Assembly: GCA_018268675.1 (NCBI GenBank)
Contig: JAFDWB010000032.1
Location: 62,001-126,000 of the forward strand
DNA length: 64,000 bases
From: Actinomycetota bacterium
GTDB taxonomy: Bacteria; Actinomycetota; Thermoleophilia; Solirubrobacterales; 70-9
Reading direction: 5' to 3'
Shown here: one piece after another, positions 1 to 64,000 of the stretch
Numbering within the stretch: the stretch's first letter is position 1
Layout of the letters: each line of letters opens with the position of its first letter
Notes under the pieces: model-generated
Seen by the model: the letters and a program-made list of their open reading frames with translations, nothing else
Database searches by the model: none
What the model was told of the DNA's origin: nothing
Made by a program: the position numbers and the translations under genes

Positions 1-271
1 TCCCACCGGCCTTGATGCCGCCCTTGGCGTTGATTTCTTCCGCGGCGATCTCGGCGCTGACTTTTTCCGCTTCCCCGTAGGCCGCGGCAGATCCCGACAG
101 CGCAGTGAGGACGCCGAAGGTGAGTTCGCCACCTTCGGCGCTCCCACCCCCCGACTGTGACCCGCTCGAGCTGCTCGAGCTGCCGCAGCCCGCCACCGCC
201 AGGCTCGCAGCGAGGAGCAACACCAGACCTACCGATACCGCGAACCACCGTGACACTCTTCTCAGATGCAT
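1..271 (-). CDS. ABC transporter substrate-binding lipoprotein, LivK type (N-terminal part)
   Basis: Only the first 90 codons lie in the window; the gene runs off the left edge. The ATG at 271 follows a good ribosome site (AAGGAG). The product opens with a positively charged end, a hydrophobic stretch and a lipobox ending AVAGCGSSS, then a Ser/Gly linker. The mature start reads LTFGVLTALSGSAAAYG followed by AEIAAEEINAKGGI, which is typical of periplasmic-binding-fold receptors for branched-chain amino acids and related small acids (LivK, Peripla_BP_6). It would be a lipid-anchored extracellular receptor feeding a Liv-type ABC importer encoded to the left. The neighbouring tautomerase, acyl-CoA ligase and RidA-fold genes suggest an aromatic or organic acid substrate, which is inference. 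Confidence 0.8.
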   Translation of the reverse strand, partial: MHLRRVSRWFAVSVGLVLLLAASLAVAGCGSSSSSSGSQSGGGSAEGGELTFGVLTALSGSAAAYGEAEKVSAEIAAEEINAKGGIKAGG

Positions 272-326
272 CGACGCTCCTTCTCGAATCGAGCAAGCGA
301 GTGGCTTGCCTTGCCTGCCTTCGTCT

Positions 327-530
327 TCATGGCGCAGCCTCCCGAGACGGAATGGCCCTCCCGCCGACCGCCCACCGCCGCGGCGGGACGGGATCGACGA
401 TCACCCAGGTGAATCGGCGGAGGTCCTCTCCGTAGACCGACACGACGGCATCGGTGAGGGCCTCGAGCAACGCCCCCTCCTTGTCTGCCGTCAGCAGCTC
501 TTCGTTGATTCGCAGATTGACGAACGGCAA
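327..530 (-). CDS. 4-oxalocrotonate tautomerase family protein
   Basis: A 67-aa protein with Pro directly after the start (MPFVNLRIN), the catalytic N-terminal proline of the tautomerase superfamily. The rest follows the family: a helix (KEGALLEALTDAVVSVYG), then FTWVIVDPVP and a terminal WAVGG hairpin. Members interconvert enol and keto forms of unsaturated dicarboxylates in aromatic degradation. The start is TTG at 530, preceded by a strong GAGGAG site. It lies about 55 bp upstream of the binding-protein gene on the same strand, probably one operon, and is divergent from the acyl-CoA ligase. The exact substrate is not evident. Confidence 0.82.
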   Translation of the reverse strand: MPFVNLRINEELLTADKEGALLEALTDAVVSVYGEDLRRFTWVIVDPVPPRRWAVGGRAIPSREAAP

Positions 531-622
531 CTGTCACTCCTCGATCTCTGACCAGCTTCCGAAGCCCCGGCGTTCGGCCTCACGGCCGCGAACGAAGTGC
601 TCCCCTCCATGCGCCGCGAGAA

Positions 623-642
623 TAGCTAGCGAGCGCTAGCTA
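623..642. promoter_or_regulatory. 20-bp perfect palindrome, likely repressor operator
   Basis: The arms TAGCTAGC and GCTAGCTA are perfect inverted repeats separated by GAGC. The site sits in the 176-bp divergent region between the tautomerase and acyl-CoA ligase genes, so one bound dimer could control both directions. Size and symmetry fit TetR- or MarR-family operators. No such regulator gene lies in the window, so the protein is unknown. Confidence 0.55.
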
Positions 643-706
643 GTCAACTGGAAATTTCGGCGCTACGATCCTCGCCATGGAGAGACCTGAGCCGGGGGCG
701 AGGTCG

Positions 707-2260
707 ATGAGCTTCGATCCCCTCACGCCGACCAGCTTTCTGCGCCGCTCGGCGCTCGTCTACCGCGACCGACCGGCGGTCGTGGACGGCGATCTCGATT
801 GGAGTTATCTGGAGCTGTGGGAGCGGTCCGGCAGGCTCGCCGGCCTCCTCCGGGCCGCTGGGGTCGGCGGGGGCGATCGCGTCGCCGCGCTCGGATCGAA
901 CTCACAGCTGATGCTGCTGGCCCACCACGGGGTACCGCTGGCGGGCGCGATCCTGGTCCCGATGAACGTGCGGCTCTCGGCGGTCGAGCTCGCCTACATC
1001 GTCCGCCACAGCGGCGCGCGGGTGCTCCTCTGCGACCGGGAGCTTTCAGCCCTCGGGGCCGAGATCGCGGCCGCGACCGGCATCTCACTGTTGACCGAGG
1101 ACGAGGTGGAGGCCGGTCTGCCGGATTCACCCGCCTTCGAGAACCCGGTGGCCGACGAGCGGCTGCCGCTCTCGATCAACTACACGAGCGGCACGACCGG
1201 GAGGCCCAAGGGGGTCGTCTACCACCACCGCGGCGCCTACCTGCAGTCCCTGGCGATGGCGTTTCACCTGGGGCTCCGGGCCGACAGCGTGCTGTTGTGG
1301 ATCGTCCCGATGTTCCATTGCCACGGCTGGTGCCTGACCTGGGGAGCCACGGCGGCGGGCAGCCTGCACGTGTGCCAGAGGCAGGTGGACGCAGGCGAGA
1401 TCTGGCGACTGATCCGCGAGCGCGGGGTCTCCCACGCGGCGGCGGCGCCGACCGTGCTCACCGCGATCGCGGCCCACCCGGATGCCGTGGCCGACCCGAT
1501 GCGCCGGCCGATCAGGATCGCCACCGGTGGATCGCCCCCGTCGCCGACCTTGCTCGCGCGGATGGCGGAGTTGAACGTCGACATCACCCACGCCTACGGG
1601 CTGACCGAGACCTTCGGACCGGTGATGCTCTGCGACTGGCACCCGGAGTGGGACCGGCTCGACGGCCAGACGCGCGCCAAGCTGAAAGCGCGGCAGGGCG
1701 TCGGGAACGTGATCGCGGAACAGCCGAGGATCGTCGACGAGGACGGGGTCGACGTGCCCGCCGACGGGGAGACGAGCGGCGAACTGGTACTGCGGGGGAA
1801 CGACGTGATGCTCGGATACTTCGAGGATCCCGAGGCCTCCGCGGCGGCGCAGCTCGAGGGCTGGTTCCGGACCGGCGACGTCGGCGTCATGCACCCCGAC
1901 AACTATGTGGAGCTCCGCGACCGAAGCAAGGACGTGATCATCTCCGGCGGCGAGAACATCGCCTCGGTCGAGGTCGAGCAGGCGATCGCCAGCTTCCCCG
2001 GTGTCCTCGAGGTCGCGGTGGTCGCGGCGCCGGACGAGCGCTGGGGCGAGCGTCCGGTGGCCTTCGTCACGGTGGCGCCGGGAGGGGAGATCGACCCGCC
2101 GGCGGTCGTCGCCCATGTGCGCGAGCAGATCGCGCCCTTCAAGGCTCCACGGGAGGTGCTCGTCGTCGACGACCTGCCCCGGACGGCGACCGGGAAGATC
2201 CAGAAGTACGTATTACGACAACAGCTATGGGGCGACCAGGAACGGAGGATCGGGGCGTGA
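707..2260 (+). CDS. AMP-dependent acyl-CoA ligase (fatty-acyl-CoA synthetase type)
   Basis: A 517-aa ANL-superfamily enzyme that would activate a carboxylic acid to its adenylate and then to the CoA thioester. Visible motifs are the phosphate-binding loop YTSGTTGRPKG (about residue 159), the A5-like AYGLTETFG, GWFRTGD (about 384), the hinge DRSKDVIISGGENI (about 404) and the C-terminal catalytic lysine in RTATGKIQK (about 494). It resembles medium- or long-chain and aromatic acyl-CoA ligases; the substrate cannot be assigned. An in-frame ATG at 677 would add ten residues, but the ATG at 707 has a GGGGGCGAGG site and its product starts like family members (MSFDPLTPTSFLRR). The stop overlaps the GTG of the next gene. 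Confidence 0.9.
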   Translation: MSFDPLTPTSFLRRSALVYRDRPAVVDGDLDWSYLELWERSGRLAGLLRAAGVGGGDRVAALGSNSQLMLLAHHGVPLAGAILVPMNVRLSAVELAYIVRHSGARVLLCDRELSALGAEIAAATGISLLTEDEVEAGLPDSPAFENPVADERLPLSINYTSGTTGRPKGVVYHHRGAYLQSLAMAFHLGLRADSVLLWIVPMFHCHGWCLTWGATAAGSLHVCQRQVDAGEIWRLIRERGVSHAAAAPTVLTAIAAHPDAVADPMRRPIRIATGGSPPSPTLLARMAELNVDITHAYGLTETFGPVMLCDWHPEWDRLDGQTRAKLKARQGVGNVIAEQPRIVDEDGVDVPADGETSGELVLRGNDVMLGYFEDPEASAAAQLEGWFRTGDVGVMHPDNYVELRDRSKDVIISGGENIASVEVEQAIASFPGVLEVAVVAAPDERWGERPVAFVTVAPGGEIDPPAVVAHVREQIAPFKAPREVLVVDDLPRTATGKIQKYVLRQQLWGDQERRIGA

Positions 2261-2640
2261 GCGTCAGTCGAGTCGCATCTGCGCACGGCAGCTACAGCGA
2301 AACGGTGAAGATCGACGGCCCGGGCGCCTGGCTGCACGTCGCGGGCCAGCTCGGGACCTCACCTGACGGTGGCGGCGCGGAGGATTCGCTGGGCATGCAG
2401 GCGGCGCGTGCGTTCGATGGCCTGGAAGCTGCGTTGAGAGCCCAAGGCGGCGATCTCACGCACGTCGTGAGCATGACGACCTATGTGACCAGCTTCGACG
2501 ATTGGGCCGAGTTGGCCGCCGTGCGCACCGAGCGCTTCCGCGGCGATCTACCGGCGAGCACCGCGGTCCAGGTGGCGGGCCTCATCGGCGGGGCAGCGGT
2601 GGAGATCGACGCGGTCGCCTTCATCCCCGCCGACGGCTAG
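2257..2640 (+). CDS. RidA-fold (YjgF/YER057c/UK114) family protein
   Basis: A 127-aa protein of the RidA fold: WLHVAGQLGTSPDG, the helix AARAFDGLEAALRAQGGD, VVSMTTYVT and the C-terminal strand AVEIDAVAFIPADG. Its GTG start overlaps the ligase stop (GTGA), so it is translationally coupled, and GGAGG lies just upstream. Classical RidA enzymes carry an Arg in the segment PAR(S/T)xV that holds the substrate carboxylate. Here the segment is PASTAVQVAG with no Arg, so imine deaminase activity is doubtful and a different binding or hydrolytic role is likely. The context points to side-chain or ring-cleavage catabolism. Confidence 0.85.
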   Translation: MSVSRVASAHGSYSETVKIDGPGAWLHVAGQLGTSPDGGGAEDSLGMQAARAFDGLEAALRAQGGDLTHVVSMTTYVTSFDDWAELAAVRTERFRGDLPASTAVQVAGLIGGAAVEIDAVAFIPADG

Positions 2641-2667
2641 CTTCGACCCAGGCGCGCAGGGCGGCGT

Positions 2668-2943
2668 TCAGCCGGCCAGCAGCTTCGCCTTCTGGTCGGC
2701 GAACTCCTGCTCGGTGAGCACCCCCTGGTCTTTGAGTTCGCCCAGTTGCTTCAGCTGGTCGAGCATCGAGGCGCCTCCCGCGGCAGGCGCCGGAGCGGCG
2801 GCGGCCGGCGCAGCGGGTTCCTGGGCGGGCGCTTCCTGGGCGGCCCACCTTTTTTCCTGGCGGCGGCGGACCCGGCCGCCAACCGCGGTCGCGGTCCCGG
2901 CGATGGCCGCCGTGCGGCCTATTCCCCTCAACAGTCCCGGCAT
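2668..2943 (-). CDS. Small SHOCT-domain protein
   Basis: A 91-aa protein. The N-terminus (MPGLLRGIGRTAAIAG) is short, basic and Gly/Ala-rich. An Ala/Pro-rich linker follows, then a C-terminal SHOCT domain (LKQLGELKDQGVLTEQEF, ending AKLLAG). SHOCT domains are short helical oligomerisation modules at protein ends; no enzymatic role is expected. The gene lies 12 bp downstream of the DUF6325-like gene and is probably transcribed with it from the box-controlled promoter at 3433-3479. It is one of three SHOCT proteins within 2 kb. Confidence 0.8.
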   Translation of the reverse strand: MPGLLRGIGRTAAIAGTATAVGGRVRRRQEKRWAAQEAPAQEPAAPAAAAPAPAAGGASMLDQLKQLGELKDQGVLTEQEFADQKAKLLAG

Positions 2944-2955
2944 CTTCGACTCCTC

Positions 2956-3396
2956 TCAGACGGTCTCGGCCGCGTCGAGCGCGGCGATCATGGCTTGGAT
3001 GGGAATGCGACCACCGGCGACCAGCTGACCGCCCGAGCGGCGCACCGCCGAGGCGAACGGCCCGGCCCAAGCGTTCTCGAAGACCAGCAATGCCGCCGAG
3101 GTCCCGGGCTCGAGGACGTCGCCCGCGGCGGTGCGATCCTCCTCGTCGAGCAGATCCGAGGATGCCCCGGCGAATACCGCGAGCTCGACGACTTCCCCAC
3201 CGACGCTCTCGATGTCAAGGAAGGTCACGTTGCCTTCCTCGTCCTTGGACAGGAACGCGAGGTCGAGGATCCTGATCAGGCCGCGGTCGACAAGGTCGAT
3301 CAGAAAGGGAGCCACCTCCCCCTTGGGTTGCCGGCCGGGCCACTCGACCAGGAGATAGTCGATCGGTCCCATCTCCTCGATGTCGTCGATGCTCAT
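2956..3396 (-). CDS. DUF6325-like small alpha/beta protein
   Basis: A 146-aa protein with the layout of the family I know as DUF6325 (related to DUF1269): MGPIDYLLVEWPG, then LVDRGLIRILDLAFLSKDEEG, LEPGTSAALLVFENAWAGPF, and a final helix ending MIAALDAAETV. No membrane segment or catalytic motif is seen. Family members occur next to SHOCT and stress proteins in actinobacteria; function is unknown. The gene at 3764-4240 encodes a distant paralogue. It is first gene of a two-gene operon whose promoter carries the 21-bp box. Confidence 0.78.
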   Translation of the reverse strand: MSIDDIEEMGPIDYLLVEWPGRQPKGEVAPFLIDLVDRGLIRILDLAFLSKDEEGNVTFLDIESVGGEVVELAVFAGASSDLLDEEDRTAAGDVLEPGTSAALLVFENAWAGPFASAVRRSGGQLVAGGRIPIQAMIAALDAAETV

Positions 3397-3432
3397 TCAA
3401 ATCCCTTCCTCGAAGCCTCCGGGTCGATCTCG

Positions 3433-3479
3433 ACGTTATGCCCCCAGGCCGGGCGTCGCATCACCCCGATCGAATGATG
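3433..3479 (-). promoter_or_regulatory. Box-controlled promoter A (21-bp box plus -10)
   Basis: Read leftward, the box at 3479-3459 is CATCATTC-GATCG-GGGTGATG, and a TAACGT -10 hexamer follows at 3438-3433 after exactly 20 bp. The geometry matches promoters B to E. The box would cover the -35 region, as expected for a class II activator. The start codon served is at 3396, 36 bp downstream. The box could also affect the rightward gene at 3547, but no TAnnnT is found at the matching distance on that side. Confidence 0.7.
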
Positions 3480-3546
3480 CATCGCCCTCCCAGGTCCGCT
3501 TGGATCGATGCCAGGGCCCGATCCAACGGAGAGGAGGAGAGAGGTC

Positions 3547-3771
3547 TTGCGAAGATCGAGGCGGCTGTCGCCCACCTGGATGCTGGAGGCAAGCGGAAGC
3601 GCGGGCCGTCAGGGCTGTCCGCCACCGGCGCTACCACGGGCCCCACGGATGTGCCTCGACCGCGCGGAGGCGCGGATCGAGGCGCTGGCCAAGCTGAAGG
3701 CGCTGTTCGACTCCGGCGTGCTGACCCGACAGCAGTTCGTCGACGAGCGTGAGCGACTGCTTGATGGATGA
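3547..3771 (+). CDS. Short SHOCT-domain protein (start uncertain)
   Basis: The C-terminal half is a clear SHOCT domain (EALAKLKALFDSGVLTRQQF, ending RERLLDG). The TTG at 3547 is chosen because a long purine-rich ribosome site (GGAGAGGAGGAGAGAGG) lies just before it. The stretch between is Arg- and Pro-rich and low in complexity, so the N-terminal part may be misread, or a frameshift may have replaced the original sequence. A minimal product could begin at a Met near 3649. It overlaps the next gene (ATGGATGA). Confidence 0.45.
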   Translation: MRRSRRLSPTWMLEASGSAGRQGCPPPALPRAPRMCLDRAEARIEALAKLKALFDSGVLTRQQFVDERERLLDG

Positions 3772-4240
3772 CCGCTGGGGTACGAAGGGCCCGGTCCAGG
3801 TGCTCCTCATCGGGATCGACCGCTCCGGCTCCGAGGAGATGATCGCGGCCGAGCTCCAGGACCTCGGGACCCAGACGGCGATCCGGGCCGTGGACCTGCT
3901 GCGGGTCCGGCGAAGCCTGGACGGCGAGGTGCGCAGGTTGGCGCCGACCGACCCCGGCGGACACTCCGGTCGCCTGATCGAGGCTCTGCTCTACGAGGCG
4001 GACGCACCCACCTCGGAGCGGCGGGCGAATCCGCTCGCCGCCGAGCCCGAAGAGACCCGCTGGAGCCTGGCCGAGCGGATCCCCCGCGGCTCTGCCGTCG
4101 CGATCCTCCTGATCGAGCACCGCTGGGCGATCCCGCTGCGCGAAGCCGCCGGCCAGCTCGGGGCGGAGATCTTCGGCGACGCCTGGATCCACCCGCGCGA
4201 TCTCGAGCTGGCGATCCGCCAGGCCCGGTCGGTCAGTTGA
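3764..4240 (+). CDS. DUF6325/DUF1269-like protein
   Basis: A 158-aa protein with the same plan as the gene at 2956-3396: VQVLLIGIDRSGSEE, LGTQTAIRAVDLLRV, then IPRGSAVAILLIEHRWAIPL and AEIFGDAWIHPRDLELAI. It has no membrane helix or known active site. The ATG at 3764 is preferred over an in-frame GTG at 3749 because it overlaps the stop of the SHOCT gene, implying coupled translation. With the upstream SHOCT gene it mirrors the opposite-strand SHOCT/DUF6325 pair, suggesting the pair acts as a unit. Function is unknown. Confidence 0.7.
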   Translation: MDDRWGTKGPVQVLLIGIDRSGSEEMIAAELQDLGTQTAIRAVDLLRVRRSLDGEVRRLAPTDPGGHSGRLIEALLYEADAPTSERRANPLAAEPEETRWSLAERIPRGSAVAILLIEHRWAIPLREAAGQLGAEIFGDAWIHPRDLELAIRQARSVS

Positions 4241-4270
4241 GCTCGTTGCGGCGAAGGAAGCGGGCAGGCC

Positions 4271-4663
4271 TCAGGCCAACAGCTTCGCCTTGGCACGCTC
4301 GAACTCCTCGCTCGAGATCGCACCCTTGTCCTTCAGCTCGGCGAGCTTGCCGAGCTCGTCGGCCGGCGAGGCTGCATGGGCCTGTTCGCGAACGTAGCCG
4401 TCGAACTGCTTTTTGGCGTCCGCCTGCTCTTTGATCGTCCGTTCCCTCATCCCGTTCCCGCGCACGATCAGGTAGATCAGGACCCCGAGGAAGGGCAGAA
4501 AGACGAGGAAGAAGACCCAGACCGCCTTGACGACCCCGGAGAGCTCATGGTCGCGGAAGAGGTCGGAGAGCACCGAGATCAGGATCCAGATCCAGGCGAA
4601 GAGGAGGAAGAACTCGAAGACCAGAAGGAGGCCTTCCCCGAAGTTCACGTCGGCAAGCACCAT
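4271..4663 (-). CDS. Membrane protein with PLDc_N helices and SHOCT domain
   Basis: A 130-aa protein. Two hydrophobic helices (about residues 10-34, LLLVFEFFLLFAWIWILISV, and 46-67) form a PLDc_N-type membrane hairpin; ELSGVVKAVWVFFLVFLPFL and the IYLIVRG edge are typical. A charged linker leads to a C-terminal SHOCT domain (LGKLAELKDKGAISSEEF). PLDc_N-SHOCT proteins are common small inner-membrane proteins of unknown function in actinobacteria. The gene starts 3 bp after the stop of the four-helix protein gene and shares its promoter B. Confidence 0.85.
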   Translation of the reverse strand: MVLADVNFGEGLLLVFEFFLLFAWIWILISVLSDLFRDHELSGVVKAVWVFFLVFLPFLGVLIYLIVRGNGMRERTIKEQADAKKQFDGYVREQAHAASPADELGKLAELKDKGAISSEEFERAKAKLLA

Positions 4664-4666
4664 CGG

Positions 4667-5080
4667 TCAGCCCTCCTGCCAGTTCGTGCAGAGTTGGTAG
4701 ATGAGCACGGTGTCGAGAGCGATCATCAGCAGTGCCCAGAGCGGCGCCGCCGGGAACCAGACGACCTGCATCACCGCGTTCACCCCGAGCAGGAACACCC
4801 CGGTCCAACGCGCGGCCGTGTTGCCGACCAACAGGCCGAGGCCGGTCAGCCCGATCAGGGCGCCGAGCGCGAGCTGGACCCAGCCCCAGGTGCTGATGTC
4901 GAGGACGAGCGCCCCGTGACCGCCGACGACGACGATTTCGTCGTTGAGGATCGCGGCGAGGCCCCAGATCGCGTCGAGCGAGCCGATGATCAACATCATC
5001 ACGCCGGCGAAGACGATCCACGTGCTCTTCCTGTCGCCCCCCGGCGGCGCTTCCCGCCCAAGCTGTTGTCCGGCCTCCAT
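4667..5080 (-). CDS. Four-helix membrane protein (DUF7144-like)
   Basis: A 137-aa integral membrane protein with four predicted helices: WIVFAGVMMLIIGSLDAIWG, a segment around GWVQLALGALIGLTGLGLLV, TGVFLLGVNAVMQV and ALLMIALDTVLIYQL. It resembles the family recorded as DUF7144 (name from memory). The ATG at 5080 is chosen because of the near-perfect ribosome site AAAGGAGAGCAG; an upstream in-frame Met at 5152 would place the start inside the regulatory box. First gene of an operon with the PLDc_N-SHOCT gene. Function is unknown; the regulon context suggests an envelope or stress role. Confidence 0.82.
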   Translation of the reverse strand: MEAGQQLGREAPPGGDRKSTWIVFAGVMMLIIGSLDAIWGLAAILNDEIVVVGGHGALVLDISTWGWVQLALGALIGLTGLGLLVGNTAARWTGVFLLGVNAVMQVVWFPAAPLWALLMIALDTVLIYQLCTNWQEG

Positions 5081-5120
5081 CTGCTCTCCTTTGGTGATCC
5101 GTCGACGGTTCTCGGCGCCG

Positions 5121-5167
5121 AAGATAGGAGCGCGATCTTCGCCTCGCATCATCCCGATCGGGTGATC
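5121..5167 (-). promoter_or_regulatory. Box-controlled promoter B (21-bp box plus -10)
   Basis: Read leftward, the box at 5167-5147 is GATCACCC-GATCG-GGATGATG, and the -10 hexamer TATCTT lies at 5126-5121 after exactly 20 bp. It serves the membrane-protein operon starting at 5080. The box also lies 89 bp upstream of the LAL regulator start, but rightward no hexamer sits at the 20-bp distance. The nearest candidate is TAGAGT at 5210, so any effect on the regulator gene would use a different geometry. Confidence 0.72.
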
Positions 5168-5255
5168 GCCGAAACGCGGATCCCGCCGACCGCTTTCCGG
5201 GTTACTGGATAGAGTTCCTTTACCGATCGGCGGTCACCTCCGGGGCTGCGAAGAC

Positions 5256-7544
5256 ATGGACAGCGGAAACCAGGGAGTGCCGACCACCAGACCTGTCGCG
5301 GGCATCGACCTGCGCGGGCCTGGGCGCGAGTCGCTGGTCGAGCGCGAGCGCCTCGGGGACCGGCTGCGTGCCGTGGAAACGCCGCTGGTCCTGCTCCATG
5401 CACCGGCCGGGTACGGCAAGTCGGTCGTCCTCGCCCAGTGGGCGCGCGACGACCCGCGGCCGTTCGCGTCGGTGACGCTCACCGCCGCCCACAACGACCC
5501 GGCGGTCCTCCTCGCCTCGCTGATCGACGCGGTGGAGCCGATCGAGCCCCTGCCGGAGATCGTGGTCGACACGATCAGCTCCTCGCAACCGAACCTCGAC
5601 ATCGCGGTGCCGCGGCTCGAAGCCGCCTTGCGGACGCGGCGGACGGACTCGGTGCTGGTGCTCGACGAGCTCGAGCACCTCCACTCCGAGGAAAGCCTGC
5701 GGCTTCTCGAGGCCCTGGTCAACGGCGCCGGCGCCGGCGCCACCGTGGCGATGGCGACGCGCCGCACGCCGCAGATCCATGTCACCCGCCTTCAGGCCGC
5801 CCACCGCCTCACCGTGCTCGAGACCGCGGACCTGGTGATGACGCCGCGCGAGGCCAGGGCCCTGCTGGAGAAGGCCGGACTGCGGACCGGGGCGCGGGAA
5901 CTCGACACGATCCTGAGCAAGACCGAGGGCTGGCCGGTGGCCCTTTACCTGGCGGCGCTCAGCCGCCGCTCCGGCCCCGCACAGTCTCTCCCCGACGCCG
6001 GGTTCGGCGGCGAAGAGCGCAACCTGGTCGACTACATGCGCGAGGAGTTCCTCGCCGCCGCCCCGCCCGAGGACGTCGAGTTCCTGCTGCGCGTCGCGCT
6101 GCTCGACCGCCTTTGCGGCGCGCTCTGCGACGCTGTCGTGGAGGGCGTCGGCTCGGGGTCGCGGCTGGCCGGGCTGGCCCGCCAGAACATGCTGCTGATC
6201 CCGCTCGACGGGCGCGACGAATGGTTCCGCCTGCACTCGCTCTTCGCCGAGATGCTGCGCGGCGAGCTCCGCCGCCGCCACAGCGGTGAGATCGCGACAC
6301 TGAACGGCCGTGCGTCGGGCTGGTGGGAGGCCACGGGCGACCAGCCACGGGCGATCCATTTCGCGATCGAGGCGGGCGACATCCCCCGCGCCGGGCGGCT
6401 GATCTGGGAAGCGGTGCCGGCCTTCAACACCACCGGCCGTTACGCGTCGGTCAAAGCCTGGATCGAGCAGATCGGGCTCGAGCAGGCGTCCGGCGATCCC
6501 CACCTGAGCCTCACCGTCGCCCACGGGCTCCTGGCGGAAGGCGACGGCGCGGGCGCCGCCTACTGGGCGGAGGTCGCACGGCCTCCGATCGAGGTCGGGG
6601 GCGCCGGCGCCCCCGACCTGCCGGCGGGCCTCGCGATGATCGACGCCTCACTGGCGCGCGGCGGCTCGGCGACGATGGCGGCGGCCGCGGCCCGCGCGAC
6701 CGCCTCGCTCGACGGTGACAGCCCCTGGGCCTCGATGGCCGATCTGATTGCCGGCCTCGCGGCCCACTTCAGCGGCGACGTCGGGGGCGCCCGCGAGCGC
6801 CTGTCCGACTCGGCCCGTCGGGCCGCCGTCTGGAACGTGCCGCTGATCCAAGTCCTCGCCCTGGCCCAGTTGGCACTGCTGGCGATGGCCGAGGGAGATC
6901 GGCCGAGCGCGAGGATCCTCGCCTCCCAGGCGCGGGCTCAGATCGACCGCTCCGGACTCATCGCGAGGCCGTCGATCGCGCTGGCCGTCGCTGTCTCGGC
7001 CTACGTGAACGCGGTCGAACACCGTCGCCGAGAGGCGGCGGACGATCTCGAGGTCGGCCGCGCGCTGCTCGCGCGGCTTAAGGATTTCGGGCAGTGGTAT
7101 GAAATCGAGACCGCCGCCGCCCTGGCCGCGGCGGCGGTCGGGATCGGCAACGGCGGCGCGGCCGAGCACCTCGTCGCGCTGGCCCGCGCGCGCTTCGACG
7201 ACCTTCCCGACGCGCCGACCTTGGAGGCATGGGTGCTCGAGATCGAAGCGAGCCTCGGGTCGCTCTCGGACGACGCGCTCGCCGAGCTGACGCCGGCGGA
7301 GCTGCGTGTTCTCACCCTGCTCCAGAGTCATCTTTCCTACCCCCAGATCGCCGCCCGCCTCGCGGTATCCCCGAATACGGTGAAGACCCAGGTCCGCTCC
7401 GTCTTCGGGAAGCTCGGCGTCTCCTCGCGGTACGAGGCGGTGGAGCTCTGCCGCAGCCTCGGCTTCCTCCCCGAGGATGACCGGGACGCCAGCCCGACGT
7501 CATCGCCCCGTCGGGGTGATTCCACTCCCCTGCGACGCCGGTAG
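5256..7544 (+). CDS. LAL-type LuxR family transcriptional regulator (MalT-like STAND ATPase)
   Basis: A 762-aa regulator. The N-terminal NTPase has a Walker A loop in APAGYGKSVV (about residue 48) and a Walker B strand LVLDELEHL (about 131). A long helical-repeat middle, typical of MalT sensor arms, is followed by a C-terminal LuxR/GerE helix-turn-helix (about 678-740: LTPAELRVLTLL, YPQIAARLAVSPNTVKTQV, FGKLGVSSRYEAV). LAL proteins bind a ligand, hydrolyse or hold ATP, oligomerise and activate transcription. It sits in the middle of five promoters carrying the same 21-bp palindrome and is the obvious candidate to bind it, though this is inferred from position only. The C-terminal end of the gene overlaps box E. 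Confidence 0.9.
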   Translation: MDSGNQGVPTTRPVAGIDLRGPGRESLVERERLGDRLRAVETPLVLLHAPAGYGKSVVLAQWARDDPRPFASVTLTAAHNDPAVLLASLIDAVEPIEPLPEIVVDTISSSQPNLDIAVPRLEAALRTRRTDSVLVLDELEHLHSEESLRLLEALVNGAGAGATVAMATRRTPQIHVTRLQAAHRLTVLETADLVMTPREARALLEKAGLRTGARELDTILSKTEGWPVALYLAALSRRSGPAQSLPDAGFGGEERNLVDYMREEFLAAAPPEDVEFLLRVALLDRLCGALCDAVVEGVGSGSRLAGLARQNMLLIPLDGRDEWFRLHSLFAEMLRGELRRRHSGEIATLNGRASGWWEATGDQPRAIHFAIEAGDIPRAGRLIWEAVPAFNTTGRYASVKAWIEQIGLEQASGDPHLSLTVAHGLLAEGDGAGAAYWAEVARPPIEVGGAGAPDLPAGLAMIDASLARGGSATMAAAAARATASLDGDSPWASMADLIAGLAAHFSGDVGGARERLSDSARRAAVWNVPLIQVLALAQLALLAMAEGDRPSARILASQARAQIDRSGLIARPSIALAVAVSAYVNAVEHRRREAADDLEVGRALLARLKDFGQWYEIETAAALAAAAVGIGNGGAAEHLVALARARFDDLPDAPTLEAWVLEIEASLGSLSDDALAELTPAELRVLTLLQSHLSYPQIAARLAVSPNTVKTQVRSVFGKLGVSSRYEAVELCRSLGFLPEDDRDASPTSSPRRGDSTPLRRR

Positions 7545-7547
7545 CCT
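7501..7547 (+). promoter_or_regulatory. Box-controlled promoter E (21-bp box plus -10)
   Basis: The box at 7501-7521 reads CATCGCCC-CGTCG-GGGTGATT, followed after exactly 20 bp by TAGCCT at 7542-7547. The box overlaps the last codons of the LAL regulator gene. It serves the SpoIIAA-like gene starting at 7618. Confidence 0.68.
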
Positions 7548-7617
7548 CGGGCGTTTAGAGGAACTACAGACCGGAAACGACCCGCCCGCGCTCGCGGCGG
7601 AATGACGGAGGAAATTC

Positions 7618-7983
7618 ATGCTGCGCAGAATCGAGGACATGCCACCCGGGACGTTGGGCTTCGACGCGGTCGGGGAGGTGGAGGACGACGACTGGGAGGA
7701 GGTCGTCGAACCCGCCCTGCGGGAGATGATCGCCACCGGCCGCAAGCTCCGGCTGCTCTACCGGATCGGGCCTCGGGCGGGCGAGATCGAGGGGGACGCG
7801 GTGGGCGCCGACGCCCGCTTCAGGGCCCGTCACCTCGGTGACTTCGAGCGCCTCGCGGTGGTCGGCGACGAGGACTGGATGCGCCCCGCCCTCGCGGGCC
7901 TCTCCTTCCTCCTCCCCGGCCGGGCGAAGGCCTTCCGCAACTCCGAGCTGGCCGCGGCGAAGGATTGGCTGGCCGCCGAGTAG
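7618..7983 (+). CDS. SpoIIAA-like (STAS-related) protein
   Basis: A 121-aa protein of the SpoIIAA-like family (PF11964). Its opening MLRRIEDMPPGTLGFDAVGE, KLRLLYRIGP, the HLGDFERLAVVGDEDWMR segment and the end AKAFRNSELAAAKDWLAAE fit family members of about 120 aa. These have an alpha/beta fold related to anti-anti-sigma STAS domains but usually lack the phosphorylated Ser; roles in membrane association or stress signalling are suggested, not proven. It is monocistronic behind promoter E. A SulP transporter with a STAS domain lies in the same regulon. Confidence 0.82.
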   Translation: MLRRIEDMPPGTLGFDAVGEVEDDDWEEVVEPALREMIATGRKLRLLYRIGPRAGEIEGDAVGADARFRARHLGDFERLAVVGDEDWMRPALAGLSFLLPGRAKAFRNSELAAAKDWLAAE

Positions 7984-7997
7984 AGCTCGATCGGTCG

Positions 7998-8044
7998 CGT
8001 CACTCGATCGGGATGATGCGCCTGATCGAGGTCCGACCTAGCCT
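7998..8044 (+). promoter_or_regulatory. Box-controlled promoter C (21-bp box plus -10)
   Basis: The box at 7998-8018 reads CGTCACTC-GATCG-GGATGATG, followed after exactly 20 bp by TAGCCT at 8039-8044, the same hexamer as promoter E. It serves the amphi-Trp gene starting at 8098. Confidence 0.7.
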
Positions 8045-8097
8045 CCGTCGGCATCTCATCGTCCACCCGGCGCCTGCGCCGACGAAAGGGGGTCTGG

Positions 8098-8325
8098 ATG
8101 CACATCGTCGAGATCGAGACGACGGAGACGGTCGATCGTGAGGGGGCCGCCATCCAGTTGCGGCGCCTCGCCGATCTGCTCTCGGGTGAAAATGAGACGA
8201 TCGGCTTCGAGCGGAACGGGATGGAGTTCTCGATCGCCGTGCCCGACCAGATGCAACTGAAGGTCGAGCTCGATATCAGCGCCGACGAGCGAGCGGTCGA
8301 GCTCGAGATCGAGCTGAAGTGGTGA
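8098..8325 (+). CDS. Amphi-Trp domain protein
   Basis: A 75-aa protein of the amphi-Trp family (TIGR04354): REGAAIQLRRLADLLS, then alternating hydrophobic strands (FSIAVPDQMQLKVELDIS) and a conserved C-terminal VELEIELKW with the terminal Trp after a charged amphipathic strand. Family function is unknown; members are common in archaea and actinobacteria, often near stress genes. A GGGGGT-type site precedes the ATG. Promoter C lies 53 bp upstream, and the gene faces the SulP gene end on. Confidence 0.85.
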   Translation: MHIVEIETTETVDREGAAIQLRRLADLLSGENETIGFERNGMEFSIAVPDQMQLKVELDISADERAVELEIELKW

Positions 8326-8334
8326 GGCGCGAGC

Positions 8335-10047
8335 TCAGCCGGGAGCCGCAAGTGCCGCTTTGACGGCCCGATCGACGTTCCCGTGCAGATGGTCGCGCCC
8401 GATCCGCTCGACCAACCCTTGGGCCTCCAGTACGGTCCGGACCGGTGCCTTCACACGGGCAAGGCGCAGGTCGACCCCGTCCATCCTCGTCAGCTCCTCG
8501 ATCTCGCTCAGCTTCGCCGCCCCCTGCGAGTCGATGAAGGTCACGGCCTCGAGATCGAGCACGACGACCCGCAGCTTCGGGTCGGCCTCGTCGCTCAGCT
8601 CCCGGACCCGATCCTCGAGCGCCTCGGCGGTGGCGAAGAAGAGGCCGCCGTCGAGGCGGATCACGGCGAACCCGGGGAAGGTTTCGTCGTCGGGATTGTC
8701 GGCCACGTCGCGAAACACCTGCGTGTCGGGCTCGCGTCCGAGAAGGGGGATCGCCGGGCGGGTCGTCACGTAGACGAGCCAGCCCAGAGAGAGGGCGACG
8801 CCGATCACGACGCCCGCGAGCACGCCGGCGGAGAGTACGGCGAGAGCCGCCACCGCGGCCACCCAGAAATCGAATCTGGCGACCCGGCGCAGCCGCTTCA
8901 GCTCCCCTAGATCGATCATCCCGAAGATGACCGCGTCGATGATGATCGCCCCCAGCACCGCCTTCGGCAGGTCCGAGAAGAGCGGCGCCAGCGCGAAGAG
9001 GGTCGCGACCACGACCCCGCCCGTGACCAGTGAGGCGAGCGGGGTGCGCGCTCCCGAGGACTCGTTCAAGGAGCTCGCCGAGAGGCTCGTCGAGACCGGC
9101 ATCCCCTGAAAGAAGCCGGCGCCGACATTCGCCATCCCCTGGGCGACCGACTCTTGGTTCACGTCGATGCGGTAGCGGCGTCGGGCGGCGAAGGCGCGAG
9201 CGTCCCCCGCGGTCTGCGAGAAGCCGATCAGGAGGAGGGCGACGGAGGCGACGGCGACCGAGGAGACGTTGTCGGAGACGACCTGGACGCTCGGCAGCGC
9301 CGGGGTCGGAAGGCCACGCGGAACCGTGCCAACCAGGGCTACGCCGTGGGCACCGAGATCGACCAGGTGGGATGCCAGCAGGCCGCCGACGACCAGGACG
9401 AGCGCACCCGGCGCCCTCGGCCGGAGGAACCGCAGGCCGATGATCAGCGCCAGCGCCGCCAGGCCGACGAGCAGGGTCGCCCAATGGATTTCGCCGAGAC
9501 CGGCGACCCAGGTGCCGAGCTCGTGCCAGGCGGTGTCACCTTCGGCGGAGGTCCCGGTGAGCTTCGGCAGCTCGCCGATCGTGACGCTCACCGCCGAGCC
9601 GGCGAGGAAGCCGGTGACCACGGCCTTCGAGAGGAACTGGGCGATCCAACCCATCCGCAGGGCCGCCAGCAGAAGGAAGAGGGCGCCGGTCACGACGGTG
9701 ATGCCGGCCACCAGCTGGGCGGCTTCCTGCCCGGCGAGTCCGGTGGCGAGCACGGCGCCGCCCGCGACCGCGGCGAGCGAGGAGCTCGGCCCGGTCGAGA
9801 TCTGCCGCGACGTGCAAAAGAGCGCGTAGATGATCGCCCCGGCCGCGGCTGCGTAGAGCCCGTTCTGGATCGGGACCCCGGCGATCCCCGCGTAGCCGAG
9901 GTCCTTCGGCACGATCATCGCGGCCACCGCGACGCCCGCCGCAAGATCGCCGCCGAGCAGGCCGCGGTCGTATCGGGGCAGCCATCGAACGATCGGGACC
10001 AGGCGGCCGAGGGACGGCTGGGTGGGTTCGCGGGGAGTCACCGCCAC
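8335..10047 (-). CDS. SulP-family anion transporter with STAS domain
   Basis: A 570-aa SLC26/SulP transporter. The membrane domain (about residues 25-430) begins LPRYDRGLLGGDLAAGVAVA and shows the family signature GLYAAAAGAIIYALFCTSRQ and STGPSSSLAA, then further helices. A cytoplasmic STAS domain (about 445-560) contains AVIRLDGGLFFATAEALEDR and VVLDLEAVTFIDSQGAAKL. Substrates in the family are sulfate, bicarbonate or dicarboxylates; which applies is unknown. The Ser of FIDSQG is the position phosphorylated in true anti-anti-sigma factors. It starts 6 bp after the coiled-coil gene, whose promoter D it shares. Confidence 0.93.
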   Translation of the reverse strand: MAVTPREPTQPSLGRLVPIVRWLPRYDRGLLGGDLAAGVAVAAMIVPKDLGYAGIAGVPIQNGLYAAAAGAIIYALFCTSRQISTGPSSSLAAVAGGAVLATGLAGQEAAQLVAGITVVTGALFLLLAALRMGWIAQFLSKAVVTGFLAGSAVSVTIGELPKLTGTSAEGDTAWHELGTWVAGLGEIHWATLLVGLAALALIIGLRFLRPRAPGALVLVVGGLLASHLVDLGAHGVALVGTVPRGLPTPALPSVQVVSDNVSSVAVASVALLLIGFSQTAGDARAFAARRRYRIDVNQESVAQGMANVGAGFFQGMPVSTSLSASSLNESSGARTPLASLVTGGVVVATLFALAPLFSDLPKAVLGAIIIDAVIFGMIDLGELKRLRRVARFDFWVAAVAALAVLSAGVLAGVVIGVALSLGWLVYVTTRPAIPLLGREPDTQVFRDVADNPDDETFPGFAVIRLDGGLFFATAEALEDRVRELSDEADPKLRVVVLDLEAVTFIDSQGAAKLSEIEELTRMDGVDLRLARVKAPVRTVLEAQGLVERIGRDHLHGNVDRAVKAALAAPG

Positions 10048-10053
10048 CCGCGA

Positions 10054-10542
10054 TCAGGGTCGCTTGGGACTCGTCTGTTCGACGTTCTTCTCGAGTTTGC
10101 CGAGCCGCTTGTCGAGGGCTTCGACTTCCGCTTCCAGGCCTTCCTGGCTCTTCGCCAGGCCGGCGATGGCTGCTTCGGACTTCGCCCCGGCCGCCGCGGT
10201 CTTCGCGGCTTCTTCTTCCGCCTTCCCCACCCGCTTCTTCACCTGGGCGAGTTCGGCACCACCTTCGGCCACCGCTTCTTCGACTTCCTTCTGGACCTGC
10301 TGGTGATTGGCTTCCGACTGTTCCTTGCCTTCCGCCTGCAGCTTTTCGGCCGCTTCGACCGCCTGGCCGAGCCCGGCCACCTTGGCCATCACGTGGTCAC
10401 TCGCTTCTTCGGCGATCGCCTTCTGATCGACGGTTTCGTTGCTCGCCGAGATCGCCACCCCGAGCGCGCCGATCGAGACCACGGCCAACGCCGCGACCAA
10501 GACCCAGAACCAGGGACGGGTTTCACGGATCTCCATCTGCAT
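10054..10542 (-). CDS. Single-pass membrane protein with long coiled coil
   Basis: A 162-aa protein with one transmembrane helix near the N-terminus (WFWVLVAALAVVSIGALGVA), then a highly charged, heptad-patterned helical region rich in Ala, Glu and Lys (about residues 40-155), ending with EALDKRLGKLEKNVEQ. It is probably anchored with the coiled coil outside or inside the membrane; topology is not decidable. No known domain was recognised. It is the first gene of an operon with the SulP transporter, so it may scaffold or regulate that transporter (inference). Confidence 0.75.
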   Translation of the reverse strand: MQMEIRETRPWFWVLVAALAVVSIGALGVAISASNETVDQKAIAEEASDHVMAKVAGLGQAVEAAEKLQAEGKEQSEANHQQVQKEVEEAVAEGGAELAQVKKRVGKAEEEAAKTAAAGAKSEAAIAGLAKSQEGLEAEVEALDKRLGKLEKNVEQTSPKRP

Positions 10543-10584
10543 GCCTCCAGGGTCGGGCGTCGGTCGGCGATGAACTGCTCCGGG

Positions 10585-10631
10585 ACGCTAGGCCCGACGA
10601 CACCCGCCCACATCGTCCCGATGGGGTGATG
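10585..10631 (-). promoter_or_regulatory. Box-controlled promoter D (21-bp box plus -10)
   Basis: Read leftward, the box at 10631-10611 is CATCACCC-CATCG-GGACGATG, followed after exactly 20 bp by TAGCGT at 10590-10585. It serves the coiled-coil and SulP operon starting at 10542. Confidence 0.7.
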
Positions 10632-10734
10632 AACCTCGATCGCGCGCCGGAGCATCGCCAAACGTGCGGAGCTCGATCTGGAAAGCGATGAGGGCGACGA
10701 CGGTGCGGGTCTAGACAGGATTGATCGGCTTCGG

Positions 10735-11349
10735 TCAACCGCCCAGGCGGCGCGCTCTCTGGATATACGCCTCCAACGAGGTGTGGGGCGCCCTGCGTTG
10801 TCGTACGCGATCCACGATCCCCTGGGCAGGGAAGCCGACAGCGATTTCGGTGGCGGGGATCGACGAGGCGAGGACCGGCCGAACGTTCCAGGACAACGCG
10901 ATGCGGAGCCCGAAGATCGTGAGATTGGTCCCTCCCGGCGGTGCGGCGGATGGGGAGAGAACGCCCTGGAAGCCTGCCGCGCGTAGGCGCCGACCCTCGG
11001 CCTGACACCGAGAGTAGTCCTCGTCGACGAGTGCGTCCGGAGGGAATCCAGCCGCCGCGGCGCGCTCGAAGGTGCGGTAGTCGGCCAGACGCTTCGGGTG
11101 TACCTGGGCGGCCCACATCGGCATCCTGATCAGCGCGACCTCGGGCTCGGAGGAGATCTCGGCCGTCCTGATCAACTCCGCCCAGGCGCCCTCGACCGTC
11201 GTGCTCAGGTACTGCGTCGGCTCGTCGCCGGCGCTGTGCCAACGGCCGGATTCGCTGTTCGGCCGCGCCCAGAACGGCGTGTCGTAGTTGGAGTAGCGAA
11301 ACGCTACGTCGTCGAATTCGACCGGTTCGGGGTTCGGATCAGGAGCCAT
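10735..11349 (-). CDS. RES-domain toxin
   Basis: A 204-aa protein of the RES family, toxins with an ADP-ribosyltransferase-like fold that deplete NAD+. Typical segments are an N-terminal FRYSNYDTPFWARPNSESGR with RWH, then PTQYLSTTVEGAWAELIR (the conserved Arg, Tyr/Ser and Glu region), and a later LRAAGFQGVLSPSAA. The partner Xre/ParS-type antitoxin gene is immediately upstream, overlapping by 11 bp, the usual order for this class. The C-terminal tail (LEAYIQRARRLGG) is slightly longer than the core fold. Confidence 0.85.
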   Translation of the reverse strand: MAPDPNPEPVEFDDVAFRYSNYDTPFWARPNSESGRWHSAGDEPTQYLSTTVEGAWAELIRTAEISSEPEVALIRMPMWAAQVHPKRLADYRTFERAAAAGFPPDALVDEDYSRCQAEGRRLRAAGFQGVLSPSAAPPGGTNLTIFGLRIALSWNVRPVLASSIPATEIAVGFPAQGIVDRVRQRRAPHTSLEAYIQRARRLGG

Positions 11350-11839
11350 GCTGCGCGCGTCCCTGGCGCGCAGCGACCATCAGGCTGCGCTCGTACTCCG
11401 GGTCCCCCAACACATCGATCGGGGGCTTGCCGTCGAGGTCGCGCCGCGGGCGGTAGAACCAGGCGATGACGCCGGCCGGCGTCCAAGCCCGCCACAGCAG
11501 AGCGACCAGGCGAGAGACCAGCCGAAGCCGATCGGAAGGCCTCGAGCCACCTTTCGCCAACCTCTGCATCTGTCGCTCTCCGACCCCCAAAAGCCCGGAC
11601 AGTTCCTTCCGCGAAACCCCGGGAAGCTGCGTCGAAAGGCCCTCGAGAAGCTCGCCCGCGTCCTCCTCACCTCCCTTGGCCTGACCGTCCAACGCGTCCC
11701 GGACGATGTGCCGCACCGCTTCGGCGTGAATCGCAAAACTGTGCCTGAGCAGCTGGCCCGGGAGAAGGAGTGCCATCAGCAGGCCGCTTGGGCCCGCGAT
11801 CGGACCCGTCCACGGCAACCCGCTTCGGCTGCAAGGCAC
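11339..11839 (-). CDS. Xre/MbcA/ParS-type antitoxin
   Basis: A 166-aa antitoxin for the RES toxin. The central helix-turn-helix reads GVSRKELSGLLGVGERQMQR, and the C-terminal toxin-binding domain (DUF2384-like) reads VALLWRAWTPAGVIAWFYRP with IDVLGDPEYERSLM. The first 20 residues from the GTG at 11839 are atypical, so the real start may be the in-frame ATG at 11776. It would neutralise the toxin and repress its own promoter in the 124-bp space before the RTX gene. Confidence 0.82.
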   Translation of the reverse strand: MPCSRSGLPWTGPIAGPSGLLMALLLPGQLLRHSFAIHAEAVRHIVRDALDGQAKGGEEDAGELLEGLSTQLPGVSRKELSGLLGVGERQMQRLAKGGSRPSDRLRLVSRLVALLWRAWTPAGVIAWFYRPRRDLDGKPPIDVLGDPEYERSLMVAARQGRAQHGS

Positions 11840-11963
11840 CGTGGCCGTTTTCTTCGCGTTCGCGGCCGATCGTCACGTTCGGGGGTCGGAATTGCCGAGG
11901 GGCACCAGATCGCCGTAGGCGACAGTCACCATCGTGCTCGCAGAAGTCGGCGGGCGCGCCGCT

Positions 11964-13883
11964 TCATCGGGACGTGGCGCAGTTCCGGGCGGGAGGGTCG
12001 AAGGGGTCGGTGAAGGCGACGTCGCCAGGGGTCCCGGAACCGCAGTCGATAACCAGGTCGCGACCGCCGTCGTGAGCGTAGAGGCGGTCGGCGCCGGCGT
12101 CGCCGTGGATCGAGTCGATCCCCAGACCGCCGACCAGGAAGTCGTCGCCGCCCCCGCCCCGGATCGTGTCGTCCCCGCCGCGGCCGAGGATGATGTTCGG
12201 GCTGCGGTCGCCGGTGAGCAGGTCGTCGAACCGACTGCCCTCGATGCTCTCGACCGAGCCGGCGATCCGGGTCGCGGGCGGCGCGGTGGGCCCGAAGTCG
12301 CAGCCGCCGGCCAGGCCCGGGCCCGGGGCAAAGCCGGCGGTGCCGCCGAGCCTCGCCTCGACCCCCTGCCCCATCCGGGCGAAGGAGACGCTGTCCACGC
12401 CCGGGCCGCCGTCGATCGTCTCCCCGCAGGGCTCGGCGATCAGGAGGTCCGAGCCGGCTTCACCCGCCATCATCGTTGCGCCGGTCAGCGCGTCGTCGCC
12501 GGGCCCCCCGCGCACCACGTCGCCGGCGGTCCCATGGGAGTAGGCATCGAGGCTGTCGTCCCCGGCGCCGCCGAGGAGTTCGTCGACGCCGAGGCCGCCG
12601 ACGATCGTCGCCGAGGCCGTGGCCGGGACCGATGGTTCGACGACGATCGTGTCGGCACCGCTGCTGCCGTTGAGAAAGAGACCGGTCGGGACCGTCGCGA
12701 TCGGGCAGCGGGCCGTCTGCGGGTCCGTGATCCCGCAGCCTTCGCCGACCGCGATCGGCACGCCCTGCTCCTCGACGATCCAGGCCCCTTCGGCGAAGGA
12801 GACGTGCATCTGTATGCCCGCCCCGCCCACCAGGTGGATGCCCCATTCGACCACGGCGGTGAGGGCGCCCGAGGGGCCGGCGAGGTCGACCTCGAGCGTG
12901 GGGCGGAACGCCTGCGGTTCGAGGTAGGTCAGCATGATCGCTTCGCCGAGCGCGTCGTGGGCGCGACCGCCGGCCATCTCGCATGATTCGGCGACGGCGG
13001 CCTCCAGGCAGCGGTCGAGGCCGCTGCCGCCGTAGGCGTGGTCCTCGCCGCCGCCGCCGATCAGTTCGTCGATCCCGCCGCCGCCGAAGAGCGTGTTCGG
13101 TCCGGCGTCGCCGACGATCGTGTCGGCGAAGGCGCTGCCGACCACGTCCTCGATCCCGACCAGGGCGTCGACGCCGTCGCCCTCGGCGGTTCCGGCCGCG
13201 AGGTCGACGTGGACCCCGTTGCTGGTGCCCGACGCGGTCGAGCCGGTGCCCGCCATCGCGTAGGAGGCGGTGTCGTCGGCGCCCGGGCCGCCGTCGATCG
13301 TGTCGGTGCCATAGTCACCCTCCAGGACGTCGCCGTCTCCCGCCCCGCCGGAGAGGTGGTCGTTGCCGACCCCGCCGATCACCTGGTCGCCGTCGCCGGG
13401 GCCGCCGTCGAGGGTGTCGTCGCCGAGGCCCGAGTCGAGGTAGTCGGTCCCCGGACCGCCGTGGAGGCGGTCGTTGCCGCGCTTCCCGAACGCGGTGTCG
13501 GCCCCCGGACCGGCGAGGACGAGGTCGGAGCCGTTGCCGCCGATCACCTGGTCGTCCCCGGCCCCGGCGTCTATCCGGTCGCTTCCCTGGCCACCTTCGA
13601 TCGTGTCGTCGCCGCCGCCGGCGCAGATGCGGTCGTTCCCGCCGCCGCCGACGATCGTGTCGGCACCGCGGCTCCCGACGATGACGTCAGCGCGCGCGGT
13701 GCCGTGGATCACGCCGCCGCCGACGATCGTGGCGGGCCTGCCGAGGCAGGTCGGCGCGGCGCCTGCCGCCGGCGCCCATCGGGCAAGGGCCAGTGCCAGG
13801 AGAACGGCTCCCAGGACCCAGACCGACGCCCGTCCACGTCGCAGCCGCGACGTCCCCTCGTCGCCCCTCCCCAGGATCGGCAT
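11964..13883 (-). CDS. Secreted calcium-binding repeat protein (RTX/hemolysin-type repeats)
   Basis: A 639-aa protein with an N-terminal signal segment (VWVLGAVLLALALARWAP, then AAGAAP) and many glycine-aspartate nonapeptides of the GGxGxDxUx type. An N-terminal block (for example GGGGNDRICAGGGDDTIEGG), a middle region with a beta-rich insert, and a C-terminal block (RGGDDTIRGGGGDDFLVGG) are visible. Such repeats bind calcium and fold as a parallel beta-roll outside the cell. No protease, lipase or adhesin domain was recognised, so a structural or surface role is most likely. It is monocistronic. Confidence 0.88.
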   Translation of the reverse strand: MPILGRGDEGTSRLRRGRASVWVLGAVLLALALARWAPAAGAAPTCLGRPATIVGGGVIHGTARADVIVGSRGADTIVGGGGNDRICAGGGDDTIEGGQGSDRIDAGAGDDQVIGGNGSDLVLAGPGADTAFGKRGNDRLHGGPGTDYLDSGLGDDTLDGGPGDGDQVIGGVGNDHLSGGAGDGDVLEGDYGTDTIDGGPGADDTASYAMAGTGSTASGTSNGVHVDLAAGTAEGDGVDALVGIEDVVGSAFADTIVGDAGPNTLFGGGGIDELIGGGGEDHAYGGSGLDRCLEAAVAESCEMAGGRAHDALGEAIMLTYLEPQAFRPTLEVDLAGPSGALTAVVEWGIHLVGGAGIQMHVSFAEGAWIVEEQGVPIAVGEGCGITDPQTARCPIATVPTGLFLNGSSGADTIVVEPSVPATASATIVGGLGVDELLGGAGDDSLDAYSHGTAGDVVRGGPGDDALTGATMMAGEAGSDLLIAEPCGETIDGGPGVDSVSFARMGQGVEARLGGTAGFAPGPGLAGGCDFGPTAPPATRIAGSVESIEGSRFDDLLTGDRSPNIILGRGGDDTIRGGGGDDFLVGGLGIDSIHGDAGADRLYAHDGGRDLVIDCGSGTPGDVAFTDPFDPPARNCATSR

Positions 13884-13996
13884 GGTTCAGCTGGATATCA
13901 CACTCATCACCTTTTCAGGCATTCAGCGTGCGGTATCGGTCCAGAGACTGGTCGCACGTATCGGAAAAGGACGCCGAATCAAGTGACGAGCCATGT

Positions 13997-14047
13997 ACGT
14001 CAGATCGTCAGCATTTTAGGTGATAATCTCACCCATATGTCTGACGT
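13997..14047. promoter_or_regulatory. AbiE promoter with flanking inverted repeat
   Basis: The sequence ACGTCAGA at 13997-14004 is repeated inverted as TCTGACGT at 14040-14047, flanking a GATAAT -10 candidate at 14022-14027 and the AbiEi start. AbiEi-type antitoxins are known to repress their own operon through inverted repeats around the promoter, so this is the likely operator. The surrounding 150 bp is lower in GC than its neighbours. Confidence 0.5.
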
Positions 14048-14639
14048 TGATCACGACGCACTGTACCGACAAGCCGAGGCCCAGGCCGGCTACTTCACCG
14101 CCGGACAGGCGCTCGAGGCCGGGATGGACCGTGCCACCCTCCGCCACCACGCTCGCCCGGGCGGCCGCTATCGGCGTGTCGGGCGGGGCCTCTACCGCCT
14201 GCGCCACTTCCCTTCGAGCCCGCACGAGCATCTGATGGCGGCGTGGCTGCCCCTGCGCGGCAACGATGCCGTCGTCTCGCATGAGAGCGCGCTCGAGCTG
14301 TACGACCTCTCCGACCTGATCCCCGACAGGGTCCATCTGACCGTGCCCCGTTCGGAGCGGGGAATCAGACCGCGCGCCGGGGTCCGGATCCACACGACCG
14401 AGCGCCCCCCGGGGAGCAAGGAATTTCGGCAGATCATGGGCCTCCCGGTGACCGGGCCGGAGCGCTCGATCTGCGACGCGCTCGAGGCCGGTGCGCGACC
14501 TGAGCAGATCGAGATGGCGATCCGCCAGGCCCTCGACCGCGGGATCACCACCTCGTCCCGCCTCCGGCGCTCTGCCGACCCCCGGCCCGAGCGGGTCCGG
14601 CGATTCCTCGAACGCGCGCTGGCGAGGGTCGCAGCGTGA
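14037..14639 (+). CDS. AbiEi-family antitoxin / transcriptional regulator
   Basis: A 200-aa protein with the AbiEi layout: an N-terminal winged helix (YRQAEAQAGYFTAGQALEAG, then ATLRHHARPGGRYRRVGRGL) and a C-terminal domain with LYDLSDLIPDRVHLTVPRSE, VTGPERSICDALEAG and a final Arg-rich helix. In type IV systems the antitoxin does not bind the toxin but opposes its effect and represses the operon. The ATG at 14037 sits in the second half of the inverted repeat. Its stop overlaps the toxin GTG. Confidence 0.85.
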   Translation: MSDVDHDALYRQAEAQAGYFTAGQALEAGMDRATLRHHARPGGRYRRVGRGLYRLRHFPSSPHEHLMAAWLPLRGNDAVVSHESALELYDLSDLIPDRVHLTVPRSERGIRPRAGVRIHTTERPPGSKEFRQIMGLPVTGPERSICDALEAGARPEQIEMAIRQALDRGITTSSRLRRSADPRPERVRRFLERALARVAA

Positions 14640-15541
14640 GGTACGAGGACGCCGCGGGGTTCCGGATGGCGCTGGAGCGGCGGCTCAGGGACATCGCCGC
14701 CGACGGTCCCGCGCTATCCCGGGACCGAAAGCGGGTCGCCTTCGATCGACTGCTCGTGCGCCTGCAGGCCGTCGCCCCGAATCGATGGGTGCTGAAGGGC
14801 GGGTTCGCCCTGGATCTACGACTGGCGGCACGGGCGCGGAGCACCAAAGACGTCGACATCGAGTGGCGCGGGCCGGAGGACGAATTGGCCGACGCCTTGC
14901 TCGATGCCACCGACCACGACGCCGGCGACTTCTTCGTGCTCGCCATCGAGAGGACCGGGACGCCTACGGACCGACTCGGCGGTGCGCATCGCTTCCGAGT
15001 CTCGACCTCACTGGCTGGTCGACCCTTCGAGACCTTTCTCCTCGATGTCGGCCTACGGGACGACGCCGGCGGCGCCGACACCCTTCGGACGGACGACCTC
15101 CTGGTCTTCGCCGGGATCGAACCGATCGAGGTCGCGGCGGTAGCGCTGGAGCTTCAGGTGGCCGAGAAGCTCCACGCCTACACCCACACTTATGAGGGTG
15201 GGCGAGCAAGCACCCGGGTGAAGGATCTGGTCGACCTCGCGCTCCTCGCGGAGCTCTCGTCCCCCGACGCCGCGACGCTGCTGAAGCAGATCGCGTCGAT
15301 CTTCGACCACCGCGAGACGCACTCCCCGCCGCAGGCCCTGCCAATGCCACCCTCGGAGTGGGCGCGACCGTTCAGGCGCCTCGCCGAGGAGGTCGGGATC
15401 TCGCCCGAACTTGCCGCGGGACACCGGGAGGCATCCTCCATGCTCGACCCGATCCTGGGCGGGGAGATCACCAGCGGCGAGTGGAGCCCCGTCGAGCGCG
15501 CATGGCCGGGGGAAGCCCGTAAGAGTCGTCGCCGGCCATAG
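14636..15541 (+). CDS. AbiEii/AbiGii-type nucleotidyltransferase toxin
   Basis: A 301-aa nucleotidyltransferase-fold protein. The active-site motif is seen as VLKGGFALDLRLAARARSTK followed by DVDIEW: the GG loop plus the two acidic residues that hold the metal. VAEKLHAYTHTYEGG carries the usual conserved Lys, and a later VKDLVDLALLAEL motif is also family-typical. AbiEii-type enzymes add nucleotides, probably to tRNA, stopping growth; the system can give phage resistance. Its start overlaps the antitoxin stop (GTGA). Confidence 0.85.
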   Translation: MRYEDAAGFRMALERRLRDIAADGPALSRDRKRVAFDRLLVRLQAVAPNRWVLKGGFALDLRLAARARSTKDVDIEWRGPEDELADALLDATDHDAGDFFVLAIERTGTPTDRLGGAHRFRVSTSLAGRPFETFLLDVGLRDDAGGADTLRTDDLLVFAGIEPIEVAAVALELQVAEKLHAYTHTYEGGRASTRVKDLVDLALLAELSSPDAATLLKQIASIFDHRETHSPPQALPMPPSEWARPFRRLAEEVGISPELAAGHREASSMLDPILGGEITSGEWSPVERAWPGEARKSRRRP

Positions 15542-15582
15542 ACGCTTGGCGGCCGATTTCGTCTGACGAGGTGCGGCGCCCC

Positions 15583-16311
15583 TCATAGTGCTTCGCGAGT
15601 CCGGGCCAGATCCCCGAACGTGCGCAGCTCGATCTCGGACGCTGTGAGCGCCGCGCGGACCTCGGGGTCCCGCAGGGTGTTCAGCTCGGTGAGGCGCTCG
15701 GAGTCATAGGAGCTGGGGACGGGGCCGGCGGCGGGGTGGCAGCCCAGCTCGGTCCAGCCTGGGGGGAGGGCGGTGAGGAGGGTGATGAGGGCGGTGGGGG
15801 TGATGGTTTCGGGATAGGGGGTGCCCTTGCCGTCCTGGCCGTAGAAGCCGCCCTCGAAGGGGATGTCGCGGCCGCGGAGGGGGACGCCGAGCTCGGTGGC
15901 GAGGGCGGCGGCGACGGTGGCGACCGGCTCGGAGAGGTGGACGTGTTGGTGGGAGTCGAGGTGGTCGGGGTCGCGGCCGAGGAGGGCGCGGAAGCGCTCC
16001 AGCTGGGCGCGGCACTCGGCCTCGATGCCGGCCGGGCTGGTGAGGTCGCAATGGTTGTAGGCCTCGGTCCACTCGCCGTCGACGTAGTCCCACTGGCCGA
16101 GGTCGAGGTGGAGGCCGATGCCGAGGCGGGGGAAGGCGGCGGCTTCGCGGGCGGCGGCGGGCGCGGCGGCCTGGCGCACCATCATCGTGGCGCTGGTGAG
16201 GATGCCCTGCTCGTGGGCGACGAAGATGCCGTCGTCGACCGCGGGGCAGAGGCCGAGGTCGTCGCCGTTGACGATCAGGAAGCGGGTCTGGCCGGACGGC
16301 TGAGCTGCCAT
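15583..16311 (-). CDS. ChbG/HpnK (YdjC-type) carbohydrate deacetylase
   Basis: A 242-aa protein of the YdjC/ChbG family. It shows the metal-site segments NGDDLGLCPAVDDGIF (Asp pair), LGIGLHLDLGQW and LDSHQHVHL (His pair), and a late LGCHPAAGP. Members remove acetyl groups from N-acetylated sugars such as chitobiose or lipid-linked GlcNAc. It stands at the edge of the surface-glycan locus, divergent from a glycan-associated gene, so action on a polysaccharide precursor is plausible. No signal peptide, so probably cytoplasmic. Confidence 0.88.
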   Translation of the reverse strand: MAAQPSGQTRFLIVNGDDLGLCPAVDDGIFVAHEQGILTSATMMVRQAAAPAAAREAAAFPRLGIGLHLDLGQWDYVDGEWTEAYNHCDLTSPAGIEAECRAQLERFRALLGRDPDHLDSHQHVHLSEPVATVAAALATELGVPLRGRDIPFEGGFYGQDGKGTPYPETITPTALITLLTALPPGWTELGCHPAAGPVPSSYDSERLTELNTLRDPEVRAALTASEIELRTFGDLARTREAL

Positions 16312-16382
16312 CGGGCCGAAGTATCATCGCTCGCATCGGTCCGGAGGAGTACGACGAGCTCTGCGAAAGGCTGGCGAGGGTC

Positions 16383-17198
16383 GTGCAGCAGGCGACCCCG
16401 GAGGAAGCCGTCGTCGCCGTGCTCAGCAAAGGGGACCCGCGACTCCTCGAGCTGGAGGCGCGCCGCGGCGTCCACTTCCCCGCCGACGCGGAAGGCCGCT
16501 ACGCCGGCTTCCACCCGCGCAACTCCGAGGAAGCGATCGCGCAGCTGGAGGCGGCGCGGAGCGCCGGGGCCGAGTACCTCTGCCTGCCCGCGACCGGGTT
16601 CTGGTGGCTCGAGCACTACGACGGGCTCGCCGCCTGGCTCGGCACGAACTGCGCCACGGTCGCCGACGACCCGGCGACCTGCATCGTCTACGACCTCCTC
16701 GAGCCGCCGGCGGTGGCGCCGCTCGAGGCCGCCGCCGACGCCGACCGCGGCCTCCGCGACCTGCTCGAGGCGCTGCTGCCGGAGCGCGCCCTGCTGTTCG
16801 CGATCGGCACCGACGGCACCGGGCTCGGCCGCCCGGGTTGGACGATCGCGCCGCTCGGCCGCGGCAACGTCGCCGGCCTGCGGCGCCGCCTGCGGAGCGC
16901 CGCACCGCCCGCCTTCGTCCTCGTCGCCCGCGGCCCCTCCGACCCGATCCCCGGCGACGACCTGGAGCGGGCACTCGCCGACCTCACCCGGCCGGTGGCG
17001 CGCCGCCCGGGCCTCTGCGACCTCCACGAAGTGCGGGACGGGACGGGCGCGTCGGGGCCGGCGCGACCGGCCGCGGGCGAGGTGCGGCGAGCGGTGCCGA
17101 CACCCAATTTTGATGATGCCGAGGCGGACAAACTTATGAGACGGCTTGAGCGACTGGGCACGAGAGGCGACGATTGGCGCCCTTCCGGCCTCGACTGA
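16383..17198 (+). CDS. Glycan-locus protein with the KGD/WWLEHY domain (unknown function)
   Basis: About 271 aa from a GTG at 16383. Residues about 8-110 form a domain (VLSKGDPRLLEL, GVHFPADAEGRYAGFHP, EEAIAQLEAARSAGAEYL, FWWLEHYDGL) that also ends the glycosyltransferases at 29427-30944 and 30941-33421. The remainder, containing ALLFAIGTDGTGLGRPGW, is not recognised. Similarity to the other copies appears to continue upstream of the GTG (codons for EEYDELCERLARVV), but I see no in-frame ATG, GTG or TTG there, so the true start is unsettled. First gene of the rightward glycan operon. Confidence 0.6.
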   Translation: MQQATPEEAVVAVLSKGDPRLLELEARRGVHFPADAEGRYAGFHPRNSEEAIAQLEAARSAGAEYLCLPATGFWWLEHYDGLAAWLGTNCATVADDPATCIVYDLLEPPAVAPLEAAADADRGLRDLLEALLPERALLFAIGTDGTGLGRPGWTIAPLGRGNVAGLRRRLRSAAPPAFVLVARGPSDPIPGDDLERALADLTRPVARRPGLCDLHEVRDGTGASGPARPAAGEVRRAVPTPNFDDAEADKLMRRLERLGTRGDDWRPSGLD

Positions 17199-17210
17199 CC
17201 GGCCCCAGGC

Positions 17211-18527
17211 GTGACCGACAAGCCAAAGATCCTCTACATCTCCCATAACCACCCGACGATCAGGCCGGGCGGCGCCGAGGCCTACGCCTTCGAGCTCTAC
17301 CGCGCCGTCCGCGACGCCGGCGAGCTCGAGCCGCTGTTCCTCGCCCGCACCGGCCCGCCGGTCTCGATCGCCGACCGCTACCACGAGGGCACCCTGCTGA
17401 CCGGCGTGGACGCCGACCCGAACCAGTACTTCTTCTACACCGACACCGCCGAATACGACTGGCTGAACGGCACCCCGCGCGGCAAGACCTCCCTGGTCAA
17501 GTACCTGCGCGAGTTCCTCCTCGCGCAGCGCCCGGACATCGTCCACCTCCAGCACACCCTCTTCTTCGGCTACGACATGTTGCGGGAGATCCGCAACACG
17601 CTCGGCGAGGAGGTCCCGATCCTCTACACGCTGCACGAGTTCCTGCCGATCTGCCACCGCAACGGGCAGATGGTGCGGACGACGACCGAAAAGCCCTGCA
17701 TGGAAGCCTCCCCGCGCCGCTGCCACGAATGCTTCCCCGAGATCTCCCCGCAGCAGTTCTTCATGCGCAAGCGCTTCGTCCAGTCGCAGATGTCGCTGGT
17801 CGACCGCTTCATCGCGCCGAGCGAATTCCTCCGCGACCGCTACGTCGACTGGGGCCTGCCCGCCGACAAGGTCGTCTTCGAGGAGTACGGCCGGCTGCCG
17901 GTGACCGCGGTCGCGCCGCGCGAGGCGGAGCGCCGCAACCGGCTCGCCTTCTTCGGCCAGCTCAGCTACTTCAAGGGCATCAACGTCCTCCTCAAGGCGA
18001 TGCTGCGCCTGCAGGAAGAGGAGGTCGACGTCCACCTCGCCGTCCACGGCGCCAACCTCGAGCTGCAGCCGGAGGAGTTCCGCGACGAATTCGCCGAGCT
18101 GCTGGAGGCGACCGAGGAGACGGTCACCTTCGAGGGCGAGTTCGACCACGACGCGCTGCCGTCCCTGATGGCCGACGCCGACTGGGTCGTGGTCCCTTCG
18201 GTCTGGTGGGAGAACTCACCGCTGGTGATCCAGGAGGCGGGCCAGCACCGCCGCCCGATCATCGCCAGCGACATCGGCGGCATGGCGGAGAAGGTCCACG
18301 ACGGCATCTCCGGCCTCCACTTCCGCGCCGGCGACCCGGCCGACCTGGCGGCGACGATCGCCCGCGCGGTCTCCGAGCGCGGGCTCTGGGAGGAGCTGCA
18401 GGCGCGCACCCAGGCCCCGTACGAGATGGACGAGCACGTCCGCTCGCTGCGCCGCCACTACGACGAGCTGCTGGCCGAGAAGCGGGCCGGCGCGCCTGCG
18501 GCGGGCGCGCAGGTGGCATATGCCTGA
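17211..18527 (+). CDS. GT4-family glycosyltransferase (GT-B fold)
   Basis: A 438-aa GT-B enzyme. The N-terminal domain opens ILYISHNHPTIRPGGAEAYA, and the acceptor side includes PDIVHLQHTLFFGYDM and YTLHEFLPICHRNGQM. The C-terminal nucleotide-sugar domain has RLAFFGQLSYFKGINVLLKA, PSVWWENSPLVIQEAGQHRR and a SGLHFRAGDPADLA end, with the E-x7-E-like signature. It resembles GT4 mannosyl- or glucosyltransferases of actinobacterial surface polysaccharides. A Cys-rich patch (about residues 145-185, CHRN, CMEA, RRCHECF) is as seen in GT4 relatives. The start is GTG; the stop overlaps the next ATG. Confidence 0.9.
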   Translation: MTDKPKILYISHNHPTIRPGGAEAYAFELYRAVRDAGELEPLFLARTGPPVSIADRYHEGTLLTGVDADPNQYFFYTDTAEYDWLNGTPRGKTSLVKYLREFLLAQRPDIVHLQHTLFFGYDMLREIRNTLGEEVPILYTLHEFLPICHRNGQMVRTTTEKPCMEASPRRCHECFPEISPQQFFMRKRFVQSQMSLVDRFIAPSEFLRDRYVDWGLPADKVVFEEYGRLPVTAVAPREAERRNRLAFFGQLSYFKGINVLLKAMLRLQEEEVDVHLAVHGANLELQPEEFRDEFAELLEATEETVTFEGEFDHDALPSLMADADWVVVPSVWWENSPLVIQEAGQHRRPIIASDIGGMAEKVHDGISGLHFRAGDPADLAATIARAVSERGLWEELQARTQAPYEMDEHVRSLRRHYDELLAEKRAGAPAAGAQVAYA

Positions 18528-20364
18528 GGCCGGGTTGGAGCGCGCCACCGCGGCCGGGCCGGTCGCCGCCGGGCCGGTCGCCGCGGCGGCCGCCGAGCCG
18601 CTGGTCGCCCGGCTGGCGGCGGACGTGCTCGCCGTCGCGGTCGAGACCGAGGGCGACGCGGCACCGCACCTGCGCCTCTGGCTCGGTGGCGAGCCCGCCC
18701 CGCTGCGGCTCTTCGCCCACCGCTACGCGAGCCCCGAAGGCGGGGTCGGCCACCTCCTCGTCGCGATCCTCGACGACGCGGCGCTCGGCGCCGGCGAGCC
18801 CGACCTCAGCATCGCCCTCGGGCTCAGCGCGGCCGAGCACGACCTCCAGGCGCCGCCGCTGCGCGCCCCGGCCGGCGACCTGCGCGAGCTGCTGCGCCGG
18901 CGGCTGGCGGTGCTCGCGGCCGCCGACCGCGCCGCCGTCCTGGCGCTGCTGGAGGAGGTGGCGGGCGCCGATCTCGCGCCGCGCGACCTGGTCGGACTCG
19001 GCCACAGCCGCGCGCTCGCCCGCGAAGGCCTGCGCGACTCCCTCCCCGCCAACGCGGTCGAACGCGACCGCCCGCAGGGGCTCCAGTTCGACACCGTGCT
19101 GGCGCTCGGCGACGACGCCTTCTACCTGCGTGGCTGGGCCCGCGACCGCCAGTCGGCGCCCGCCCGGCTGACCGCCGTCAGCCCCGAGGGCTCGCGGATC
19201 GAGCTGCTGGCGAGCGCCCACCGCGAGCCGCGAGCCGACGTCGACTCCTTCTACGCCGACCCGACCCGCACCGGGCCCGACGGCACCGGCTTCATCGCCT
19301 ACGGCGAGACCGCGGGGCCGAGCCTGCTCGGCGAGGGGTGGGTGCTGGAGCTGGAGAACGAGCTCGGGATCGGCTGCGAGGTCCCCGGCCCGTCGGTGAC
19401 CCGCGACCTGCACGCGGCACGGACGACGATCCTCGCCGACCTGGCGAAGGAGAGCCGCTGGGACACGGCGCTGATGGACCACGTGGCGCCCGCGATCACG
19501 CGGCTCCAGGAGCGGCTCGAGCGCGGCGCGCGGATCGAGGAGGTGCGCGACTACGGCGACCTCGCCGCCGACCCCGAGGTCTCGATCGTCGTCCCCCTCT
19601 ACGGGCGCATCGACTTCCTCGAGCACCAGCTGGCGCAGTTCGTCCACGACCCCGAGCTGCGCCGCGGCGAGCTGATCTACGTGCTCGATTCGCCGGAGCT
19701 GGCGGGGGCACTGGCGGCGAGCGCCGGGCAGCTGTTCGAGCTCTACGGCCTCCCCTTCCGCGTCGTCGTCCTCTCCCAGAACGGCGGCTACTCGGTCGCC
19801 AACAACCGCGGCGCCTCGCTCGCCCGCGGCCGCCGCCTGCTGCTGCTGAACTCCGACGTCCTCCCCGCCGCGCCCGGCTGGCTCGGGGCGATGGCGGCGT
19901 TCTACGACGCGCAACCGGGGATCGGCGCGCTCGGCCCGAAGCTCCTCTTCGAGGACGACACCCTGCAGCACGCCGGGATCCGCTTCCAGCGCCCGCCTGG
20001 CGGCGGCGCCTGGGAGAACGAGCACTACTTCAAGGGCCTCCACCGCGACCTTCCCGCCGCCAACCTCACTCGCCGCGTGCCCGCCGTGAGCGGCGCCGCG
20101 ATGATGGTCGACCGCGAGCTCTTCGCCGACCTCGGCGGCCTGCGCGGCAGCTTCATCCAGGGCGACTACGAGGACACCGACCTCTGCCTGCGGCTACACC
20201 GCGAGGGGCGCGAGACCTGGTACCTGCCCGAGGTCGAGCTGTACCACCTCGAGGGCCAGTCCTACGCGCTGGAGACCCGGCAGGCGATGTCGCGCTACAA
20301 CACCTGGCTCCACACGCGGCTCTGGGACGAGGAGATCGCGGCGCTGATGGAGGTGGCGGGGTGA
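18520..20364 (+). CDS. GT2-family glycosyltransferase with N-terminal beta domain
   Basis: A 614-aa protein. Residues about 185-275 carry the beta-type module called the GW domain here (DAFYLRGWARDRQSAPARL). From about 353 comes a GT-A fold GT2 domain: VSIVVPLYGRIDFLEHQLAQ, NGGYSVANNRGASLARG, RRLLLLNSDVLPAAPGWLG (metal-binding N-S-D), and later DTDLCLRLHREGRETWYLPE. The first 180 residues are Ala/Leu-rich and unassigned. It overlaps the GT4 gene by 8 bp and the next GTG by 4 bp. It likely transfers a sugar to a lipid-linked or polymer acceptor in the cytoplasm. Confidence 0.88.
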   Translation: MPEAGLERATAAGPVAAGPVAAAAAEPLVARLAADVLAVAVETEGDAAPHLRLWLGGEPAPLRLFAHRYASPEGGVGHLLVAILDDAALGAGEPDLSIALGLSAAEHDLQAPPLRAPAGDLRELLRRRLAVLAAADRAAVLALLEEVAGADLAPRDLVGLGHSRALAREGLRDSLPANAVERDRPQGLQFDTVLALGDDAFYLRGWARDRQSAPARLTAVSPEGSRIELLASAHREPRADVDSFYADPTRTGPDGTGFIAYGETAGPSLLGEGWVLELENELGIGCEVPGPSVTRDLHAARTTILADLAKESRWDTALMDHVAPAITRLQERLERGARIEEVRDYGDLAADPEVSIVVPLYGRIDFLEHQLAQFVHDPELRRGELIYVLDSPELAGALAASAGQLFELYGLPFRVVVLSQNGGYSVANNRGASLARGRRLLLLNSDVLPAAPGWLGAMAAFYDAQPGIGALGPKLLFEDDTLQHAGIRFQRPPGGGAWENEHYFKGLHRDLPAANLTRRVPAVSGAAMMVDRELFADLGGLRGSFIQGDYEDTDLCLRLHREGRETWYLPEVELYHLEGQSYALETRQAMSRYNTWLHTRLWDEEIAALMEVAG

Positions 20365-21671
20365 ACCGGATCACGGTCGAGGAGGTCGAGCGGCTGCCGC
20401 TGGCGGTGGGCGAGCTCTACGGGTTCCAGCTCGAGGGCCCGGCCGCCGACACCGCCGCCCAGGCCCTCTACCTCGACGGCTGGGTGCTGGGCCGGGAGTC
20501 GCCGGTGCGCGCGGTCGAGGTGCTGCAGGAAGGCCGGCCGATCCTCCGGGTCAAGGTCCACGTCCCGCGGCCGGACGTCGCCGCGGCGTTCCCCGACGCC
20601 GTCGACGCCGACCGCGCCGGGTTCACCGCCGCGATCGGCGCGCCCCGCCTGCGCAACCGCTTCGAGCTGCTGGTGCGGGCCGAGCTGGAGGGCGGGGTGA
20701 TGGTGCCGCTCGCCACCGTCGCCGGCCGGCGGGAGCCGCTGGCGCTGCCCGCCCCGGCCGGGCCGCAGCCGTTGATCCTCACCACGCTCGGGCGCACCGG
20801 CTCGACCTGGTGCGTCTGGACCCTCCAGTCGCACCCCGAGATCGTCGCCCACAGCCCCTTCGACAACGACGCCCGCGTCGGCGCCTACTGGATGTCGGCC
20901 CTGCAGACGCTGGCCGAACCGACCAGCTACCTGCGCCAGGTCTTCCCCGGCGAGGTCAACGAGGCGGACGGGTGGGTCGGCGGCGAGGCCGACATCCCGG
21001 CGCGGTTGAACAACGCCGCGCTCGACGCCTGGCTGGCGGGCGACCGGATCGACGAGTTGGCGGCGACCTGCCGCGACCGGATCGACTCCTTCTACGAATT
21101 CCTCGCCGAGCAGCAGGACAAGGGCGCCCGCTTCTTCGTCGAGAAGTTCCTGCCGCGGCAGATCTCCGTCGACCTCCTGCGTGAGCTCTACCCCGGCGCC
21201 GCCGAGGTGGTGCTGGTGCGGGACCTGCGCGACGTCTTCTGCTCGATCCTCGCCTTCAACCGCAAGCGCGGCTACCACGCCTTCGGCCGCGAGCTGGCGG
21301 CGAGCGACGACGAGTACATCTACTCGGTGCAGCGCTCCGGCGAGGCGCTGCTCGACCACATGCGGGACGGCCGCGAGACCCACCTGCTGCGCTACGAGGA
21401 CCTGATCACGGCGCCGGTGGAGACGCTCGAGCCGCTGCTCGAATTCCTCGGGCTCGACCCGGCTGGGGCGGCGGCGATGGTCGAGACCGCGGCGGTGTCC
21501 ACCCGGGCGATGGACCACCACATGACCGCTCCGAGCGCCTCCGCCTCGATCGGCCGCTGGCGCACCGACCTCGAGCCGGAGCTGGCGGAGCGCTGCGACG
21601 CGATCCTCGCGCCCGTGGTCGCCGAGTTCGGCTACGCGACCGCCGGGGAGGACTCGCCGGCGGCGGTCTGA
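20361..21671 (+). CDS. Sulfotransferase with N-terminal GW domain
   Basis: A 436-aa protein. Residues about 15-95 are a GW-type module (ALYLDGWVLGRESPVRAVEV, RPDVAAAFPDAVD, GFTAAIG). From about 138 begins a sulfotransferase domain: the PAPS-binding loop LTTLGRTGSTWCVWTLQSHP, the 3'-phosphate-site segment VVLVRDLRDVFCSILAFNRK, and HLLRYEDLITAPVETLEPLL. It would move sulfate from PAPS to a sugar hydroxyl. Its place inside the glycosyltransferase operon suggests sulfation of the glycan being built. The GTG start overlaps the previous stop (GTGA); its last base is the first base of the next gene. Confidence 0.87.
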   Translation: MNRITVEEVERLPLAVGELYGFQLEGPAADTAAQALYLDGWVLGRESPVRAVEVLQEGRPILRVKVHVPRPDVAAAFPDAVDADRAGFTAAIGAPRLRNRFELLVRAELEGGVMVPLATVAGRREPLALPAPAGPQPLILTTLGRTGSTWCVWTLQSHPEIVAHSPFDNDARVGAYWMSALQTLAEPTSYLRQVFPGEVNEADGWVGGEADIPARLNNAALDAWLAGDRIDELAATCRDRIDSFYEFLAEQQDKGARFFVEKFLPRQISVDLLRELYPGAAEVVLVRDLRDVFCSILAFNRKRGYHAFGRELAASDDEYIYSVQRSGEALLDHMRDGRETHLLRYEDLITAPVETLEPLLEFLGLDPAGAAAMVETAAVSTRAMDHHMTAPSASASIGRWRTDLEPELAERCDAILAPVVAEFGYATAGEDSPAAV

Positions 21672-22771
21672 TGCGCGCGCTGGTCGCGGTCGCGGGGTCG
21701 ATCGCGCAGCGGCCGGGAGTCGGCGGCCACGCCTGGGTGTTCCTGCAGTACCTGCTCGGCTTCCGCCGGCTCGGGTACGACGTGCTGTTCGTGGACCGGG
21801 TGGAGGCGGGGGCGGCGGATGTCCGCTGGGTGGAGGACACGATGCGGCGATACGGATTGGGCGAGGACTTTGCCGTGCTTGGGAGCGACGGCGGCGGACT
21901 TCGTCGCGAGGAGGTACTGGAGCGGCTGCGGCGGGCCGTGCTGCTGATCGACGTGATGGGCTTCCTCGATGACGAGGAGCTGTTCGCGGCCGCGCCACGC
22001 CGACTGTTCCTCGACATCGACCCGGGCTTCCCGCAGCTCTGGCAGGAGCTCGGGCTGCACCGCTCCTTCGGCCGCCACGACGCCTACGCGACGGTCGGGC
22101 TGCGGGTCGGCAAGGAGGGGAGCCGGGTGCCGACCTGCGGGGTCGAGTGGATCGCCACGCCGCCGCCGGTGGTGCTGGAGGAGTGGGCCGGGGCGGGGGC
22201 GGGCGGCGCGAGCTACACCACGGTGGCGAGCTGGCGCGGGCCGTTCGGGCCGATCGAGTTCGAGGGCGAGCGCTTCGGCCTGCGCGTCCACCAGATGCGG
22301 CGCTTCGCCGAGCTGCCGGCCCTCACCGGGCTGCCGCTGGAGGTCGCGCTGGAGATCGATCCCGCCGACGGCGCCGATGCCGACCTCCTGCGGGCGGGCG
22401 GCTGGCGGGTGGTCGCGCCCTCCCAGGTCGCGGCGAGCGCCGACGACTACCGCCGCTACGTGGAGAATTCGCGCGGCGAGGTGGAGGTGGCCAAGGACAT
22501 CTACGTGCGCTCGCGCGGCGGCTGGGTCAGCGACCGCGTCCCCTGCTACCTCGCCGCCGGACGGCCGGTGCTGGCGCAGGCGACCGGCTTCGAGCTGGAG
22601 GTCGAGACCGGCGCCGGGCTGGTCGCCTTCGCGACGCCGGGGGAGGCGGCGGCGGCGCTGGAGGCGATCGAGGCCGAATACGAGCGCCACGCGGCGGCGG
22701 CGCGGGAGCTCGCCCGCGAGCGGTTCGGCTCCGACCGCGTCCTCGCCGCGCTGCTGGAGGCGGCCGCTTGA
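21671..22771 (+). CDS. GT-B-like glycosyltransferase family protein, copy 1
   Basis: A 366-aa protein, one of four related copies in the locus (24832-25938, 25935-27059 and the N-terminal half of 30941-33421). Shared features are a glycine-rich start (VGGHAWVFLQYLLGFRRLG), a central RLFLDIDPGFPQLWQ, ASYTTVASWRG with EFEGERFGLRVHQMRRF, and a C-terminal GGWVSDRVPCYLAAGRPVLA, the last resembling the donor-site strand of GT-B enzymes. No exact family name is known to me. Probably a cytoplasmic sugar transferase of the same operon. Confidence 0.72.
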   Translation: MRALVAVAGSIAQRPGVGGHAWVFLQYLLGFRRLGYDVLFVDRVEAGAADVRWVEDTMRRYGLGEDFAVLGSDGGGLRREEVLERLRRAVLLIDVMGFLDDEELFAAAPRRLFLDIDPGFPQLWQELGLHRSFGRHDAYATVGLRVGKEGSRVPTCGVEWIATPPPVVLEEWAGAGAGGASYTTVASWRGPFGPIEFEGERFGLRVHQMRRFAELPALTGLPLEVALEIDPADGADADLLRAGGWRVVAPSQVAASADDYRRYVENSRGEVEVAKDIYVRSRGGWVSDRVPCYLAAGRPVLAQATGFELEVETGAGLVAFATPGEAAAALEAIEAEYERHAAAARELARERFGSDRVLAALLEAAA

Positions 22772-24828
22772 GTGGCGGCGAGGCGGGGGCGGCAGGCGGG
22801 CGGATCGAGGTCCTCGCGGTCGCCCCAGCGCCGCCCGCGCGTGGCGTGCGCGGCTGCTTCCTCGGCGTGCCCGAGGCCGGGGATGTCGTCGCGGGCCGGT
22901 CGCTTACCCTGCGCGGCTGGGCGCTGCCGGAGGCCGGGCCGGCGCTCGGGATCGAGGTGCTCGCGGCGGGCGCCGTGGTCGCCCGCTCGTCGGCCGACCT
23001 TCCCCGCCCCGACATCGCCGCCGTCCACGCGGACCTCCCGCACGCGGGGCGCTGCGGCTTCGAAGTCGAGCTCGCGCTCGCCGCGGTCGCCGGGGAGCTC
23101 GACCTCGTGGTCCGCGCGGTGCTCGATCCGGTGCGGCGGGTGGAGATCGCGACGGTCACGGTCCGGGTCGAGCAGCGGGAAGGGGCGGCGGTGACGGTCG
23201 TCATCCCCTGCCACCGCCAGGCCCACTTCCTCGGCGCCGCGATCGAGAGCGTCCTCGCCCAGGACGGCGGGCGGCTCGAGCTGGTCGTCGTCGACGACGG
23301 CTCGCCCGACAACGCGAGCGCGGTGGCCGCGCGGTACCCCGGGGTGCGCCGCCTGCGGCGGCCGAACGGCGGGCTGGCGGCGGCGCGCAACACCGGGCTG
23401 GAGGCAGCCGGGGGCGAGTTCGTCGTCTTCCTCGACGCCGACGACCGGTTGGCGCCGGGGGCGCTCGGGCGGGGCCTCGAGGCGCTGCGGGGCGCGCCCG
23501 AGGCGATGATGGCGGCGGGCGCCTGGCGGCTGATCGGCGAGGAGGGCGAAGCGGTCCCGGCGGACCCGCCGCACCGGCCCGCCGAGGCCTACCCGGCGCT
23601 GCTCGAAAGCTGCTTCATCTCGACCCCCGCGGCGGTGATCTACCGGCGCGAGCTGTTCAAGCGGATCGGTGGCTTCGACCCGGAGGTGAGCGCCAGCGCC
23701 GACTACGACCTCTACCTGCGCGCCGCCGCCCGCTTCCCGGTCGCCCTCCACGACGCGACCGTCGCCGAGTACCGCCGCCACGGCGCCAACATGACCCGCG
23801 ACCCGGCCCTGATCATGGCCGCCGAGATCGCCGTCCTGGAGCGCCGGCGCCCGGCGGTCGCGGACCGCCCCGAGCTGTCCGAGGCGCTGGAGCGAGGCCT
23901 CGCACGCTCGCGTGACTACCACGCGCACCGCCTCGGCCAGTCCTCCCCCTCTCCCTCGACGCTTGTCAACGATACGAAGACAAGCGTCGGGACGGGCGGG
24001 GTGGTCGGGGAGCTTGCGGAGGTGCTCGATGTCGTGGTGGACGGCGGGGGGCTTGCGGGGGCCAGTGTCGATACCCCGGCGGCGGGGCGGCGGCTCGCGG
24101 CGCGGGCGTTCGAGGTCGGCGGCTGGGCGCTCGGGCCGGAGGAGCGCCCGCGGGCGGTCGAGGCGGTGTGGGACGGCGAGGTGGTCGGGACCGGGGACTG
24201 GGGCCGGCGCGAGGATCTCGCCGCGGCGCTCCCCGAGGCCGCCGACACCGGATTCGAGCTCACCGCGGACCTCACCGGGGCGTCCGACCCGGGCAGCATC
24301 CTCGAGCTGCGGGCGCGGCTCGGGGACGAGGAGGACACCACCTTCGCCCGGCTGCGGCTGCGGCGCTACTGGCGCGGCGCTCCCGAGGCCGGGGAGCTGC
24401 CGCTCGTCGCGATCGTCGTCCTCGACGAGGGCGAGGGCGTGGAGGCGGTCGAGCGCACCCTCGCCGGGGTCGCGGCGCAGCGCCACCCGCTCACCGAGGT
24501 CCTCGTGCTCGGCCCGGGCGAGGAGGGGCAGGAGCTGCGCGCCGAGGGCCTGCGGCGGAGCAACGGGGAGCTCGTCCTCTTCCTCCCCGCCGGCCGACGG
24601 CTCGCCCCGGACGCCCTGGCGCTCGGCGTCGAGATGCTCGCCCGGCGGCCCGACGCGAGCGCGCTGATCGACGGCGATCGCGACGACGTCGTCGTCCTCT
24701 ACCGTCGCGCCGCCTGCGCCGAGCTCGGCGGCTTCGCCCCCGGGCATGACGACCGCGACCTGGCGCGGCGGATGGCGGCGCGCGGCGCGATCCTCGCCCG
24801 CGGCGTCCTGGTCGCCGCCGGGGGCTGA
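22768..24828 (+). CDS. GT2-family glycosyltransferase with two GW domains and a degenerate second GT2
   Basis: A 686-aa protein from a TTG overlapping the previous stop (TTGA). Order: GW domain (about 22-145; SLTLRGWALPEAGPALGIEV), GT2 domain (about 146-375; VTVVIPCHRQAHFLGAAIES, VVVDDGSPDN, VVFLDADDRL, SADYDLYLRAAARFPV), a Ser/Thr-rich linker (about 385-410), a second GW domain (about 420-530; FEVGGWALGPEERPRAVEAV), then a GT2-like tail (about 545-680; AIVVLDEGEGVEAVERTLAG) that lacks a clear D-x-D (LVLFLPAGRRLAP) and may be inactive. A perfect DNA hairpin lies in the linker. The first GT2 looks active. Confidence 0.8.
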   Translation: MSGGEAGAAGGRIEVLAVAPAPPARGVRGCFLGVPEAGDVVAGRSLTLRGWALPEAGPALGIEVLAAGAVVARSSADLPRPDIAAVHADLPHAGRCGFEVELALAAVAGELDLVVRAVLDPVRRVEIATVTVRVEQREGAAVTVVIPCHRQAHFLGAAIESVLAQDGGRLELVVVDDGSPDNASAVAARYPGVRRLRRPNGGLAAARNTGLEAAGGEFVVFLDADDRLAPGALGRGLEALRGAPEAMMAAGAWRLIGEEGEAVPADPPHRPAEAYPALLESCFISTPAAVIYRRELFKRIGGFDPEVSASADYDLYLRAAARFPVALHDATVAEYRRHGANMTRDPALIMAAEIAVLERRRPAVADRPELSEALERGLARSRDYHAHRLGQSSPSPSTLVNDTKTSVGTGGVVGELAEVLDVVVDGGGLAGASVDTPAAGRRLAARAFEVGGWALGPEERPRAVEAVWDGEVVGTGDWGRREDLAAALPEAADTGFELTADLTGASDPGSILELRARLGDEEDTTFARLRLRRYWRGAPEAGELPLVAIVVLDEGEGVEAVERTLAGVAAQRHPLTEVLVLGPGEEGQELRAEGLRRSNGELVLFLPAGRRLAPDALALGVEMLARRPDASALIDGDRDDVVVLYRRAACAELGGFAPGHDDRDLARRMAARGAILARGVLVAAGG
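23957..23989. repeat. Perfect hairpin inside a coding region
   Basis: The arms CGACGCTTGTC and GACAAGCGTCG (11 bp, perfect) flank an 11-nt AT-rich loop. It falls in the interdomain linker of the GT2 gene 22768-24828, at about codons 396-407, where local GC drops. It resembles the intergenic hairpins of this window, so it may be a relic of an intergenic region from when two genes fused, or an internal attenuator. Confidence 0.6.
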
Positions 24829-24831
24829 GCC

Positions 24832-25938
24832 GTGGACGTCGTCGTGGTCGCGGGGGCGTTGGCGTCGAAGCCCGACAACGGCGGCGAGGCGTGGGTGCGC
24901 CTCTCCTGGGTGCTCGGCCTGCGCCGGCTCGGGTTCGACCCGTGGCTGGTCGAGCAGGTCGATCCGCCGACCGCGGCCGCGGGCGCCGACTTCTTCGCCC
25001 GGACGGTGGCCGCGCACGGGCTCGAGGGGCGGGCGGCGCTGCTGGTCGAGGGGTCCGAGGAGCCGCGCGGGAATCTCGAAGAGCTCGCCGCCGATGCGGT
25101 GGCGCTGGTCAACATAAGTGGCAACCTCCGCGATCCGGCGCTCCTCGCCCGCTTCGACCGGTGCGCCTACGTCGACCTCGACCCCGGGTTCACCCAGATC
25201 TGGCACGAGGAAGGGCGGCTCGGCGGCCAGCTGGCGGCCCACCACCGCCACTTCACCGTCGGCCTCAACCTCGGCGCCCCCGACTGCCCGCTGCCGACGG
25301 CCGGGATCGAGTGGGTGCCGCTGCCGCCGCCCGTTCTGCTGGACCTCTGGGAGGCGCCGGCGGAGCGCCGCTTCGACCGCTTCACCTCGGTGGCGACCTG
25401 GCGCAACTCGCTCGGGCCGCCCGAAGATGGGGACCGTCGGTACACGCTGAAGCACCACCAGCTGCGGCGCTTCGCCGGGGTCCCGGAGCGGGCGGGACTG
25501 CCGTTCGAGCTTGCCCTCGCCATCCACCCCGACGAGGCGGCGGAGGCGGCGGCGCTGGAGGAGCGCGGGTGGGCGCTGGTCGACCCAGCCGCAGTCGCCG
25601 CCGACCCCGCCGCCTTCCGCGAGTACGTGCGCGGCTCGGGGGCCGAGTTCTCGGTCACGCAGGGCATCTACGCGGAAGCGCGCACCGGCTGGGTCAGCGA
25701 CCGCACCGCCCACTACCTCGCCTGCGGACGCCCCGCGGTGGTGCAGGAGACCGGCATCCCCGCCGCGCTGCGCCCCGAGGCCGGGCTGCTGACCTTCGCC
25801 GAGCCGCCGGGGGCCGTGGCCGCCGCCGAGGCGATGGTCGCCGACTACGACCACCATGCCGACGCGGCGCGGGCCTGGGCACGCGAGACCTTCGACTCGG
25901 ACCGCGTGCTCACCCGGATGCTCGAGGCGCTCCTGTGA
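24832..25938 (+). CDS. GT-B-like glycosyltransferase family protein, copy 2
   Basis: A 368-aa paralogue of the 21671-22771 protein. Conserved segments are GGEAWVRLSWVLGLRRLGFD, AYVDLDPGFTQIWHEEGR, FTSVATWRNSLGPPEDG, HHQLRRFAGVPERAGLPFE and TGWVSDRTAHYLACGRPAVV. The start is a GTG 3 bp after the previous stop, and its own stop overlaps the GTG of copy 3. The tandem arrangement with copy 3 indicates duplication within the locus. The exact donor and acceptor are unknown. Confidence 0.72.
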   Translation: MDVVVVAGALASKPDNGGEAWVRLSWVLGLRRLGFDPWLVEQVDPPTAAAGADFFARTVAAHGLEGRAALLVEGSEEPRGNLEELAADAVALVNISGNLRDPALLARFDRCAYVDLDPGFTQIWHEEGRLGGQLAAHHRHFTVGLNLGAPDCPLPTAGIEWVPLPPPVLLDLWEAPAERRFDRFTSVATWRNSLGPPEDGDRRYTLKHHQLRRFAGVPERAGLPFELALAIHPDEAAEAAALEERGWALVDPAAVAADPAAFREYVRGSGAEFSVTQGIYAEARTGWVSDRTAHYLACGRPAVVQETGIPAALRPEAGLLTFAEPPGAVAAAEAMVADYDHHADAARAWARETFDSDRVLTRMLEALL

Positions 25939-27059
25939 GCGGGTCGCGGATAGTCCTCAGCGGCATGGTTGCCGGCGAGCCCGGTCAGGGCGGCGCCGCC
26001 TGGGCGGTGCTGCAGTACGCGCTCGGGCTGCGGCGGCTGGGGCACGAGGTGGTGCTGGTCGAGCCGGTCCGCGGCGGCGGCCCGATCGAGCCGGCGGCGG
26101 TCACATATATGGGGGCGGTGGCGGCGCGCTTCGGGCTCGAGCACGCGACGCTGGTCGACGCCGGTGGGGAGAGCGCCCCGATCCCGCCGGCCCGCCTCCG
26201 GGAGCTGGTCGACGGCGCCGACCTCCTGCTCAACGTCTCCGGGATGCTCGACCGGCCCGAGCTGCTCGACCCGATCGCGATCCGCGCCTTCCTCGACCTC
26301 GACCCCTTCTTCAACCAGCACTGGCACCTGCAGGGCGCCGAGATGGGCTTCGTCGCGCACACCCACTTCGTCACCGTCGGCGCCGGTCTCGGCGGGCCGG
26401 GGAACGAGGTGCCGACGCTCGGCCTCGACTGGATCGAGACGCTGCCGCCGGTCCTGCTCGCCGAGTGGCCGCTCGCGGAGGAGGAGCCGACGTTGCCGTT
26501 CACCACGGTCGGGCACTGGCGCAGCTACGGCCCGATCGAGCACGAGAGGCGGCGCTACGGGCTCCGCGCCCACTCGCTGCGGGAGCTGATCGAGCTGCCG
26601 CGCCGGGCCCCGGCCGACTTCCTCCTCGCGCTCGGGATCGACCCGTCCGAGCGCGAGGACCTGGAGGCCCTGCGGGCGGGCGGCTGGGGGCTGTGCGACC
26701 CGGCCGAGGTCGCCGCGACGCCGGACGCCTACCGCGCCTTCGTCCGCGCCTCGACCGCCGAGATCGGGATCGCCAAGGAGGGATACGTGCGCTCGGGCAG
26801 CGGCTGGTTCAGCGATCGGAGCGCCTGCTACCTGGCCTCCGGCCGGCCGGTCGTCGCCCAGGACACCGGTTTCGGGCGTTGCCTGCCGGTGGGTTTGGGC
26901 CTGCTGGCCTTCGCCGGCCTCGACGGGGCGGTCGCCGCGGTCGAGGAGGTGCTCGCCCGGCCCCGCGAGCACGCCCGGGCGGCGCGGGAGATCGCCGTCG
27001 ACCTGCTCGACTCCGACCGGGTGCTGGGCCGGCTCCTGGAGCGACTCGGGGCGGCCTGA
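25935..27059 (+). CDS. GT-B-like glycosyltransferase family protein, copy 3
   Basis: A 374-aa paralogue of copies 1 and 2: GGAAWAVLQYALGLRRLGHE, AFLDLDPFFNQHWHLQGAEM, PFTTVGHWRSYGPIEHERRR and GWFSDRSACYLASGRPVVAQ. The YVRSGSGWFSDR version of the C-terminal motif matches that in the 30941-33421 protein (VRLRTGWFSDR) more closely than copies 1 and 2 do. The GTG start overlaps the previous stop; its stop TGA overlaps the ATG of the kinase-like gene. Confidence 0.72.
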   Translation: MSGSRIVLSGMVAGEPGQGGAAWAVLQYALGLRRLGHEVVLVEPVRGGGPIEPAAVTYMGAVAARFGLEHATLVDAGGESAPIPPARLRELVDGADLLLNVSGMLDRPELLDPIAIRAFLDLDPFFNQHWHLQGAEMGFVAHTHFVTVGAGLGGPGNEVPTLGLDWIETLPPVLLAEWPLAEEEPTLPFTTVGHWRSYGPIEHERRRYGLRAHSLRELIELPRRAPADFLLALGIDPSEREDLEALRAGGWGLCDPAEVAATPDAYRAFVRASTAEIGIAKEGYVRSGSGWFSDRSACYLASGRPVVAQDTGFGRCLPVGLGLLAFAGLDGAVAAVEEVLARPREHARAAREIAVDLLDSDRVLGRLLERLGAA

Positions 27060-28039
27060 TGGTGACGGCCTTGCGCGAAAGCGACGACGGCGAGGTGCGC
27101 GGCTGCCTGGAGGCGGCGCTCGCCACGACCGGCGAGGCGCGGCGCGTGGTCGACCTGCGCCGCGAGCCGTTCGCCTACGAGACGAGCTTCGCGATCGACC
27201 GGCTCGCGGTGCGCCTCGAGGACGGCGCCGAGCTGCGGCTGCTGGCGAAGGACGTGGGGCGCGCCGGGCTCTCGGCCGAGGCCGCGGCGGCGAAGCCACG
27301 GCACACGCTCGATCCGCGGCGCGAGATCGCCGTCTACCGCTCGCTGCTGGGCCCGGCCGCCCTGGCGACGCCGCGCTTCCACGGCGCCGCCGAGGACGAC
27401 GGCCGCGCCTGGCTCTTCGTCGAGGAGGTGCCGGGGACCGTGCTCACCGACCTCGGCGGGCCCGCCGCATGGGGGGCCGCGGCGGCGTTCGCGGCCGGGC
27501 TCGACGCGGCGATCCGTCCCCACCGCGACCCCGCCCTCGAGCCGCTCCTCCTGCACCGCGACCGCGCCTGGCACCGCCACTGGCTCGACGCCGCGGTCGC
27601 CGAGATCGGGGAGGGCGAGCTCTCGGAGCGCCTGCGAGCCGGAGGAGACGCCCTGCTCGACCGCCTCGATGCATTGCCGCGGGCCTTCGTCCACGGCGAG
27701 CTCTACCCCGCGAACGCCGTCGTGCGGATGCGCGACGACGCCCCGGTCCGCGTCGCCGCCGTCGACTGGGAGCTGGCCGGCACCGGCCCCTTCGCCCTCG
27801 ACCTGGCCGCCCTCGCGAGCGGCTGGCGCGACGAGGGGCGGCTGGCCATCTGCGAGTCCTTCCGCCTGGCCCTCCCAACCCCGATCTCCCGTCCCGACCT
27901 GCTCGCCGCGGTCGACCTCTGCGAGCTGTCCCTGTCCCTCCAGTGGATCGGCTGGTCCCCGACCTGGACCCCGCCACCCGAGCACCGCCGCGACTGGCCC
28001 GCCGAAGCGCTCCGCCTCCTAGATGCGGTGGGGCTGTAG
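27059..28039 (+). CDS. Aminoglycoside-phosphotransferase-like kinase
   Basis: A 326-aa protein with the APH/choline-kinase fold. The catalytic loop is RAFVHGELYPANAVV (HGE replaces the usual HGD; Asn follows) and the metal-binding motif is VAAVDWELAGTGPFALDLAA. An upstream ATP-site segment ends RLLAKDVGR. It has no resistance-gene context. As last gene of the glycan operon it may phosphorylate a sugar or lipid carrier, or act as a maturation kinase. The HGD-to-HGE change occurs in related enzymes and need not abolish activity. Confidence 0.82.
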   Translation: MVTALRESDDGEVRGCLEAALATTGEARRVVDLRREPFAYETSFAIDRLAVRLEDGAELRLLAKDVGRAGLSAEAAAAKPRHTLDPRREIAVYRSLLGPAALATPRFHGAAEDDGRAWLFVEEVPGTVLTDLGGPAAWGAAAAFAAGLDAAIRPHRDPALEPLLLHRDRAWHRHWLDAAVAEIGEGELSERLRAGGDALLDRLDALPRAFVHGELYPANAVVRMRDDAPVRVAAVDWELAGTGPFALDLAALASGWRDEGRLAICESFRLALPTPISRPDLLAAVDLCELSLSLQWIGWSPTWTPPPEHRRDWPAEALRLLDAVGL

Positions 28040-28057
28040 CCACCACCACAGCGCGGT

Positions 28058-28115
28058 CCTCGGCCGTCCCGTCCACGACCCTGCCGGGCCGTGGCCATGG
28101 CCGGGACGGCCGAGG
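28058..28115 (+). terminator. Strong hairpin terminating the rightward glycan operon
   Basis: The arms CCTCGGCCGTCCCG (28058-28071) and CGGGACGGCCGAGG (28102-28115) are perfect 14-bp inverted repeats 19 bp after the last stop. Inside, CCACG (28073-28077) pairs with CGTGG (28090-28094). No T-tract follows, as is common for high-GC actinobacterial terminators. The rest of the gene-free stretch to 28395 holds only the hairpin at 28216-28254; I see nothing else there. Confidence 0.65.
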
Positions 28116-28215
28116 GTGCGGGGAGAGGAGGAAGGGTCGCGAGGGGGTCGGGGAGCGCCACGGCTCCGTCACCGAAGTGGGACCTCGCCGCCGCCAGGAG
28201 GACTTCCCCCGTCCA

Positions 28216-28254
28216 GCTGTTCCTTATGCCGGTATATCGGCCATAAGGAACAGC
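28216..28254. repeat. Hairpin of the TGTTCCTTA type (first of two)
   Basis: The arms GCTGTTCCTTATG and CATAAGGAACAGC are perfect over 13 bp, with an inner CCG/CGG pair around GTATAT. It shares the stem core TGTTCCTTA / TAAGGAACA, an ATAT-containing loop and the 3' flank CGGAAGG with the hairpin at 39153-39193. It lies between the rightward glycan operon and the leftward retropepsin remnant, consistent with a bidirectional terminator or a small repeat element. Confidence 0.6.
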
Positions 28255-28395
28255 GGAAGGGGTCGGCCGGGGGGAAGAGGAGGTCCGTCACCCTTCCTCC
28301 CGTCTTCCTCAGACGTCCGGGACGCGCTGCAAGGATTTGGGTCGCCGGGGCGACACTTATCGCTGCAGCGAGTTCCGGCACCCCGATCTCGGCCT

Positions 28396-28829
28396 TCAGA
28401 CCGCACGAAAGTGTGACGCCCCCGACGTCTTCGTGCTCATGGGCGTGATCTTCACGAATCGGTTCGCCTCGTCCACCTCGACGTAAAACTCAGAAAAGAA
28501 ATCCTCTCGCCCTAGCACCGGGACGTCGATGTTGCCGAAGCAGGGCCTTAGATCGATCCTGCGGCCGGCGATCAACGCCACGACCGGCTGTGGTGCCAGC
28601 CAGTGCACGGCTTGCCCGTTGCCGGTACCCACGGGAACCTTTTGGCAGTCCCGCTTGTCGAACCAAGCGGGACTATCTGGTTGAGAGGGAAGACCGACCC
28701 GGTCGCTCCGCTGTCGGGAAGCATTCTGAAAGGAAGAAGCCGCCCGTCGTCTCGTTCGACCTCGACCTCGATCGCCCGGAACAGACTCGGCCGCTGCGTG
28801 AGGGCGGCGTAGGGATACTTAGTAGAGGC
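28396..28829 (-). pseudogene. Retropepsin-like aspartic protease, frameshifted
   Basis: Two frames together rebuild one retropepsin-like protein. The first (28829 to about 28670) gives KYPYAAL, SLFRAIEVEVERDDGRLLPF and the active-site PDSGATGSVFPLNQ. A -1 shift within about 28665-28680 then leads to FDKRDCQKVPVGTGNG, QAVHWLAPQPVVALIAGRRI and VPVLGREDFFSEFYVEVDEA in the second frame, ending at 28396. A perfect hairpin (28647-28674) lies at the junction. No clear start codon is seen. Such proteases usually follow a small DUF5678 gene, here also broken. Sequencing error is possible but less likely with both genes damaged. Confidence 0.65.
28647..28674. repeat. Perfect hairpin at the retropepsin frameshift
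   Basis: The arms AGTCCCGCTTG and CAAGCGGGACT (11 bp, perfect) are separated by the 6-nt loop TCGAAC. It coincides with the point where the retropepsin reading frame shifts, so an imprecise event at this hairpin, or polymerase slippage, may have caused the frameshift. I see no slippery heptamer that would suggest programmed frameshifting. Confidence 0.55.
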
Positions 28830-29001
28830 AGGCCTCGAAGGCCTTCCGGGGGACTTCGAGGATTCGATCAAGTCCTCCGGGGTCGACACGAGTGACCAGC
28901 TCCTCGAAAGTGGTGGCGGAATCGACAATGGAGCGATCCTTGCCGACCGCTACCCAGCGGCCAGCATACCCTGTGAGTTCCTGAGCAAGGACATCCCAAC
29001 A
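28819..29001 (-). pseudogene. DUF5678-like remnant lacking a start
   Basis: An open stretch of 60 codons translates to AQELTGYAGRWVAVGKDRSI, VDSATTFEELVTRVDPGGLD and RILEVPRKAFEACLY. The GRWVAV and TFEELV segments match the small DUF5678 family that commonly precedes retropepsin-like genes. It is closed upstream by a TGA at 29004-29002, and no ATG, GTG or TTG is available after it, so the 5' end has been lost. Its stop overlaps the start of the retropepsin-like frame, preserving the original gene pair. Confidence 0.5.
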
Positions 29002-29037
29002 TCAGGGTTGAAGGGCGCTTATGCGCGGGCGTCCAAC

Positions 29038-29430
29038 TCACGCAGCGCGGTCGGGGGTCGCGGCGGTGACGCTCAGGGTGCCGATCGGGGCTTCGGTGCC
29101 GTCGTTGAAGACGGCGCGGAGCTGGAGGTGGCCGGCGCCGCGGCCCTCGGCTTCGACCGCGAGCTCGAAGCCGCAGGTGGCGGCGGCGGGGCGGTCGGGG
29201 AACTCGGCGGCGATGTCGGTGCGGGGGAGCTCCGGGGCGACGGTCGCGACGACGGTGTCGGCGTCGTCGACGATGTCGATCCGGTCGACCTCGGCGGAGG
29301 CGCCGAGGACCCAGCCGATCAGGGCGAGGCGGTTGCCCTCGATCTCGCGGACCCGGAACGAGCCCCAGAGGCGATCGTTGGGCAGGGCGTTGGTGACGTT
29401 CTCGACCTCGAGGGCGGCGCCGTCGCTCAT
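29038..29430 (-). CDS. Stand-alone GW-domain protein
   Basis: A 130-aa protein made almost entirely of the module found in the glycosyltransferase and sulfotransferase genes: RLALIGWVLGASAEVDRIDI, VATVAPELPRTDIAAEFPDR and TCGFELAVEAEGRG, with a final strand APIGTLSV. The ATG at 29430 overlaps the stop of the upstream GT2 gene (ATGA), so it is the last gene of the leftward glycan operon. Beta-rich and without signal peptide; carbohydrate binding is plausible but unproven. Confidence 0.72.
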   Translation of the reverse strand: MSDGAALEVENVTNALPNDRLWGSFRVREIEGNRLALIGWVLGASAEVDRIDIVDDADTVVATVAPELPRTDIAAEFPDRPAAATCGFELAVEAEGRGAGHLQLRAVFNDGTEAPIGTLSVTAATPDRAA

Positions 29431-30944
29431 GCCCCCATCGTAGTTCGCTCCGCCGCGGCACCGACGCGAGCGCCGAGCTCGTAGATCCGGCACCTCGCGT
29501 CCTCGAGCAGGGCGTAGCGGGACCCGAGGTGGCGGGCGAACTCGGGGTAGTGCTCGAGCCACCAGGAGGCGCTCGGCGGCAGCACCAGGTACTCGGCGCC
29601 GCCCTCCCGCAGGCGCTCCAGCTCGGCGATCGCCGCCGCGCCGTCGGCCGGGTGGTGGCCCGCGTAGCCGCCCGCCCCGTCCTGGGGGAAGTGGCCGGCG
29701 TCGACGCCGTCGAGCCGCACCAGGTCGCGGTCGCCGCGGCTGACCACGACCACCGCCGCCCCGGCCGGGACGCGCGCCGCGACCGCGGCCCGCACCTGCT
29801 CGACCTGGTCGGCATAACCGAGCCGCGGCCCCGGCTCGAGCGCCCCGCCCGGCGCTTCGGCCTGGAGCGCGCGGACCTCGGCCTCGAGCCTGCGGGCACG
29901 GGCGAGGAAGGCCTCGCGGTCGGCCGGGTCAGACGTCGCGCCGTTCCGCCCCGCGCCGTTCGCCTCTGCGGTGCCCGAAGCAGCGTCGTCGCCGACAGCC
30001 GCGCCACCGCCCCCGACCGCCTCGGCGCTCAACCGCACCACCTCCTCGAGCAGGACCGCGGTCTGGGTGGCATAGGCCTCGAGCAGGCGCTCGATCTGGC
30101 TCTCCCGCCCCGTCGCGACGACCGCCAGCTGGGGGTCGACGGCGATCCGGGCCGGATAGGAGGGGCCGTACTCGAGCCCGAGCAGGCCGTCCTCGACGTA
30201 GGCGTCGAGGTCGTCACGGCGCACCCGGCCGCGCCAGCGCTCGCGGTAGAGGGCGAGGCTGCGCTCGAAGCGGTCGCGCCGCCCGCGCGAGGCCGACTCC
30301 AGGTGGACCAGCGTCGCCGCCGGGCAGTAGTGGATCTCCCCCGCCCCCGCGGCGGCGATCCGCAGGCAGAGGTCGACGTCCTCGAGCGAGTTGAGGAAGC
30401 CCTCGTCGAAGCCGCCGACCGCCGCGAACGCGCCCGCGCGCACGAGCATGCAGGCCCCGGTCACGGCCTGGAGGCGCCGCGGCCGGTTCACCGCCGGGTG
30501 GTCCCCCGGGAAGCCCGCGTAGACGTTGTGCGGGTAGCCGTCCTGGCCGAAGACGACCCCGGCGTGCTGGACGGTGCCGTTCGGGTAGAGGAGCCGCGCG
30601 CCGACCGACGCCGCCTCCGGGTGATCCCCGAGGTACCCCCGCAGCGCCGCGAGCCACCCCGGCCCGGGCTCGACGTCGTTGTTGAGGAACAGGAGCTCGC
30701 CGCCCCGCGCCGCCGCCGCCCCCGCGTTGCAGGCCCGCGCGAACCCCCCGTTCTCCTCCAGCCGCACGACGCGGATCGCGTCCCGGTACCCCGCCAGCAC
30801 GGCCGCGGTCGAGTCCGGGGAGGCGTCGTCGACCACGATCACCTCGGCGTCGCCCGGCAGCCCCGCCAGCACCAGGTCCAGACACCGCCCGGTCAGCCCG
30901 GCCCGCCCGTGGACCGGGATCACCACCGAGGTCGCGACCGTCAC
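29427..30944 (-). CDS. GT2-family glycosyltransferase with C-terminal RGD/WWLEHY domain
   Basis: A 505-aa protein. The GT2 domain (about 1-280) shows SVVIPVHGRAGLTGRCLDLV, VIVVDDASPDST, ENGGFARACNAGAAAARGGE, LLFLNNDVEPGPGWLAALRG and a late NSLEDVDLCLRIAAAG. It resembles rhamnosyl-type GT2 enzymes (N-N-D metal motif). A low-complexity linker (about 310-385) leads to the repeated domain (about 395-500): VVVVSRGDRDLVRLDG, HFPQDGAGGYAGHHPADGAA and SWWLEHYPEFARHLG. Its start overlaps the stop of the larger upstream gene (ATGA). Confidence 0.87.
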   Translation of the reverse strand: MTVATSVVIPVHGRAGLTGRCLDLVLAGLPGDAEVIVVDDASPDSTAAVLAGYRDAIRVVRLEENGGFARACNAGAAAARGGELLFLNNDVEPGPGWLAALRGYLGDHPEAASVGARLLYPNGTVQHAGVVFGQDGYPHNVYAGFPGDHPAVNRPRRLQAVTGACMLVRAGAFAAVGGFDEGFLNSLEDVDLCLRIAAAGAGEIHYCPAATLVHLESASRGRRDRFERSLALYRERWRGRVRRDDLDAYVEDGLLGLEYGPSYPARIAVDPQLAVVATGRESQIERLLEAYATQTAVLLEEVVRLSAEAVGGGGAAVGDDAASGTAEANGAGRNGATSDPADREAFLARARRLEAEVRALQAEAPGGALEPGPRLGYADQVEQVRAAVAARVPAGAAVVVVSRGDRDLVRLDGVDAGHFPQDGAGGYAGHHPADGAAAIAELERLREGGAEYLVLPPSASWWLEHYPEFARHLGSRYALLEDARCRIYELGARVGAAAERTTMGA

Positions 30945-33421
30945 CGCCGGCCCCCGCTCAGCTCGTACACCGTCCCCGCCCGCTCATCGAAGCGCACCGC
31001 GCGGTAGCGCGAGTCGAGGTGCTCCCGCAGCCCCTCGTAGTGCTCGAGCCACCAGCGGTAGGTCGGCGGCACCACCAGGTAGGCGGCACCCCCCGCGCGC
31101 AGCGCCTCGAGGTGGGAGACCGCCTCCGCGCTGTCGGCCGGGTGGTGGCCCGACCAGCCGCCGTCGGCCCCCTGCGGGAAGTGCTGCGCCCGCCGACCGC
31201 CGAGCTGCAACAGCGTCTCGTCGCCACGGCTGATCACCAGCACCGTCGCCCCCGCCGGCACCGCCTCGCTCACCGCCTCGCGCAGCTGCGCCACCTCGCG
31301 CTCGTACCGCGGATTCGGCCGCCGCGAGTAGGGCTCCCACTCCCGCCCCCACTTCTCCGCGTAGCGCTGCTGGTTCGTCCGCAGGATCCGCCCGTACTCG
31401 CCGCCCGCCACGAGCGCCCCGAACGAGGCCTCGCCGAAGTGGTGGACGACGCTGTCTTCGGCGCAGCGCAGCTCGTACCCCGCCTCCCGCGCGCGGTCCG
31501 CATAGTCGTCGTCCTCCAGCAGCCCGACCTCGTAGCGCTCGTCGAGCGGCCCCAGCCGGCGGAACGTCTCCGCCCGCATCGCCAGGCAGAACATCGCCGG
31601 CACGCGCGTCTCCAGCCACCGTCCGGCGTGCTCGCGCGACCAGATCCGGGCGAACTCGAGGAACTCGCCCCAGGACCGGTACCGGGTCTCGATCTCGGCC
31701 TCGTTGCCGATCCGGTTGGTGACCGGCCCGACCAGCCCCACCTCCGGGTCGCGCAGGTGCCCGAGCAGCGCCCCGAGCCACTCCGGCGGCACCATCGTGT
31801 CGTTGTTCAGCAGGACCAGGTGCTCGCCCCGGGCCAGCGCCAGCCCCTGGTTGCAGGCGGGCGCGAAGCCGTGGTTGCGGGCGTTCAGGAGGACGCGCAC
31901 GCGGGCGTCGGAGTCGGCCAGCCGCGCGAGATAGTCGCGGGTGCCGTCGCTCGAGCGGTTGTCGACGACGATCAGCTCGAAGTCCCCCTCGGTGTGGGCG
32001 AGGACCGACTCCAGGCAGAGGCGGTTGAAGGCGAGCCCGTCGTAGGTGACGACGACGATCGACGCGCTCCCGGGGCCGAGCGCGGGCGCCTCGCCGTGGA
32101 CCGAGAGCGGCGCGGCGCGGGCCGCCTCGAGGGTCTGGCGGGGCAGCGTCGTCGGCCGCCGCGAGACCGGCTGGATCGGCGTCTCCAGCGGGAACGGCGC
32201 CGCCCGCCGCGCCTCCCGCCCGCGCCGCGGCGCGAGCCCGAGCGCCTCCAGCATCTCCCCCAGCACGACCTCGTGGGAGAAGTGCTCGCGGGCGATCCGC
32301 CGGGCCTCGGCGGCGTGCCGCCCGTAGTCGGCGTCGACCCGCGCCACCGCCTCGACGGCCTCCTCCGGCGTCGCGAAGGCGAGCAGGCCGGTGCCGGTCG
32401 GCAGCACCCGGCCGAAACCGGTGTCCTGGGTGATCACCGGCCGCCCGGAGGCCAGATAGGTGGCACTGCGGTCGCTGAACCAGCCGGTCCGCAGGCGCAC
32501 GTTCTGCTCCTTGGCGACCGTGAACTCGCCCCGCGATGCGCCGATGTAATCGCGGTAGGGATCGATCTCACGCGAGACCTCGAGGGCGTCCCGGACCCGC
32601 CACCCGTGCCCCGCCAGCAGCCGCTCGTCCGCGGGCTCGAAGCTGCTCAGCGCCAGCTCGAAGCCGCGCCCGGTCCGCGCCGGCAGGTCGAGGTAGCGGC
32701 GGAACTCCTGGTCCTTGCTCCAGCTCAGCCGCTCCCCCTTGAAGGTGACCTCGCGCCAGCTCTGGCGCCAGTTGCCGATCGTCGTGAAGAGGTCGGCGGG
32801 CTGCCCGGAACGATCGGGCCAGAGGTCGAGCACCACCGGCTGGCGGGTCGGCAGGAAGCGGAAGCGCTCGGAGACCGGCAGCGGGCACTCGGGGCTCCCC
32901 CAGTTCTCGCCGAAGGTGAAGAAGGCGGCGTGCGGGGCGAGGAACTCGACCGTCTCCGCCAGCCCCCCGGCCAGCTCCAGTTGCAGCTGCACCGGGTCGG
33001 TCTCCAGGTAGACGAGGCGGTCGCCGGCGGCCAGCTCGGGCAGCGGCCGGGTGCCGCCGTGGAGGTTGATCAGCAGCGCCGCGTCGCGGTAGAGCGTGTC
33101 GAGCTCCCCGGCGCTCATCCCGAAGCAGCGCCCGTCGTCGTGGAGCGCGCGGAAGGCCCACCGCCCCGCCAGCCCGAACCGGCGCATCACCCCGGCGATG
33201 AACTCGGCGGCGAGCGCGGCGCTGTCCTCGCCCGGGTCCGACATCAGCATCGAGGGCGTGCGGGCGTGGGTCTCGACGTAGTAGGCCTCGAAGCCGAGCC
33301 GCTCCAACCCGAGCAGGTAGTGGAGGTTCTGCCAGACGACCCCCGCCACCGGCATCGGGGTCATCATCCCCAGCAGGACGACCTTCGGCCGGCTCGTCAC
33401 CAGGCCCGGCACCGCGCTCAC
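30941..33421 (-). CDS. Three-part glycosyltransferase: GT-B-like, GT2 and RGD/WWLEHY domain
   Basis: An 826-aa fusion. Residues about 1-395 are a fourth member of the GT-B-like family (WQNLHYLLGLERLGFEAYYV, FTTIGNWRQSWREVTFKGER, TGWFSDRSATYLASGRPVIT). Residues about 455-700 are a GT2 domain (SIVVVTYDGLAFNRLCLESV, ELIVVDNRSSDGT, LVLLNNDTMVPPEWLGALLG, GLLEDDDYADRAREAG). Residues about 720-826 are the repeated end domain (VLVISRGDETLLQLGG, HFPQGADGGWSGHHP, YRWWLEHYEGLREHL). Two transferase folds in one chain suggest successive sugar additions. Start and stop overlap the neighbouring genes. Confidence 0.87.
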   Translation of the reverse strand: MSAVPGLVTSRPKVVLLGMMTPMPVAGVVWQNLHYLLGLERLGFEAYYVETHARTPSMLMSDPGEDSAALAAEFIAGVMRRFGLAGRWAFRALHDDGRCFGMSAGELDTLYRDAALLINLHGGTRPLPELAAGDRLVYLETDPVQLQLELAGGLAETVEFLAPHAAFFTFGENWGSPECPLPVSERFRFLPTRQPVVLDLWPDRSGQPADLFTTIGNWRQSWREVTFKGERLSWSKDQEFRRYLDLPARTGRGFELALSSFEPADERLLAGHGWRVRDALEVSREIDPYRDYIGASRGEFTVAKEQNVRLRTGWFSDRSATYLASGRPVITQDTGFGRVLPTGTGLLAFATPEEAVEAVARVDADYGRHAAEARRIAREHFSHEVVLGEMLEALGLAPRRGREARRAAPFPLETPIQPVSRRPTTLPRQTLEAARAAPLSVHGEAPALGPGSASIVVVTYDGLAFNRLCLESVLAHTEGDFELIVVDNRSSDGTRDYLARLADSDARVRVLLNARNHGFAPACNQGLALARGEHLVLLNNDTMVPPEWLGALLGHLRDPEVGLVGPVTNRIGNEAEIETRYRSWGEFLEFARIWSREHAGRWLETRVPAMFCLAMRAETFRRLGPLDERYEVGLLEDDDYADRAREAGYELRCAEDSVVHHFGEASFGALVAGGEYGRILRTNQQRYAEKWGREWEPYSRRPNPRYEREVAQLREAVSEAVPAGATVLVISRGDETLLQLGGRRAQHFPQGADGGWSGHHPADSAEAVSHLEALRAGGAAYLVVPPTYRWWLEHYEGLREHLDSRYRAVRFDERAGTVYELSGGRR

Positions 33422-35364
33422 CGGCGGCCCTCGAACACCTGCCGCCAGACCAGCGCCCCGCCGTGCCCGTTGCCGTTGCCGTCGGTCGCGCGCCGGGTCG
33501 GCCGCCGGCGCTCGCGCGTCTGCGCCTCGTGCAGCTGTCGGTAGACCTCGCCGGTCTCGAGCAGCTCCTCGTGGGTGCCGCGCTCGACGATCCGGCCCTC
33601 GCTCATCACCAGGATCTGGTCCGCGTGGCGCACGGTCGAGAGCCGGTGGGCGACCATGAACGAGGTCCGCCCCTCCATCAGATCCTCGAGCGAGTCGAGG
33701 ATCACCCCCTCGGTCTTCGAGTCGATCGAGGAGGTCGGCTCGTCGAGGATCAGGATCGGCGCGTCGCGGAGGAAGGCGCGGGCGACGCAGAGGCGCTGCC
33801 GCTCGCCGCCGGAGATCTGGGCGCCGCCCTCGCCGAGCTCGGTCTCGTAGCGGTCGGGCAGGTTGAGGATGAAGTTATGGGCGTTGGCCGCCCGCGCCGC
33901 GTCTTCGATCTCCTCCTGGGTCGCGTCGAGCCGGCCGTAGCGGATGTTCTCGGCGATCGTCCCCGAGAACAGCAGCGGTTCCTGGAGCACGACGCTGATC
34001 TGGTCGCGCAGCGAGCCGAGCTTCAGGTCGCGGAGGTCGACCCCGTCGATCTCGATCCGGCCGCCGCTCGGGTCGTAGAAGCGGATCAGCAGGCTCATCA
34101 GCGTGCTCTTGCCCGCCCCGGTGTGGCCGACGATCGCCACCCGTTCCCCCGCCCGGGCATCGAAGGAGACCCCGTCCAGGGTGTTGCGGCGGCCGGGGTA
34201 GGCGAAGGAGACGTTCCGCGCCGCGACCTGGCCGCGCGCCCGCCCGAGGTCGACCGCGTCGTCGCGCTCGACCACCTCCGGTTCGGTGTCGAGCAGCTTC
34301 ACCGAGGCGTCGAACTGGACCAGCTGTTCGTGCACCATGCCGACCGTCTGGCTGATCTGTTCGAGCGGCATGTAGACCGAGGTGATGTAGGTGATCAGGA
34401 CCACCAGCTCGCCGATCGAGATCTTGCCCTGCATCACGTGCCAGGCGCCGAAGCCCATCACCGCCGAGGTCCCGGCGGCGGTGATCGTCTGCACGCCGAG
34501 CGTGTAGGCGCTCTGGCTCACGGTCAGCTTCACCCGTTCGTCGACCGCGGTCTGGCCCTGCTCGCGGAAGCGCCGGTGTTCGTGGTCCTCGCGGCCGAAG
34601 GAGACGATCACCCGCAGCATGTTCATCGCCTCGTTGACGATCGAGAGCGACTGCCACTCGAGCTTCTGCACCCGCTGCAGGCGCGGCACGATCCGCTTCC
34701 CGTAGAGGCCGAAGGACCAGATCAGAAAGGGCAGGATGATCATCGCGAAGACGGCGATCTGCCAGTCGATCAGGAGCGCGATCACGAACATCCCGATCAG
34801 GGTCAACCCGGCCTCGACCAGCGGCGGGATCACCATCACGATCGTGCCGACGGCGGCCGCCTGGATGTTGATCTGGCTCATCAGCGCGCCGGAGCGGCGG
34901 CGGTCGTGGAAGGTGAGCGAGAGCTTCTGGACGTGGGCGAAGAGGTCGCTGCGCAGGTCGAGCACCATGTTCTGCTCCATCCGCGCGCCGAGGAAGTGGT
35001 TCCAGACCGTGAACGCGTTGCCGAGCACGATGATCGCGAAGCGGGCGACCACCATCGTCACCAGGACCACGCTGGCGACCGGGTGTTCGCCGAAGACGGC
35101 AGCGATGATGCCGGTCGCCTTCTGGTCGTGGAGGACCGTGTTCAGGATCACCGCCAGCGGCCATGGCTCGGCCAGGCCGAGCGCTGCGGCGGCCACGGTC
35201 AGCATCAGCAGGACGATCAGGGTGCGCCGGTACGGGGCGAGGTAGGGGCGCATGCGCGGCAGCGCCTTCCAGAGCTCCCAGGCGCCGCCCTTCGGCCCCG
35301 ACTCCTTGGGGACGTCGGGGTCCGGCCTGCTGCGCATCCGCAGCGGGCCGAGCCCGGGGCTCAC
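33418..35364 (-). CDS. MsbA-like ABC exporter, fused permease and ATPase
   Basis: A 648-aa half-transporter. A six-helix membrane domain (about 40-340; [40 protein letters not shown]) is followed by the ATPase: Walker [11 protein letters not shown]-loop VVLQEPLLF, signature ISGGERQR, Walker [11 protein letters not shown] and H-loop VAHRLST. Homodimers export lipid-linked sugars, lipids or peptides. In this locus the likely cargo is a lipid-linked glycan (inference). The signature begins ISGGE rather than LSGGQ, which is common among exporters. The GTG start overlaps the upstream stop; the tail is Asn/Gly-rich (GNGNGHGG). Confidence 0.92.
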
Positions 35365-37961
35365 GGTCGCTTCTCCATCGCCGTCACCCGGACGGCGGTC
35401 TCGGCGGGGGCCGTGGCGCGGCCCGCCGGAGCCGGCTCCGCGGCGGGCGCGGGCGTCGGCTCGGGGGCGGGCGCCCGGTCCTCCTCCTCCTCGACCACCG
35501 TCGTGCCCTCCAGCGCCCGCGTCTGCGCCAGCGCCAGGCTCATCGCCGAGCCCGCGCCCTCGAGCCCCAGCACGACGATGACGACCGCCGCGCAGGCGGC
35601 GACGATGCCGATGTCGGTGCGGCCCGAGAGCGAGGTCGCGACGGCGAGGAGCGCGAGGCCGACCACCGCGACCACCGCGGCGACCGAGGCCCGCGGCCAG
35701 ATCCGCGCCCGCAGGAGCTGGCGGCCGTGGCCGTGCTCCTCGACCGCGGTGCGGATCCGGGCGCCGGCCAGCGGCCCCGAGCGCAGCTCCAGGTCCCAGC
35801 GGTCGTACGGCCCGCCGCTGCGGACCAGGCCGCCGTTCTCGGCCAGCGCGTCCTGCAGCGCCTGCAGCCGGCGGCGCGGCTCGGTCCATGATTCGTTCCA
35901 GACCGCGACCGTGCGCGGCCGCGGCCAGGCCGCCCCCGGCCGCAGCCGCCGGCGCCAGGGAGAGAGGCCTTTGCGCAGACGCCCGGCCAGGCGCGCGACC
36001 GGCTGCGCGAGGAAGAGCAGGGCGGTGAGGGCGCGCCGGCGCGCCAGGTCGCCGCGGGGGTGGCCGGGGGCGACGCGGACGGCCCGCCAGCCCGCCGCGG
36101 CGGCGCGCCAGACGAAGGCGGCGAGGCCGATCGCGAGCAGCGGCAGGGCGGCGAGGAGCGGCGACCAGAGCTCGCCCAGGGCCGAGATCACGGCGAGGAG
36201 GACGAGCGCGAGGAGCGCCTCGGGGGCGGTCAGGAAGCCGGCCAGGCGACCGGGCACCGGATCGTAGATCGACTGGAAGAGGCCGCCGCCCCAGGTGCCG
36301 TAGTGGATCGGCGGCCGGCGCCGCGAGCCACCCTGGGCGGGGGCGTCGTAGATGCGGCCCGACCAGCGCGAGGAGCCGGCCCGGTTGTAGCGGCTCGGCC
36401 ACTTGCGCTCGAGCAGCGCCTCGGCCTTGCCGTAGCCGTACTGCTGGCGCAGGTAGCGGCGCACCGAGTCGCGGCGGCGGTGCATGACGACGGCGCCGGC
36501 GCTGAAGCCGAGCCGGTGGCCGGCCTGCTGCAGCCGCCAGCAGATGTCGACGTCGTCGCCGGCGACCCGGAAGCGCTCGTCGAAGCCGCCGACCTCCTCC
36601 AGCACCTCCTTGCGGAAGGCCATGTTGCAGCCCGGCACGTGCTCGGCCTCGCTATCGGAGACGAGCACGTGGATCGGCCCGCCCGGGGCGGCGGCGACGC
36701 AGGCGGCGACGAAGCCGTCGTCGACCGGCGGGATGTTGGGGCCGCCGACCCCGGCGTAGCCGCCGCGGGCGCCGGGGCGGAGCCGGTCGGCGACGAAGAG
36801 AAGCCAGTCGCGGTCGGGGAAGGCGTCGTCGTCGAGGAAGGCGACGATCTCGCCGCGCGCCGCCGCGATGCCGACGTTGCGCGCGTGGCCGAGGCCGGCG
36901 TGCGGGGTCTCGAGCACGGTGGCGCCGTGGGCGCGGGCGATCTCGGCGCAAGCGTCGGCGCCACCGTCGACGACCACGATCAGCTCGAAGTCGGGGTAGT
37001 CGAGGGCCTCGACGTGGGCCAGGCACTCCTCCAGCGTCCGCGCCCCGTTGTAGGTGCAGACGACGACGCTCACCGCGGGCCAGTCGGCGGCGGCGGCCAG
37101 TGGGGCGTCGGCGAAGGCGCCGCTCATCGCCGCGAGCGCGGGCTTCGGCCGGCGCTCGCGGTCGACCACACCGAAGTCCCAGTCGAGGACGTCGTGGCCG
37201 CCGCGGTGCCACTCGTCGGTCCAGGCGAAGACGAAGGCGCCCGCGGCGCCGGCGGCGAAGCCGCGGCGAAGCTGCCAGTCGAGGGCGCGCGCCTGCTCCT
37301 CCTCGCCGCCGCGGCGGCTGTCGATCCCGACCTCGGTCAGCAGCAGCGGCCGGTCGCCGGCGAGGTTCTGCAGGCGGTCGACGTAGGCGGCGTAGGCGCG
37401 CTCGTCCTCGAGGTAGACGTTGAAGGCGGCGAGGTCGAGGAAGGGCAGCTCGAGGTACTCGGTCGAGGGGTAGTTGACGTAGGTGACGAGGCCGTCGGGG
37501 TCGCCTTCCTTGGCCGCCTCGAAGAGCCGCTCGACGAAGCGCTCGATCGCCCGCTTGCCGTGCCAGCGGACGATCGCGGCGGGGATCTCGTTGCCGACCG
37601 AGTAGCAGAGGATCGCCGGATGGGCCGCGCAGCGCTCGACCTCGGCGCGGATCCGGGCCGAGATCTCACCGGCGCGGTCGGGTTCGTCGAGGAAGGCGAG
37701 GTGCTGCTCCCAGGCGAGCCCGACCATCACCTGGAGGCCGTGCTCGACGGCGCGGTCGAGCAGCCACCCGGGCGGGCGCTCGTAGGTGCGGATCGAGTTG
37801 ACGCCCGCCGCGGCCATCGCGGCGAAGTCCTCCTCGACCCGGGCGGGCGCGGGGAAGGCGTGACCGTCGGTCCGGCGGAACGTGCCGTAGGTGACGCCGC
37901 GAGCGTGGAACTTCTCCCCCCCGAGCACGATCGAGCGACCGCTGGTCCGGAACCGGTGCAT
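35361..37961 (-). CDS. Glycosidase-like TIM barrel fused to membrane GT2 glycosyltransferase
   Basis: An 866-aa fusion. Residues about 1-285 resemble GH2/GH5-clan barrels: KFHARGVTYGTFRRTDG, AGVNSIRTYERP, a candidate acid/base Glu in ILCYSVGNEIP and nucleophile Glu in PLLLTEVGIDS. Residues about 295-540 are GT2: SVVVCTYNGARTLEECLAHV, FELIVVVDGGAD, EIVAFLDDDAFPDRDWLLFV and GDDVDICWRLQQAG, with a later QQYGYGKAEALLERKW. Membrane helices follow (about 580-630, 735-790) and a Glu/Pro/Ala-rich tail. It may couple polymer trimming or sensing to synthesis. First gene of the leftward operon. Confidence 0.87.
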   Translation of the reverse strand: MHRFRTSGRSIVLGGEKFHARGVTYGTFRRTDGHAFPAPARVEEDFAAMAAAGVNSIRTYERPPGWLLDRAVEHGLQVMVGLAWEQHLAFLDEPDRAGEISARIRAEVERCAAHPAILCYSVGNEIPAAIVRWHGKRAIERFVERLFEAAKEGDPDGLVTYVNYPSTEYLELPFLDLAAFNVYLEDERAYAAYVDRLQNLAGDRPLLLTEVGIDSRRGGEEEQARALDWQLRRGFAAGAAGAFVFAWTDEWHRGGHDVLDWDFGVVDRERRPKPALAAMSGAFADAPLAAAADWPAVSVVVCTYNGARTLEECLAHVEALDYPDFELIVVVDGGADACAEIARAHGATVLETPHAGLGHARNVGIAAARGEIVAFLDDDAFPDRDWLLFVADRLRPGARGGYAGVGGPNIPPVDDGFVAACVAAAPGGPIHVLVSDSEAEHVPGCNMAFRKEVLEEVGGFDERFRVAGDDVDICWRLQQAGHRLGFSAGAVVMHRRRDSVRRYLRQQYGYGKAEALLERKWPSRYNRAGSSRWSGRIYDAPAQGGSRRRPPIHYGTWGGGLFQSIYDPVPGRLAGFLTAPEALLALVLLAVISALGELWSPLLAALPLLAIGLAAFVWRAAAAGWRAVRVAPGHPRGDLARRRALTALLFLAQPVARLAGRLRKGLSPWRRRLRPGAAWPRPRTVAVWNESWTEPRRRLQALQDALAENGGLVRSGGPYDRWDLELRSGPLAGARIRTAVEEHGHGRQLLRARIWPRASVAAVVAVVGLALLAVATSLSGRTDIGIVAACAAVVIVVLGLEGAGSAMSLALAQTRALEGTTVVEEEEDRAPAPEPTPAPAAEPAPAGRATAPAETAVRVTAMEKRP

Positions 37962-38139
37962 CTGCTGTTCGCTCTTTTCTCTGGCCGGGTTTCTCGCGGA
38001 GTACGCGGGATCGGGGGGTCACGATAAGGGCGGTTCCAGGGGGGCTCCAAGTGCCCTGGACGTCTGTTCCAATCAAAATTTGGGGTATGCATCCGTACCA
38101 CTTGTAGGTAGGGCGGATCGCTCTTACGCTCGCCCGCAG

Positions 38140-39084
38140 ATGAGGTCTCTGGTCACCGGCGGCGCCGGTTTCATCGGCTCAAATCTGGTCGACGCGCTGC
38201 TCGCGCGCGGCGACGAGGTGACGATCGTCGACGACCTCTCGACCGGGCGGCGCGAGAACCTCGTGGAGGCCCTGGCCGGCGGCGCCGAGCTGCTCGAGAT
38301 CGACATCCGCGACCGGGCGGCGCTGGAGGCCGCGGTGGCCGGCGCGGCGCCCGAGGTCCTCTTCCACCTCGCGGCCCAGATCGACGTCCGCAAGTCGGTC
38401 GCCGACCCGGCCTTCGACGCCTCGATCAACGTCGCCGGGACCGCCAACGTGCTCGAGGCGGTGCGCGCGGTCGGCGTGCCGCGGCTCGTCTTCTCCTCGA
38501 CCGGCGGCGCGATCTACGGCGAGGGCGACGGCCGCGAGCTGCCCCTGCGCGAGGACACCGCGGTCGCCCCCCTCTCCCCGTACGGCCAGAGCAAGCAGGC
38601 GGGCGAGCTCTACCTCGGCCTCTACGAGCGCCTCTACGGCGTCTCCTCGGTCTGCCTGCGCCTCGGCAACGTCTACGGACCCCGTCAGGACCCGCTCGGC
38701 GAGGCCGGCGTGATCGCGATCTTCTGCGGCGCCCTGCGCGCCGGCGCCCGCCCCGTCGTCTTCGGCGACGGCCTGCAGACCCGCGACTACATCTTCGTCG
38801 GCGACGTGGTCGCCGCGATGCTCGCCGCCGCCTCCTCGAGCGCGACCGGCGCGATCAACGTCGGCACCGGCATCGAGACCGACGTCCTCACCCTCATCAG
38901 CGCCCTCGCCACCCTCGACGACTCCCCCTTCGAACCCGACTTCGCCCCACCCCGCACCGGCGAGGTCCAGCGCATCACGATCGACCCCTCCCGCGCCGAA
39001 CGCGACCTGGCCTGGCGCCCCCGTACCGCCCTCGCCGAAGGCCTCGAGATCACCCTCCGCTCCCTGGCTCCCGCCGTCGCCTAG
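38140..39084 (+). CDS. NAD-dependent sugar epimerase/dehydratase (GalE-like)
   Basis: A 314-aa extended short-chain dehydrogenase. The NAD-binding loop VTGGAGFIGS lies at residues 5-14, and the catalytic YGQSK at about 148-152; a Thr/Ser partner is in VFSSTGGAIYGEG. The C-terminal half has LRLGNVYGPRQDPLGEAGVI and GDGLQTRDYIFVGDV, typical of UDP-glucose/GlcNAc 4-epimerases of actinobacteria. It would supply a nucleotide sugar to the glycosyltransferases. It is divergent from the glycosidase-GT2 operon with a 178-bp AT-richer promoter region between (37962-38139). Confidence 0.9.
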   Translation: MRSLVTGGAGFIGSNLVDALLARGDEVTIVDDLSTGRRENLVEALAGGAELLEIDIRDRAALEAAVAGAAPEVLFHLAAQIDVRKSVADPAFDASINVAGTANVLEAVRAVGVPRLVFSSTGGAIYGEGDGRELPLREDTAVAPLSPYGQSKQAGELYLGLYERLYGVSSVCLRLGNVYGPRQDPLGEAGVIAIFCGALRAGARPVVFGDGLQTRDYIFVGDVVAAMLAAASSSATGAINVGTGIETDVLTLISALATLDDSPFEPDFAPPRTGEVQRITIDPSRAERDLAWRPRTALAEGLEITLRSLAPAVA

Positions 39085-39152
39085 CGCGCCTCGGTTCGAG
39101 GGCGCGGCCGGCTGCCGCCTCGCGGCCCGGTCCCGAGCCCGGTGAGACCCTG

Positions 39153-39193
39153 CGGTGTTCCTTACTTGCCATATCCGCAAGTAAGGAACACCG
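39153..39193. terminator. Hairpin of the TGTTCCTTA type (second of two), bidirectional terminator
   Basis: The arms are perfect over 17 bp (39153-39169 with 39177-39193; core GGTGTTCCTTACTTGC) around the 7-nt loop CATATCC. It lies between the convergent epimerase (ends 39084) and beta-propeller (ends 39233) genes. Its stem core and 3' flank are shared with the hairpin at 28216-28254. Confidence 0.7.
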
Positions 39194-39232
39194 GAAGGCC
39201 GGAGCGCGCCGCGAGGCGGCAGCCGGCGGCGA

Positions 39233-40351
39233 TCAGTGCAACAGGCGCAGGGTGTTGTCGCCGTCGTCGACGTAGAACACTCCCTTGCCGGGGCTGACCA
39301 CGAGCCCGAAGAGGGAGCCGGCGCCGGTTTCCTTGTCGGCGGTGCGGGTCAGGAGCTGCTTGCCGGCGGGGGTCGTCTCGACGATGTTGCCGTTGCCCGC
39401 GTTGGTGGTGAGGATGTCTCCGTTCGGGGCCAGGGCGAGGCCGAGGGGTGAGCGGAGCTTGCCGCCGCTGGTGAGGGTGGTGCCGCCGCCCTTGGCCGGG
39501 GTGGTGCGGGTCATGGCTTCGGGGATCGAGGCGATCCGGTTGGCGAGGGTGTCGGCCAGGTAGAGGGTGCCGTTCTTGGCGAGCGCCAGGCCGGTCGGCC
39601 CGATCACCAGGGCTTCCGGATCGACGCGTCGGCTGATGCCTTCGGCGACCACCTGTTCTTCGAGCACCTTCGGCGCCATGTTCGGGGCGGTCTGGAGCTG
39701 GAGGCGGAGGACGGTGGAGTTCTTCTGCACCCCCTTGGTCGGCCCGCCGACCAGGACGTTGCTGACGAAGAGGGTCGATTCGTCGCCCGTGCTCATCGCG
39801 GTCATGTCCCAGGGGCCGGCGATGTTCGGGCCCGCGATCGTGCTGAGCGGCTTGCCCTGGCTGCTGAGGACGATCAGGCAGCCGACGTTTGCCGTCGCCG
39901 ACTTGCCGTTCTTGGTCGGCAGGCTGCCGACGACGACGTTGCCCCCGGGCAGCAGCGCGAGCGCGGTCGTCAACCCGACCCCGCCGGGGCATTTGCCGGG
40001 CAGCGACCTGGCGCTGATCGTGGCGAAGAGGGAACGCTTGCCGGCCGGGCTGATCTGCACGATCGTCGTGCCGGTGCCCTGCGCGTTCGCCTTGTCGTTG
40101 AAGTTGCTGATCAGCAGGTCGCCCGCGCGCAGGCGCCCGGTCGACTTCGCCACACGGACGATCCCGTAGGGGTTCACGTCGCCGTTCGCCGGGACGGTCG
40201 AGGCGACCTTCGAGACGGACTTGAGCGGCATCAGGAATGCCTTCGCGGGGGAGCTCGGGTAGGGCGACGCGGCGCCGCCGATCGAGGCTCCGACAACAGC
40301 GGCGGCCCCGAGGATCGCCATCACGGTCATTGCAGCAAGTCGTCGGCCCAT
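39233..40351 (-). CDS. Secreted NHL-type beta-propeller protein
   Basis: About 372 aa. An N-terminal signal segment (RLAAMTVMAILGAAAVVGAS) is followed by repeats typical of NHL/SGL propellers: GDLLISNFNDKANAQGTGT, TALALLPGGNVVVGSLPT, GLALAKNGTLYLADTLANRI, GLALAPNGDILTTNAGNGN and GLVVSPGKGVFYVDDGDN. It probably folds as a six-bladed propeller outside the cell. No active-site residues of lactonases were recognised. The ATG at 40351 is chosen because AAAGGGG sits at the right distance; a TTG at 40366 is the alternative. Confidence 0.82.
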   Translation of the reverse strand: MGRRLAAMTVMAILGAAAVVGASIGGAASPYPSSPAKAFLMPLKSVSKVASTVPANGDVNPYGIVRVAKSTGRLRAGDLLISNFNDKANAQGTGTTIVQISPAGKRSLFATISARSLPGKCPGGVGLTTALALLPGGNVVVGSLPTKNGKSATANVGCLIVLSSQGKPLSTIAGPNIAGPWDMTAMSTGDESTLFVSNVLVGGPTKGVQKNSTVLRLQLQTAPNMAPKVLEEQVVAEGISRRVDPEALVIGPTGLALAKNGTLYLADTLANRIASIPEAMTRTTPAKGGGTTLTSGGKLRSPLGLALAPNGDILTTNAGNGNIVETTPAGKQLLTRTADKETGAGSLFGLVVSPGKGVFYVDDGDNTLRLLH

Positions 40352-40414
40352 CGCAACCCCTTTCAAAGGTCCGTTTCGTGCATGCCGGTGATACGGCGCG
40401 CGCCGGGCGCCGGT

Positions 40415-41023
40415 TCAATGCCCGGCGTGGGAACAGGCCAGGCCGCCCTCGACGAGCAGGGCGTGGAGCTGCGCGTAGGCGTCCTCGTGGGCGAGGCTGA
40501 CGCAGCGGATCCCGCTCCCGGCGGCGACCTCGCCGAGCGCCGCGACCTCGTCGTGGTGGGCGCGGATCGCCGCCTCGTTCAGCGGCGCGCCGACGTTGGC
40601 GCCGCGTTCGGCCCGCCGCCGGCCGATCCGCGCCAGGCACTCCTCGACCGGCGTGTCGAGGGTCGCCCACACGAGCCCGAGCTGCCGCGCCCGCTCCAGC
40701 GCCGCGCCGTCCGGCAACTCGGTCGACCCCCGGTAGTTCTCCCACACCAGGTGCGCGTGGCGCGCGCCGTAGTGGGCGACGATCGCCTCGCCGACAGCGC
40801 CCTCCACGACGGCCCCGCCGAGCCCGCGCGACACCCCGCTCAGGTTGGCGTAGCGCCCGACCACGCAGAGGTCGCCCTCGCAGCGCCAGACCGGCAGCTT
40901 GACCTCACCGCCGTCGGCGGTCGGGAAGGGCTCCTCGACGCACTCCCCGCCGTGCTCCCGCAGCAGCCGCTGGACCAGGGTCGACTTCCCCGCCCCGCTC
41001 GTCCCCCTGATCTGGATGACCAC
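40415..41023 (-). CDS. P-loop kinase-like ATPase
   Basis: A 202-aa protein starting with a P-loop, IQIRGTSGAGKSTL, followed by WRCEGDLCVVGRYANLSG and LVWENYRGSTELPD. The layout resembles adenylate-kinase-fold small kinases (AAA_33 group) that phosphorylate small molecules or RNA ends, but the substrate is unknown. No lid domain is obvious. It is monocistronic, between the propeller gene and the GH172 gene. Confidence 0.75.
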   Translation of the reverse strand: MVIQIRGTSGAGKSTLVQRLLREHGGECVEEPFPTADGGEVKLPVWRCEGDLCVVGRYANLSGVSRGLGGAVVEGAVGEAIVAHYGARHAHLVWENYRGSTELPDGAALERARQLGLVWATLDTPVEECLARIGRRRAERGANVGAPLNEAAIRAHHDEVAALGEVAAGSGIRCVSLAHEDAYAQLHALLVEGGLACSHAGH

Positions 41024-41068
41024 CGCCGCATCATCGCCGCTCGGCGCTCCCCCGGGTCGCGCCGCGCG

Positions 41069-42169
41069 TCAGGTCTCCAGCGGCCGCGGTAGCCGCTCCT
41101 CGACCGGCGCCAGGCCGAGCGGCAGGTGCGGCAGGCTCTGGTACCAGTAGGCGACCGAGGAGACGTCGTCGCTGCGCTTGTTGGCGTGGCCGTGCTCGAT
41201 CGTGACCCGGATCGAGCGCTCGAACATCACCGGATCCTCGACGTGGAACCGATACAGGGAGATCGGTCCGCCCCAGTTCTCGCCACCGGCGAGGGTGATC
41301 CCGTGGTAGGGCGCCGAGTAGGTCTGGGTCGGGCACCACGCCGTGTTGAAGTAGTCCTCGGTGCCCGTCCCGTGCAGCGACGGCGGGAAGCCCTCGCCGT
41401 CGATGAAGATCATGTCGTCGCCCTCGCCGTACCAGTCGAACTCGTCGCCGCTCCGCAGGCTGAGAAGGTTGAGGACGCAGCCCACGTAGTGCCCGCGGCC
41501 CTCCGCCTCGAGGATCACGTAGTTCGCCGCCCCGTCGAGGTTCACGCCCCCGTAGAGGAACTCCTCGTTGTCTTCGTCGCCCCGCACCACCCCGGCGGTG
41601 GGGTTCTCACGGTGCCAGCAGGCGTGGAAGCGGCCGAGCCCGTCCTCGAGGTGGTCGTAGCGCTCGTAATCGACGTAGTAGTAGAAGCTCAGCTCCTCCT
41701 CGACCATCTCGCTCTCGACCTCGATCCGCGCCGCCGAGGCGAACGGCATCGGAAAGAAGCAGTTGAAGCCGCGGCCGTCCTCGGGGCTCATCTGCAGCGG
41801 CAGGGAGGCGAAGTTCGTCGCCCGCGCGTGGCCGACGCCGAAGAAGTCGCCCAGCGGCGTCAGCACGCTCGGTCCCGGGGCGTCGTCCCAGGTCATCCTC
41901 AGCACCACGCGGCGCAGCATCTCCTCGCGCTCGCGGGTGGTCGGCGCGCGCCGGGCGACCGGGGCGACGGTGATCCAGATGTGGGTGATGCAGCCGGCGC
42001 CGCGCAGGTCGCAGACGGTCGCCGCGGAGCCCGGCTCGAGGACGAGGTGATCGCGGTTGCCGCCGGAGCGGTCCCAGCTCGACTCGCGGCCCCGGCGCGC
42101 CGAGCGCAGCCGCGGCAGATCGCGCAGGCTGCTGCCGTGGCCGCCGTAGCCGTGCGCCTCCCGGCTCAC
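41069..42169 (-). CDS. GH172 (DUF2961) glycoside hydrolase
   Basis: A 366-aa protein of DUF2961, now glycoside hydrolase family 172. Typical segments are ITHIWITVAPVAR, VLTPLGDFFGVGHARA, FNCFFPMPFASAARIEVES, FYYYVDYERYDHLEDG, GEGDDMIFIDGEGFPPSLHG and TGTEDYFNTAWCPTQTYSAP. Members act on fructofuranose or arabinofuranose linkages with alpha stereochemistry. It has no signal peptide, so probably cytoplasmic, acting after uptake. It is divergent from azlC across a LacI-type operator. Confidence 0.9.
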   Translation of the reverse strand: MSREAHGYGGHGSSLRDLPRLRSARRGRESSWDRSGGNRDHLVLEPGSAATVCDLRGAGCITHIWITVAPVARRAPTTREREEMLRRVVLRMTWDDAPGPSVLTPLGDFFGVGHARATNFASLPLQMSPEDGRGFNCFFPMPFASAARIEVESEMVEEELSFYYYVDYERYDHLEDGLGRFHACWHRENPTAGVVRGDEDNEEFLYGGVNLDGAANYVILEAEGRGHYVGCVLNLLSLRSGDEFDWYGEGDDMIFIDGEGFPPSLHGTGTEDYFNTAWCPTQTYSAPYHGITLAGGENWGGPISLYRFHVEDPVMFERSIRVTIEHGHANKRSDDVSSVAYWYQSLPHLPLGLAPVEERLPRPLET

Positions 42170-42218
42170 GGTCGGGCGGACCGCCGGCGGCGACCGCGAT
42201 CCGCCCGCCGCGGTGTGA

Positions 42219-42230
42219 TAAACCGGTTTC
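42219..42230. promoter_or_regulatory. LacI-type operator O1
   Basis: TAAACCGGTTTC, a one-mismatch match to the GAAACCGGTTTC palindrome found at four other promoters in this locus. It lies between GH172 and azlC and ends 3 bp before the azlC start, overlapping its expected ribosome site, so binding should block expression. Confidence 0.65.
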
Positions 42231-42232
42231 CT

Positions 42233-42895
42233 ATGTCAGAGGGCCAGAGCCTGTCGAGAGCGGGGATGCCGGCCGCGGCAGTGCTCGCCCTGCTCGCGTT
42301 CACCTTCGGCGTCCTCGCGCGGACGGCGGGCTGGCAGGCGGCAGAACCGATCGTCTTCTCGGCCCTCGCCTTCAGCGGCTCGGGGCAGCTCGGCGCGCTG
42401 GCGATCCTCTCGGTCGGCGGCGGCGTGACCGCGGCCGTCGCCTCCGCCGCCTTCCTGAACCTGCGCTTCCTGCCGATGGGCGTCAGCGTCGCCCCGGCCC
42501 TCTCGGGCGGGCGGCTCAGCCGGTTCGCCCAGGCGCAGGCGCTGACCGACGCCTCGTGGGTCGCGGCCGCCCGCCTCGACGGCACGTTCGACCGGCGGAC
42601 GCTGGTGGCGAACGGCGCCGCGCAGTACGCCGCCTGGGTCCTCGGCACCGTCGCCGGAGCCTGCGTCGGGCCGCGCCTCATCAGCCCCGAGGCGCTCGGC
42701 CTCGACGCCGTCTTCCCGGCGTTCTTCCTCGCCCTGCTCGCCGACCAGCTGCGCGATCGCGAGCCCGGCTCCCGCCCCCGGCCCGTGCCGCTCGCCGCGC
42801 TCGCCGGCCTGCTCACGCTGGCGCTCGTCCCGGTGACGCCGCCGGGGATCCCGATCCTCGCCGGCGCCGCGACCGCGCTGCTGGCGCTCGGATGA
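42233..42895 (+). CDS. azlC: AzlC-family amino acid exporter subunit
   Basis: A 220-aa membrane protein. AzlC features are FTFGVLARTAGWQAAEPIVF, SGSGQLGALAILSVGGGVTA, FLNLRFLPMGVSVAPALSGG and LTDASWVAA, then FPAFFLALLADQLRD and further helices. With AzlD it exports branched-chain amino acids or analogues. The ATG at 42233 follows operator O1 directly. Its stop overlaps the azlD start (ATGA). The partner gene is frameshifted, so the exporter may not function. Confidence 0.87.
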   Translation: MSEGQSLSRAGMPAAAVLALLAFTFGVLARTAGWQAAEPIVFSALAFSGSGQLGALAILSVGGGVTAAVASAAFLNLRFLPMGVSVAPALSGGRLSRFAQAQALTDASWVAAARLDGTFDRRTLVANGAAQYAAWVLGTVAGACVGPRLISPEALGLDAVFPAFFLALLADQLRDREPGSRPRPVPLAALAGLLTLALVPVTPPGIPILAGAATALLALG

Positions 42896-43201
42896 CGACG
42901 ACCTGGATCGTGATCGCCGCGGTCGCGGTCCTCACCGCCCTGCTGCGCGGGGCGGGGGCGGTGCTGCTCGGCGAGCGCGAGCTGCCCACCCGCCTGCTGG
43001 CCGTCTTCGCCTGCCTCCCGGTCCCGCTGCTCGCCTCGCTGGTTGGTGGTGGAGACGGTCACCAGCGGCCGCCACCTGGTCGTCGACGCGCGGCTCGCCG
43101 GGCTCGCGGCCGCCGTGGTGGCGGTGGCGCTGCGGGCCCGCCTGGTCGTCGTGATCGTCGTCGCCGCGGCGGCCGCCGCCTGCGTGCGCGCCGTCGCCTG
43201 A
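42892..43201 (+). pseudogene. azlD: AzlD-family exporter subunit, frameshifted
   Basis: The ATG at 42892 overlaps the azlC stop. The first 50 codons read as AzlD (IVIAAVAVLTALLRGAGAVL, ELPTRLLAVFACLPVPLLAS). At 43041-43050 the sequence GGTTGGTGGT appears to carry one extra T; removing it gives LVVVETVTSGRHLVVDARLA, GLAAAVVAVALR and a normal end at TGA 43199-43201. The length, 310 bp, is one base over a multiple of three. Either a true frameshift mutation or a single-base assembly error. Confidence 0.75.
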
Positions 43202-43239
43202 GGCGGGAGCGCCCGCCGCTCGGTGGCGCCGGCCGCCGC

Positions 43240-43923
43240 TCAAGGCAGCAGCCGTCGGGGCCGCACCCGCAGCCAGCGCATGCACGGCCGGAAGGCCTCC
43301 GCCCGGGCGACCCCGCACTGCATCCCGCGGAAGAGCTCCGTCGCGCGGTGCTGCTCGATCTCCAGCGGCTCGAGCTGGCTTGCGTGGCAGGCGACCATGT
43401 CGCGTTTCACCGCGAGGACCGGGGTGATGTCGACCCATTCGGTCGGCTCGAACTCCAGCCCTGCCTCCGATTCCATGTAGATGATCGGGATGTGTTCACG
43501 CAGCGCCGGGTGGGCGGCCTCGCGGATCGGGTTGGCGGCGCCGTGGGTGGCATCGAGGACGAGCCGGGAGAGCCCGCGGTGATCGGGGTGGTAGTCGGCT
43601 TCGGGGTGCGTGATGACGAGGTCGGGCGCGCACTCGCGGATGAAGTCCTCGAGCACCTGCCGCTGCTCGGGGTCCTCGGCGCGGATCGTCCCGTCCCGCC
43701 AGCCGAGGGTCGCGTGCTGCGCCCCGGCACGCTCGGCCGCGCGCCGCGCCTCGCGCGTCCGCTGGTCCCCCAGTTGGCCGGGGTCGCGGCCCGGGACGCC
43801 GAGGTTGCCGACCGACGCGTGGCACATCACCACCTCGTCGCCGCGGGCGGCGAACAGGGCCAGGGTGCCGCCGCAGAACACCTCCAGGTCGTCGGGATGG
43901 GCGCCGAGGCCGAGGACCTTCAT
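43240..43923 (-). CDS. PIG-L family N-acetyl sugar deacetylase
   Basis: A 227-aa protein with the zinc-site signature VLGLGAHPDDLEVFCGG near the N-terminus and the second-shell motif THPEADYHPDHRG. Members deacetylate GlcNAc-type substrates (mycothiol, bacillithiol or glycan precursors). It overlaps the GH4 gene start by 4 bp, so the two are coupled and the substrate probably derives from an N-acetylated glycoside. No signal peptide. Confidence 0.9.
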   Translation of the reverse strand: MKVLGLGAHPDDLEVFCGGTLALFAARGDEVVMCHASVGNLGVPGRDPGQLGDQRTREARRAAERAGAQHATLGWRDGTIRAEDPEQRQVLEDFIRECAPDLVITHPEADYHPDHRGLSRLVLDATHGAANPIREAAHPALREHIPIIYMESEAGLEFEPTEWVDITPVLAVKRDMVACHASQLEPLEIEQHRATELFRGMQCGVARAEAFRPCMRWLRVRPRRLLP

Positions 43924-45311
43924 CGCACCCCCCCGAGCATCGGCGCCGAGGCGGTCCCGGCCGTGCCGCCCGCCTCGTCGAACGGCATCAGCGCGCCGTG
44001 CTCACGCACCAGATCGTCGAGCAGGGTGCCGTTGGCGGCGAACCGCTCGCCGGTGACCGGATCGAGCAGCAGCGACTGCAGCGCGGCGCGGCGATCGCCC
44101 TGGACCGCCGCCTCGACCACCAGGTCCTGGATCAGGATCTGCTGGTTCAGCAGCGCGACGACCCCGGCCGGGAGCCGCGGCATGTGCAGCGGGCGGATGC
44201 CGCCGGCGCCGACCACGGCCGGGACCTCGACCACGGCCCAGTCGGGCAGGCCCTGGATGCAGCCGTCGTTGACCACGTTCACCGCCAGCTCCAGCTGGTC
44301 GGTGCCGTCGAGGATCGCCGTGATCACGTCCACGGCCCGGTCGAGCTCGAACTCGTTCTCCCGGGCGAACAGGTCGGCCAGCTCCAGCCGGCCGGCGAGC
44401 GCGGCCTCGATCCGGCCGACGCGCTTCTCCCCGCGCCGGTCCCAGAACTCGAACGGCGGCGTCACGTCGGTCACCTCGGGAGCCCAGCCGAAGTACTCGC
44501 TGATGTGGAGATCGCCGCCGCTCGGATAGAGGCCGAACACGTCGGCGACCCGGCGCGAGAGCGGCGAGAACTCGGCCGGCATCTGCGCCAGCCGGCGGCG
44601 GAACCACGGGTACAGGTCGGCCCCCTCGGCGCGGTCCCAGATCCGCGTGATGAAGGTCAGGTGGTTGATCCCGCAGGCCTCCACCGCGAGCCGCTCGGCG
44701 ACCGCCGCCGCCTGCTCGATCTCCTCCGGGCTGCCCGCCGGCGCGTCGATCCAGCCGAGCGCCCGCCCCACCTCGTAATACGCGTTGCCGATCTGGTGGC
44801 ACATGCCGACCACCCGCGCGCCGGTGTGCCGCACGGCAGCCAGGCAGACCCTGCTCATCGGGTTCGTGTAATTGAGCACCAGCGCGTCGCTCGCGAGCTC
44901 GACCACGTCCCGGCAGATGTCGACGACCATCGGGACGGTGCGCAGCGAGTGGGCGAGGCCGCCCGGACCGCCGTTCTCCGCGTAGGAGTTCGGCACGCCG
45001 CTGGCCCGGATCGCGTCCCAGTCGCGCCGCCAGGCGGGGTAGCGATCCACCTCGACCGAGACGATCACGAAGTCGGCGTCGGGCAGCGCCTCGCGTCGAT
45101 CGGTGTAGGTCTCGACCTCGAGCTCCGCCTCGAGCTCCTCGCAGGCGCGACGGGTGAGCTCGGCCATCGACCCGAGGGCGGCCTCGTCGATGTCGACGAG
45201 CGCGAGCACCGACCCGCGCAACCGGTCGCGGGCCGCGAGCACCGCGGCGACCGTGTCGACGCCGAACGAGGAGCTGCCGGCTCCGATCAGGACGATCTTC
45301 GCCTCCGCCAT
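43920..45311 (-). CDS. GH4-family glycosidase (NAD/Mn-dependent)
   Basis: A 463-aa protein of glycoside hydrolase family 4. The N-terminal NAD loop reads IVLIGAGSSSFG. The family motif LVLNYTNPMSRV, the metal-site cysteine region GMCHQIGN and the following CGINHLTFI are present. These enzymes cleave glycosides by transient oxidation at C3, with NAD and Mn. Whether it acts on alpha- or beta-linked, phosphorylated or free substrates is not readable. It sits between a cupin and a PIG-L gene, all overlapping. The start overlaps the cupin stop (TGATG). Confidence 0.92.
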   Translation of the reverse strand: MAEAKIVLIGAGSSSFGVDTVAAVLAARDRLRGSVLALVDIDEAALGSMAELTRRACEELEAELEVETYTDRREALPDADFVIVSVEVDRYPAWRRDWDAIRASGVPNSYAENGGPGGLAHSLRTVPMVVDICRDVVELASDALVLNYTNPMSRVCLAAVRHTGARVVGMCHQIGNAYYEVGRALGWIDAPAGSPEEIEQAAAVAERLAVEACGINHLTFITRIWDRAEGADLYPWFRRRLAQMPAEFSPLSRRVADVFGLYPSGGDLHISEYFGWAPEVTDVTPPFEFWDRRGEKRVGRIEAALAGRLELADLFARENEFELDRAVDVITAILDGTDQLELAVNVVNDGCIQGLPDWAVVEVPAVVGAGGIRPLHMPRLPAGVVALLNQQILIQDLVVEAAVQGDRRAALQSLLLDPVTGERFAANGTLLDDLVREHGALMPFDEAGGTAGTASAPMLGGVR

Positions 45312-45694
45312 CAGGCCCCCTCGACGTCGGCGAACTGCGGGCGACCGAGGCTCGGCGCGATCGACCAGGTCATCCGCGCCTGGTCCGGGCCGGGGTTGAA
45401 GACGACGTGCGGGACACCCTCGTCGATCTTCACCGCGTCGCCGGCGTCGAGCTGGACGAACTCCCGGTCGGCGCCGTCGCCGAACTGGAGGACGATCTGG
45501 CCTTCGGTGCAATAGCCGATCTCGTGGGCCCCGGCGTGGCCCGGGTCCCATCCCGAGGACTGCCCCGGCGCCAAGGTCGAGGCGGAGAAGAGGATCTTGT
45601 CGGTGGTGAAGTAGCGCAACACCATCTCACCGCCGTCGATGAACACCTTGGTGTCCTGCCGACGGCGAATCTCGTAGCCGTTCGAGTTGTCCAC
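45311..45694 (-). CDS. Small cupin protein
   Basis: A 127-aa single-domain cupin. The first motif is GWDPGHAGAHEIGYCTEGQI and the second DAVKIDEGVPHVVFNPG; metal-ligand His and Glu positions are present (H-x-H replaced by H-E). It may be a sugar isomerase-like or storage/sensor protein. It starts the catabolic stretch ending in PIG-L, 26 bp after the permease gene stop. Confidence 0.82.
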   Translation of the reverse strand: MDNSNGYEIRRRQDTKVFIDGGEMVLRYFTTDKILFSASTLAPGQSSGWDPGHAGAHEIGYCTEGQIVLQFGDGADREFVQLDAGDAVKIDEGVPHVVFNPGPDQARMTWSIAPSLGRPQFADVEGA

Positions 45695-45720
45695 TGCGTG
45701 GTCTCCTTTCGTCGCGGTCG

Positions 45721-46716
45721 CTAGGTCCGCGTTCGTGGGTCAAGGGCTCCCTGCGCGATGTCGATCAGGGTGTTCATCGTCACCGCGACGATCGCGGCGA
45801 AGGTGATCGCGCCGCTGGCGACGGCGTAGTCGAGGTTGCTGATCGCCTGGTAGGTCACATAGCCGAGGCCGGGCAGGGCGAAGACGTTCTCGACGAAGAG
45901 GACCCCGCCGAGGGCGACGCCGACGTCGAGGCCGATCAGCGTGACCACGATCGGCGCCATGTTCTTCGACATGTGGGTCGCGATCAGCCGGCGCCGCCGC
46001 ACTCCCTTCGCCAGCGCGGTGCGCACGTAGTCCTGCCCGAGGTTCTCCATCGTCAGCGCGCGGATGTAGCGCACGTAGAGGGCGGCGGTGATGCAGGCGA
46101 TCGACATCGCCGGCAGGATCAGGTGGCGCAGCCATTCGAACGGGTCGGTCGTGATGCTGACGTAGCCGTCGACCGGGAATATCGTCACCGGTTCAGGCAG
46201 GGTGAAGAACAGGAACTGCCCGACCGCCGGCTGGTAGGCGAACAGGTAGTTCAGCATCGGCGCGAGGAGGAACACCGGCACCGAGATGCCGAGGACGACC
46301 AAGACGCGGATGCCGTAGTCGCTGATGCCCCCCGCGTGCAGCCCGGCCAGCAGCCCGAACGGGATCGAGATCAGCAGCCACAGGATCACCGCGACGAGGA
46401 CCAGCGAGGCGGTCGTCTCCAGCGCCGGGAGGAGGATCGAGATCACCGAACGGTGTTGGTAGTAGGAGTACCCGAAATCCCCGTGCAGCAGGTTCCACAT
46501 GTAGTTGAGGTACTGGACGATGTAAGGCCGGTTGGTCCCCAACCGTTCGGACACCTGCTGGATCACGGCCGGTGACGCGTTCTTGCCGGCCACCCGCGCC
46601 GCCGGGCTCGCCCCGGTCAGGTCCGCGATCAGGAAGAACAGGACCCAGGCGATGGTCGAGACCAGGATCACCTGGATGATCCCGGCGCCGATCCGCTTGG
46701 CGACGTACTGCTTCAC
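45721..46716 (-). CDS. ABC permease, dipeptide/oligopeptide type (DppB-like)
   Basis: A 331-aa inner-membrane subunit with about six helices. Features of the DppB/OppB group: VLFFLIADLTGASPAARVAG, TNRPYIVQYLNYMWNLLHGD, FGYSYYQHRSV, LILPAMSIACITAALYVRYI and the EAA-like loop GQDYVRTALAKGVRRRRLIA. It pairs with the DppC-like gene, whose stop it overlaps by 4 bp. Transported molecules in the family include peptides, nickel chelates and glycosides; the neighbouring glycosidases favour a sugar conjugate. Confidence 0.9.
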   Translation of the reverse strand: MKQYVAKRIGAGIIQVILVSTIAWVLFFLIADLTGASPAARVAGKNASPAVIQQVSERLGTNRPYIVQYLNYMWNLLHGDFGYSYYQHRSVISILLPALETTASLVLVAVILWLLISIPFGLLAGLHAGGISDYGIRVLVVLGISVPVFLLAPMLNYLFAYQPAVGQFLFFTLPEPVTIFPVDGYVSITTDPFEWLRHLILPAMSIACITAALYVRYIRALTMENLGQDYVRTALAKGVRRRRLIATHMSKNMAPIVVTLIGLDVGVALGGVLFVENVFALPGLGYVTYQAISNLDYAVASGAITFAAIVAVTMNTLIDIAQGALDPRTRT

Positions 46717-47738
46717 AGGTAGCTGTCCCGGTGGTCGAGGGCGTCGCGCAGCCCGTCGCCGAGGAGGTTCAGGGTGAGGACGACGATGACGAGGCAGGCG
46801 CCGGGCACGATCGCCAGCCAGAGATCGATCTGGTAATAGCCGGAGCCGACCGCGTCGGAGAGCATCTGGCCCCAGGTGGCGGTGGGCGGCGGCACGCCCA
46901 GGCCGAGGTAGGAGAGGCCGGCCTCGAAGAGCACGTTGGCCGCCACCACCGAGGTCCCGGCGATCAGCATCGGCGAGTAGAGGCGGGGGAGGATGTGCCG
47001 GAAGAGGATCCGCGGCACCGAGGCCCCGACCGAGGTCGCCGCCTCGATGTACTGGAGGTTGCGCACGCCGATCGTGACGCTGCGGACGATCCGCGCCGGG
47101 TAGTACCAGCCGAAGATCGAGATCACGAGGATCACGTTGAGCATCCCCGGCCCGAGGGCGAGCGCCAGGCCGACGCCGAGCAGCAGCGTCGGGAACGCCA
47201 ACGTGGCCTCGATCGCGCGCGAGATCACGGCGTCGGTGAAGCCGCCGAAATACCCGGCCGTGACGCCGAGCGCGATCCCGCCGAGGATCGCGAGGATGGC
47301 GCCGCCGACCGCGATCGTGAAGGACGTGCGGAGCCCGTAGAGCGCCCGCACCAGCTGGTCGCGGCCGAGCAGGTCGGCGCCCAGCACGAACAGTTGCCCG
47401 TTCGGGTCATGGGCGGTGCCGGCGGCGTTGTAGGTCCGTTCGAAGGCGCCGATCGGAACCCCTTCCGGGTTCAGCGCGTTGTTGTACTGCCGGTTCGGCG
47501 GATGTCCGGTGATCGACGCCGCGAGCGGTCCGCCGACCACCGCGAGGACCAGCAGGAGCAAGGTCACCGCCCCGGCGCAGGTGACGAGGCGGTTGCGGCG
47601 GAGCACCGCCCGGAGCCCTGAGCTCCGGGCGGTGCGCTCCGGCACCTCGGTGATGCCGACCGCGAGGTCGACGGACTCCTCGGCGGCCAGGCCGGGCGTG
47701 GCTCCGGAGGCCGCCTGTGCGTCCGGAGTCCGACTCAT
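46713..47738 (-). CDS. ABC permease, dipeptide/oligopeptide type (DppC-like)
   Basis: A 341-aa partner permease. After a cytoplasmic N-terminus (about 45 residues, AEESVDLAVGITEVPERTAR) comes a first helix (LLLLVLAVVGGPLAASITGH), an extracytoplasmic loop FVLGADLLGRDQLVRALYGL, and further helices with the EAA loop LQYIEAATSVGASVPRILFR. The long periplasmic loop with GADLLGRD is the DppC/OppC hallmark. It lies downstream of the binding-protein gene and is coupled to the DppB-like gene. Confidence 0.9.
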   Translation of the reverse strand: MSRTPDAQAASGATPGLAAEESVDLAVGITEVPERTARSSGLRAVLRRNRLVTCAGAVTLLLLVLAVVGGPLAASITGHPPNRQYNNALNPEGVPIGAFERTYNAAGTAHDPNGQLFVLGADLLGRDQLVRALYGLRTSFTIAVGGAILAILGGIALGVTAGYFGGFTDAVISRAIEATLAFPTLLLGVGLALALGPGMLNVILVISIFGWYYPARIVRSVTIGVRNLQYIEAATSVGASVPRILFRHILPRLYSPMLIAGTSVVAANVLFEAGLSYLGLGVPPPTATWGQMLSDAVGSGYYQIDLWLAIVPGACLVIVVLTLNLLGDGLRDALDHRDSYL

Positions 47739-47802
47739 GTCGCGCCGCGCGGGCCCGCCTGGTCGCGCGCGGAGCCCGACCTGTGGGTCGGCCCGGGCCG
47801 GG

Positions 47803-49491
47803 TCACTTCATCCCCAGACTCGTCAGGAGCGGCATGCTGGCTGCGCCCTGCCAGGCGAAGCCGGTCACGTTCGGAGCAGTCGCCTGGGTGGAGACTTGCA
47901 TGAAGATCGGTGCCCAGGGAGCGTAGTTTTCCTGGACTTCCTTGGCAAGTTCCTGATAGGCCACTTCGCGCGCCTTGCCGCTCTTTTCCTCCGCCGCCTT
48001 GAACGCCGGGATCATGCTCGCGACGTTGAAGTGCGCGTGGTCCGAACTGCTGGTGATCAACCGCGGGTCGACGAGCTGCATGAAGTCGCCGCCGTCGGGA
48101 TAGTCCTGCGTCCAGGCGCCGAAGCCGGCCGGAGCGTGGTGCGCGCGGACCGACGTGTACGCGGAGGTCACCGTGGTCGACGCCACGTGGACGTTGAGCT
48201 TGATCCCGATCGGTTCGAGGTCCTGCTGGATGACCTGCGCGACGAGCGGCAGGTTGGTGAGGTCCGGCGTGTAGATGGTCGTGCTCACCGGCAGCGAGAT
48301 GCCCGATTCCTTCATCAGCTGCTTTGCCTTGGCGAGGTCCGGTTCGCTCGGGTAGAGCGCCTTGGAGCTGCCGGCGAGGGCCGGCGGGATCATCTGGTCC
48401 CAGCTCTGGGCGGCGTCGGCGCCGCCGCTGACCTTGACCAGCTGGTTGCGATCCAGCGCGTAGTTGACCGCCTTGCGCACGTCGACGTTGTTGAACGGGG
48501 CCACGTCGTTGTTCATCCACATGTAGATCAGCGTCGAGGTGACGTTGGAGAAGACGTGGCCGGCCAGCGTCGGGTCGTGCCTGGCGAGCAGCGCGTCCGA
48601 GGACGGCAGGCTCTCCACCGTGGTGGCGAGCTGCCCGAGTTTGATTTTCGTCAGCGCCTGCGTCTGGTCGAGCGCCAGGTCGAAGATGATCTTCCCGGCG
48701 ACCCCCCTCGGCCCGAGGGCAGGGTTGAAGTGCGGGTTGCGCACGAGCACGAGCTGCTGGGTGGGCTGGTAGGACTGGATCATGTAGGGCCCGCTGGCGG
48801 GCAGGTCACCGCTTTCGTCCGGCTTCAGCGTGGTGCCGCGCGGAACCGGGCAGGTGTACATCTGCGAGAGGCTCTGCAGGAAGGCACCGTTCTTTTCGGT
48901 CAGGTGGATGGTCAGCGTGTTGCCCTTGGCTTCCACGCCGGTGACTTCGTTCGCCTTGCCTTCGATCACCGCCTGCGCACCTTCGATCTGCGGCAGGAAG
49001 GCGCCGGGGTTGACTTTGTAGAGGCGGTAGAAGGTGTACTTGACGTCCGCCGCGGTCAGCGGCTTGCCGTTCGAGAACTGGAGGCCCGGGCGGATCTTGA
49101 AGGTGTAGGTCCGGCCGTCGCTGGAGACCGTCGGCATCTTTTCCGCGAGCCCCGGCGCCAGTTCTTCGCCCGCCTTGCCGCTCTTGTTCGGGTACCAGAC
49201 CAAAGGCACGCAGGTCAGTCGCGCCACCGCCCAGGAGGTGGTCGAGTCCCAGAGGTTGGTGTCGATCGATTCGAAGAGGTCTTCGTGGTAGACGCCGACC
49301 GTCAGGGTCGGGTTCGGGACCGATTCGGCCGCTTCTTCGGAGCCGCTGGGGACGCTGGACGCGGTGGATGAGCCGCTTCCGCAGGCGCTGACCGACAGGG
49401 TGACGGCGACACCCACCGCCAGCGCCGTGGCCACCCGCCAGAGGCGACTGGGGCTGTTGAGACCGATGAGTGTGCGCAGCTTTTCGAGCAT
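47803..49491 (-). CDS. ABC substrate-binding lipoprotein, SBP_bac_5 family (DppA-like)
   Basis: A 562-aa binding protein. Signal segment VATALAVGVAVTLSVSACGS contains the lipobox. The mature part carries family features: YTFKIRPGLQFSNGKPLTAA, ADVKYTFYRL, DVRKAVNYALDRNQLVK and IGIKLNVHVASTTV. The ATG at 49491 has a GGGAGAAGG site; an upstream start would overlap operator O2. First gene of the unit dppA-like, dppC-like, dppB-like, cupin, GH4, PIG-L, which is expected to be induced by substrate through the LacI operator. Confidence 0.92.
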   Translation of the reverse strand: MLEKLRTLIGLNSPSRLWRVATALAVGVAVTLSVSACGSGSSTASSVPSGSEEAAESVPNPTLTVGVYHEDLFESIDTNLWDSTTSWAVARLTCVPLVWYPNKSGKAGEELAPGLAEKMPTVSSDGRTYTFKIRPGLQFSNGKPLTAADVKYTFYRLYKVNPGAFLPQIEGAQAVIEGKANEVTGVEAKGNTLTIHLTEKNGAFLQSLSQMYTCPVPRGTTLKPDESGDLPASGPYMIQSYQPTQQLVLVRNPHFNPALGPRGVAGKIIFDLALDQTQALTKIKLGQLATTVESLPSSDALLARHDPTLAGHVFSNVTSTLIYMWMNNDVAPFNNVDVRKAVNYALDRNQLVKVSGGADAAQSWDQMIPPALAGSSKALYPSEPDLAKAKQLMKESGISLPVSTTIYTPDLTNLPLVAQVIQQDLEPIGIKLNVHVASTTVTSAYTSVRAHHAPAGFGAWTQDYPDGGDFMQLVDPRLITSSSDHAHFNVASMIPAFKAAEEKSGKAREVAYQELAKEVQENYAPWAPIFMQVSTQATAPNVTGFAWQGAASMPLLTSLGMK

Positions 49492-49526
49492 GCCTTCTCC
49501 CGAGGGGGTATCGTTGGGTCCGGACA

Positions 49527-49538
49527 GAAACCGGTTTC
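49527..49538. promoter_or_regulatory. LacI-type operator O2
   Basis: GAAACCGGTTTC, a perfect 12-bp palindrome with central CG as in LacI/GalR operators. It lies between the binding-protein gene (starts 49491, leftward) and the metallo-hydrolase gene (starts 49578, rightward), so it can govern both directions. Confidence 0.75.
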
Positions 49539-49577
49539 CTGACGAACGTACCAACCGCCCTGACAGCTGTCAACGCC

Positions 49578-50558
49578 ATGACCGAATTCTCTTCCCCGAA
49601 CGTCGAAGCGGTGGGCGACGGGCTCTACCGCCTGCGCCAGCTCGACGGCGACCGCTGGATCAGCCAGTTCGCCCTGCTCGGGCCGGCGGCGACCCTGGTC
49701 GTGGACACCGGCCTCCCCGCGAGCCCGGCCGCCTCCCTGCTGCCCTTCCTCGAGGCGCACCGCCGCCTCTCCCCCGAGCGCCCGCTGCTCGTGCTCCTGA
49801 CCCATCCCGACAGCGACCACTGCGGCGGGACCGGCGCCCTGCTGGCCGCCGCGCCCTGGGCCGAGATCCACGCGCACGCCCGCGACGTGCCCCAGCTCGG
49901 CAGCGCCGCGCGGACGATCGCGAGCCGCTACCTCGCCCACGCCGAGGACGGGGTCGGGCCGGACGCCCGGGCGATCGCCCGCCTGCGCTCCCGGCTCGGC
50001 GGCGAGTTCCGGGTCGATCGCCGCCTCGAAGGCGAGGTCGCCATCTCCTTCGGCGACGGTCGCGAGGTCACGATCGTCGAGCTGCCGGGCCACAGCCGCG
50101 GGCACACCGGCGTCTGGCTCGCCGACCGGCGGGTCCTGATCGCCGCCGACGCGGTGATGGGCTTCGGCATCCCCGACCTCGACGGCGGGCTCAAGTTCGC
50201 GCCCCAGTTCTTCTCGCCGACCGCCTACCGGGCGACGGTCGCCCGGGTCGAGGCGCTGGCGCCGGAGACCCTCCTCTGCGCGCACGAGCCGACGATGACG
50301 GGCGCCGCGGTGCCGGCGTTCCTGGCCGACTCGCGGGATGCCGCCGCCGAGCTCGAGCGACTCACGTGGGCGGCGCTCGGGACCGTGGGCGCCCCGCTCG
50401 GGTCGATCTGCGAGGCGGTCCAGAGCGGCTACCCGCGGCCGCTCTCGTGCGGACCCGCCGACCTGGCGATGACGGTGGCGGGCATCCTCGAGGAGGGGAT
50501 CGCCGCCGGCGACGTGGACGCCTCGGAGGAGCGCCCGCGCAGGTTCCGCCGCGCCTGA
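49578..50558 (+). CDS. Metallo-beta-lactamase-fold hydrolase
   Basis: A 326-aa MBL-fold enzyme. The metal motif is LVLLTHPDSDHCGGTG, with VVDTGLP upstream and VELPGHSRGHTGVWLADRRV as the second histidine site, then IAADAVMG. The active-site set is consistent with a lactonase or esterase. The ATG at 49578 begins MTEFSSPNVEAVGDGLYRLR, a normal family start; longer in-frame starts would run into O2. It faces the ATPase genes end on, with a hairpin covering both stops. Confidence 0.88.
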   Translation: MTEFSSPNVEAVGDGLYRLRQLDGDRWISQFALLGPAATLVVDTGLPASPAASLLPFLEAHRRLSPERPLLVLLTHPDSDHCGGTGALLAAAPWAEIHAHARDVPQLGSAARTIASRYLAHAEDGVGPDARAIARLRSRLGGEFRVDRRLEGEVAISFGDGREVTIVELPGHSRGHTGVWLADRRVLIAADAVMGFGIPDLDGGLKFAPQFFSPTAYRATVARVEALAPETLLCAHEPTMTGAAVPAFLADSRDAAAELERLTWAALGTVGAPLGSICEAVQSGYPRPLSCGPADLAMTVAGILEEGIAAGDVDASEERPRRFRRA

Positions 50559-50588
50559 GCGCGAGCTTCGAGGCGAGGAGCTCAGGCG
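50552..50588. terminator. Bidirectional terminator hairpin containing both stop codons
   Basis: CGCCTGAGC (50552-50560) pairs with GCTCAGGCG (50580-50588), nine perfect base pairs around a 19-nt spacer. The stop of the hydrolase gene (50556-50558) and that of the ATPase gene (50582-50584) lie in opposite arms and pair with each other. Confidence 0.55.
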
Positions 50589-51631
50589 GAACGGACGGCG
50601 GGGTCCGGGTCCTTCCGAGAGCCGAGCTCGGAGGGGTCGCCGAGCGGCCAGCGCTCGACCGGGAAGTAGCAACGGGCCTCGTGTTCGGGCTCGAACTGGC
50701 GGGCGGGCGGATCCTCGGCGCCGCAGATCTCGGCCGCGCGGGGACAGCGGGGGTGAAAGCGGCAGGCTCCCGGCCGGTCGAGCGGGCTCGGGATCTCGCC
50801 CTCGAGGACGATCGGCTTGCGGGCCCGCGCCAGCTTCGGGTCGGCGATCGGGACCGCCGCCATCAGCGAGGCGGAATAGGGGTGGCGAGGGTGGCGATAG
50901 ACGTCCTCGCAACGCCCGCGCTCGGTGATCTGACCGAGGTACATCACGCAGATGCGGTCGGAGACGTGGCGCACGACGTCGAGGTCGTGCGCGATGAAGA
51001 TGTAGGTCAGCCCGAACTCGCCCTGGAGGTCGCTCAGCAGGTTGAGGATCTGGGCTTGCACCGAGACGTCCAGCGCGGTGACCGGCTCGTCGCAGACGAT
51101 CAGCTTCGGCTCGAGCGCGAGCGCGCGGGCGATGCCGATCCGCTGGCGCTGCCCCCCGGAGAACTCGTGCGGGTAGCGGTCGTGGTGCTCGGGGCGCAGC
51201 CCCACCCGGTCGAGCAGCTCCTCGACCCGGTGGCGGATCCCGCCCTCCGGCCGGCGCTTAAAGTTTTCCAGCGGTTCGGCGATGATGTCGCCGACGCGCA
51301 TGTGCGGGTTCAGCGACTCGTAGGGGTCCTGGAAGACCATCATGAGGTCGCTGCGCACGTCGCGCATCTCGCGCCGTGAAAGGTGGGTGATGTCGCGGCC
51401 CTCGAACTCGATCCGCCCCGACTCGACGTCGAGCAGGCGCATGATGCAGCGGGCGAGGGTCGACTTGCCGCAGCCCGATTCGCCGACGATCCCCAGGGTC
51501 TCCCCGGGCCGCACGTCGAAGCTGACCCCGTCGACCGCGCGCACGGTCCCGATCTCGCGGCCGAACACCGCGCCGCGTTTGACCGGGAAGTCCTTGACCA
51601 GGTCCTCGACGACCAGCAGCGGCTCGCTCAT
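50582..51631 (-). CDS. ABC ATPase, dipeptide/oligopeptide type (DppF-like)
   Basis: A 349-aa ATPase: Walker A GESGCGKS, Q-loop MMVFQDPYESLNPHMRVGDI, signature EFSGGQRQRIGIARALA, Walker B LIVCDEPVTALD and H-loop FIAHDLDVVRHVSD. The C-terminal oligopeptide-type extension with clustered cysteines ([20 protein letters not shown]) probably binds an iron-sulfur cluster or metal. It pairs with the DppD-like ATPase, overlapping it by 4 bp, and serves the permeases encoded at 45721-47738. Confidence 0.93.
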   Translation of the reverse strand: MSEPLLVVEDLVKDFPVKRGAVFGREIGTVRAVDGVSFDVRPGETLGIVGESGCGKSTLARCIMRLLDVESGRIEFEGRDITHLSRREMRDVRSDLMMVFQDPYESLNPHMRVGDIIAEPLENFKRRPEGGIRHRVEELLDRVGLRPEHHDRYPHEFSGGQRQRIGIARALALEPKLIVCDEPVTALDVSVQAQILNLLSDLQGEFGLTYIFIAHDLDVVRHVSDRICVMYLGQITERGRCEDVYRHPRHPYSASLMAAVPIADPKLARARKPIVLEGEIPSPLDRPGACRFHPRCPRAAEICGAEDPPARQFEPEHEARCYFPVERWPLGDPSELGSRKDPDPAVRSA

Positions 51632-52641
51632 CGGGACACCGCCGGTGCCGAGGCGAGGCCCTGACCGTGGGCGCGCTTCCGCTCTGCCGGGAGGTGGCAG
51701 GCATCGAGATGCCCGCCGTCGTCACCCTCGGGCCGCAGCGCGGGCGGCTCGGTGCGGCACTTGTCCATCGCCACCGGGCAGCGGGGGTGGAAGCGACAGC
51801 CACCGGGCAGCTCGGTGAGCGACGGCGGGGTGCCGGGGATCGACCGCAGCCGGCCGGACGTCGCCCGGCTCGGCATCGAGTCGAGCAGGCCCCAGGTGTA
51901 GGGATGGCGCGGGGACTCGAAGATCTCGTCGACGGGCGCGCGCTCGACGATCCTGCCGCCGTACATGACGGCGACGTCGTCGCAGATCTCGGCGACCACC
52001 CCGAGGTCGTGGGTGATCAGCATGATCGCCGAGTCGAACTCGGCACGCAGCCGGCGCAGCAAGACGAGGATCTGAGCCTGCGTGGTGACGTCGAGCGCGG
52101 TCGTCGGCTCGTCGGCGATCAGCACCGACGGGTTGTTGGCGAGCGCCATCGCGATCATCACCCGCTGCCGCATCCCGCCCGAGAACTGGTGGGGATAGTC
52201 GTCGAGGCGGGTGGCCGGTTGGGCGATCCCGACCGCGCCGAGCATGTCGCGCGCCCGCTCGCGGACCTGGGCGCGGGGGATGTCGTTGTGGAGGCGGATC
52301 ATCTCTTCGAGCTGCCAGCCGACCGTGTAGACCGGGTTCAGGCTCGTCGTCGGGTCCTGGAAGATCATCGCGATCTCACCGCCGCGCAGCCGCCGCAGCT
52401 CGGCATCGGCGGCCGTCACCAGGTCGACCCCGTTCAACAGCGCCTGGCCTTCGACCCGCACGCCGCGCGGCAGCAGCCGCATCAGCGAGAGGCTGGTGAC
52501 CGACTTGCCGGAGCCCGACTCCCCGACCAGGCCGAGGACCCGGCCGCGCTCGAGCGTGAAGGAGACGCCGTCGACCGCGCAGGCGGCGCCTTCCCGCGTC
52601 TGAAAGGTGGTTCGGAGCTCTCGTACGTCGAGGACGGTCAT
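51628..52641 (-). CDS. ABC ATPase, dipeptide/oligopeptide type (DppD-like)
   Basis: About 337 aa: Walker [10 protein letters not shown]-loop [20 protein letters not shown], signature [17 protein letters not shown], Walker [13 protein letters not shown], and a C-terminal cysteine region [16 protein letters not shown]. The start at 52641 ([14 protein letters not shown]) fits the family; the in-frame TTG at 52662 adds seven residues. A TATATT -10 candidate (52696-52691) lies on the gene side of operator O3. First gene of the ATPase pair. Confidence 0.92.
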
Positions 52642-52702
52642 GGTCGGCAATCCCTGTGGCAAGCCGCCGGCGCTCGGCGACGATCTGCAATATACCCTGA
52701 CG

Positions 52703-52714
52703 GAAATCGGTTTC
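52703..52714. promoter_or_regulatory. LacI-type operator O3 (imperfect)
   Basis: GAAATCGGTTTC differs from the consensus by one base. It lies just upstream of the TATATT -10 candidate of the ATPase operon, covering the spacer region, and 17 bp before the SMP-30 start on the other side. Position is typical of a repressor site. Confidence 0.62.
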
Positions 52715-52730
52715 GCAAGTTTCGCGACTC

Positions 52731-53636
52731 ATGCCCCCGCTCCCACCGAGACCCCGCCGCCGATCGGCCCCGGGCACGCCCACCCCGGTTCCCGGCGTCC
52801 CGCGCTGTCGACTGGGGGAGAGCCCGGCCTGGGACGCTGCCGCCCGTCGGGTGACCTGGGTCGACGTCCACGGCGAAGCCGTCCACCGGCTCGATCCGGA
52901 GAGTGGACGGTGCGCCACCACGGCGATCGGCGAGCGCCTCGGCGCCGCCGCGCCGGCGGCGGGGGGAGGGATGGTGATCGCCGCCCGCAGCGGCTTCCTG
53001 CGGCTCGGGGAGACCGGCGGGCTGGTGCGGCTGGCCGAGGTCGAGGCCGCGCCGCGGACCCGGATGAATGACGGCAAGTGCGACCCGCGGGGGCGCTTCT
53101 GGGCGGGGTCGATGTCGGAGGTCGACGAGCCGACCGCGGCGCTCTACTGCCTCTCGCCCGACGGTACCGTGCGGCGGCGCCTCGGCGGCATCGTGGTCTC
53201 CAACGGGATCGGCTGGTCACCCGACGGCGCCACCATGTACTACGTCGACAGCGGCCGCGGGCGAGTCGACCAGCTCGAGTTCGACCTCCGGTCCGGCGAG
53301 CTCGGGGAGCGCCGGCCGCTGGTCGGGATCCCGCCCGAGCAGGGCGTGCCCGACGGCCTCGCGGTGGACGTCGAAGGCTGCGTCTGGGTGGCCCTGTTCG
53401 GCGGCGGCACCCTGCGCCGCTTCCTCGCCGACGGAAGACCGGCGGGCCAACTCCGCCTCCCGGCCCCCCTCGTCACCAGCTGCGCCTTCGCCGGCCCCTC
53501 CCTCGAAGATCTCTACATCACGACCGCCGCCCACCTGCCCGCCGCCGCCCGCTCGCCGCTGTCAGGCGCCCTCTTCCGCTGCCGCCCCCCGACGCCCGGG
53601 CTACCGGTCGCCCCGTTCGCGTCGAGCTCGCGGTGA
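52731..53636 (+). CDS. SMP-30/gluconolactonase-family protein
   Basis: A 301-aa six-bladed propeller enzyme. Family marks are RLGESPAWDAAARRVTWVDV (catalytic Glu), TRMNDGKCDPRGRFWAGSMS (Asn and Asp), GIVVSNGIGWSPDGATMYYV and GVPDGLAVDVEGCVWVALFG (second metal Asn/Asp). These hydrolyse sugar lactones with a divalent metal. A Pro/Arg-rich start (about 20 residues) precedes the fold. It is divergent from the ATPases across O3, indicating an oxidised sugar intermediate in the pathway. Confidence 0.9.
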   Translation: MPPLPPRPRRRSAPGTPTPVPGVPRCRLGESPAWDAAARRVTWVDVHGEAVHRLDPESGRCATTAIGERLGAAAPAAGGGMVIAARSGFLRLGETGGLVRLAEVEAAPRTRMNDGKCDPRGRFWAGSMSEVDEPTAALYCLSPDGTVRRRLGGIVVSNGIGWSPDGATMYYVDSGRGRVDQLEFDLRSGELGERRPLVGIPPEQGVPDGLAVDVEGCVWVALFGGGTLRRFLADGRPAGQLRLPAPLVTSCAFAGPSLEDLYITTAAHLPAAARSPLSGALFRCRPPTPGLPVAPFASSSR

Positions 53637-53697
53637 TCCTCGGTGGCGTGGGAGGTCCGTCCGTCTTCCCCACGCCTTCCCATTGCTCAGGACTTTG

Positions 53698-53740
53698 CTG
53701 TGGAGAGAAAGTCGCTCTATACGCGACTAAAGCTCCACAG
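53698..53740. terminator. Hairpin between convergent genes
   Basis: CTGTGGAG (53698-53705) pairs with CTCCACAG (53733-53740), and inside it AGTCG (53710-53714) with CGACT (53724-53728), separated by a purine-rich internal loop. It lies between the SMP-30 gene and the alanine-racemase-fold gene and is likely bidirectional. Confidence 0.55.
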
Positions 53741-53778
53741 GCGCCCGGTGACGCACCTCGGACGGCCGCCGGCGCCCC

Positions 53779-54894
53779 CTACCGCCCATCGATCGCCGCA
53801 TTTGCCCGAACTCTTCCGTCCTCGAGCAGGACCAGGTGGTCGGCGAGGTGGGCGACGGTGCAGACGTGGTTGGGGATGACCGCGACCACGTCGCCGAGGC
53901 GGGGGGCGGAGGCGCCGGGAGGGATCGGGACGACCGCGTGGTAGTCGAAGACGCGCGTCACCCGTAGGTTCGGGTAGCGGGCGAGGAGGCCGTGGCCGGG
54001 GAGCCACTCGGGCCGGTCGCGGCCGAGCGCCTTGGCGCCGGCGTCGAGGACGAGCTGGCCCGGGACCGCCGTGCTGATCACGGTGGCGGCGACCGCCAGG
54101 GCCACGTCGGCTTCGCTCGCCGCCCCGAGCGCGACCTGCTGGAGATCGTGGAAGACGTAGGTGCCCGGCCGCAGCTCGGTCAGCCCGTCGGCCGGATGCG
54201 GGGCGGTCGGCGTCGAACCGCCGCTGACGACCGGGGACTCGAAGCCTGCCGCCGCGAGGGAGGCGACGGCCGCCCGCAGCGCCGCGGCCTGGTCGGCCGC
54301 GGCCTGCGCCGGCGCGGCCGGCGAGGAGTAGGCGTGGCCAGGGTAGGTGAACACCCCGGCGACCGCCAGCCCCTGCCGGGCCGCGACGCCGGCCAGCTCC
54401 CCGGCCCGCCCGGGCTCGACGCCGGAGCGATGGTGCCCGCAATCGACCTCGATCAGCACCCGCAGCGGGCGCCCGGAGCCCGCCACCGCGGCGGCGAGCC
54501 GCGCCGCGGCCGCGGCGCCGTCGAGGCCGACGGTCAGCCGCGACCCTTCGTGCAGCGCCCGCAGCCGCGGCGCGGTTCCCGCGTCCGCCCAGAGCGGCGC
54601 GGCGATCAGGAGGTCGTCGAAGCCGGCGGCGGCGAAGCGCTCCCCCATCCCCAGGGTGCCGACGGTCAACCCGTCCATCCCCGCCTCGCGCTGCATGCCG
54701 GCCAGCGCGGTCGAGCTGTGGGTCTTCACGTGCGGCCGCAGCCGGATCCCCGCGGCCGCGGTCTGCGCCCGCTGCGCGGCGAGGTTGGCGCGCAGGGTCG
54801 GCAGGTCGACCACCGCGCACGGCGTCCGCAGGCCCACGGGGAGGTTGACCAGCCCGGGGGCGAACGGAGAGGCCGCTACAGAAACCGGTTTCAC
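53779..54894 (-). CDS. Alanine-racemase-fold PLP enzyme (D-threonine aldolase/DSD1-like)
   Basis: A 371-aa fold-type III PLP enzyme. The N-terminal segment TPCAVVDLPTLRANLAAQRA and the lysine in RLRPHVKTHSST (PLP Schiff base) match D-threonine aldolase / D-serine dehydratase relatives. Further segments are RVLIEVDCGHHRSGVEPG, AGVFTYPGHAYSSP and VVSGGSTPTAP, with the late metal motif HAVVPIPP. It would cleave or dehydrate a D-hydroxy-amino acid. The GTG start overlaps operator O4 and TAGCGT lies 7 bp upstream, so the mRNA may be leaderless; a later start is the alternative. Confidence 0.87.
   Translation of the reverse strand: MKPVSVAASPFAPGLVNLPVGLRTPCAVVDLPTLRANLAAQRAQTAAAGIRLRPHVKTHSSTALAGMQREAGMDGLTVGTLGMGERFAAAGFDDLLIAAPLWADAGTAPRLRALHEGSRLTVGLDGAAAAARLAAAVAGSGRPLRVLIEVDCGHHRSGVEPGRAGELAGVAARQGLAVAGVFTYPGHAYSSPAAPAQAAADQAAALRAAVASLAAAGFESPVVSGGSTPTAPHPADGLTELRPGTYVFHDLQQVALGAASEADVALAVAATVISTAVPGQLVLDAGAKALGRDRPEWLPGHGLLARYPNLRVTRVFDYHAVVPIPPGASAPRLGDVVAVIPNHVCTVAHLADHLVLLEDGRVRANAAIDGR
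54881..54892. promoter_or_regulatory. LacI-type operator O4, overlapping a start codon
   Basis: A perfect GAAACCGGTTTC that lies within the first codons of the alanine-racemase-fold gene (GTG at 54894). It is 54 bp from the stop-side end of the LacI gene to the right. Binding here would stop transcription directly. Confidence 0.7.
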
Positions 54895-54945
54895 GATAGC
54901 GACGCTAGCAGACGGCGCGCGACCGCCCGCGCGCTCGGGGCCCCG

Positions 54946-55995
54946 CTACCGGGGCGGGGCGGTCGACTCGCGCTCGATCACCTCGGGCGCATAGTCGAGC
55001 ACCCTGGACGCGGCGGCGCCGCCGAGGATCTGCTCGATCAGGGCGTCGACCGCCGCCGCGCCGAGCTCTTCGGTCGGCATCTGCACGGTGGTCAGCGCGG
55101 GACTGAGGTAGGCGGCTAGCGGCGTCTCGTCGGCGGTGATCACCGAGAGGTCGCGGGGCACGTTCAGGTCGTGCTGGTAGGCCGTCCGCATCACCCCGAC
55201 GGCCTGGACCAGCGAGGCGGTGAAGATCGCAGTCACGTCGTCGTGGTCGCCGAGCAGTGTCGCGGCCGCGCGGGCGCCGCCGTCCTCGGAGAGGCCGCCT
55301 TCGACGATCAGGTCGCCGTCGAGATCGAGTTCCTTGGCGGCTTTGCGGAAGCCGGCCGAGAGGCGCCGGGTCGAGTCGAGGCTGCCGGCGCCGGTGACGT
55401 GGGCGATCCGCGTGTGGCCGAGCTCCTTCAGATAGCCGAGCGCGGCGCGGCCGGCCAACGCTTCGTTGAGGACGACGTTGTGGCCGCTGCCGCGGACGCC
55501 GCGGTTGACGAACACGTGGGGGATGCCGCGCGTCCGCAAGGTCGCGATGAGCGGGTGGCGGGGCTGCGCCGAGGCGACCATCACGCCGTTGATCCGCCCC
55601 GTCTGCACGAGGCGCTCGACCATCTTGGTCGTTTCCCGGGGGACGAGGTCCTCGGCGGTGAGGACGGTGAAGTCGCGCTCCATCGCCCGTTTGACCGCGC
55701 CGCGGATGACGCGGGCGAAGAAGGCGTTGGTCAGGTCCGGGATCAGCAGGCTGAGGACACCGGTGTCGGCGCGGGTCAGCCCGCGGGCCGCCGCGTGAGG
55801 GCTGTAGCCGAGCCGCTCGGCCGCGTCGTGGATCCGCCGGCGCACCTCCTCGCGGGCGCGCAGGCCGGGGTGGTCGTTGAGCACGCGCGACGCCAGCGAC
55901 TTGGAGACTCCGGCCTCTTCGGCGACGTCGACCAGACGCACACGTGGGGGCGGCGCACTCGTCCGATCCCCTACACCGTTCGAGTTCTCAGCCAT
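54946..55995 (-). CDS. LacI-family transcriptional regulator
   Basis: A 349-aa repressor. The LacI helix-turn-helix and hinge lie at about residues 17-70 (VRLVDVAEEAGVSKSLASRV, then NDHPGLRAREEVRRRI and YSPHAAARGL). The periplasmic-binding-like effector domain follows (VLSLLIPDLTNAFFARVIRG, VMVASAQPRHPLIATL, IPHVFVNRGVRGSGH, LSVITADETPLAAYLSP). It is the only LacI gene in the window and the obvious ligand of the five GAAACCGGTTTC sites; its effector is unknown. About 30 bp separate it from the upstream AraC gene on the same strand. Confidence 0.92.
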   Translation of the reverse strand: MAENSNGVGDRTSAPPPRVRLVDVAEEAGVSKSLASRVLNDHPGLRAREEVRRRIHDAAERLGYSPHAAARGLTRADTGVLSLLIPDLTNAFFARVIRGAVKRAMERDFTVLTAEDLVPRETTKMVERLVQTGRINGVMVASAQPRHPLIATLRTRGIPHVFVNRGVRGSGHNVVLNEALAGRAALGYLKELGHTRIAHVTGAGSLDSTRRLSAGFRKAAKELDLDGDLIVEGGLSEDGGARAAATLLGDHDDVTAIFTASLVQAVGVMRTAYQHDLNVPRDLSVITADETPLAAYLSPALTTVQMPTEELGAAAVDALIEQILGGAAASRVLDYAPEVIERESTAPPR

Positions 55996-56025
55996 CGGAC
56001 TTGGGAGCTTAGTGTCACCGGCGCT

Positions 56026-56892
56026 TCAGGGGCCGCCGTCCCGTCGCCCCGGACCGATCGCCGCACCGCCCGCGCGGTACTCGCGCGGCGGCTCGCCCGC
56101 CAGCGCCCGGAAGCGCCGCGAGAAGTGGTACTCGTCGGCGAAGCCGAGCACCTGGGCGATCGCCGCGTGGGTCATCTGGGTGCTCCGCAGCAGGTCCTGC
56201 GCCGCCTTGACCCGCTGCTCGTCGCGGTAGCGGCCCGGCGCGACGCCGAGCTCGCGGGTGAAGCGGCGGCGGAACGTCTCGTACGGCAGGCCGCACTCGG
56301 CGGCGACCTCGGTCAGCGGGAGGGCCGCGGTGGCGTCCTCGGCGAGCAGGCGGCGACCGCGCTCGATCGGGTCGCCGTCGCCGCCGCCGCCGGCGGTCTC
56401 ACCGCCGACCACGGCGCTCAGCAGGAGGAGGAACCGCAGCAGCTCCTCGAGCGCCGAGCGCGGCGTCCCGGGAGGCGGCGCGCCGACCGCGGCGCGGATC
56501 CGCTCGATCCACGGCTCCGGCGCGCCGACGTGGCGGACCGGCTGCTCGCCGCCGGGGATGCCGGCGGCGAAGAACAGGTCGAAGATCGGCCCTTCGAAGA
56601 TGACGAAGACCTCGCTCCAGGTGCCGCCGTCGTCGGGCCCGTACCAGTGGCGACTCCCCGGCCGCACGACGATCGCGTCACCGGCCCCGAGCTCCGCGCG
56701 CCTGCCGGCCGGGTCGCGGTACCTGCCGTGGCCGCCGCAGACGAGCACCAGCGCGTAGGCGTCGATCCGGCGCCAGGGGCGCTCCGGCATCGGCGGCTCG
56801 CGGGGCGCGATGACGGCGACCCGGATGCGCCCGAAGGACATCGCCGGGGCTCCGGCGCGAAGCACGGTGGTCTCGTCCGCGGCTGCCTCCAT
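56026..56892 (-). CDS. AraC-family transcriptional regulator
   Basis: A 288-aa regulator. An N-terminal cupin-like ligand domain (about 20-120: GGHGRYRDPAGRRAELGAGD, VRPGSRHWYGPDDGGTWSEV) and a C-terminal double helix-turn-helix (about 195-275: LPLTEVAAECGLPYETFRRR, FTRELGVAPGRYRDEQRVKA, IAQVLGFADEYHFSRRFRAL) are typical. It probably activates the pathway in response to a sugar-like ligand. It starts 20 bp from operator O5 and is divergent from the aldehyde dehydrogenase operon. Confidence 0.9.
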   Translation of the reverse strand: MEAAADETTVLRAGAPAMSFGRIRVAVIAPREPPMPERPWRRIDAYALVLVCGGHGRYRDPAGRRAELGAGDAIVVRPGSRHWYGPDDGGTWSEVFVIFEGPIFDLFFAAGIPGGEQPVRHVGAPEPWIERIRAAVGAPPPGTPRSALEELLRFLLLLSAVVGGETAGGGGDGDPIERGRRLLAEDATAALPLTEVAAECGLPYETFRRRFTRELGVAPGRYRDEQRVKAAQDLLRSTQMTHAAIAQVLGFADEYHFSRRFRALAGEPPREYRAGGAAIGPGRRDGGP

Positions 56893-56911
56893 GTGCCCTG
56901 AAGATAGGATA

Positions 56912-56923
56912 GAAACCGGTTTC
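56912..56923. promoter_or_regulatory. LacI-type operator O5
   Basis: A perfect GAAACCGGTTTC immediately after a TAGGAT -10 candidate (56905-56910) for rightward transcription, 21 bp before the aldehyde dehydrogenase start, a classical repressor position. It is also 20 bp from the AraC gene start, so it may tie the two regulators together. Confidence 0.75.
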
Positions 56924-56943
56924 CTGCAATACTCCGCAGCGCC

Positions 56944-58413
56944 ATGATGCCCGCCGTCGAAACCCGATCCACCCCCGTCCCCCAGGGCGACACCCTCTTC
57001 GTCGCCGGGGAGTGGCGGGCTGCCGCGAGGGCCGGCGAGCGCTTCGATCCGTCGCGACCCGAGCGCTCGACCGGCCTCTTCGCGGCGGCGGCGGCCGCCG
57101 ACGTGGAGGACGCCTACGCCGCCGCCGTGGCCGCGGCGCCGGCCTGGGCCGCGACCCCCGCCCCGGCCCGCGCCGAGCTGCTGCGGCGCGCGGCGGACTG
57201 CCTGGCCGCCCGCGCCGAGGCGGCGGCGCTGCGGCTGACCGCGGACATGGGCAAGGCGATCGGCGACGCCCGCGCCGAGGTGCGGCGCGGCGCGGCGATC
57301 CTCCGCTACTTCGCCGGCGAGCTCGAACAGCCGATCGGCGAGACCTACGCCAGCGCCGACCCGGCGACCGCGCTCTCGACCTTCGAGCAGCCGCTGGGGG
57401 TGGCCTGCGTGATCACGCCGTGGAACTTCCCCGTGGCGATCCCGCTCTGGAAGCTCGCCCCGGCGATCGGGTTCGGCAACACCGTCGTCTGGAAGCCGGC
57501 CGAGGCGGCCTCGGGAAGCGCCGTGCTCCTCGCCGAGGTGCTCGCCGACGCGGGCCTGCCGGCGGGCGTGCTCAACCTGATCACCGGCCACGGGTCCGAG
57601 CTCTCCGCCGCGCTCACCGGCGCCGAACGGCTCGCGGCGATCACCTTCACCGGCTCGGGGACGGTCGGGACGCGGCTGCGCCAGGCGGTCGCCGACCGCA
57701 ACGTCAAGGTGCAGCTCGAGCTCGGCGGCAAGAACCCGGCGATCGTCCTCGCCGACGCCGATCTGGCCGACGCCGCGCTGCAGGTGACGCGCGGCGCGAT
57801 GCTGGCGACGGGGCAGCGCTGCACGGCGACCAGCCGCGTCTACGTCGAGCGCCCGGTGGCCGACGAGTTCGCCCGGCTGCTGGCCGACCAGGTCGGGCGG
57901 CTCGTCGTCGGCGACCCGTTCGACGAGGCGACCCAGGTGGGGCCGCTGGCGTCGGCCGAGCAGGCCGCCACGGTCGCCGAGTACTTCGCCCTCGCCCGGG
58001 CCGAGGGGGCGCGGGTGATCGCCGGCGACCTCGCCGCCACCGCGGAGGGCTGCTTCGCGGTCCCCACGGTGATCGCCGACGTTGCCCCCGACAGCCGCGT
58101 CGTCCGCGAGGAGGTCTTCGGCCCGCTCCTCGTCCTCTTCGTCGTCGACGACCTCGAGGACGCCCTCGGCGCCGCCAACGAGACCGACTTCGGCCTCTCC
58201 TCGGCGATCTTCACCCGCGATCTCGGCAAGGCGATGCGCTTCGTCCGCGAGACCCAGACCGGCCTCGTCCACGTCAACCGGGAGACGGCCGGGGTCGAGC
58301 CGCACGTGCCGTTCGGCGGCGTCAAGGGATCGAGCAGCCTCAGCCGGGAGCAGGGCAAGGCCGCGCGCCAGTTCTTCACCACGACGAAGACCGTGTACCT
58401 GAGGTCCACATGA
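56944..58413 (+). CDS. NAD(P)-dependent aldehyde dehydrogenase
   Basis: A 489-aa enzyme. Key segments are VACVITPWNFPVAIPLWKLA, the NAD loop FTGSGTVGTRLRQAV, the general-base VQLELGGKNPAIVLADADLA (Glu), the catalytic GQRCTATSRVYV (Cys) and EVFGPLLVLFVV. It resembles succinate-semialdehyde or 2-oxoglutarate-semialdehyde dehydrogenases of sugar-acid catabolism. An ATG three bases later (56947) is an alternative start. Its stop overlaps the oxidase start. Confidence 0.93.
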   Translation: MMPAVETRSTPVPQGDTLFVAGEWRAAARAGERFDPSRPERSTGLFAAAAAADVEDAYAAAVAAAPAWAATPAPARAELLRRAADCLAARAEAAALRLTADMGKAIGDARAEVRRGAAILRYFAGELEQPIGETYASADPATALSTFEQPLGVACVITPWNFPVAIPLWKLAPAIGFGNTVVWKPAEAASGSAVLLAEVLADAGLPAGVLNLITGHGSELSAALTGAERLAAITFTGSGTVGTRLRQAVADRNVKVQLELGGKNPAIVLADADLADAALQVTRGAMLATGQRCTATSRVYVERPVADEFARLLADQVGRLVVGDPFDEATQVGPLASAEQAATVAEYFALARAEGARVIAGDLAATAEGCFAVPTVIADVAPDSRVVREEVFGPLLVLFVVDDLEDALGAANETDFGLSSAIFTRDLGKAMRFVRETQTGLVHVNRETAGVEPHVPFGGVKGSSSLSREQGKAARQFFTTTKTVYLRST

Positions 58414-59648
58414 CCGAGGGGTTCGACGCGGTCGTCGTCGGCGCCGGGGCGCTCGGCGCCAGCACCGCCTACCACCTGCTGCGCGAAGGCCGCAGCGTGG
58501 CGCTCCTCGACCGCGGCCGGGTCGTCGCCGAGACCTCGCCGCGGGCCGCCGGGCTCTCGATGCAGCTGCGCGACGACCTGATCTCGCCGATCGCCCGGCT
58601 CAGCGTGGCCAAGCTCCTCGCCTTCGAGGAGGAGACCGGGGTCCCGCTCACGGTCCACCGCTCGGGCAGCATCAAGGTCGCCCGCGCCGATGCCGACGAG
58701 GCCCAGATCCACGCCGAGGTCCGCCGCGCCGCCGCGAGCGGCCTCGAGCTCGACCACATCGGCCCCGAGCGCGCGCGGCGGCTCGCGCCCTGGTTCGACC
58801 CCGCGAACGCGACGGCGATGTGGTTCGCGCCCGGCGACACCTATATGGAGCCGGGCGACGTCCCCCACGCCTACGTCGCCGCCTTTCGCGCCGGCGGTGG
58901 ATGTGTCCGCGAGCACGCCGAGGTGACGGCGATCGGCAGCGAGGGCGGCGACGTCACCCACGTCGGCTGTCGCGACGGCGCGAAGCTCGAGACCGGCGCC
59001 GTCGTCGTCGCCGCCGGAGCCTGGTCACCGGTCGTCGCCGCGCTCGCCGACGCCGCGGTCCCGCTCTGGCCGGTCCGCCACCAGCTCTTCACCACCACCC
59101 GGCTGCCCGGCGTCGACAACACCCAGCCCGCCGTGCGGATCATGGACGCGCGGACCTACACGCGTCCCTACGACGGCGGCCTGATGTTCGGCGGCTACGA
59201 GGCCGACCCGGTGACCATGGACCTGCGCCGGGAGAGCCCGACCTTCGGGATCGCGACCATGCCCCTGGACGGCGAGCCGCTCGGGAAGATGCTGGCGATG
59301 GTGAGGGACGAGTTCCCCTCCCTCGCCGGCGCCGAGCGACGCGAGCTGCGGGGCGGCCTGACGACGCTCGTCCCCGACGGGCGCTTCCTCGTCGGCCCGC
59401 TCGACCCGCTCGCGGGCCTCTGGCTGATCAGCGGCTGCAACGTCGGCGGCCTCTCGACCTCTCCCGCGCTGGGCCAGCACCTGGCCCGCTGGATCGCGAC
59501 CGGCGAGCGTCCCGAGGAGCTGGCGCCCTTCGACCCGAACCGCTTCGGCGATACCTACCTCGACCCGGCCGCGCTGCGCGAGGCGGCGGTGAGAACGTAC
59601 ACGCACAAGTACTCCAGCGAAGAGGTCTACCAAGATCGCCAAGCCTGA
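58410..59648 (+). CDS. FAD-dependent amino acid/amine oxidoreductase (DadA/SoxB type)
   Basis: A 412-aa flavoprotein. The N-terminal GxGxxG loop is VVVGAGALGASTAYHLL. Later segments VVVAAGAWSPVVAALADAAV, VRHQLFTTTRLPGVDNTQPA and LWLISGCNVGGLSTSPALGQ match D-amino-acid dehydrogenase, sarcosine oxidase and dimethylglycine oxidase relatives. It would oxidise an amine or amino acid made in the pathway to the imine and aldehyde. Coupled to the aldehyde dehydrogenase by overlap (ATGA), which suggests successive steps. Confidence 0.9.
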   Translation: MTEGFDAVVVGAGALGASTAYHLLREGRSVALLDRGRVVAETSPRAAGLSMQLRDDLISPIARLSVAKLLAFEEETGVPLTVHRSGSIKVARADADEAQIHAEVRRAAASGLELDHIGPERARRLAPWFDPANATAMWFAPGDTYMEPGDVPHAYVAAFRAGGGCVREHAEVTAIGSEGGDVTHVGCRDGAKLETGAVVVAAGAWSPVVAALADAAVPLWPVRHQLFTTTRLPGVDNTQPAVRIMDARTYTRPYDGGLMFGGYEADPVTMDLRRESPTFGIATMPLDGEPLGKMLAMVRDEFPSLAGAERRELRGGLTTLVPDGRFLVGPLDPLAGLWLISGCNVGGLSTSPALGQHLARWIATGERPEELAPFDPNRFGDTYLDPAALREAAVRTYTHKYSSEEVYQDRQA

Positions 59649-59723
59649 CCACCAGAGCCATTCTCAGCGAGCAACTCGCAACCTACGGTGTGCTCGCAAA
59701 CCAGTAACGGAGGTGAACGAACA

Positions 59724-60521
59724 GTGCGAACCGATGTCAGCGACGCGCAGGTGAAGAAGTACCAGGAGGATGGCTTCCTGATCATGGAGGAGTTCCTCGA
59801 CGCCGAGGAGCTCGCCCGGTGGCGGAGCTCGATCGCGCAGGCGGCGACCGCCCGGATCGAGAATCCCGACGGCAAGTCGAACCTCGAGGACGAGGGCTAC
59901 TACCGCAGCGTGTTCACCCAGCTGAGCGGGCTGCGGCGGCTCAGCGCGGAGGTCGAGGAGCTGCTGCTCGATCCCCGGATCGGCGCGCTCGCGGCGCGGC
60001 TCGCCGGTACCGACGGGGTCAGGCTGTGGAACGACCAGGCGCTCTTCAAGCCGCCGTTCGGCAATCCGACCGCCTGGCATTTCGACATGCCCAAGTGGTC
60101 GTTCGACGACGCCCGCGCGCTCACCGTGTGGGTGGCGCTGGAGGACGCGACGCTGGAGAACGGGTGCATGTGGTACGTCCCCGGCTCACAGAAGACGGCC
60201 CGCATCGAGTCGATCCCGCTCGGCCCCAACCTGGGCGCCGTCTTCGACGGCTATCCCGAGTGGCGGGAGATCGAAACCGTCCCCGCCGTCCTCCCCGCCG
60301 GTGGCGCGGTCTGGCACGGCGGCCTCACCGCGCACGGGGCGGGCGCCAACATGACGGCCCGGCCCCGCGACGCGATGACCTGCGCCTACATGCCACTCGA
60401 GGTCACCTACAACGGTCGCCGCGACGACTACGTGATCTCCGAGGAGTACGCGGCCAGGCTGGCGGTGGGCGATCCCCTCGACGACGCGGAGGTCTTCCCG
60501 ATCGTCTGGCAGCGGGCCTGA
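59724..60521 (+). CDS. Phytanoyl-CoA dioxygenase (PhyH) family protein
   Basis: A 265-aa Fe(II)/2-oxoglutarate oxygenase. The metal facial triad appears as WHFDMPKWS (His119, Asp121) and a distal His in GGLTAHGAGANMTARPRDAM, with the Arg after it binding 2-oxoglutarate. The early segment is QEDGFLIMEEFLDAEELARW. The GTG at 59724 is chosen for its GGAGGTGAACGAAC ribosome site. It follows the oxidase by 75 bp and probably hydroxylates a pathway substrate; family members act on diverse small molecules. Confidence 0.9.
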   Translation: MRTDVSDAQVKKYQEDGFLIMEEFLDAEELARWRSSIAQAATARIENPDGKSNLEDEGYYRSVFTQLSGLRRLSAEVEELLLDPRIGALAARLAGTDGVRLWNDQALFKPPFGNPTAWHFDMPKWSFDDARALTVWVALEDATLENGCMWYVPGSQKTARIESIPLGPNLGAVFDGYPEWREIETVPAVLPAGGAVWHGGLTAHGAGANMTARPRDAMTCAYMPLEVTYNGRRDDYVISEEYAARLAVGDPLDDAEVFPIVWQRA

Positions 60522-60533
60522 CGGGCGCCGGCC

Positions 60534-60568
60534 GGTGAGTCGGCGCCCCGGATCGGCGCCGACTCACC
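60534..60568. terminator. Perfect bidirectional terminator hairpin
   Basis: GGTGAGTCGGCGCC (60534-60547) pairs with GGCGCCGACTCACC (60555-60568), 14 perfect base pairs around a 7-nt loop. It separates the convergent PhyH and RraA genes and includes the RraA stop codon (60564-60566) in its stem. Confidence 0.75.
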
Positions 60569-61313
60569 CTCCCGCCGGCCGCTTCGCCCTGACCCAGGCC
60601 TCGTACTCCGCCCGCCGCGACTCCGCCAGCGGGTAGAGGTCGGAGATCGGCTCCCCGGCGCGGACGCGCTCCAGGGCGAAGGCCTCGGCGTCCTCCTGGA
60701 CGGCCGCGTCGCGCGCCACCTCGGCGGCCAGCGCGGACGGGATCACGACGACCCCCTCCGCGTCGCCGACGACGATGTCACCGGGCGCCACGTAGACCTC
60801 CGCGCAACCGATCGGGACGTCGAGGTCGACCGGGTGGTGGAGGACCGAGGAAGTGGTCGCGTGCGGGACGCGGTAGTAGGCCGGCAGATCCAGGGAGGCG
60901 AATCCGGGGCTGTCGCGGAGGCCGCCGTCGGTGACCAGGCCGGCGGCGCCGCGGCGCCCGATCCTCGTCGCGATGATGTGCCCGAAGGAGGCGGCACCGA
61001 CCTGGCCGCGCGCGTCGATCACCAGCACGTCCTCGGCGCCGACGCTCTCGACCGCGATCCGCTGCAGGTCCCGGCTGTTGTCGTAGTCGACGTGCGAGCC
61101 GAAGTCCTCGCGGCTGGGCACGTAGCGCAGGGTGCAGGCGTAGCCGACCATCCGCAGGTCGGGACGGGTCGGCCGCAGGCCCGCGAGGAACGTCCGCCGG
61201 AGCCCGCGCTTCAGCAGCTGGGAGGTCAGCGTCGCGGTCGAGACGGTGCGCAGACGCGACGCGGTCTCCCCGTCGAGCGGGACCGGCCGGCTGAAGGAGG
61301 CCGCGCCGCTCAC
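60564..61313 (-). CDS. RraA-family aldolase-like protein
   Basis: A 249-aa protein of the RraA/HMG-aldolase fold. Segments are TATLTSQLLKRGLRRTFLAG, DLRMVGYACTLRYVP, VLVIDARGQVGAASFGHIIA, GAAGLVTDGGLRDSPGFASL (the Arg and Asp of the aldolase site) and YVAPGDIVVGDAEGVVVIPS. Relatives either cleave 4-hydroxy-2-oxo acids or regulate RNase E. In a catabolic operon without RNase partners, an aldolase or oxo-acid decarboxylase role is more likely. The GTG start overlaps the gamma-glutamyltransferase stop. Confidence 0.88.
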   Translation of the reverse strand: MSGAASFSRPVPLDGETASRLRTVSTATLTSQLLKRGLRRTFLAGLRPTRPDLRMVGYACTLRYVPSREDFGSHVDYDNSRDLQRIAVESVGAEDVLVIDARGQVGAASFGHIIATRIGRRGAAGLVTDGGLRDSPGFASLDLPAYYRVPHATTSSVLHHPVDLDVPIGCAEVYVAPGDIVVGDAEGVVVIPSALAAEVARDAAVQEDAEAFALERVRAGEPISDLYPLAESRRAEYEAWVRAKRPAGG

Positions 61314-62851
61314 CCGGGCACCGCCGTGACGACCCCGTCGCTCCGCGGATCGTTCGCCGCGCTCACCGTGCCGTCGGCGTCGATCGCGATCCCGCAGGCG
61401 TTGCCCATCCGCGGCGCCGGCCACCGGTGGGTTCGCAGGGGGTGGCCGGCGGCCCTGATCGCGTCCAGCGCCGCGGCGCCGTAGTCGTCCTCGGCGTGCA
61501 CGGCCTCGGCGGGTTCGTCGGCGGTGTAGCGACCGTGGAGGAGGCGCGGTGCGGCGATCGCCTCGGCGAGGCCCGCGCCGGCGTGCAGGCGGGCGAGGAT
61601 CTGGGCGATCACCTGGGGCTGGCCGTCGCCGCCCGCCGTCCCGACCGCGGCGCGGAGGTGGCCGGCGCGGTCGTAGGCCAGCACCGGCATCAGCGTGTGG
61701 AGCGTCCGCCGTCCCGGCCCGATCCGGTTCGGGTGGCCGGGCGCGGTGGCGAAGTAGGTGCCCCGGTTCTGCAGGAGGATGCCGGTCCCGGGCACGGTGA
61801 CGCCACTGCCGAAGCTGAAGTAGACGCTCTGGATGAGGATGCAGGTGGCGCCCTCGGCGTCGCGGGTCGCGAGCGCGATCGTGTCCCCCCGCAGAGTGCT
61901 CTCGAGCGGCGCCTGGCTCGCCTCGCCGAGCTCCCCCAGGGCGGCGATCTCCGCCGGATCGAGGCCGCGGTCGAGGCGCTCGGGGCGCGCCAGCTGCTCG
62001 TCGCGGACCCGGAAGGCGGCCCGCTTCGCCCGCAGGAAGGCCTCGCACCAAGGGCCGCTACCCGGCGTCGCGGGCTCCCGCTCGAGCAGATCGAGGAGGA
62101 TCAGCGCCGTCGCCCCCTGGCTGTTCGGCGGCACCGTGACCAGCTCGCGCTCGCCGACCAGGGCGCGGGCGAGCGGGACCGTCCGGGCGCGGTAGCGGGC
62201 CAGGTCGACGGCCTCGAGGCCGTCGGGGTCGACCGCGGTCCGGGCCGCGATCCGCCGGCCGAGCCGCCCCTCGTACATCACCCGCGGCCCGCCCGCGGCG
62301 ATCTCCTCCAGCGAGCGCGCGAGCTCGGGGAGGCGGGTCCGCTCGCCGACCTCGGGGACCTCGCCGTCGCGCAGGAAGACCCGCGCGGACTCGGGGTCGG
62401 CGGCCAGGACCTCGCGCTCGGGGAGCGCCCAGCCGCGCGCCTTGGCCGTCATCGCGACGCCCTCGTCGGCGAGCCCGATCGCCGGCTCGAACAGGCCCCG
62501 CCACGGCAGCCGACCGAACCGCTCGTGCAGCAGGCCCCAGCCGTCGACGGCCCCCGGCACGGTGACCGCGGCCGCGCCCCGCGCCGGCACCCCGCCCGCC
62601 GCGTGGAGGCGGTCCGGGTCGACCCGGCCGGCCGCCGGCCCGCTCGCGTTGACCGCGGTGGGCCGCGCCCCGCCGCCGGCGTCGACGAGGGCGAACAGGT
62701 CGCCGCCGATCCCGCACATGTGCGGCATGGCGACCCCGGCGACGGCGTTCGCGGTGATCGCCGCGTCGACCGCCGAGCCGCCGGCGCCGAGGGCGCGGGC
62801 GCCGGCCTCGGCGGCCGCCGGGTGCGGCGCCGTGACCAGCGCCTGGCTCAA
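61310..62851 (-). CDS. Gamma-glutamyltransferase family protein
   Basis: A 513-aa member. ALGAGGSAVDAAITANAVAG and MPHMCGIGGDLFALVDA are the conserved N-terminal part; the nucleophile Thr for autocleavage is at about residue 324 in LRGDTIALATRDAEG; NRIGPGRRTLHTLMPVLAY and AVGTAGGDGQPQVIAQILAR follow. It lacks a signal peptide, so is probably cytoplasmic, unlike secreted GGTs. It may hydrolyse a gamma-glutamyl or related amide from the imported compound. The TTG start overlaps the SDR stop (TTGA). Confidence 0.9.
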   Translation of the reverse strand: MSQALVTAPHPAAAEAGARALGAGGSAVDAAITANAVAGVAMPHMCGIGGDLFALVDAGGGARPTAVNASGPAAGRVDPDRLHAAGGVPARGAAAVTVPGAVDGWGLLHERFGRLPWRGLFEPAIGLADEGVAMTAKARGWALPEREVLAADPESARVFLRDGEVPEVGERTRLPELARSLEEIAAGGPRVMYEGRLGRRIAARTAVDPDGLEAVDLARYRARTVPLARALVGERELVTVPPNSQGATALILLDLLEREPATPGSGPWCEAFLRAKRAAFRVRDEQLARPERLDRGLDPAEIAALGELGEASQAPLESTLRGDTIALATRDAEGATCILIQSVYFSFGSGVTVPGTGILLQNRGTYFATAPGHPNRIGPGRRTLHTLMPVLAYDRAGHLRAAVGTAGGDGQPQVIAQILARLHAGAGLAEAIAAPRLLHGRYTADEPAEAVHAEDDYGAAALDAIRAAGHPLRTHRWPAPRMGNACGIAIDADGTVSAANDPRSDGVVTAVPG

Positions 62852-63606
62852 GGGGTCACCTTCTTCTCCCCGCCCAGGTAGGACCAGGCGGCGACGTGGT
62901 TGACCGCCAGGCCGCCGTCGAGGACGACGAGCTGGCCCGTCAAGGAGGTCATGCTCGTCGCCAGGGAGACGAAGGCGTCGGCCACCTCGGTGGCGGTGAC
63001 CAGCCGTTTCAGCGCCGTGGCCTTGGTCATCCGCTGGTACCAGTCCTCGATGTGCTCCCACTCGGCAGCGTTCCGCGGCGTCACCACGTCGCCCGGCGCG
63101 ATCGCGTTGACCCGGATGCCCTCCGCGCCCAGCGGTCCCGCCAGCGCCCGGACCATCCCCACCAGCCCCGCCTTCGAGGCCGAGTAGGCGACCAGCCCGG
63201 TCGAGAGCAACGCGTCGGTCGAGGAGACGACGGAGATCGACCGGTCGCCTTCGGCGCGGCGCAGCGCCGGCAGCGCGGCCCGCACGGTCACGAAGGCGCT
63301 GGTCAGGTTCTGCTCGACCGAGGCCCGCCAGTCGTCGATCGCCAGCATCGCCGGATCCTCGCTCGTCTTCTCCGCCGCCAGCGCCCCGCCCGCGACGCAG
63401 ACGACGTGCTGGAGCTCGTCGATCGGCGCGACCGCCGCTTCGACCGCCTCGCAGTCGAGCAGGTCGACGATCAGCGACACGCGGCCGTCGGGGGACTCCC
63501 CGGGGTCGCGGTCGAGGCCGATCGCGGTGAAGCCGGCCTGGCGGAACGCGTCGACCGTGGCGCTGCCGATGCCCCCTGCCGAGCCGGTGATCAAAACCTT
63601 CTTCAT
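62848..63606 (-). CDS. Short-chain dehydrogenase/reductase (SDR)
   Basis: A 252-aa classical SDR. The NAD(P) loop is ITGSAGGIGSATV (about residues 6-17), Asp37 region GLDRDPG suggests NAD preference, and the catalytic VAYSASKAGLVGMVRALA carries Tyr and Lys; a Ser lies in SVVSSTDALLS. GEGIRVNAIAPGDV-type sequence follows (LGAEGIRVNAIAPGDVVTP). The ATG at 63606 overlaps the stop of the RidA gene (ATGA). It would oxidise a hydroxyl group of a pathway intermediate. Confidence 0.9.
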   Translation of the reverse strand: MKKVLITGSAGGIGSATVDAFRQAGFTAIGLDRDPGESPDGRVSLIVDLLDCEAVEAAVAPIDELQHVVCVAGGALAAEKTSEDPAMLAIDDWRASVEQNLTSAFVTVRAALPALRRAEGDRSISVVSSTDALLSTGLVAYSASKAGLVGMVRALAGPLGAEGIRVNAIAPGDVVTPRNAAEWEHIEDWYQRMTKATALKRLVTATEVADAFVSLATSMTSLTGQLVVLDGGLAVNHVAAWSYLGGEKKVTP

Positions 63607-64000
63607 CCATCTTCCCTTCCAGCGGGCGCGGGCCCCGGCGGGACCTTCGCGATCGCCTCGATCTCGACGAGAATGCGGTCGCTGAGCCCGGCGACGACGG
63701 TGGTCCGCGCCGGGTAGGGCGCGCTGAATGCCTCGGCGTAGGCCTCGTTGAAGCCGCCGATGTCGGGACGGCGGGCAAGGAACGCGCCGATCCTCGTCAC
63801 GTCGGTCAGCTCGCAACCGGCCGCGCGCAGGCAGCGCTCGAGGTTCGCGATCGTCTGCCGGGTCTGGGTGCGGATGTCGTCGCCGACGACCTCGCGATCG
63901 GGGTCGAAGGCGACCTGGCCGGACACGTAGACGGTGTCGCCGGACACGACGACGGCGGCGTACGGGGCGACCGGGGGCGCCACGCCGGCGGGCACGGGAC
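63603..64000 (-). CDS. RidA-family imine deaminase (5' end outside window)
   Basis: At least 130 aa of a RidA protein, running past the right edge. The fold segments are PYAAVVVSGDTVYVSGQVAF, TRQTIANLERCLRAAG, AYAEAFSAPYPARTTVVAGL and LVEIEAIAKVP. The conserved Arg in PARTTV and Glu in VEIEAIA are both present, unlike the RidA-fold protein at 2257-2640, so deaminase activity on imines is likely. Such imines would arise from the DadA-like oxidase. A GTG at 63995 is a possible start, but the N-terminus would be short. Confidence 0.87.
   Translation of the reverse strand, partial: PVPAGVAPPVAPYAAVVVSGDTVYVSGQVAFDPDREVVGDDIRTQTRQTIANLERCLRAAGCELTDVTRIGAFLARRPDIGGFNEAYAEAFSAPYPARTTVVAGLSDRILVEIEAIAKVPPGPAPAGREDG

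What the first reader, a model, noticed from the sequence alone, without database searches (positions are those of the whole stretch)
3433..10631. A 21-bp palindromic box exactly 20 bp upstream of a TAnnnT -10 at five promoters of one gene island
Boxes at 3459-3479, 5147-5167, 7501-7521, 7998-8018 and 10611-10631 share CATCACCC-N5-GGGTGATG. Read in the direction of transcription, each is followed after exactly 20 bp by TAACGT, TATCTT, TAGCCT, TAGCCT and TAGCGT respectively. The genes served encode SHOCT, DUF6325-like, DUF7144-like, SpoIIAA-like and amphi-Trp proteins, plus a coiled-coil/SulP operon. Identical spacing at five places on both strands is hard to explain by chance and implies an activator bound over the -35 region. 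I know of no description of this box.
Basis: seen in the sequence. Interest (0 to 1): 0.88.

Follow-up and report, generated by a model that had tools for sequence, protein, structure and literature searches.

The report
MalT-type activator box regulon, actinobacterial island
Five promoters in a 7-kb gene island share a palindromic DNA box at a fixed distance from the start site, almost certainly bound by the MalT-type regulator encoded in the middle of the island; the same box was described in Actinoplanes in 2020, but here it marks a much wider actinobacterial regulon built around uncharacterised protein families.

Summary
All five boxes exist, and each is followed after exactly 20 bp by TAnnnT pointing at the gene. 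These five are the only such promoters in the 4.2-Mb genome.

In relatives the box lies beside orthologues of that regulator: 14 of 28 hits within 5 kb, against 0.26% of genome length. It keeps the 20-bp spacing: 26 of 60 boxes, 0.06 expected. It precedes the same families: DUF7144, DUF6325-SHOCT, DUF1269, SulP, sulfatase.

The box is not undescribed. Droste et al. 2020 (PMC7567727) reported TCATCC-N5-GGATGA upstream of 17 mapped start sites in Actinoplanes. Its 3' end lies 34.4 ± 1.0 nt from the start site, and MalT deletion and overexpression showed activation. The geometry predicted here is 34-35 nt.

Verdict: a new member of a known kind, a MalT-type class-II-activated regulon, far from Micromonosporaceae and with mostly different targets. 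Binding, start sites and inducer are untested. An acid/energy-stress role is my speculation.

The parts
5256..7544 (+). LAL/MalT-like transcriptional regulator (762 aa): N-terminal P-loop NTPase, C-terminal LuxR/GerE helix-turn-helix; proposed activator
   Evidence: Pfam GerE 1.1e-9, AAA_22 1.3e-8; profile of its orthologues matches E. coli MalT structure 8bob at 3.8e-56; NCBIfam MalT model 214 bits, below the equivalog cut-off 537
3459..3479 (-). box 1, read CATCATTCGATCGGGGTGATG
3433..3438 (-). -10 element TAACGT, 20 bp from box 1
2956..3396 (-). DUF6325 protein, first gene after box 1
   Evidence: PF19850 3.7e-12; same family after a box in about 15 loci
2668..2943 (-). SHOCT protein, second gene after box 1
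   Evidence: PF09851 5.2e-9; follows DUF6325 in most relatives
5147..5167 (-). box 2, read GATCACCCGATCGGGATGATG
5121..5126 (-). -10 element TATCTT, 20 bp from box 2
4667..5080 (-). DUF7144 membrane protein; start most likely ATG at 5080 because the ORF's first ATG (5152) lies inside the box
   Evidence: PF23636 7.8e-33; same family after a box in about 16 loci
4271..4663 (-). PLDc_N + SHOCT membrane protein, second gene after box 2
   Evidence: PF13396 3.1e-8, PF09851 1.2e-9
7501..7521 (+). box 3, CATCGCCCCGTCGGGGTGATT, inside the 3' end of the regulator gene
7542..7547 (+). -10 element TAGCCT, 20 bp from box 3; its TAG is the regulator's stop codon
7618..7983 (+). SpoIIAA-like protein
   Evidence: PF11964 9.4e-20
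7998..8018 (+). box 4, CGTCACTCGATCGGGATGATG
8039..8044 (+). -10 element TAGCCT, 20 bp from box 4
8098..8325 (+). amphi-Trp domain protein
   Evidence: PF20068 1.6e-8; TIGR04354
10611..10631 (-). box 5, read CATCACCCCATCGGGACGATG
10585..10590 (-). -10 element TAGCGT, 20 bp from box 5
10054..10542 (-). coiled-coil-like protein, first gene after box 5, no Pfam family
8335..10047 (-). SulP/STAS anion permease, second gene after box 5
   Evidence: PF00916 1.6e-82; TIGR00815 above cut-off
3764..4240 (+). unnamed protein, relative of DUF6325, conserved next to the regulator in four of the closest relatives; no box of its own

Best explanation
The 21-bp box is the operator of the LAL/MalT-type regulator encoded at 5256-7544. 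A dimer, or two protomers of an ATP-dependent oligomer, of the regulator binds the two inverted MalT-box-like half sites (TCAYCC and GGRTGA, 11 bp centre to centre). It sits over the -35 region of promoters that have a TAnnnT -10 but no usable -35, and recruits the housekeeping RNA polymerase by direct contact (class-II activation). It thereby switches on five transcription units of one local regulon. Shown here: box, spacing, genome-wide exclusivity, linkage to the regulator in relatives, recurrent target families. Inferred: binding by this protein, direction (activation), sigma factor, and an inducer that controls the NTPase switch.
For: (1) Exclusivity: only five such promoters in 4.2 Mb, all within 4.5 kb of the only full-length LAL homologue found in the genome. 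(2) Linkage: 14 of 28 box-promoters in other genomes of the family lie within 5 kb of an orthologue, against 0.26% of sequence, p ~2e-29. (3) Fixed spacing in 26 orthologue neighbourhoods excluding the window: TAnnnT at +20 in 26 boxes, +19 in 9, +21 in 5, expected 0.06 per offset; again 36/9/14 in 78 partly overlapping loci. (4) Conserved order DUF7144 <- box | LAL | box -> DUF6325-SHOCT down to 35% regulator identity. (5) A pattern-only phylum scan lands on the same families: DUF6325-SHOCT, DUF1269-sulfatase, DUF7144, CLC, glutamate decarboxylase. (6) Box presence clusters on the regulator tree (18 changes against 26.7 shuffled, 0 of 500 as low). (7) The half site matches the MalT box GGA[TG]GA, and the same palindrome at the same distance from 17 mapped start sites is MalT-dependent in Actinoplanes.
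Against: No binding, footprint or RNA data for this organism or its class were available here. The regulator is below the NCBIfam cut-off for MalT, and its closeness to Actinoplanes ACSP50_3915 was not measured. Some relatives have boxes without an orthologue nearby (for example G022, G028), and 41 of 79 regulators in the tree lack a nearby promoter-box. E. coli MalT uses direct repeats, not this palindrome. In Actinoplanes too, the sections read infer direct binding from motif and transcriptome data.
Confidence: 0.88

Rival explanations
1. The box is an operator for a repressor that blocks RNA polymerase at the -35 region, with the LAL protein or another factor as repressor.
For: Position over the -35 is also compatible with steric repression; the LAL protein SCO6993 acts negatively in Streptomyces coelicolor (PMC9628970).
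Against: The promoters have no sigma-70-like -35 that would work alone, spacing is rigid to one base in independent genomes, and the same motif at the same position is positively controlled in Actinoplanes.
Confidence: 0.06
2. The GGRTGATG...TAnnnT pair is the recognition sequence of an alternative sigma factor; the palindrome is incidental.
For: The promoter-proximal half has an extra conserved G (83% at box position 21) that its palindromic counterpart lacks, and spacing is fixed.
Against: The distal half TCAYCC is just as conserved across 58 promoters (box positions 3, 4 and 8 at 98-100%), which a sigma factor does not need; the linked gene is a LAL regulator, not a sigma factor; TAnnnT fits a housekeeping -10.
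Confidence: 0.03
3. The box is bound by a different regulator acting in trans; the LAL gene is merely a co-regulated neighbour.
For: Boxes without a nearby LAL exist (L118, L120), and in Kribbella rubisoli (L183) and in L152 the LAL gene itself lies downstream of a box.
Against: In this genome the five boxes lie within 4.5 kb of the only full-length LAL homologue found; box presence clusters on the regulator tree; the half site matches the MalT box, and the Actinoplanes genetics point to the LAL protein.
Confidence: 0.06

Closest known systems
MalT (ACSP50_3915) regulon / maltose-regulated large genomic region of Actinoplanes sp. SE50/110 (Droste et al. 2020, PMC7567727)
   Same: LuxR-family MalT-like regulator inside its own target region; palindrome TCATCC-N5-GGATGA; 3' end 34.4 ± 1.0 nt from mapped start sites (34-35 predicted here); overlaps -35; many targets membrane-bound or uncharacterised; activation shown there by deletion and overexpression.
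   Different: The Actinoplanes region has 51 genes and 17 motif-bearing start sites; here five promoters. Targets named in its main text (arginine deiminase operon, Ser/Thr exporter, dipeptidase) are not in this island. The first half site here tolerates TCACCC/TCGCCC. Similarity of the regulator to ACSP50_3915 was not measured.
E. coli / Klebsiella MalT and the MalT box GGA(T/G)GA
   Same: The N-terminal part aligns with MalT structure 8bob (3.8e-56); half site GGATGA is a MalT box; box overlaps -35.
   Different: Enterobacterial sites are direct repeats and serve maltose genes; no maltose gene is in this island; score below the MalT equivalog cut-off.
LuxR / NarL-type activators binding inverted repeats near -42
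   Same: GerE-type helix-turn-helix; inverted repeat overlapping the -35 region.
   Different: No autoinducer or receiver domain; large NTPase module; different half-site sequence and spacing. (Comparison from general knowledge.)

Membership tests
LAL / MalT-type regulators | N-terminal P-loop NTPase (Walker A) | tested here: met
   AAA_22 hit; APAGYGKS motif with invariant A49 P50 G52 K55 in 18 orthologues; profile aligns to MalT 8bob residues 14-418
LAL / MalT-type regulators | C-terminal LuxR/GerE DNA-binding domain in a protein of 700-900 aa | tested here: met
   PF00196 at 677-730 of 762 aa; S705 N707 T708 V709 K710 invariant
MalT sensu stricto (NCBIfam equivalog NF003420) | score above curated cut-off 537 bits | tested here: not met
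   214 bits
MalT sensu stricto (NCBIfam equivalog NF003420) | controls maltose/maltodextrin genes | tested here: not met
   no maltose gene among the box-preceded genes of this genome
MalT sensu stricto (NCBIfam equivalog NF003420) | maltotriose as inducer | not testable with these tools
   needs biochemistry
Actinobacterial MalT-box regulon (Droste 2020 type) | palindrome TCATCC-N5-GGATGA or close variant | tested here: met
   box 2 matches WTCAYCCN2WN2GGRTGAW exactly, the others with 1-2 mismatches
Actinobacterial MalT-box regulon (Droste 2020 type) | 3' end of motif about 34 nt from the transcription start | tested here: inconclusive
   34-35 nt if the start is 6-7 nt after TAnnnT; start sites not mapped
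Actinobacterial MalT-box regulon (Droste 2020 type) | MalT-like regulator encoded within the target region | tested here: met
   5256-7544, between boxes 2 and 3
Actinobacterial MalT-box regulon (Droste 2020 type) | the regulator activates the genes | not testable with these tools
   needs deletion or expression data

The most novel reading that the evidence does not exclude
The Actinoplanes region and this island are two ends of one phylum-wide actinobacterial regulon, run by LAL regulators with rigid box geometry. Its core is a poorly known set of small proteins (the DUF6325/DUF1269 superfamily, DUF7144, SHOCT), joined to CLC antiporters, glutamate decarboxylase, amino-acid permeases, SulP permeases and sulfatases. 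It serves acid or energy/envelope stress rather than sugar use.
Probability: 0.3. Interest if true: 0.65.

Novelty: new member of a known kind. Interest (0 to 1): 0.48.

Why it matters
It gives several families of unknown function (DUF6325, DUF7144, DUF1269-like, SHOCT, SpoIIAA-like, amphi-Trp) a shared, testable regulatory context across Actinomycetota. It also extends an activator-promoter code worked out in one industrial strain to a class known mostly from metagenomes. The rule of box plus 20 bp plus TAnnnT is specific enough to predict regulon members from sequence alone: the reversed pattern was almost never found in 399 genomes.

Tried and rejected
Chance: rejected. Genome-wide regulon: rejected for this genome; weaker half-box matches elsewhere (2 mismatches) mostly lack TAnnnT, and a 1-mismatch palindrome 12 kb before the window (C25:49779) has no -10 at 20 bp. 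Other LuxR-type proteins of this genome as binder: nine partial hits, none on the island's contig. Sulfate metabolism as the theme (SulP, sulfatase, formylglycine-generating enzyme): seen in several loci but not in most. Literature searches for DUF6325/DUF7144 found no paper; a search for SHOCT plus LuxR gave nothing relevant. No structure prediction was run because it would not have tested the box.
Full report
Observation. The five boxes and their 20-bp distances to TAnnnT are exactly as described. In direction of transcription the promoter-proximal half TCGGGRYGATK is the best conserved among the five. The genome holding the window (4.2 Mb, 95 contigs) has five places with at most one mismatch to TCGGGRTGATG-N20-TAnnnT and an intact TAnnnT: the five in the island. 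Allowing two mismatches gives about 60 places in all, more than the reversed-pattern control of 7. Most of the extra ones lack an intact TAnnnT, and I take them for coding-sequence background. No sigma-70-like -35/-10 pair exists in the island.

The missing piece. Between boxes 2 and 3 lies a 762-aa gene (5256-7544, +) with an N-terminal P-loop NTPase and a C-terminal LuxR/GerE helix-turn-helix. A profile of 18 orthologues matches the solved E. coli MalT structure 8bob at 3.8e-56 over residues 14-418, and LuxR-type DNA-binding domains over its C-terminus. The protein scores 214 bits against the MalT equivalog model (cut-off 537), so it is a MalT-like LAL regulator, not MalT proper. It is the only full-length homologue found in this genome; the other nine hits are partial, mostly over the DNA-binding end.

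Box and regulator travel together. In 50 genomes of the same family the pattern occurs in 16, and orthologues of the regulator (E <= 1e-40) in 22. Outside the window's genome 14 of 28 box-promoters lie within 5 kb of an orthologue, where 0.26% of the sequence lies (p ~2e-29). In 26 orthologue neighbourhoods (376 kb, window excluded) there are 60 boxes with up to 2 mismatches to WTCAYCC-N5-GGRTGAW, against 4-20 in Markov sequences. TAnnnT starts at +20 in 26, +19 in 9 and +21 in 5, and at any other offset at most twice; 0.06 is expected per offset. In 78 named loci carrying a relative of the regulator (Solirubrobacterales, Conexibacter, Solirubrobacter, Nocardioides, Kribbella, Leifsonia, Microterricola and others) the numbers are 36, 9 and 14. 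The two sets overlap, because several of the named contigs are the same contigs as in the first set. On a tree of 79 regulators, box presence needs 18 changes against 26.7 for shuffled labels, with 0 of 500 shuffles as low. The half of the tree with the window regulator has boxes in 26 of 36, the rest in 12 of 43.

Targets recur. The commonest arrangement is DUF7144 <- box | regulator | box -> DUF6325-SHOCT. First genes after a box fall into DUF7144 (16), DUF6325 (15) and a cluster of 14 that holds DUF1269-like and sulfatase genes. There are also PLDc_N-SHOCT, SpoIIAA-like, MFS, NDH-2-like, DUF1254, CLC, SulP, a pyridoxal-dependent (glutamate-type) decarboxylase and others. A pattern-only scan of 396 phylum genomes (exact motif, regulator not used) hit 13 genomes, against 1 control hit. 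Next to these boxes again lie DUF6325-SHOCT, DUF1269-sulfatase, PLDc_N-SHOCT, DUF7144, MFS, CLC and the decarboxylase, with LAL-like pieces in two loci. In the class, 65 of 399 genomes have the one-mismatch pattern while the reversed control has about three hits.

What is known. Droste et al. 2020 (PMC7567727) found in Actinoplanes sp. SE50/110 a 51-gene region with the palindrome 5'-TCATCC-5nt-GGATGA-3' before 17 mapped start sites. Its 3' end lies 34.4 ± 1.0 nt from the start and overlaps the -35. The MalT-like regulator encoded inside the region is its activator: deletion lowers 42 of 51 genes, overexpression raises at least 39. The box also occurs in A. missouriensis, Pseudosporangium, Couchioplanes and Krasilnikovia. 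The authors noted the match to the E. coli MalT box GGA(T/G)GA. In the window the 3' end of GGRTGA is followed by 2+20 nt and the -10 hexamer; with a start 6-7 nt further (usual bacterial geometry) the distance is 34-35 nt.

Mechanism. I infer ATP- and inducer-dependent binding of two regulator protomers to the inverted half sites, 11 bp apart centre to centre (about one helical turn, same face). The proximal protomer would then touch the sigma subunit at the occupied -35. Across 58 promoters with the 20-bp spacer the outermost proximal base is G in 83%, while its palindromic counterpart is not conserved. This asymmetry fits a proximal half that also contributes to polymerase contact or to the longer MalT decamer. 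Inducer, oligomeric state and direction of control remain untested here.

Function. Reading CLC, glutamate-type decarboxylase and amino-acid permease targets together with the arginine deiminase operon of Actinoplanes suggests acid or energy stress. That is an inference from gene families only. By profile comparison DUF6325, the DUF1269-like targets and the unnamed protein 3764-4240 appear related (E 1e-13, 5e-7, 6e-5), so one small-protein superfamily seems to dominate the regulon.

Verdict.

Noticed in passing
window 7501-7547: Box 3 lies inside the 3' coding end of the regulator gene and the -10 TAGCCT uses the regulator's own TAG stop codon; a box at the 3' end of the regulator gene is also seen in L089, L090 and L091.
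   Followed up: partly
window 3764-4240 (+), 2956-3396 (-): An unnamed protein beside the regulator, DUF6325 and DUF1269-like proteins are related by profile comparison, apparently one superfamily.
   Followed up: partly
L118 9133-10460; L120 9359-10385: DUF7144 and another gene diverge from one or two boxes with no regulator gene between or beside them, suggesting loss or action in trans.
   Followed up: no
L152 4936-8193; L183 5860-8160: In these loci the regulator gene itself lies downstream of a box promoter, so it may activate its own expression there.
   Followed up: no
L101 1-1072; L227; L228; L165 8265-9656: Chloride channel/antiporter and glutamate-type decarboxylase genes adjoin the box in several genomes, a pair reminiscent of acid resistance.
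   Followed up: partly
L159, L165 (records titled Bifidobacterium breve MAG TrH-03may19-71): Contigs labelled B. breve carry regulators like those of Solirubrobacterales; probably a mislabelled or contaminated MAG.
   Followed up: no
window 10735-11776 (-): Two overlapping genes read by eye as a RES-domain protein and an Xre/MbcA-like partner, possibly a toxin-antitoxin pair.
   Followed up: no
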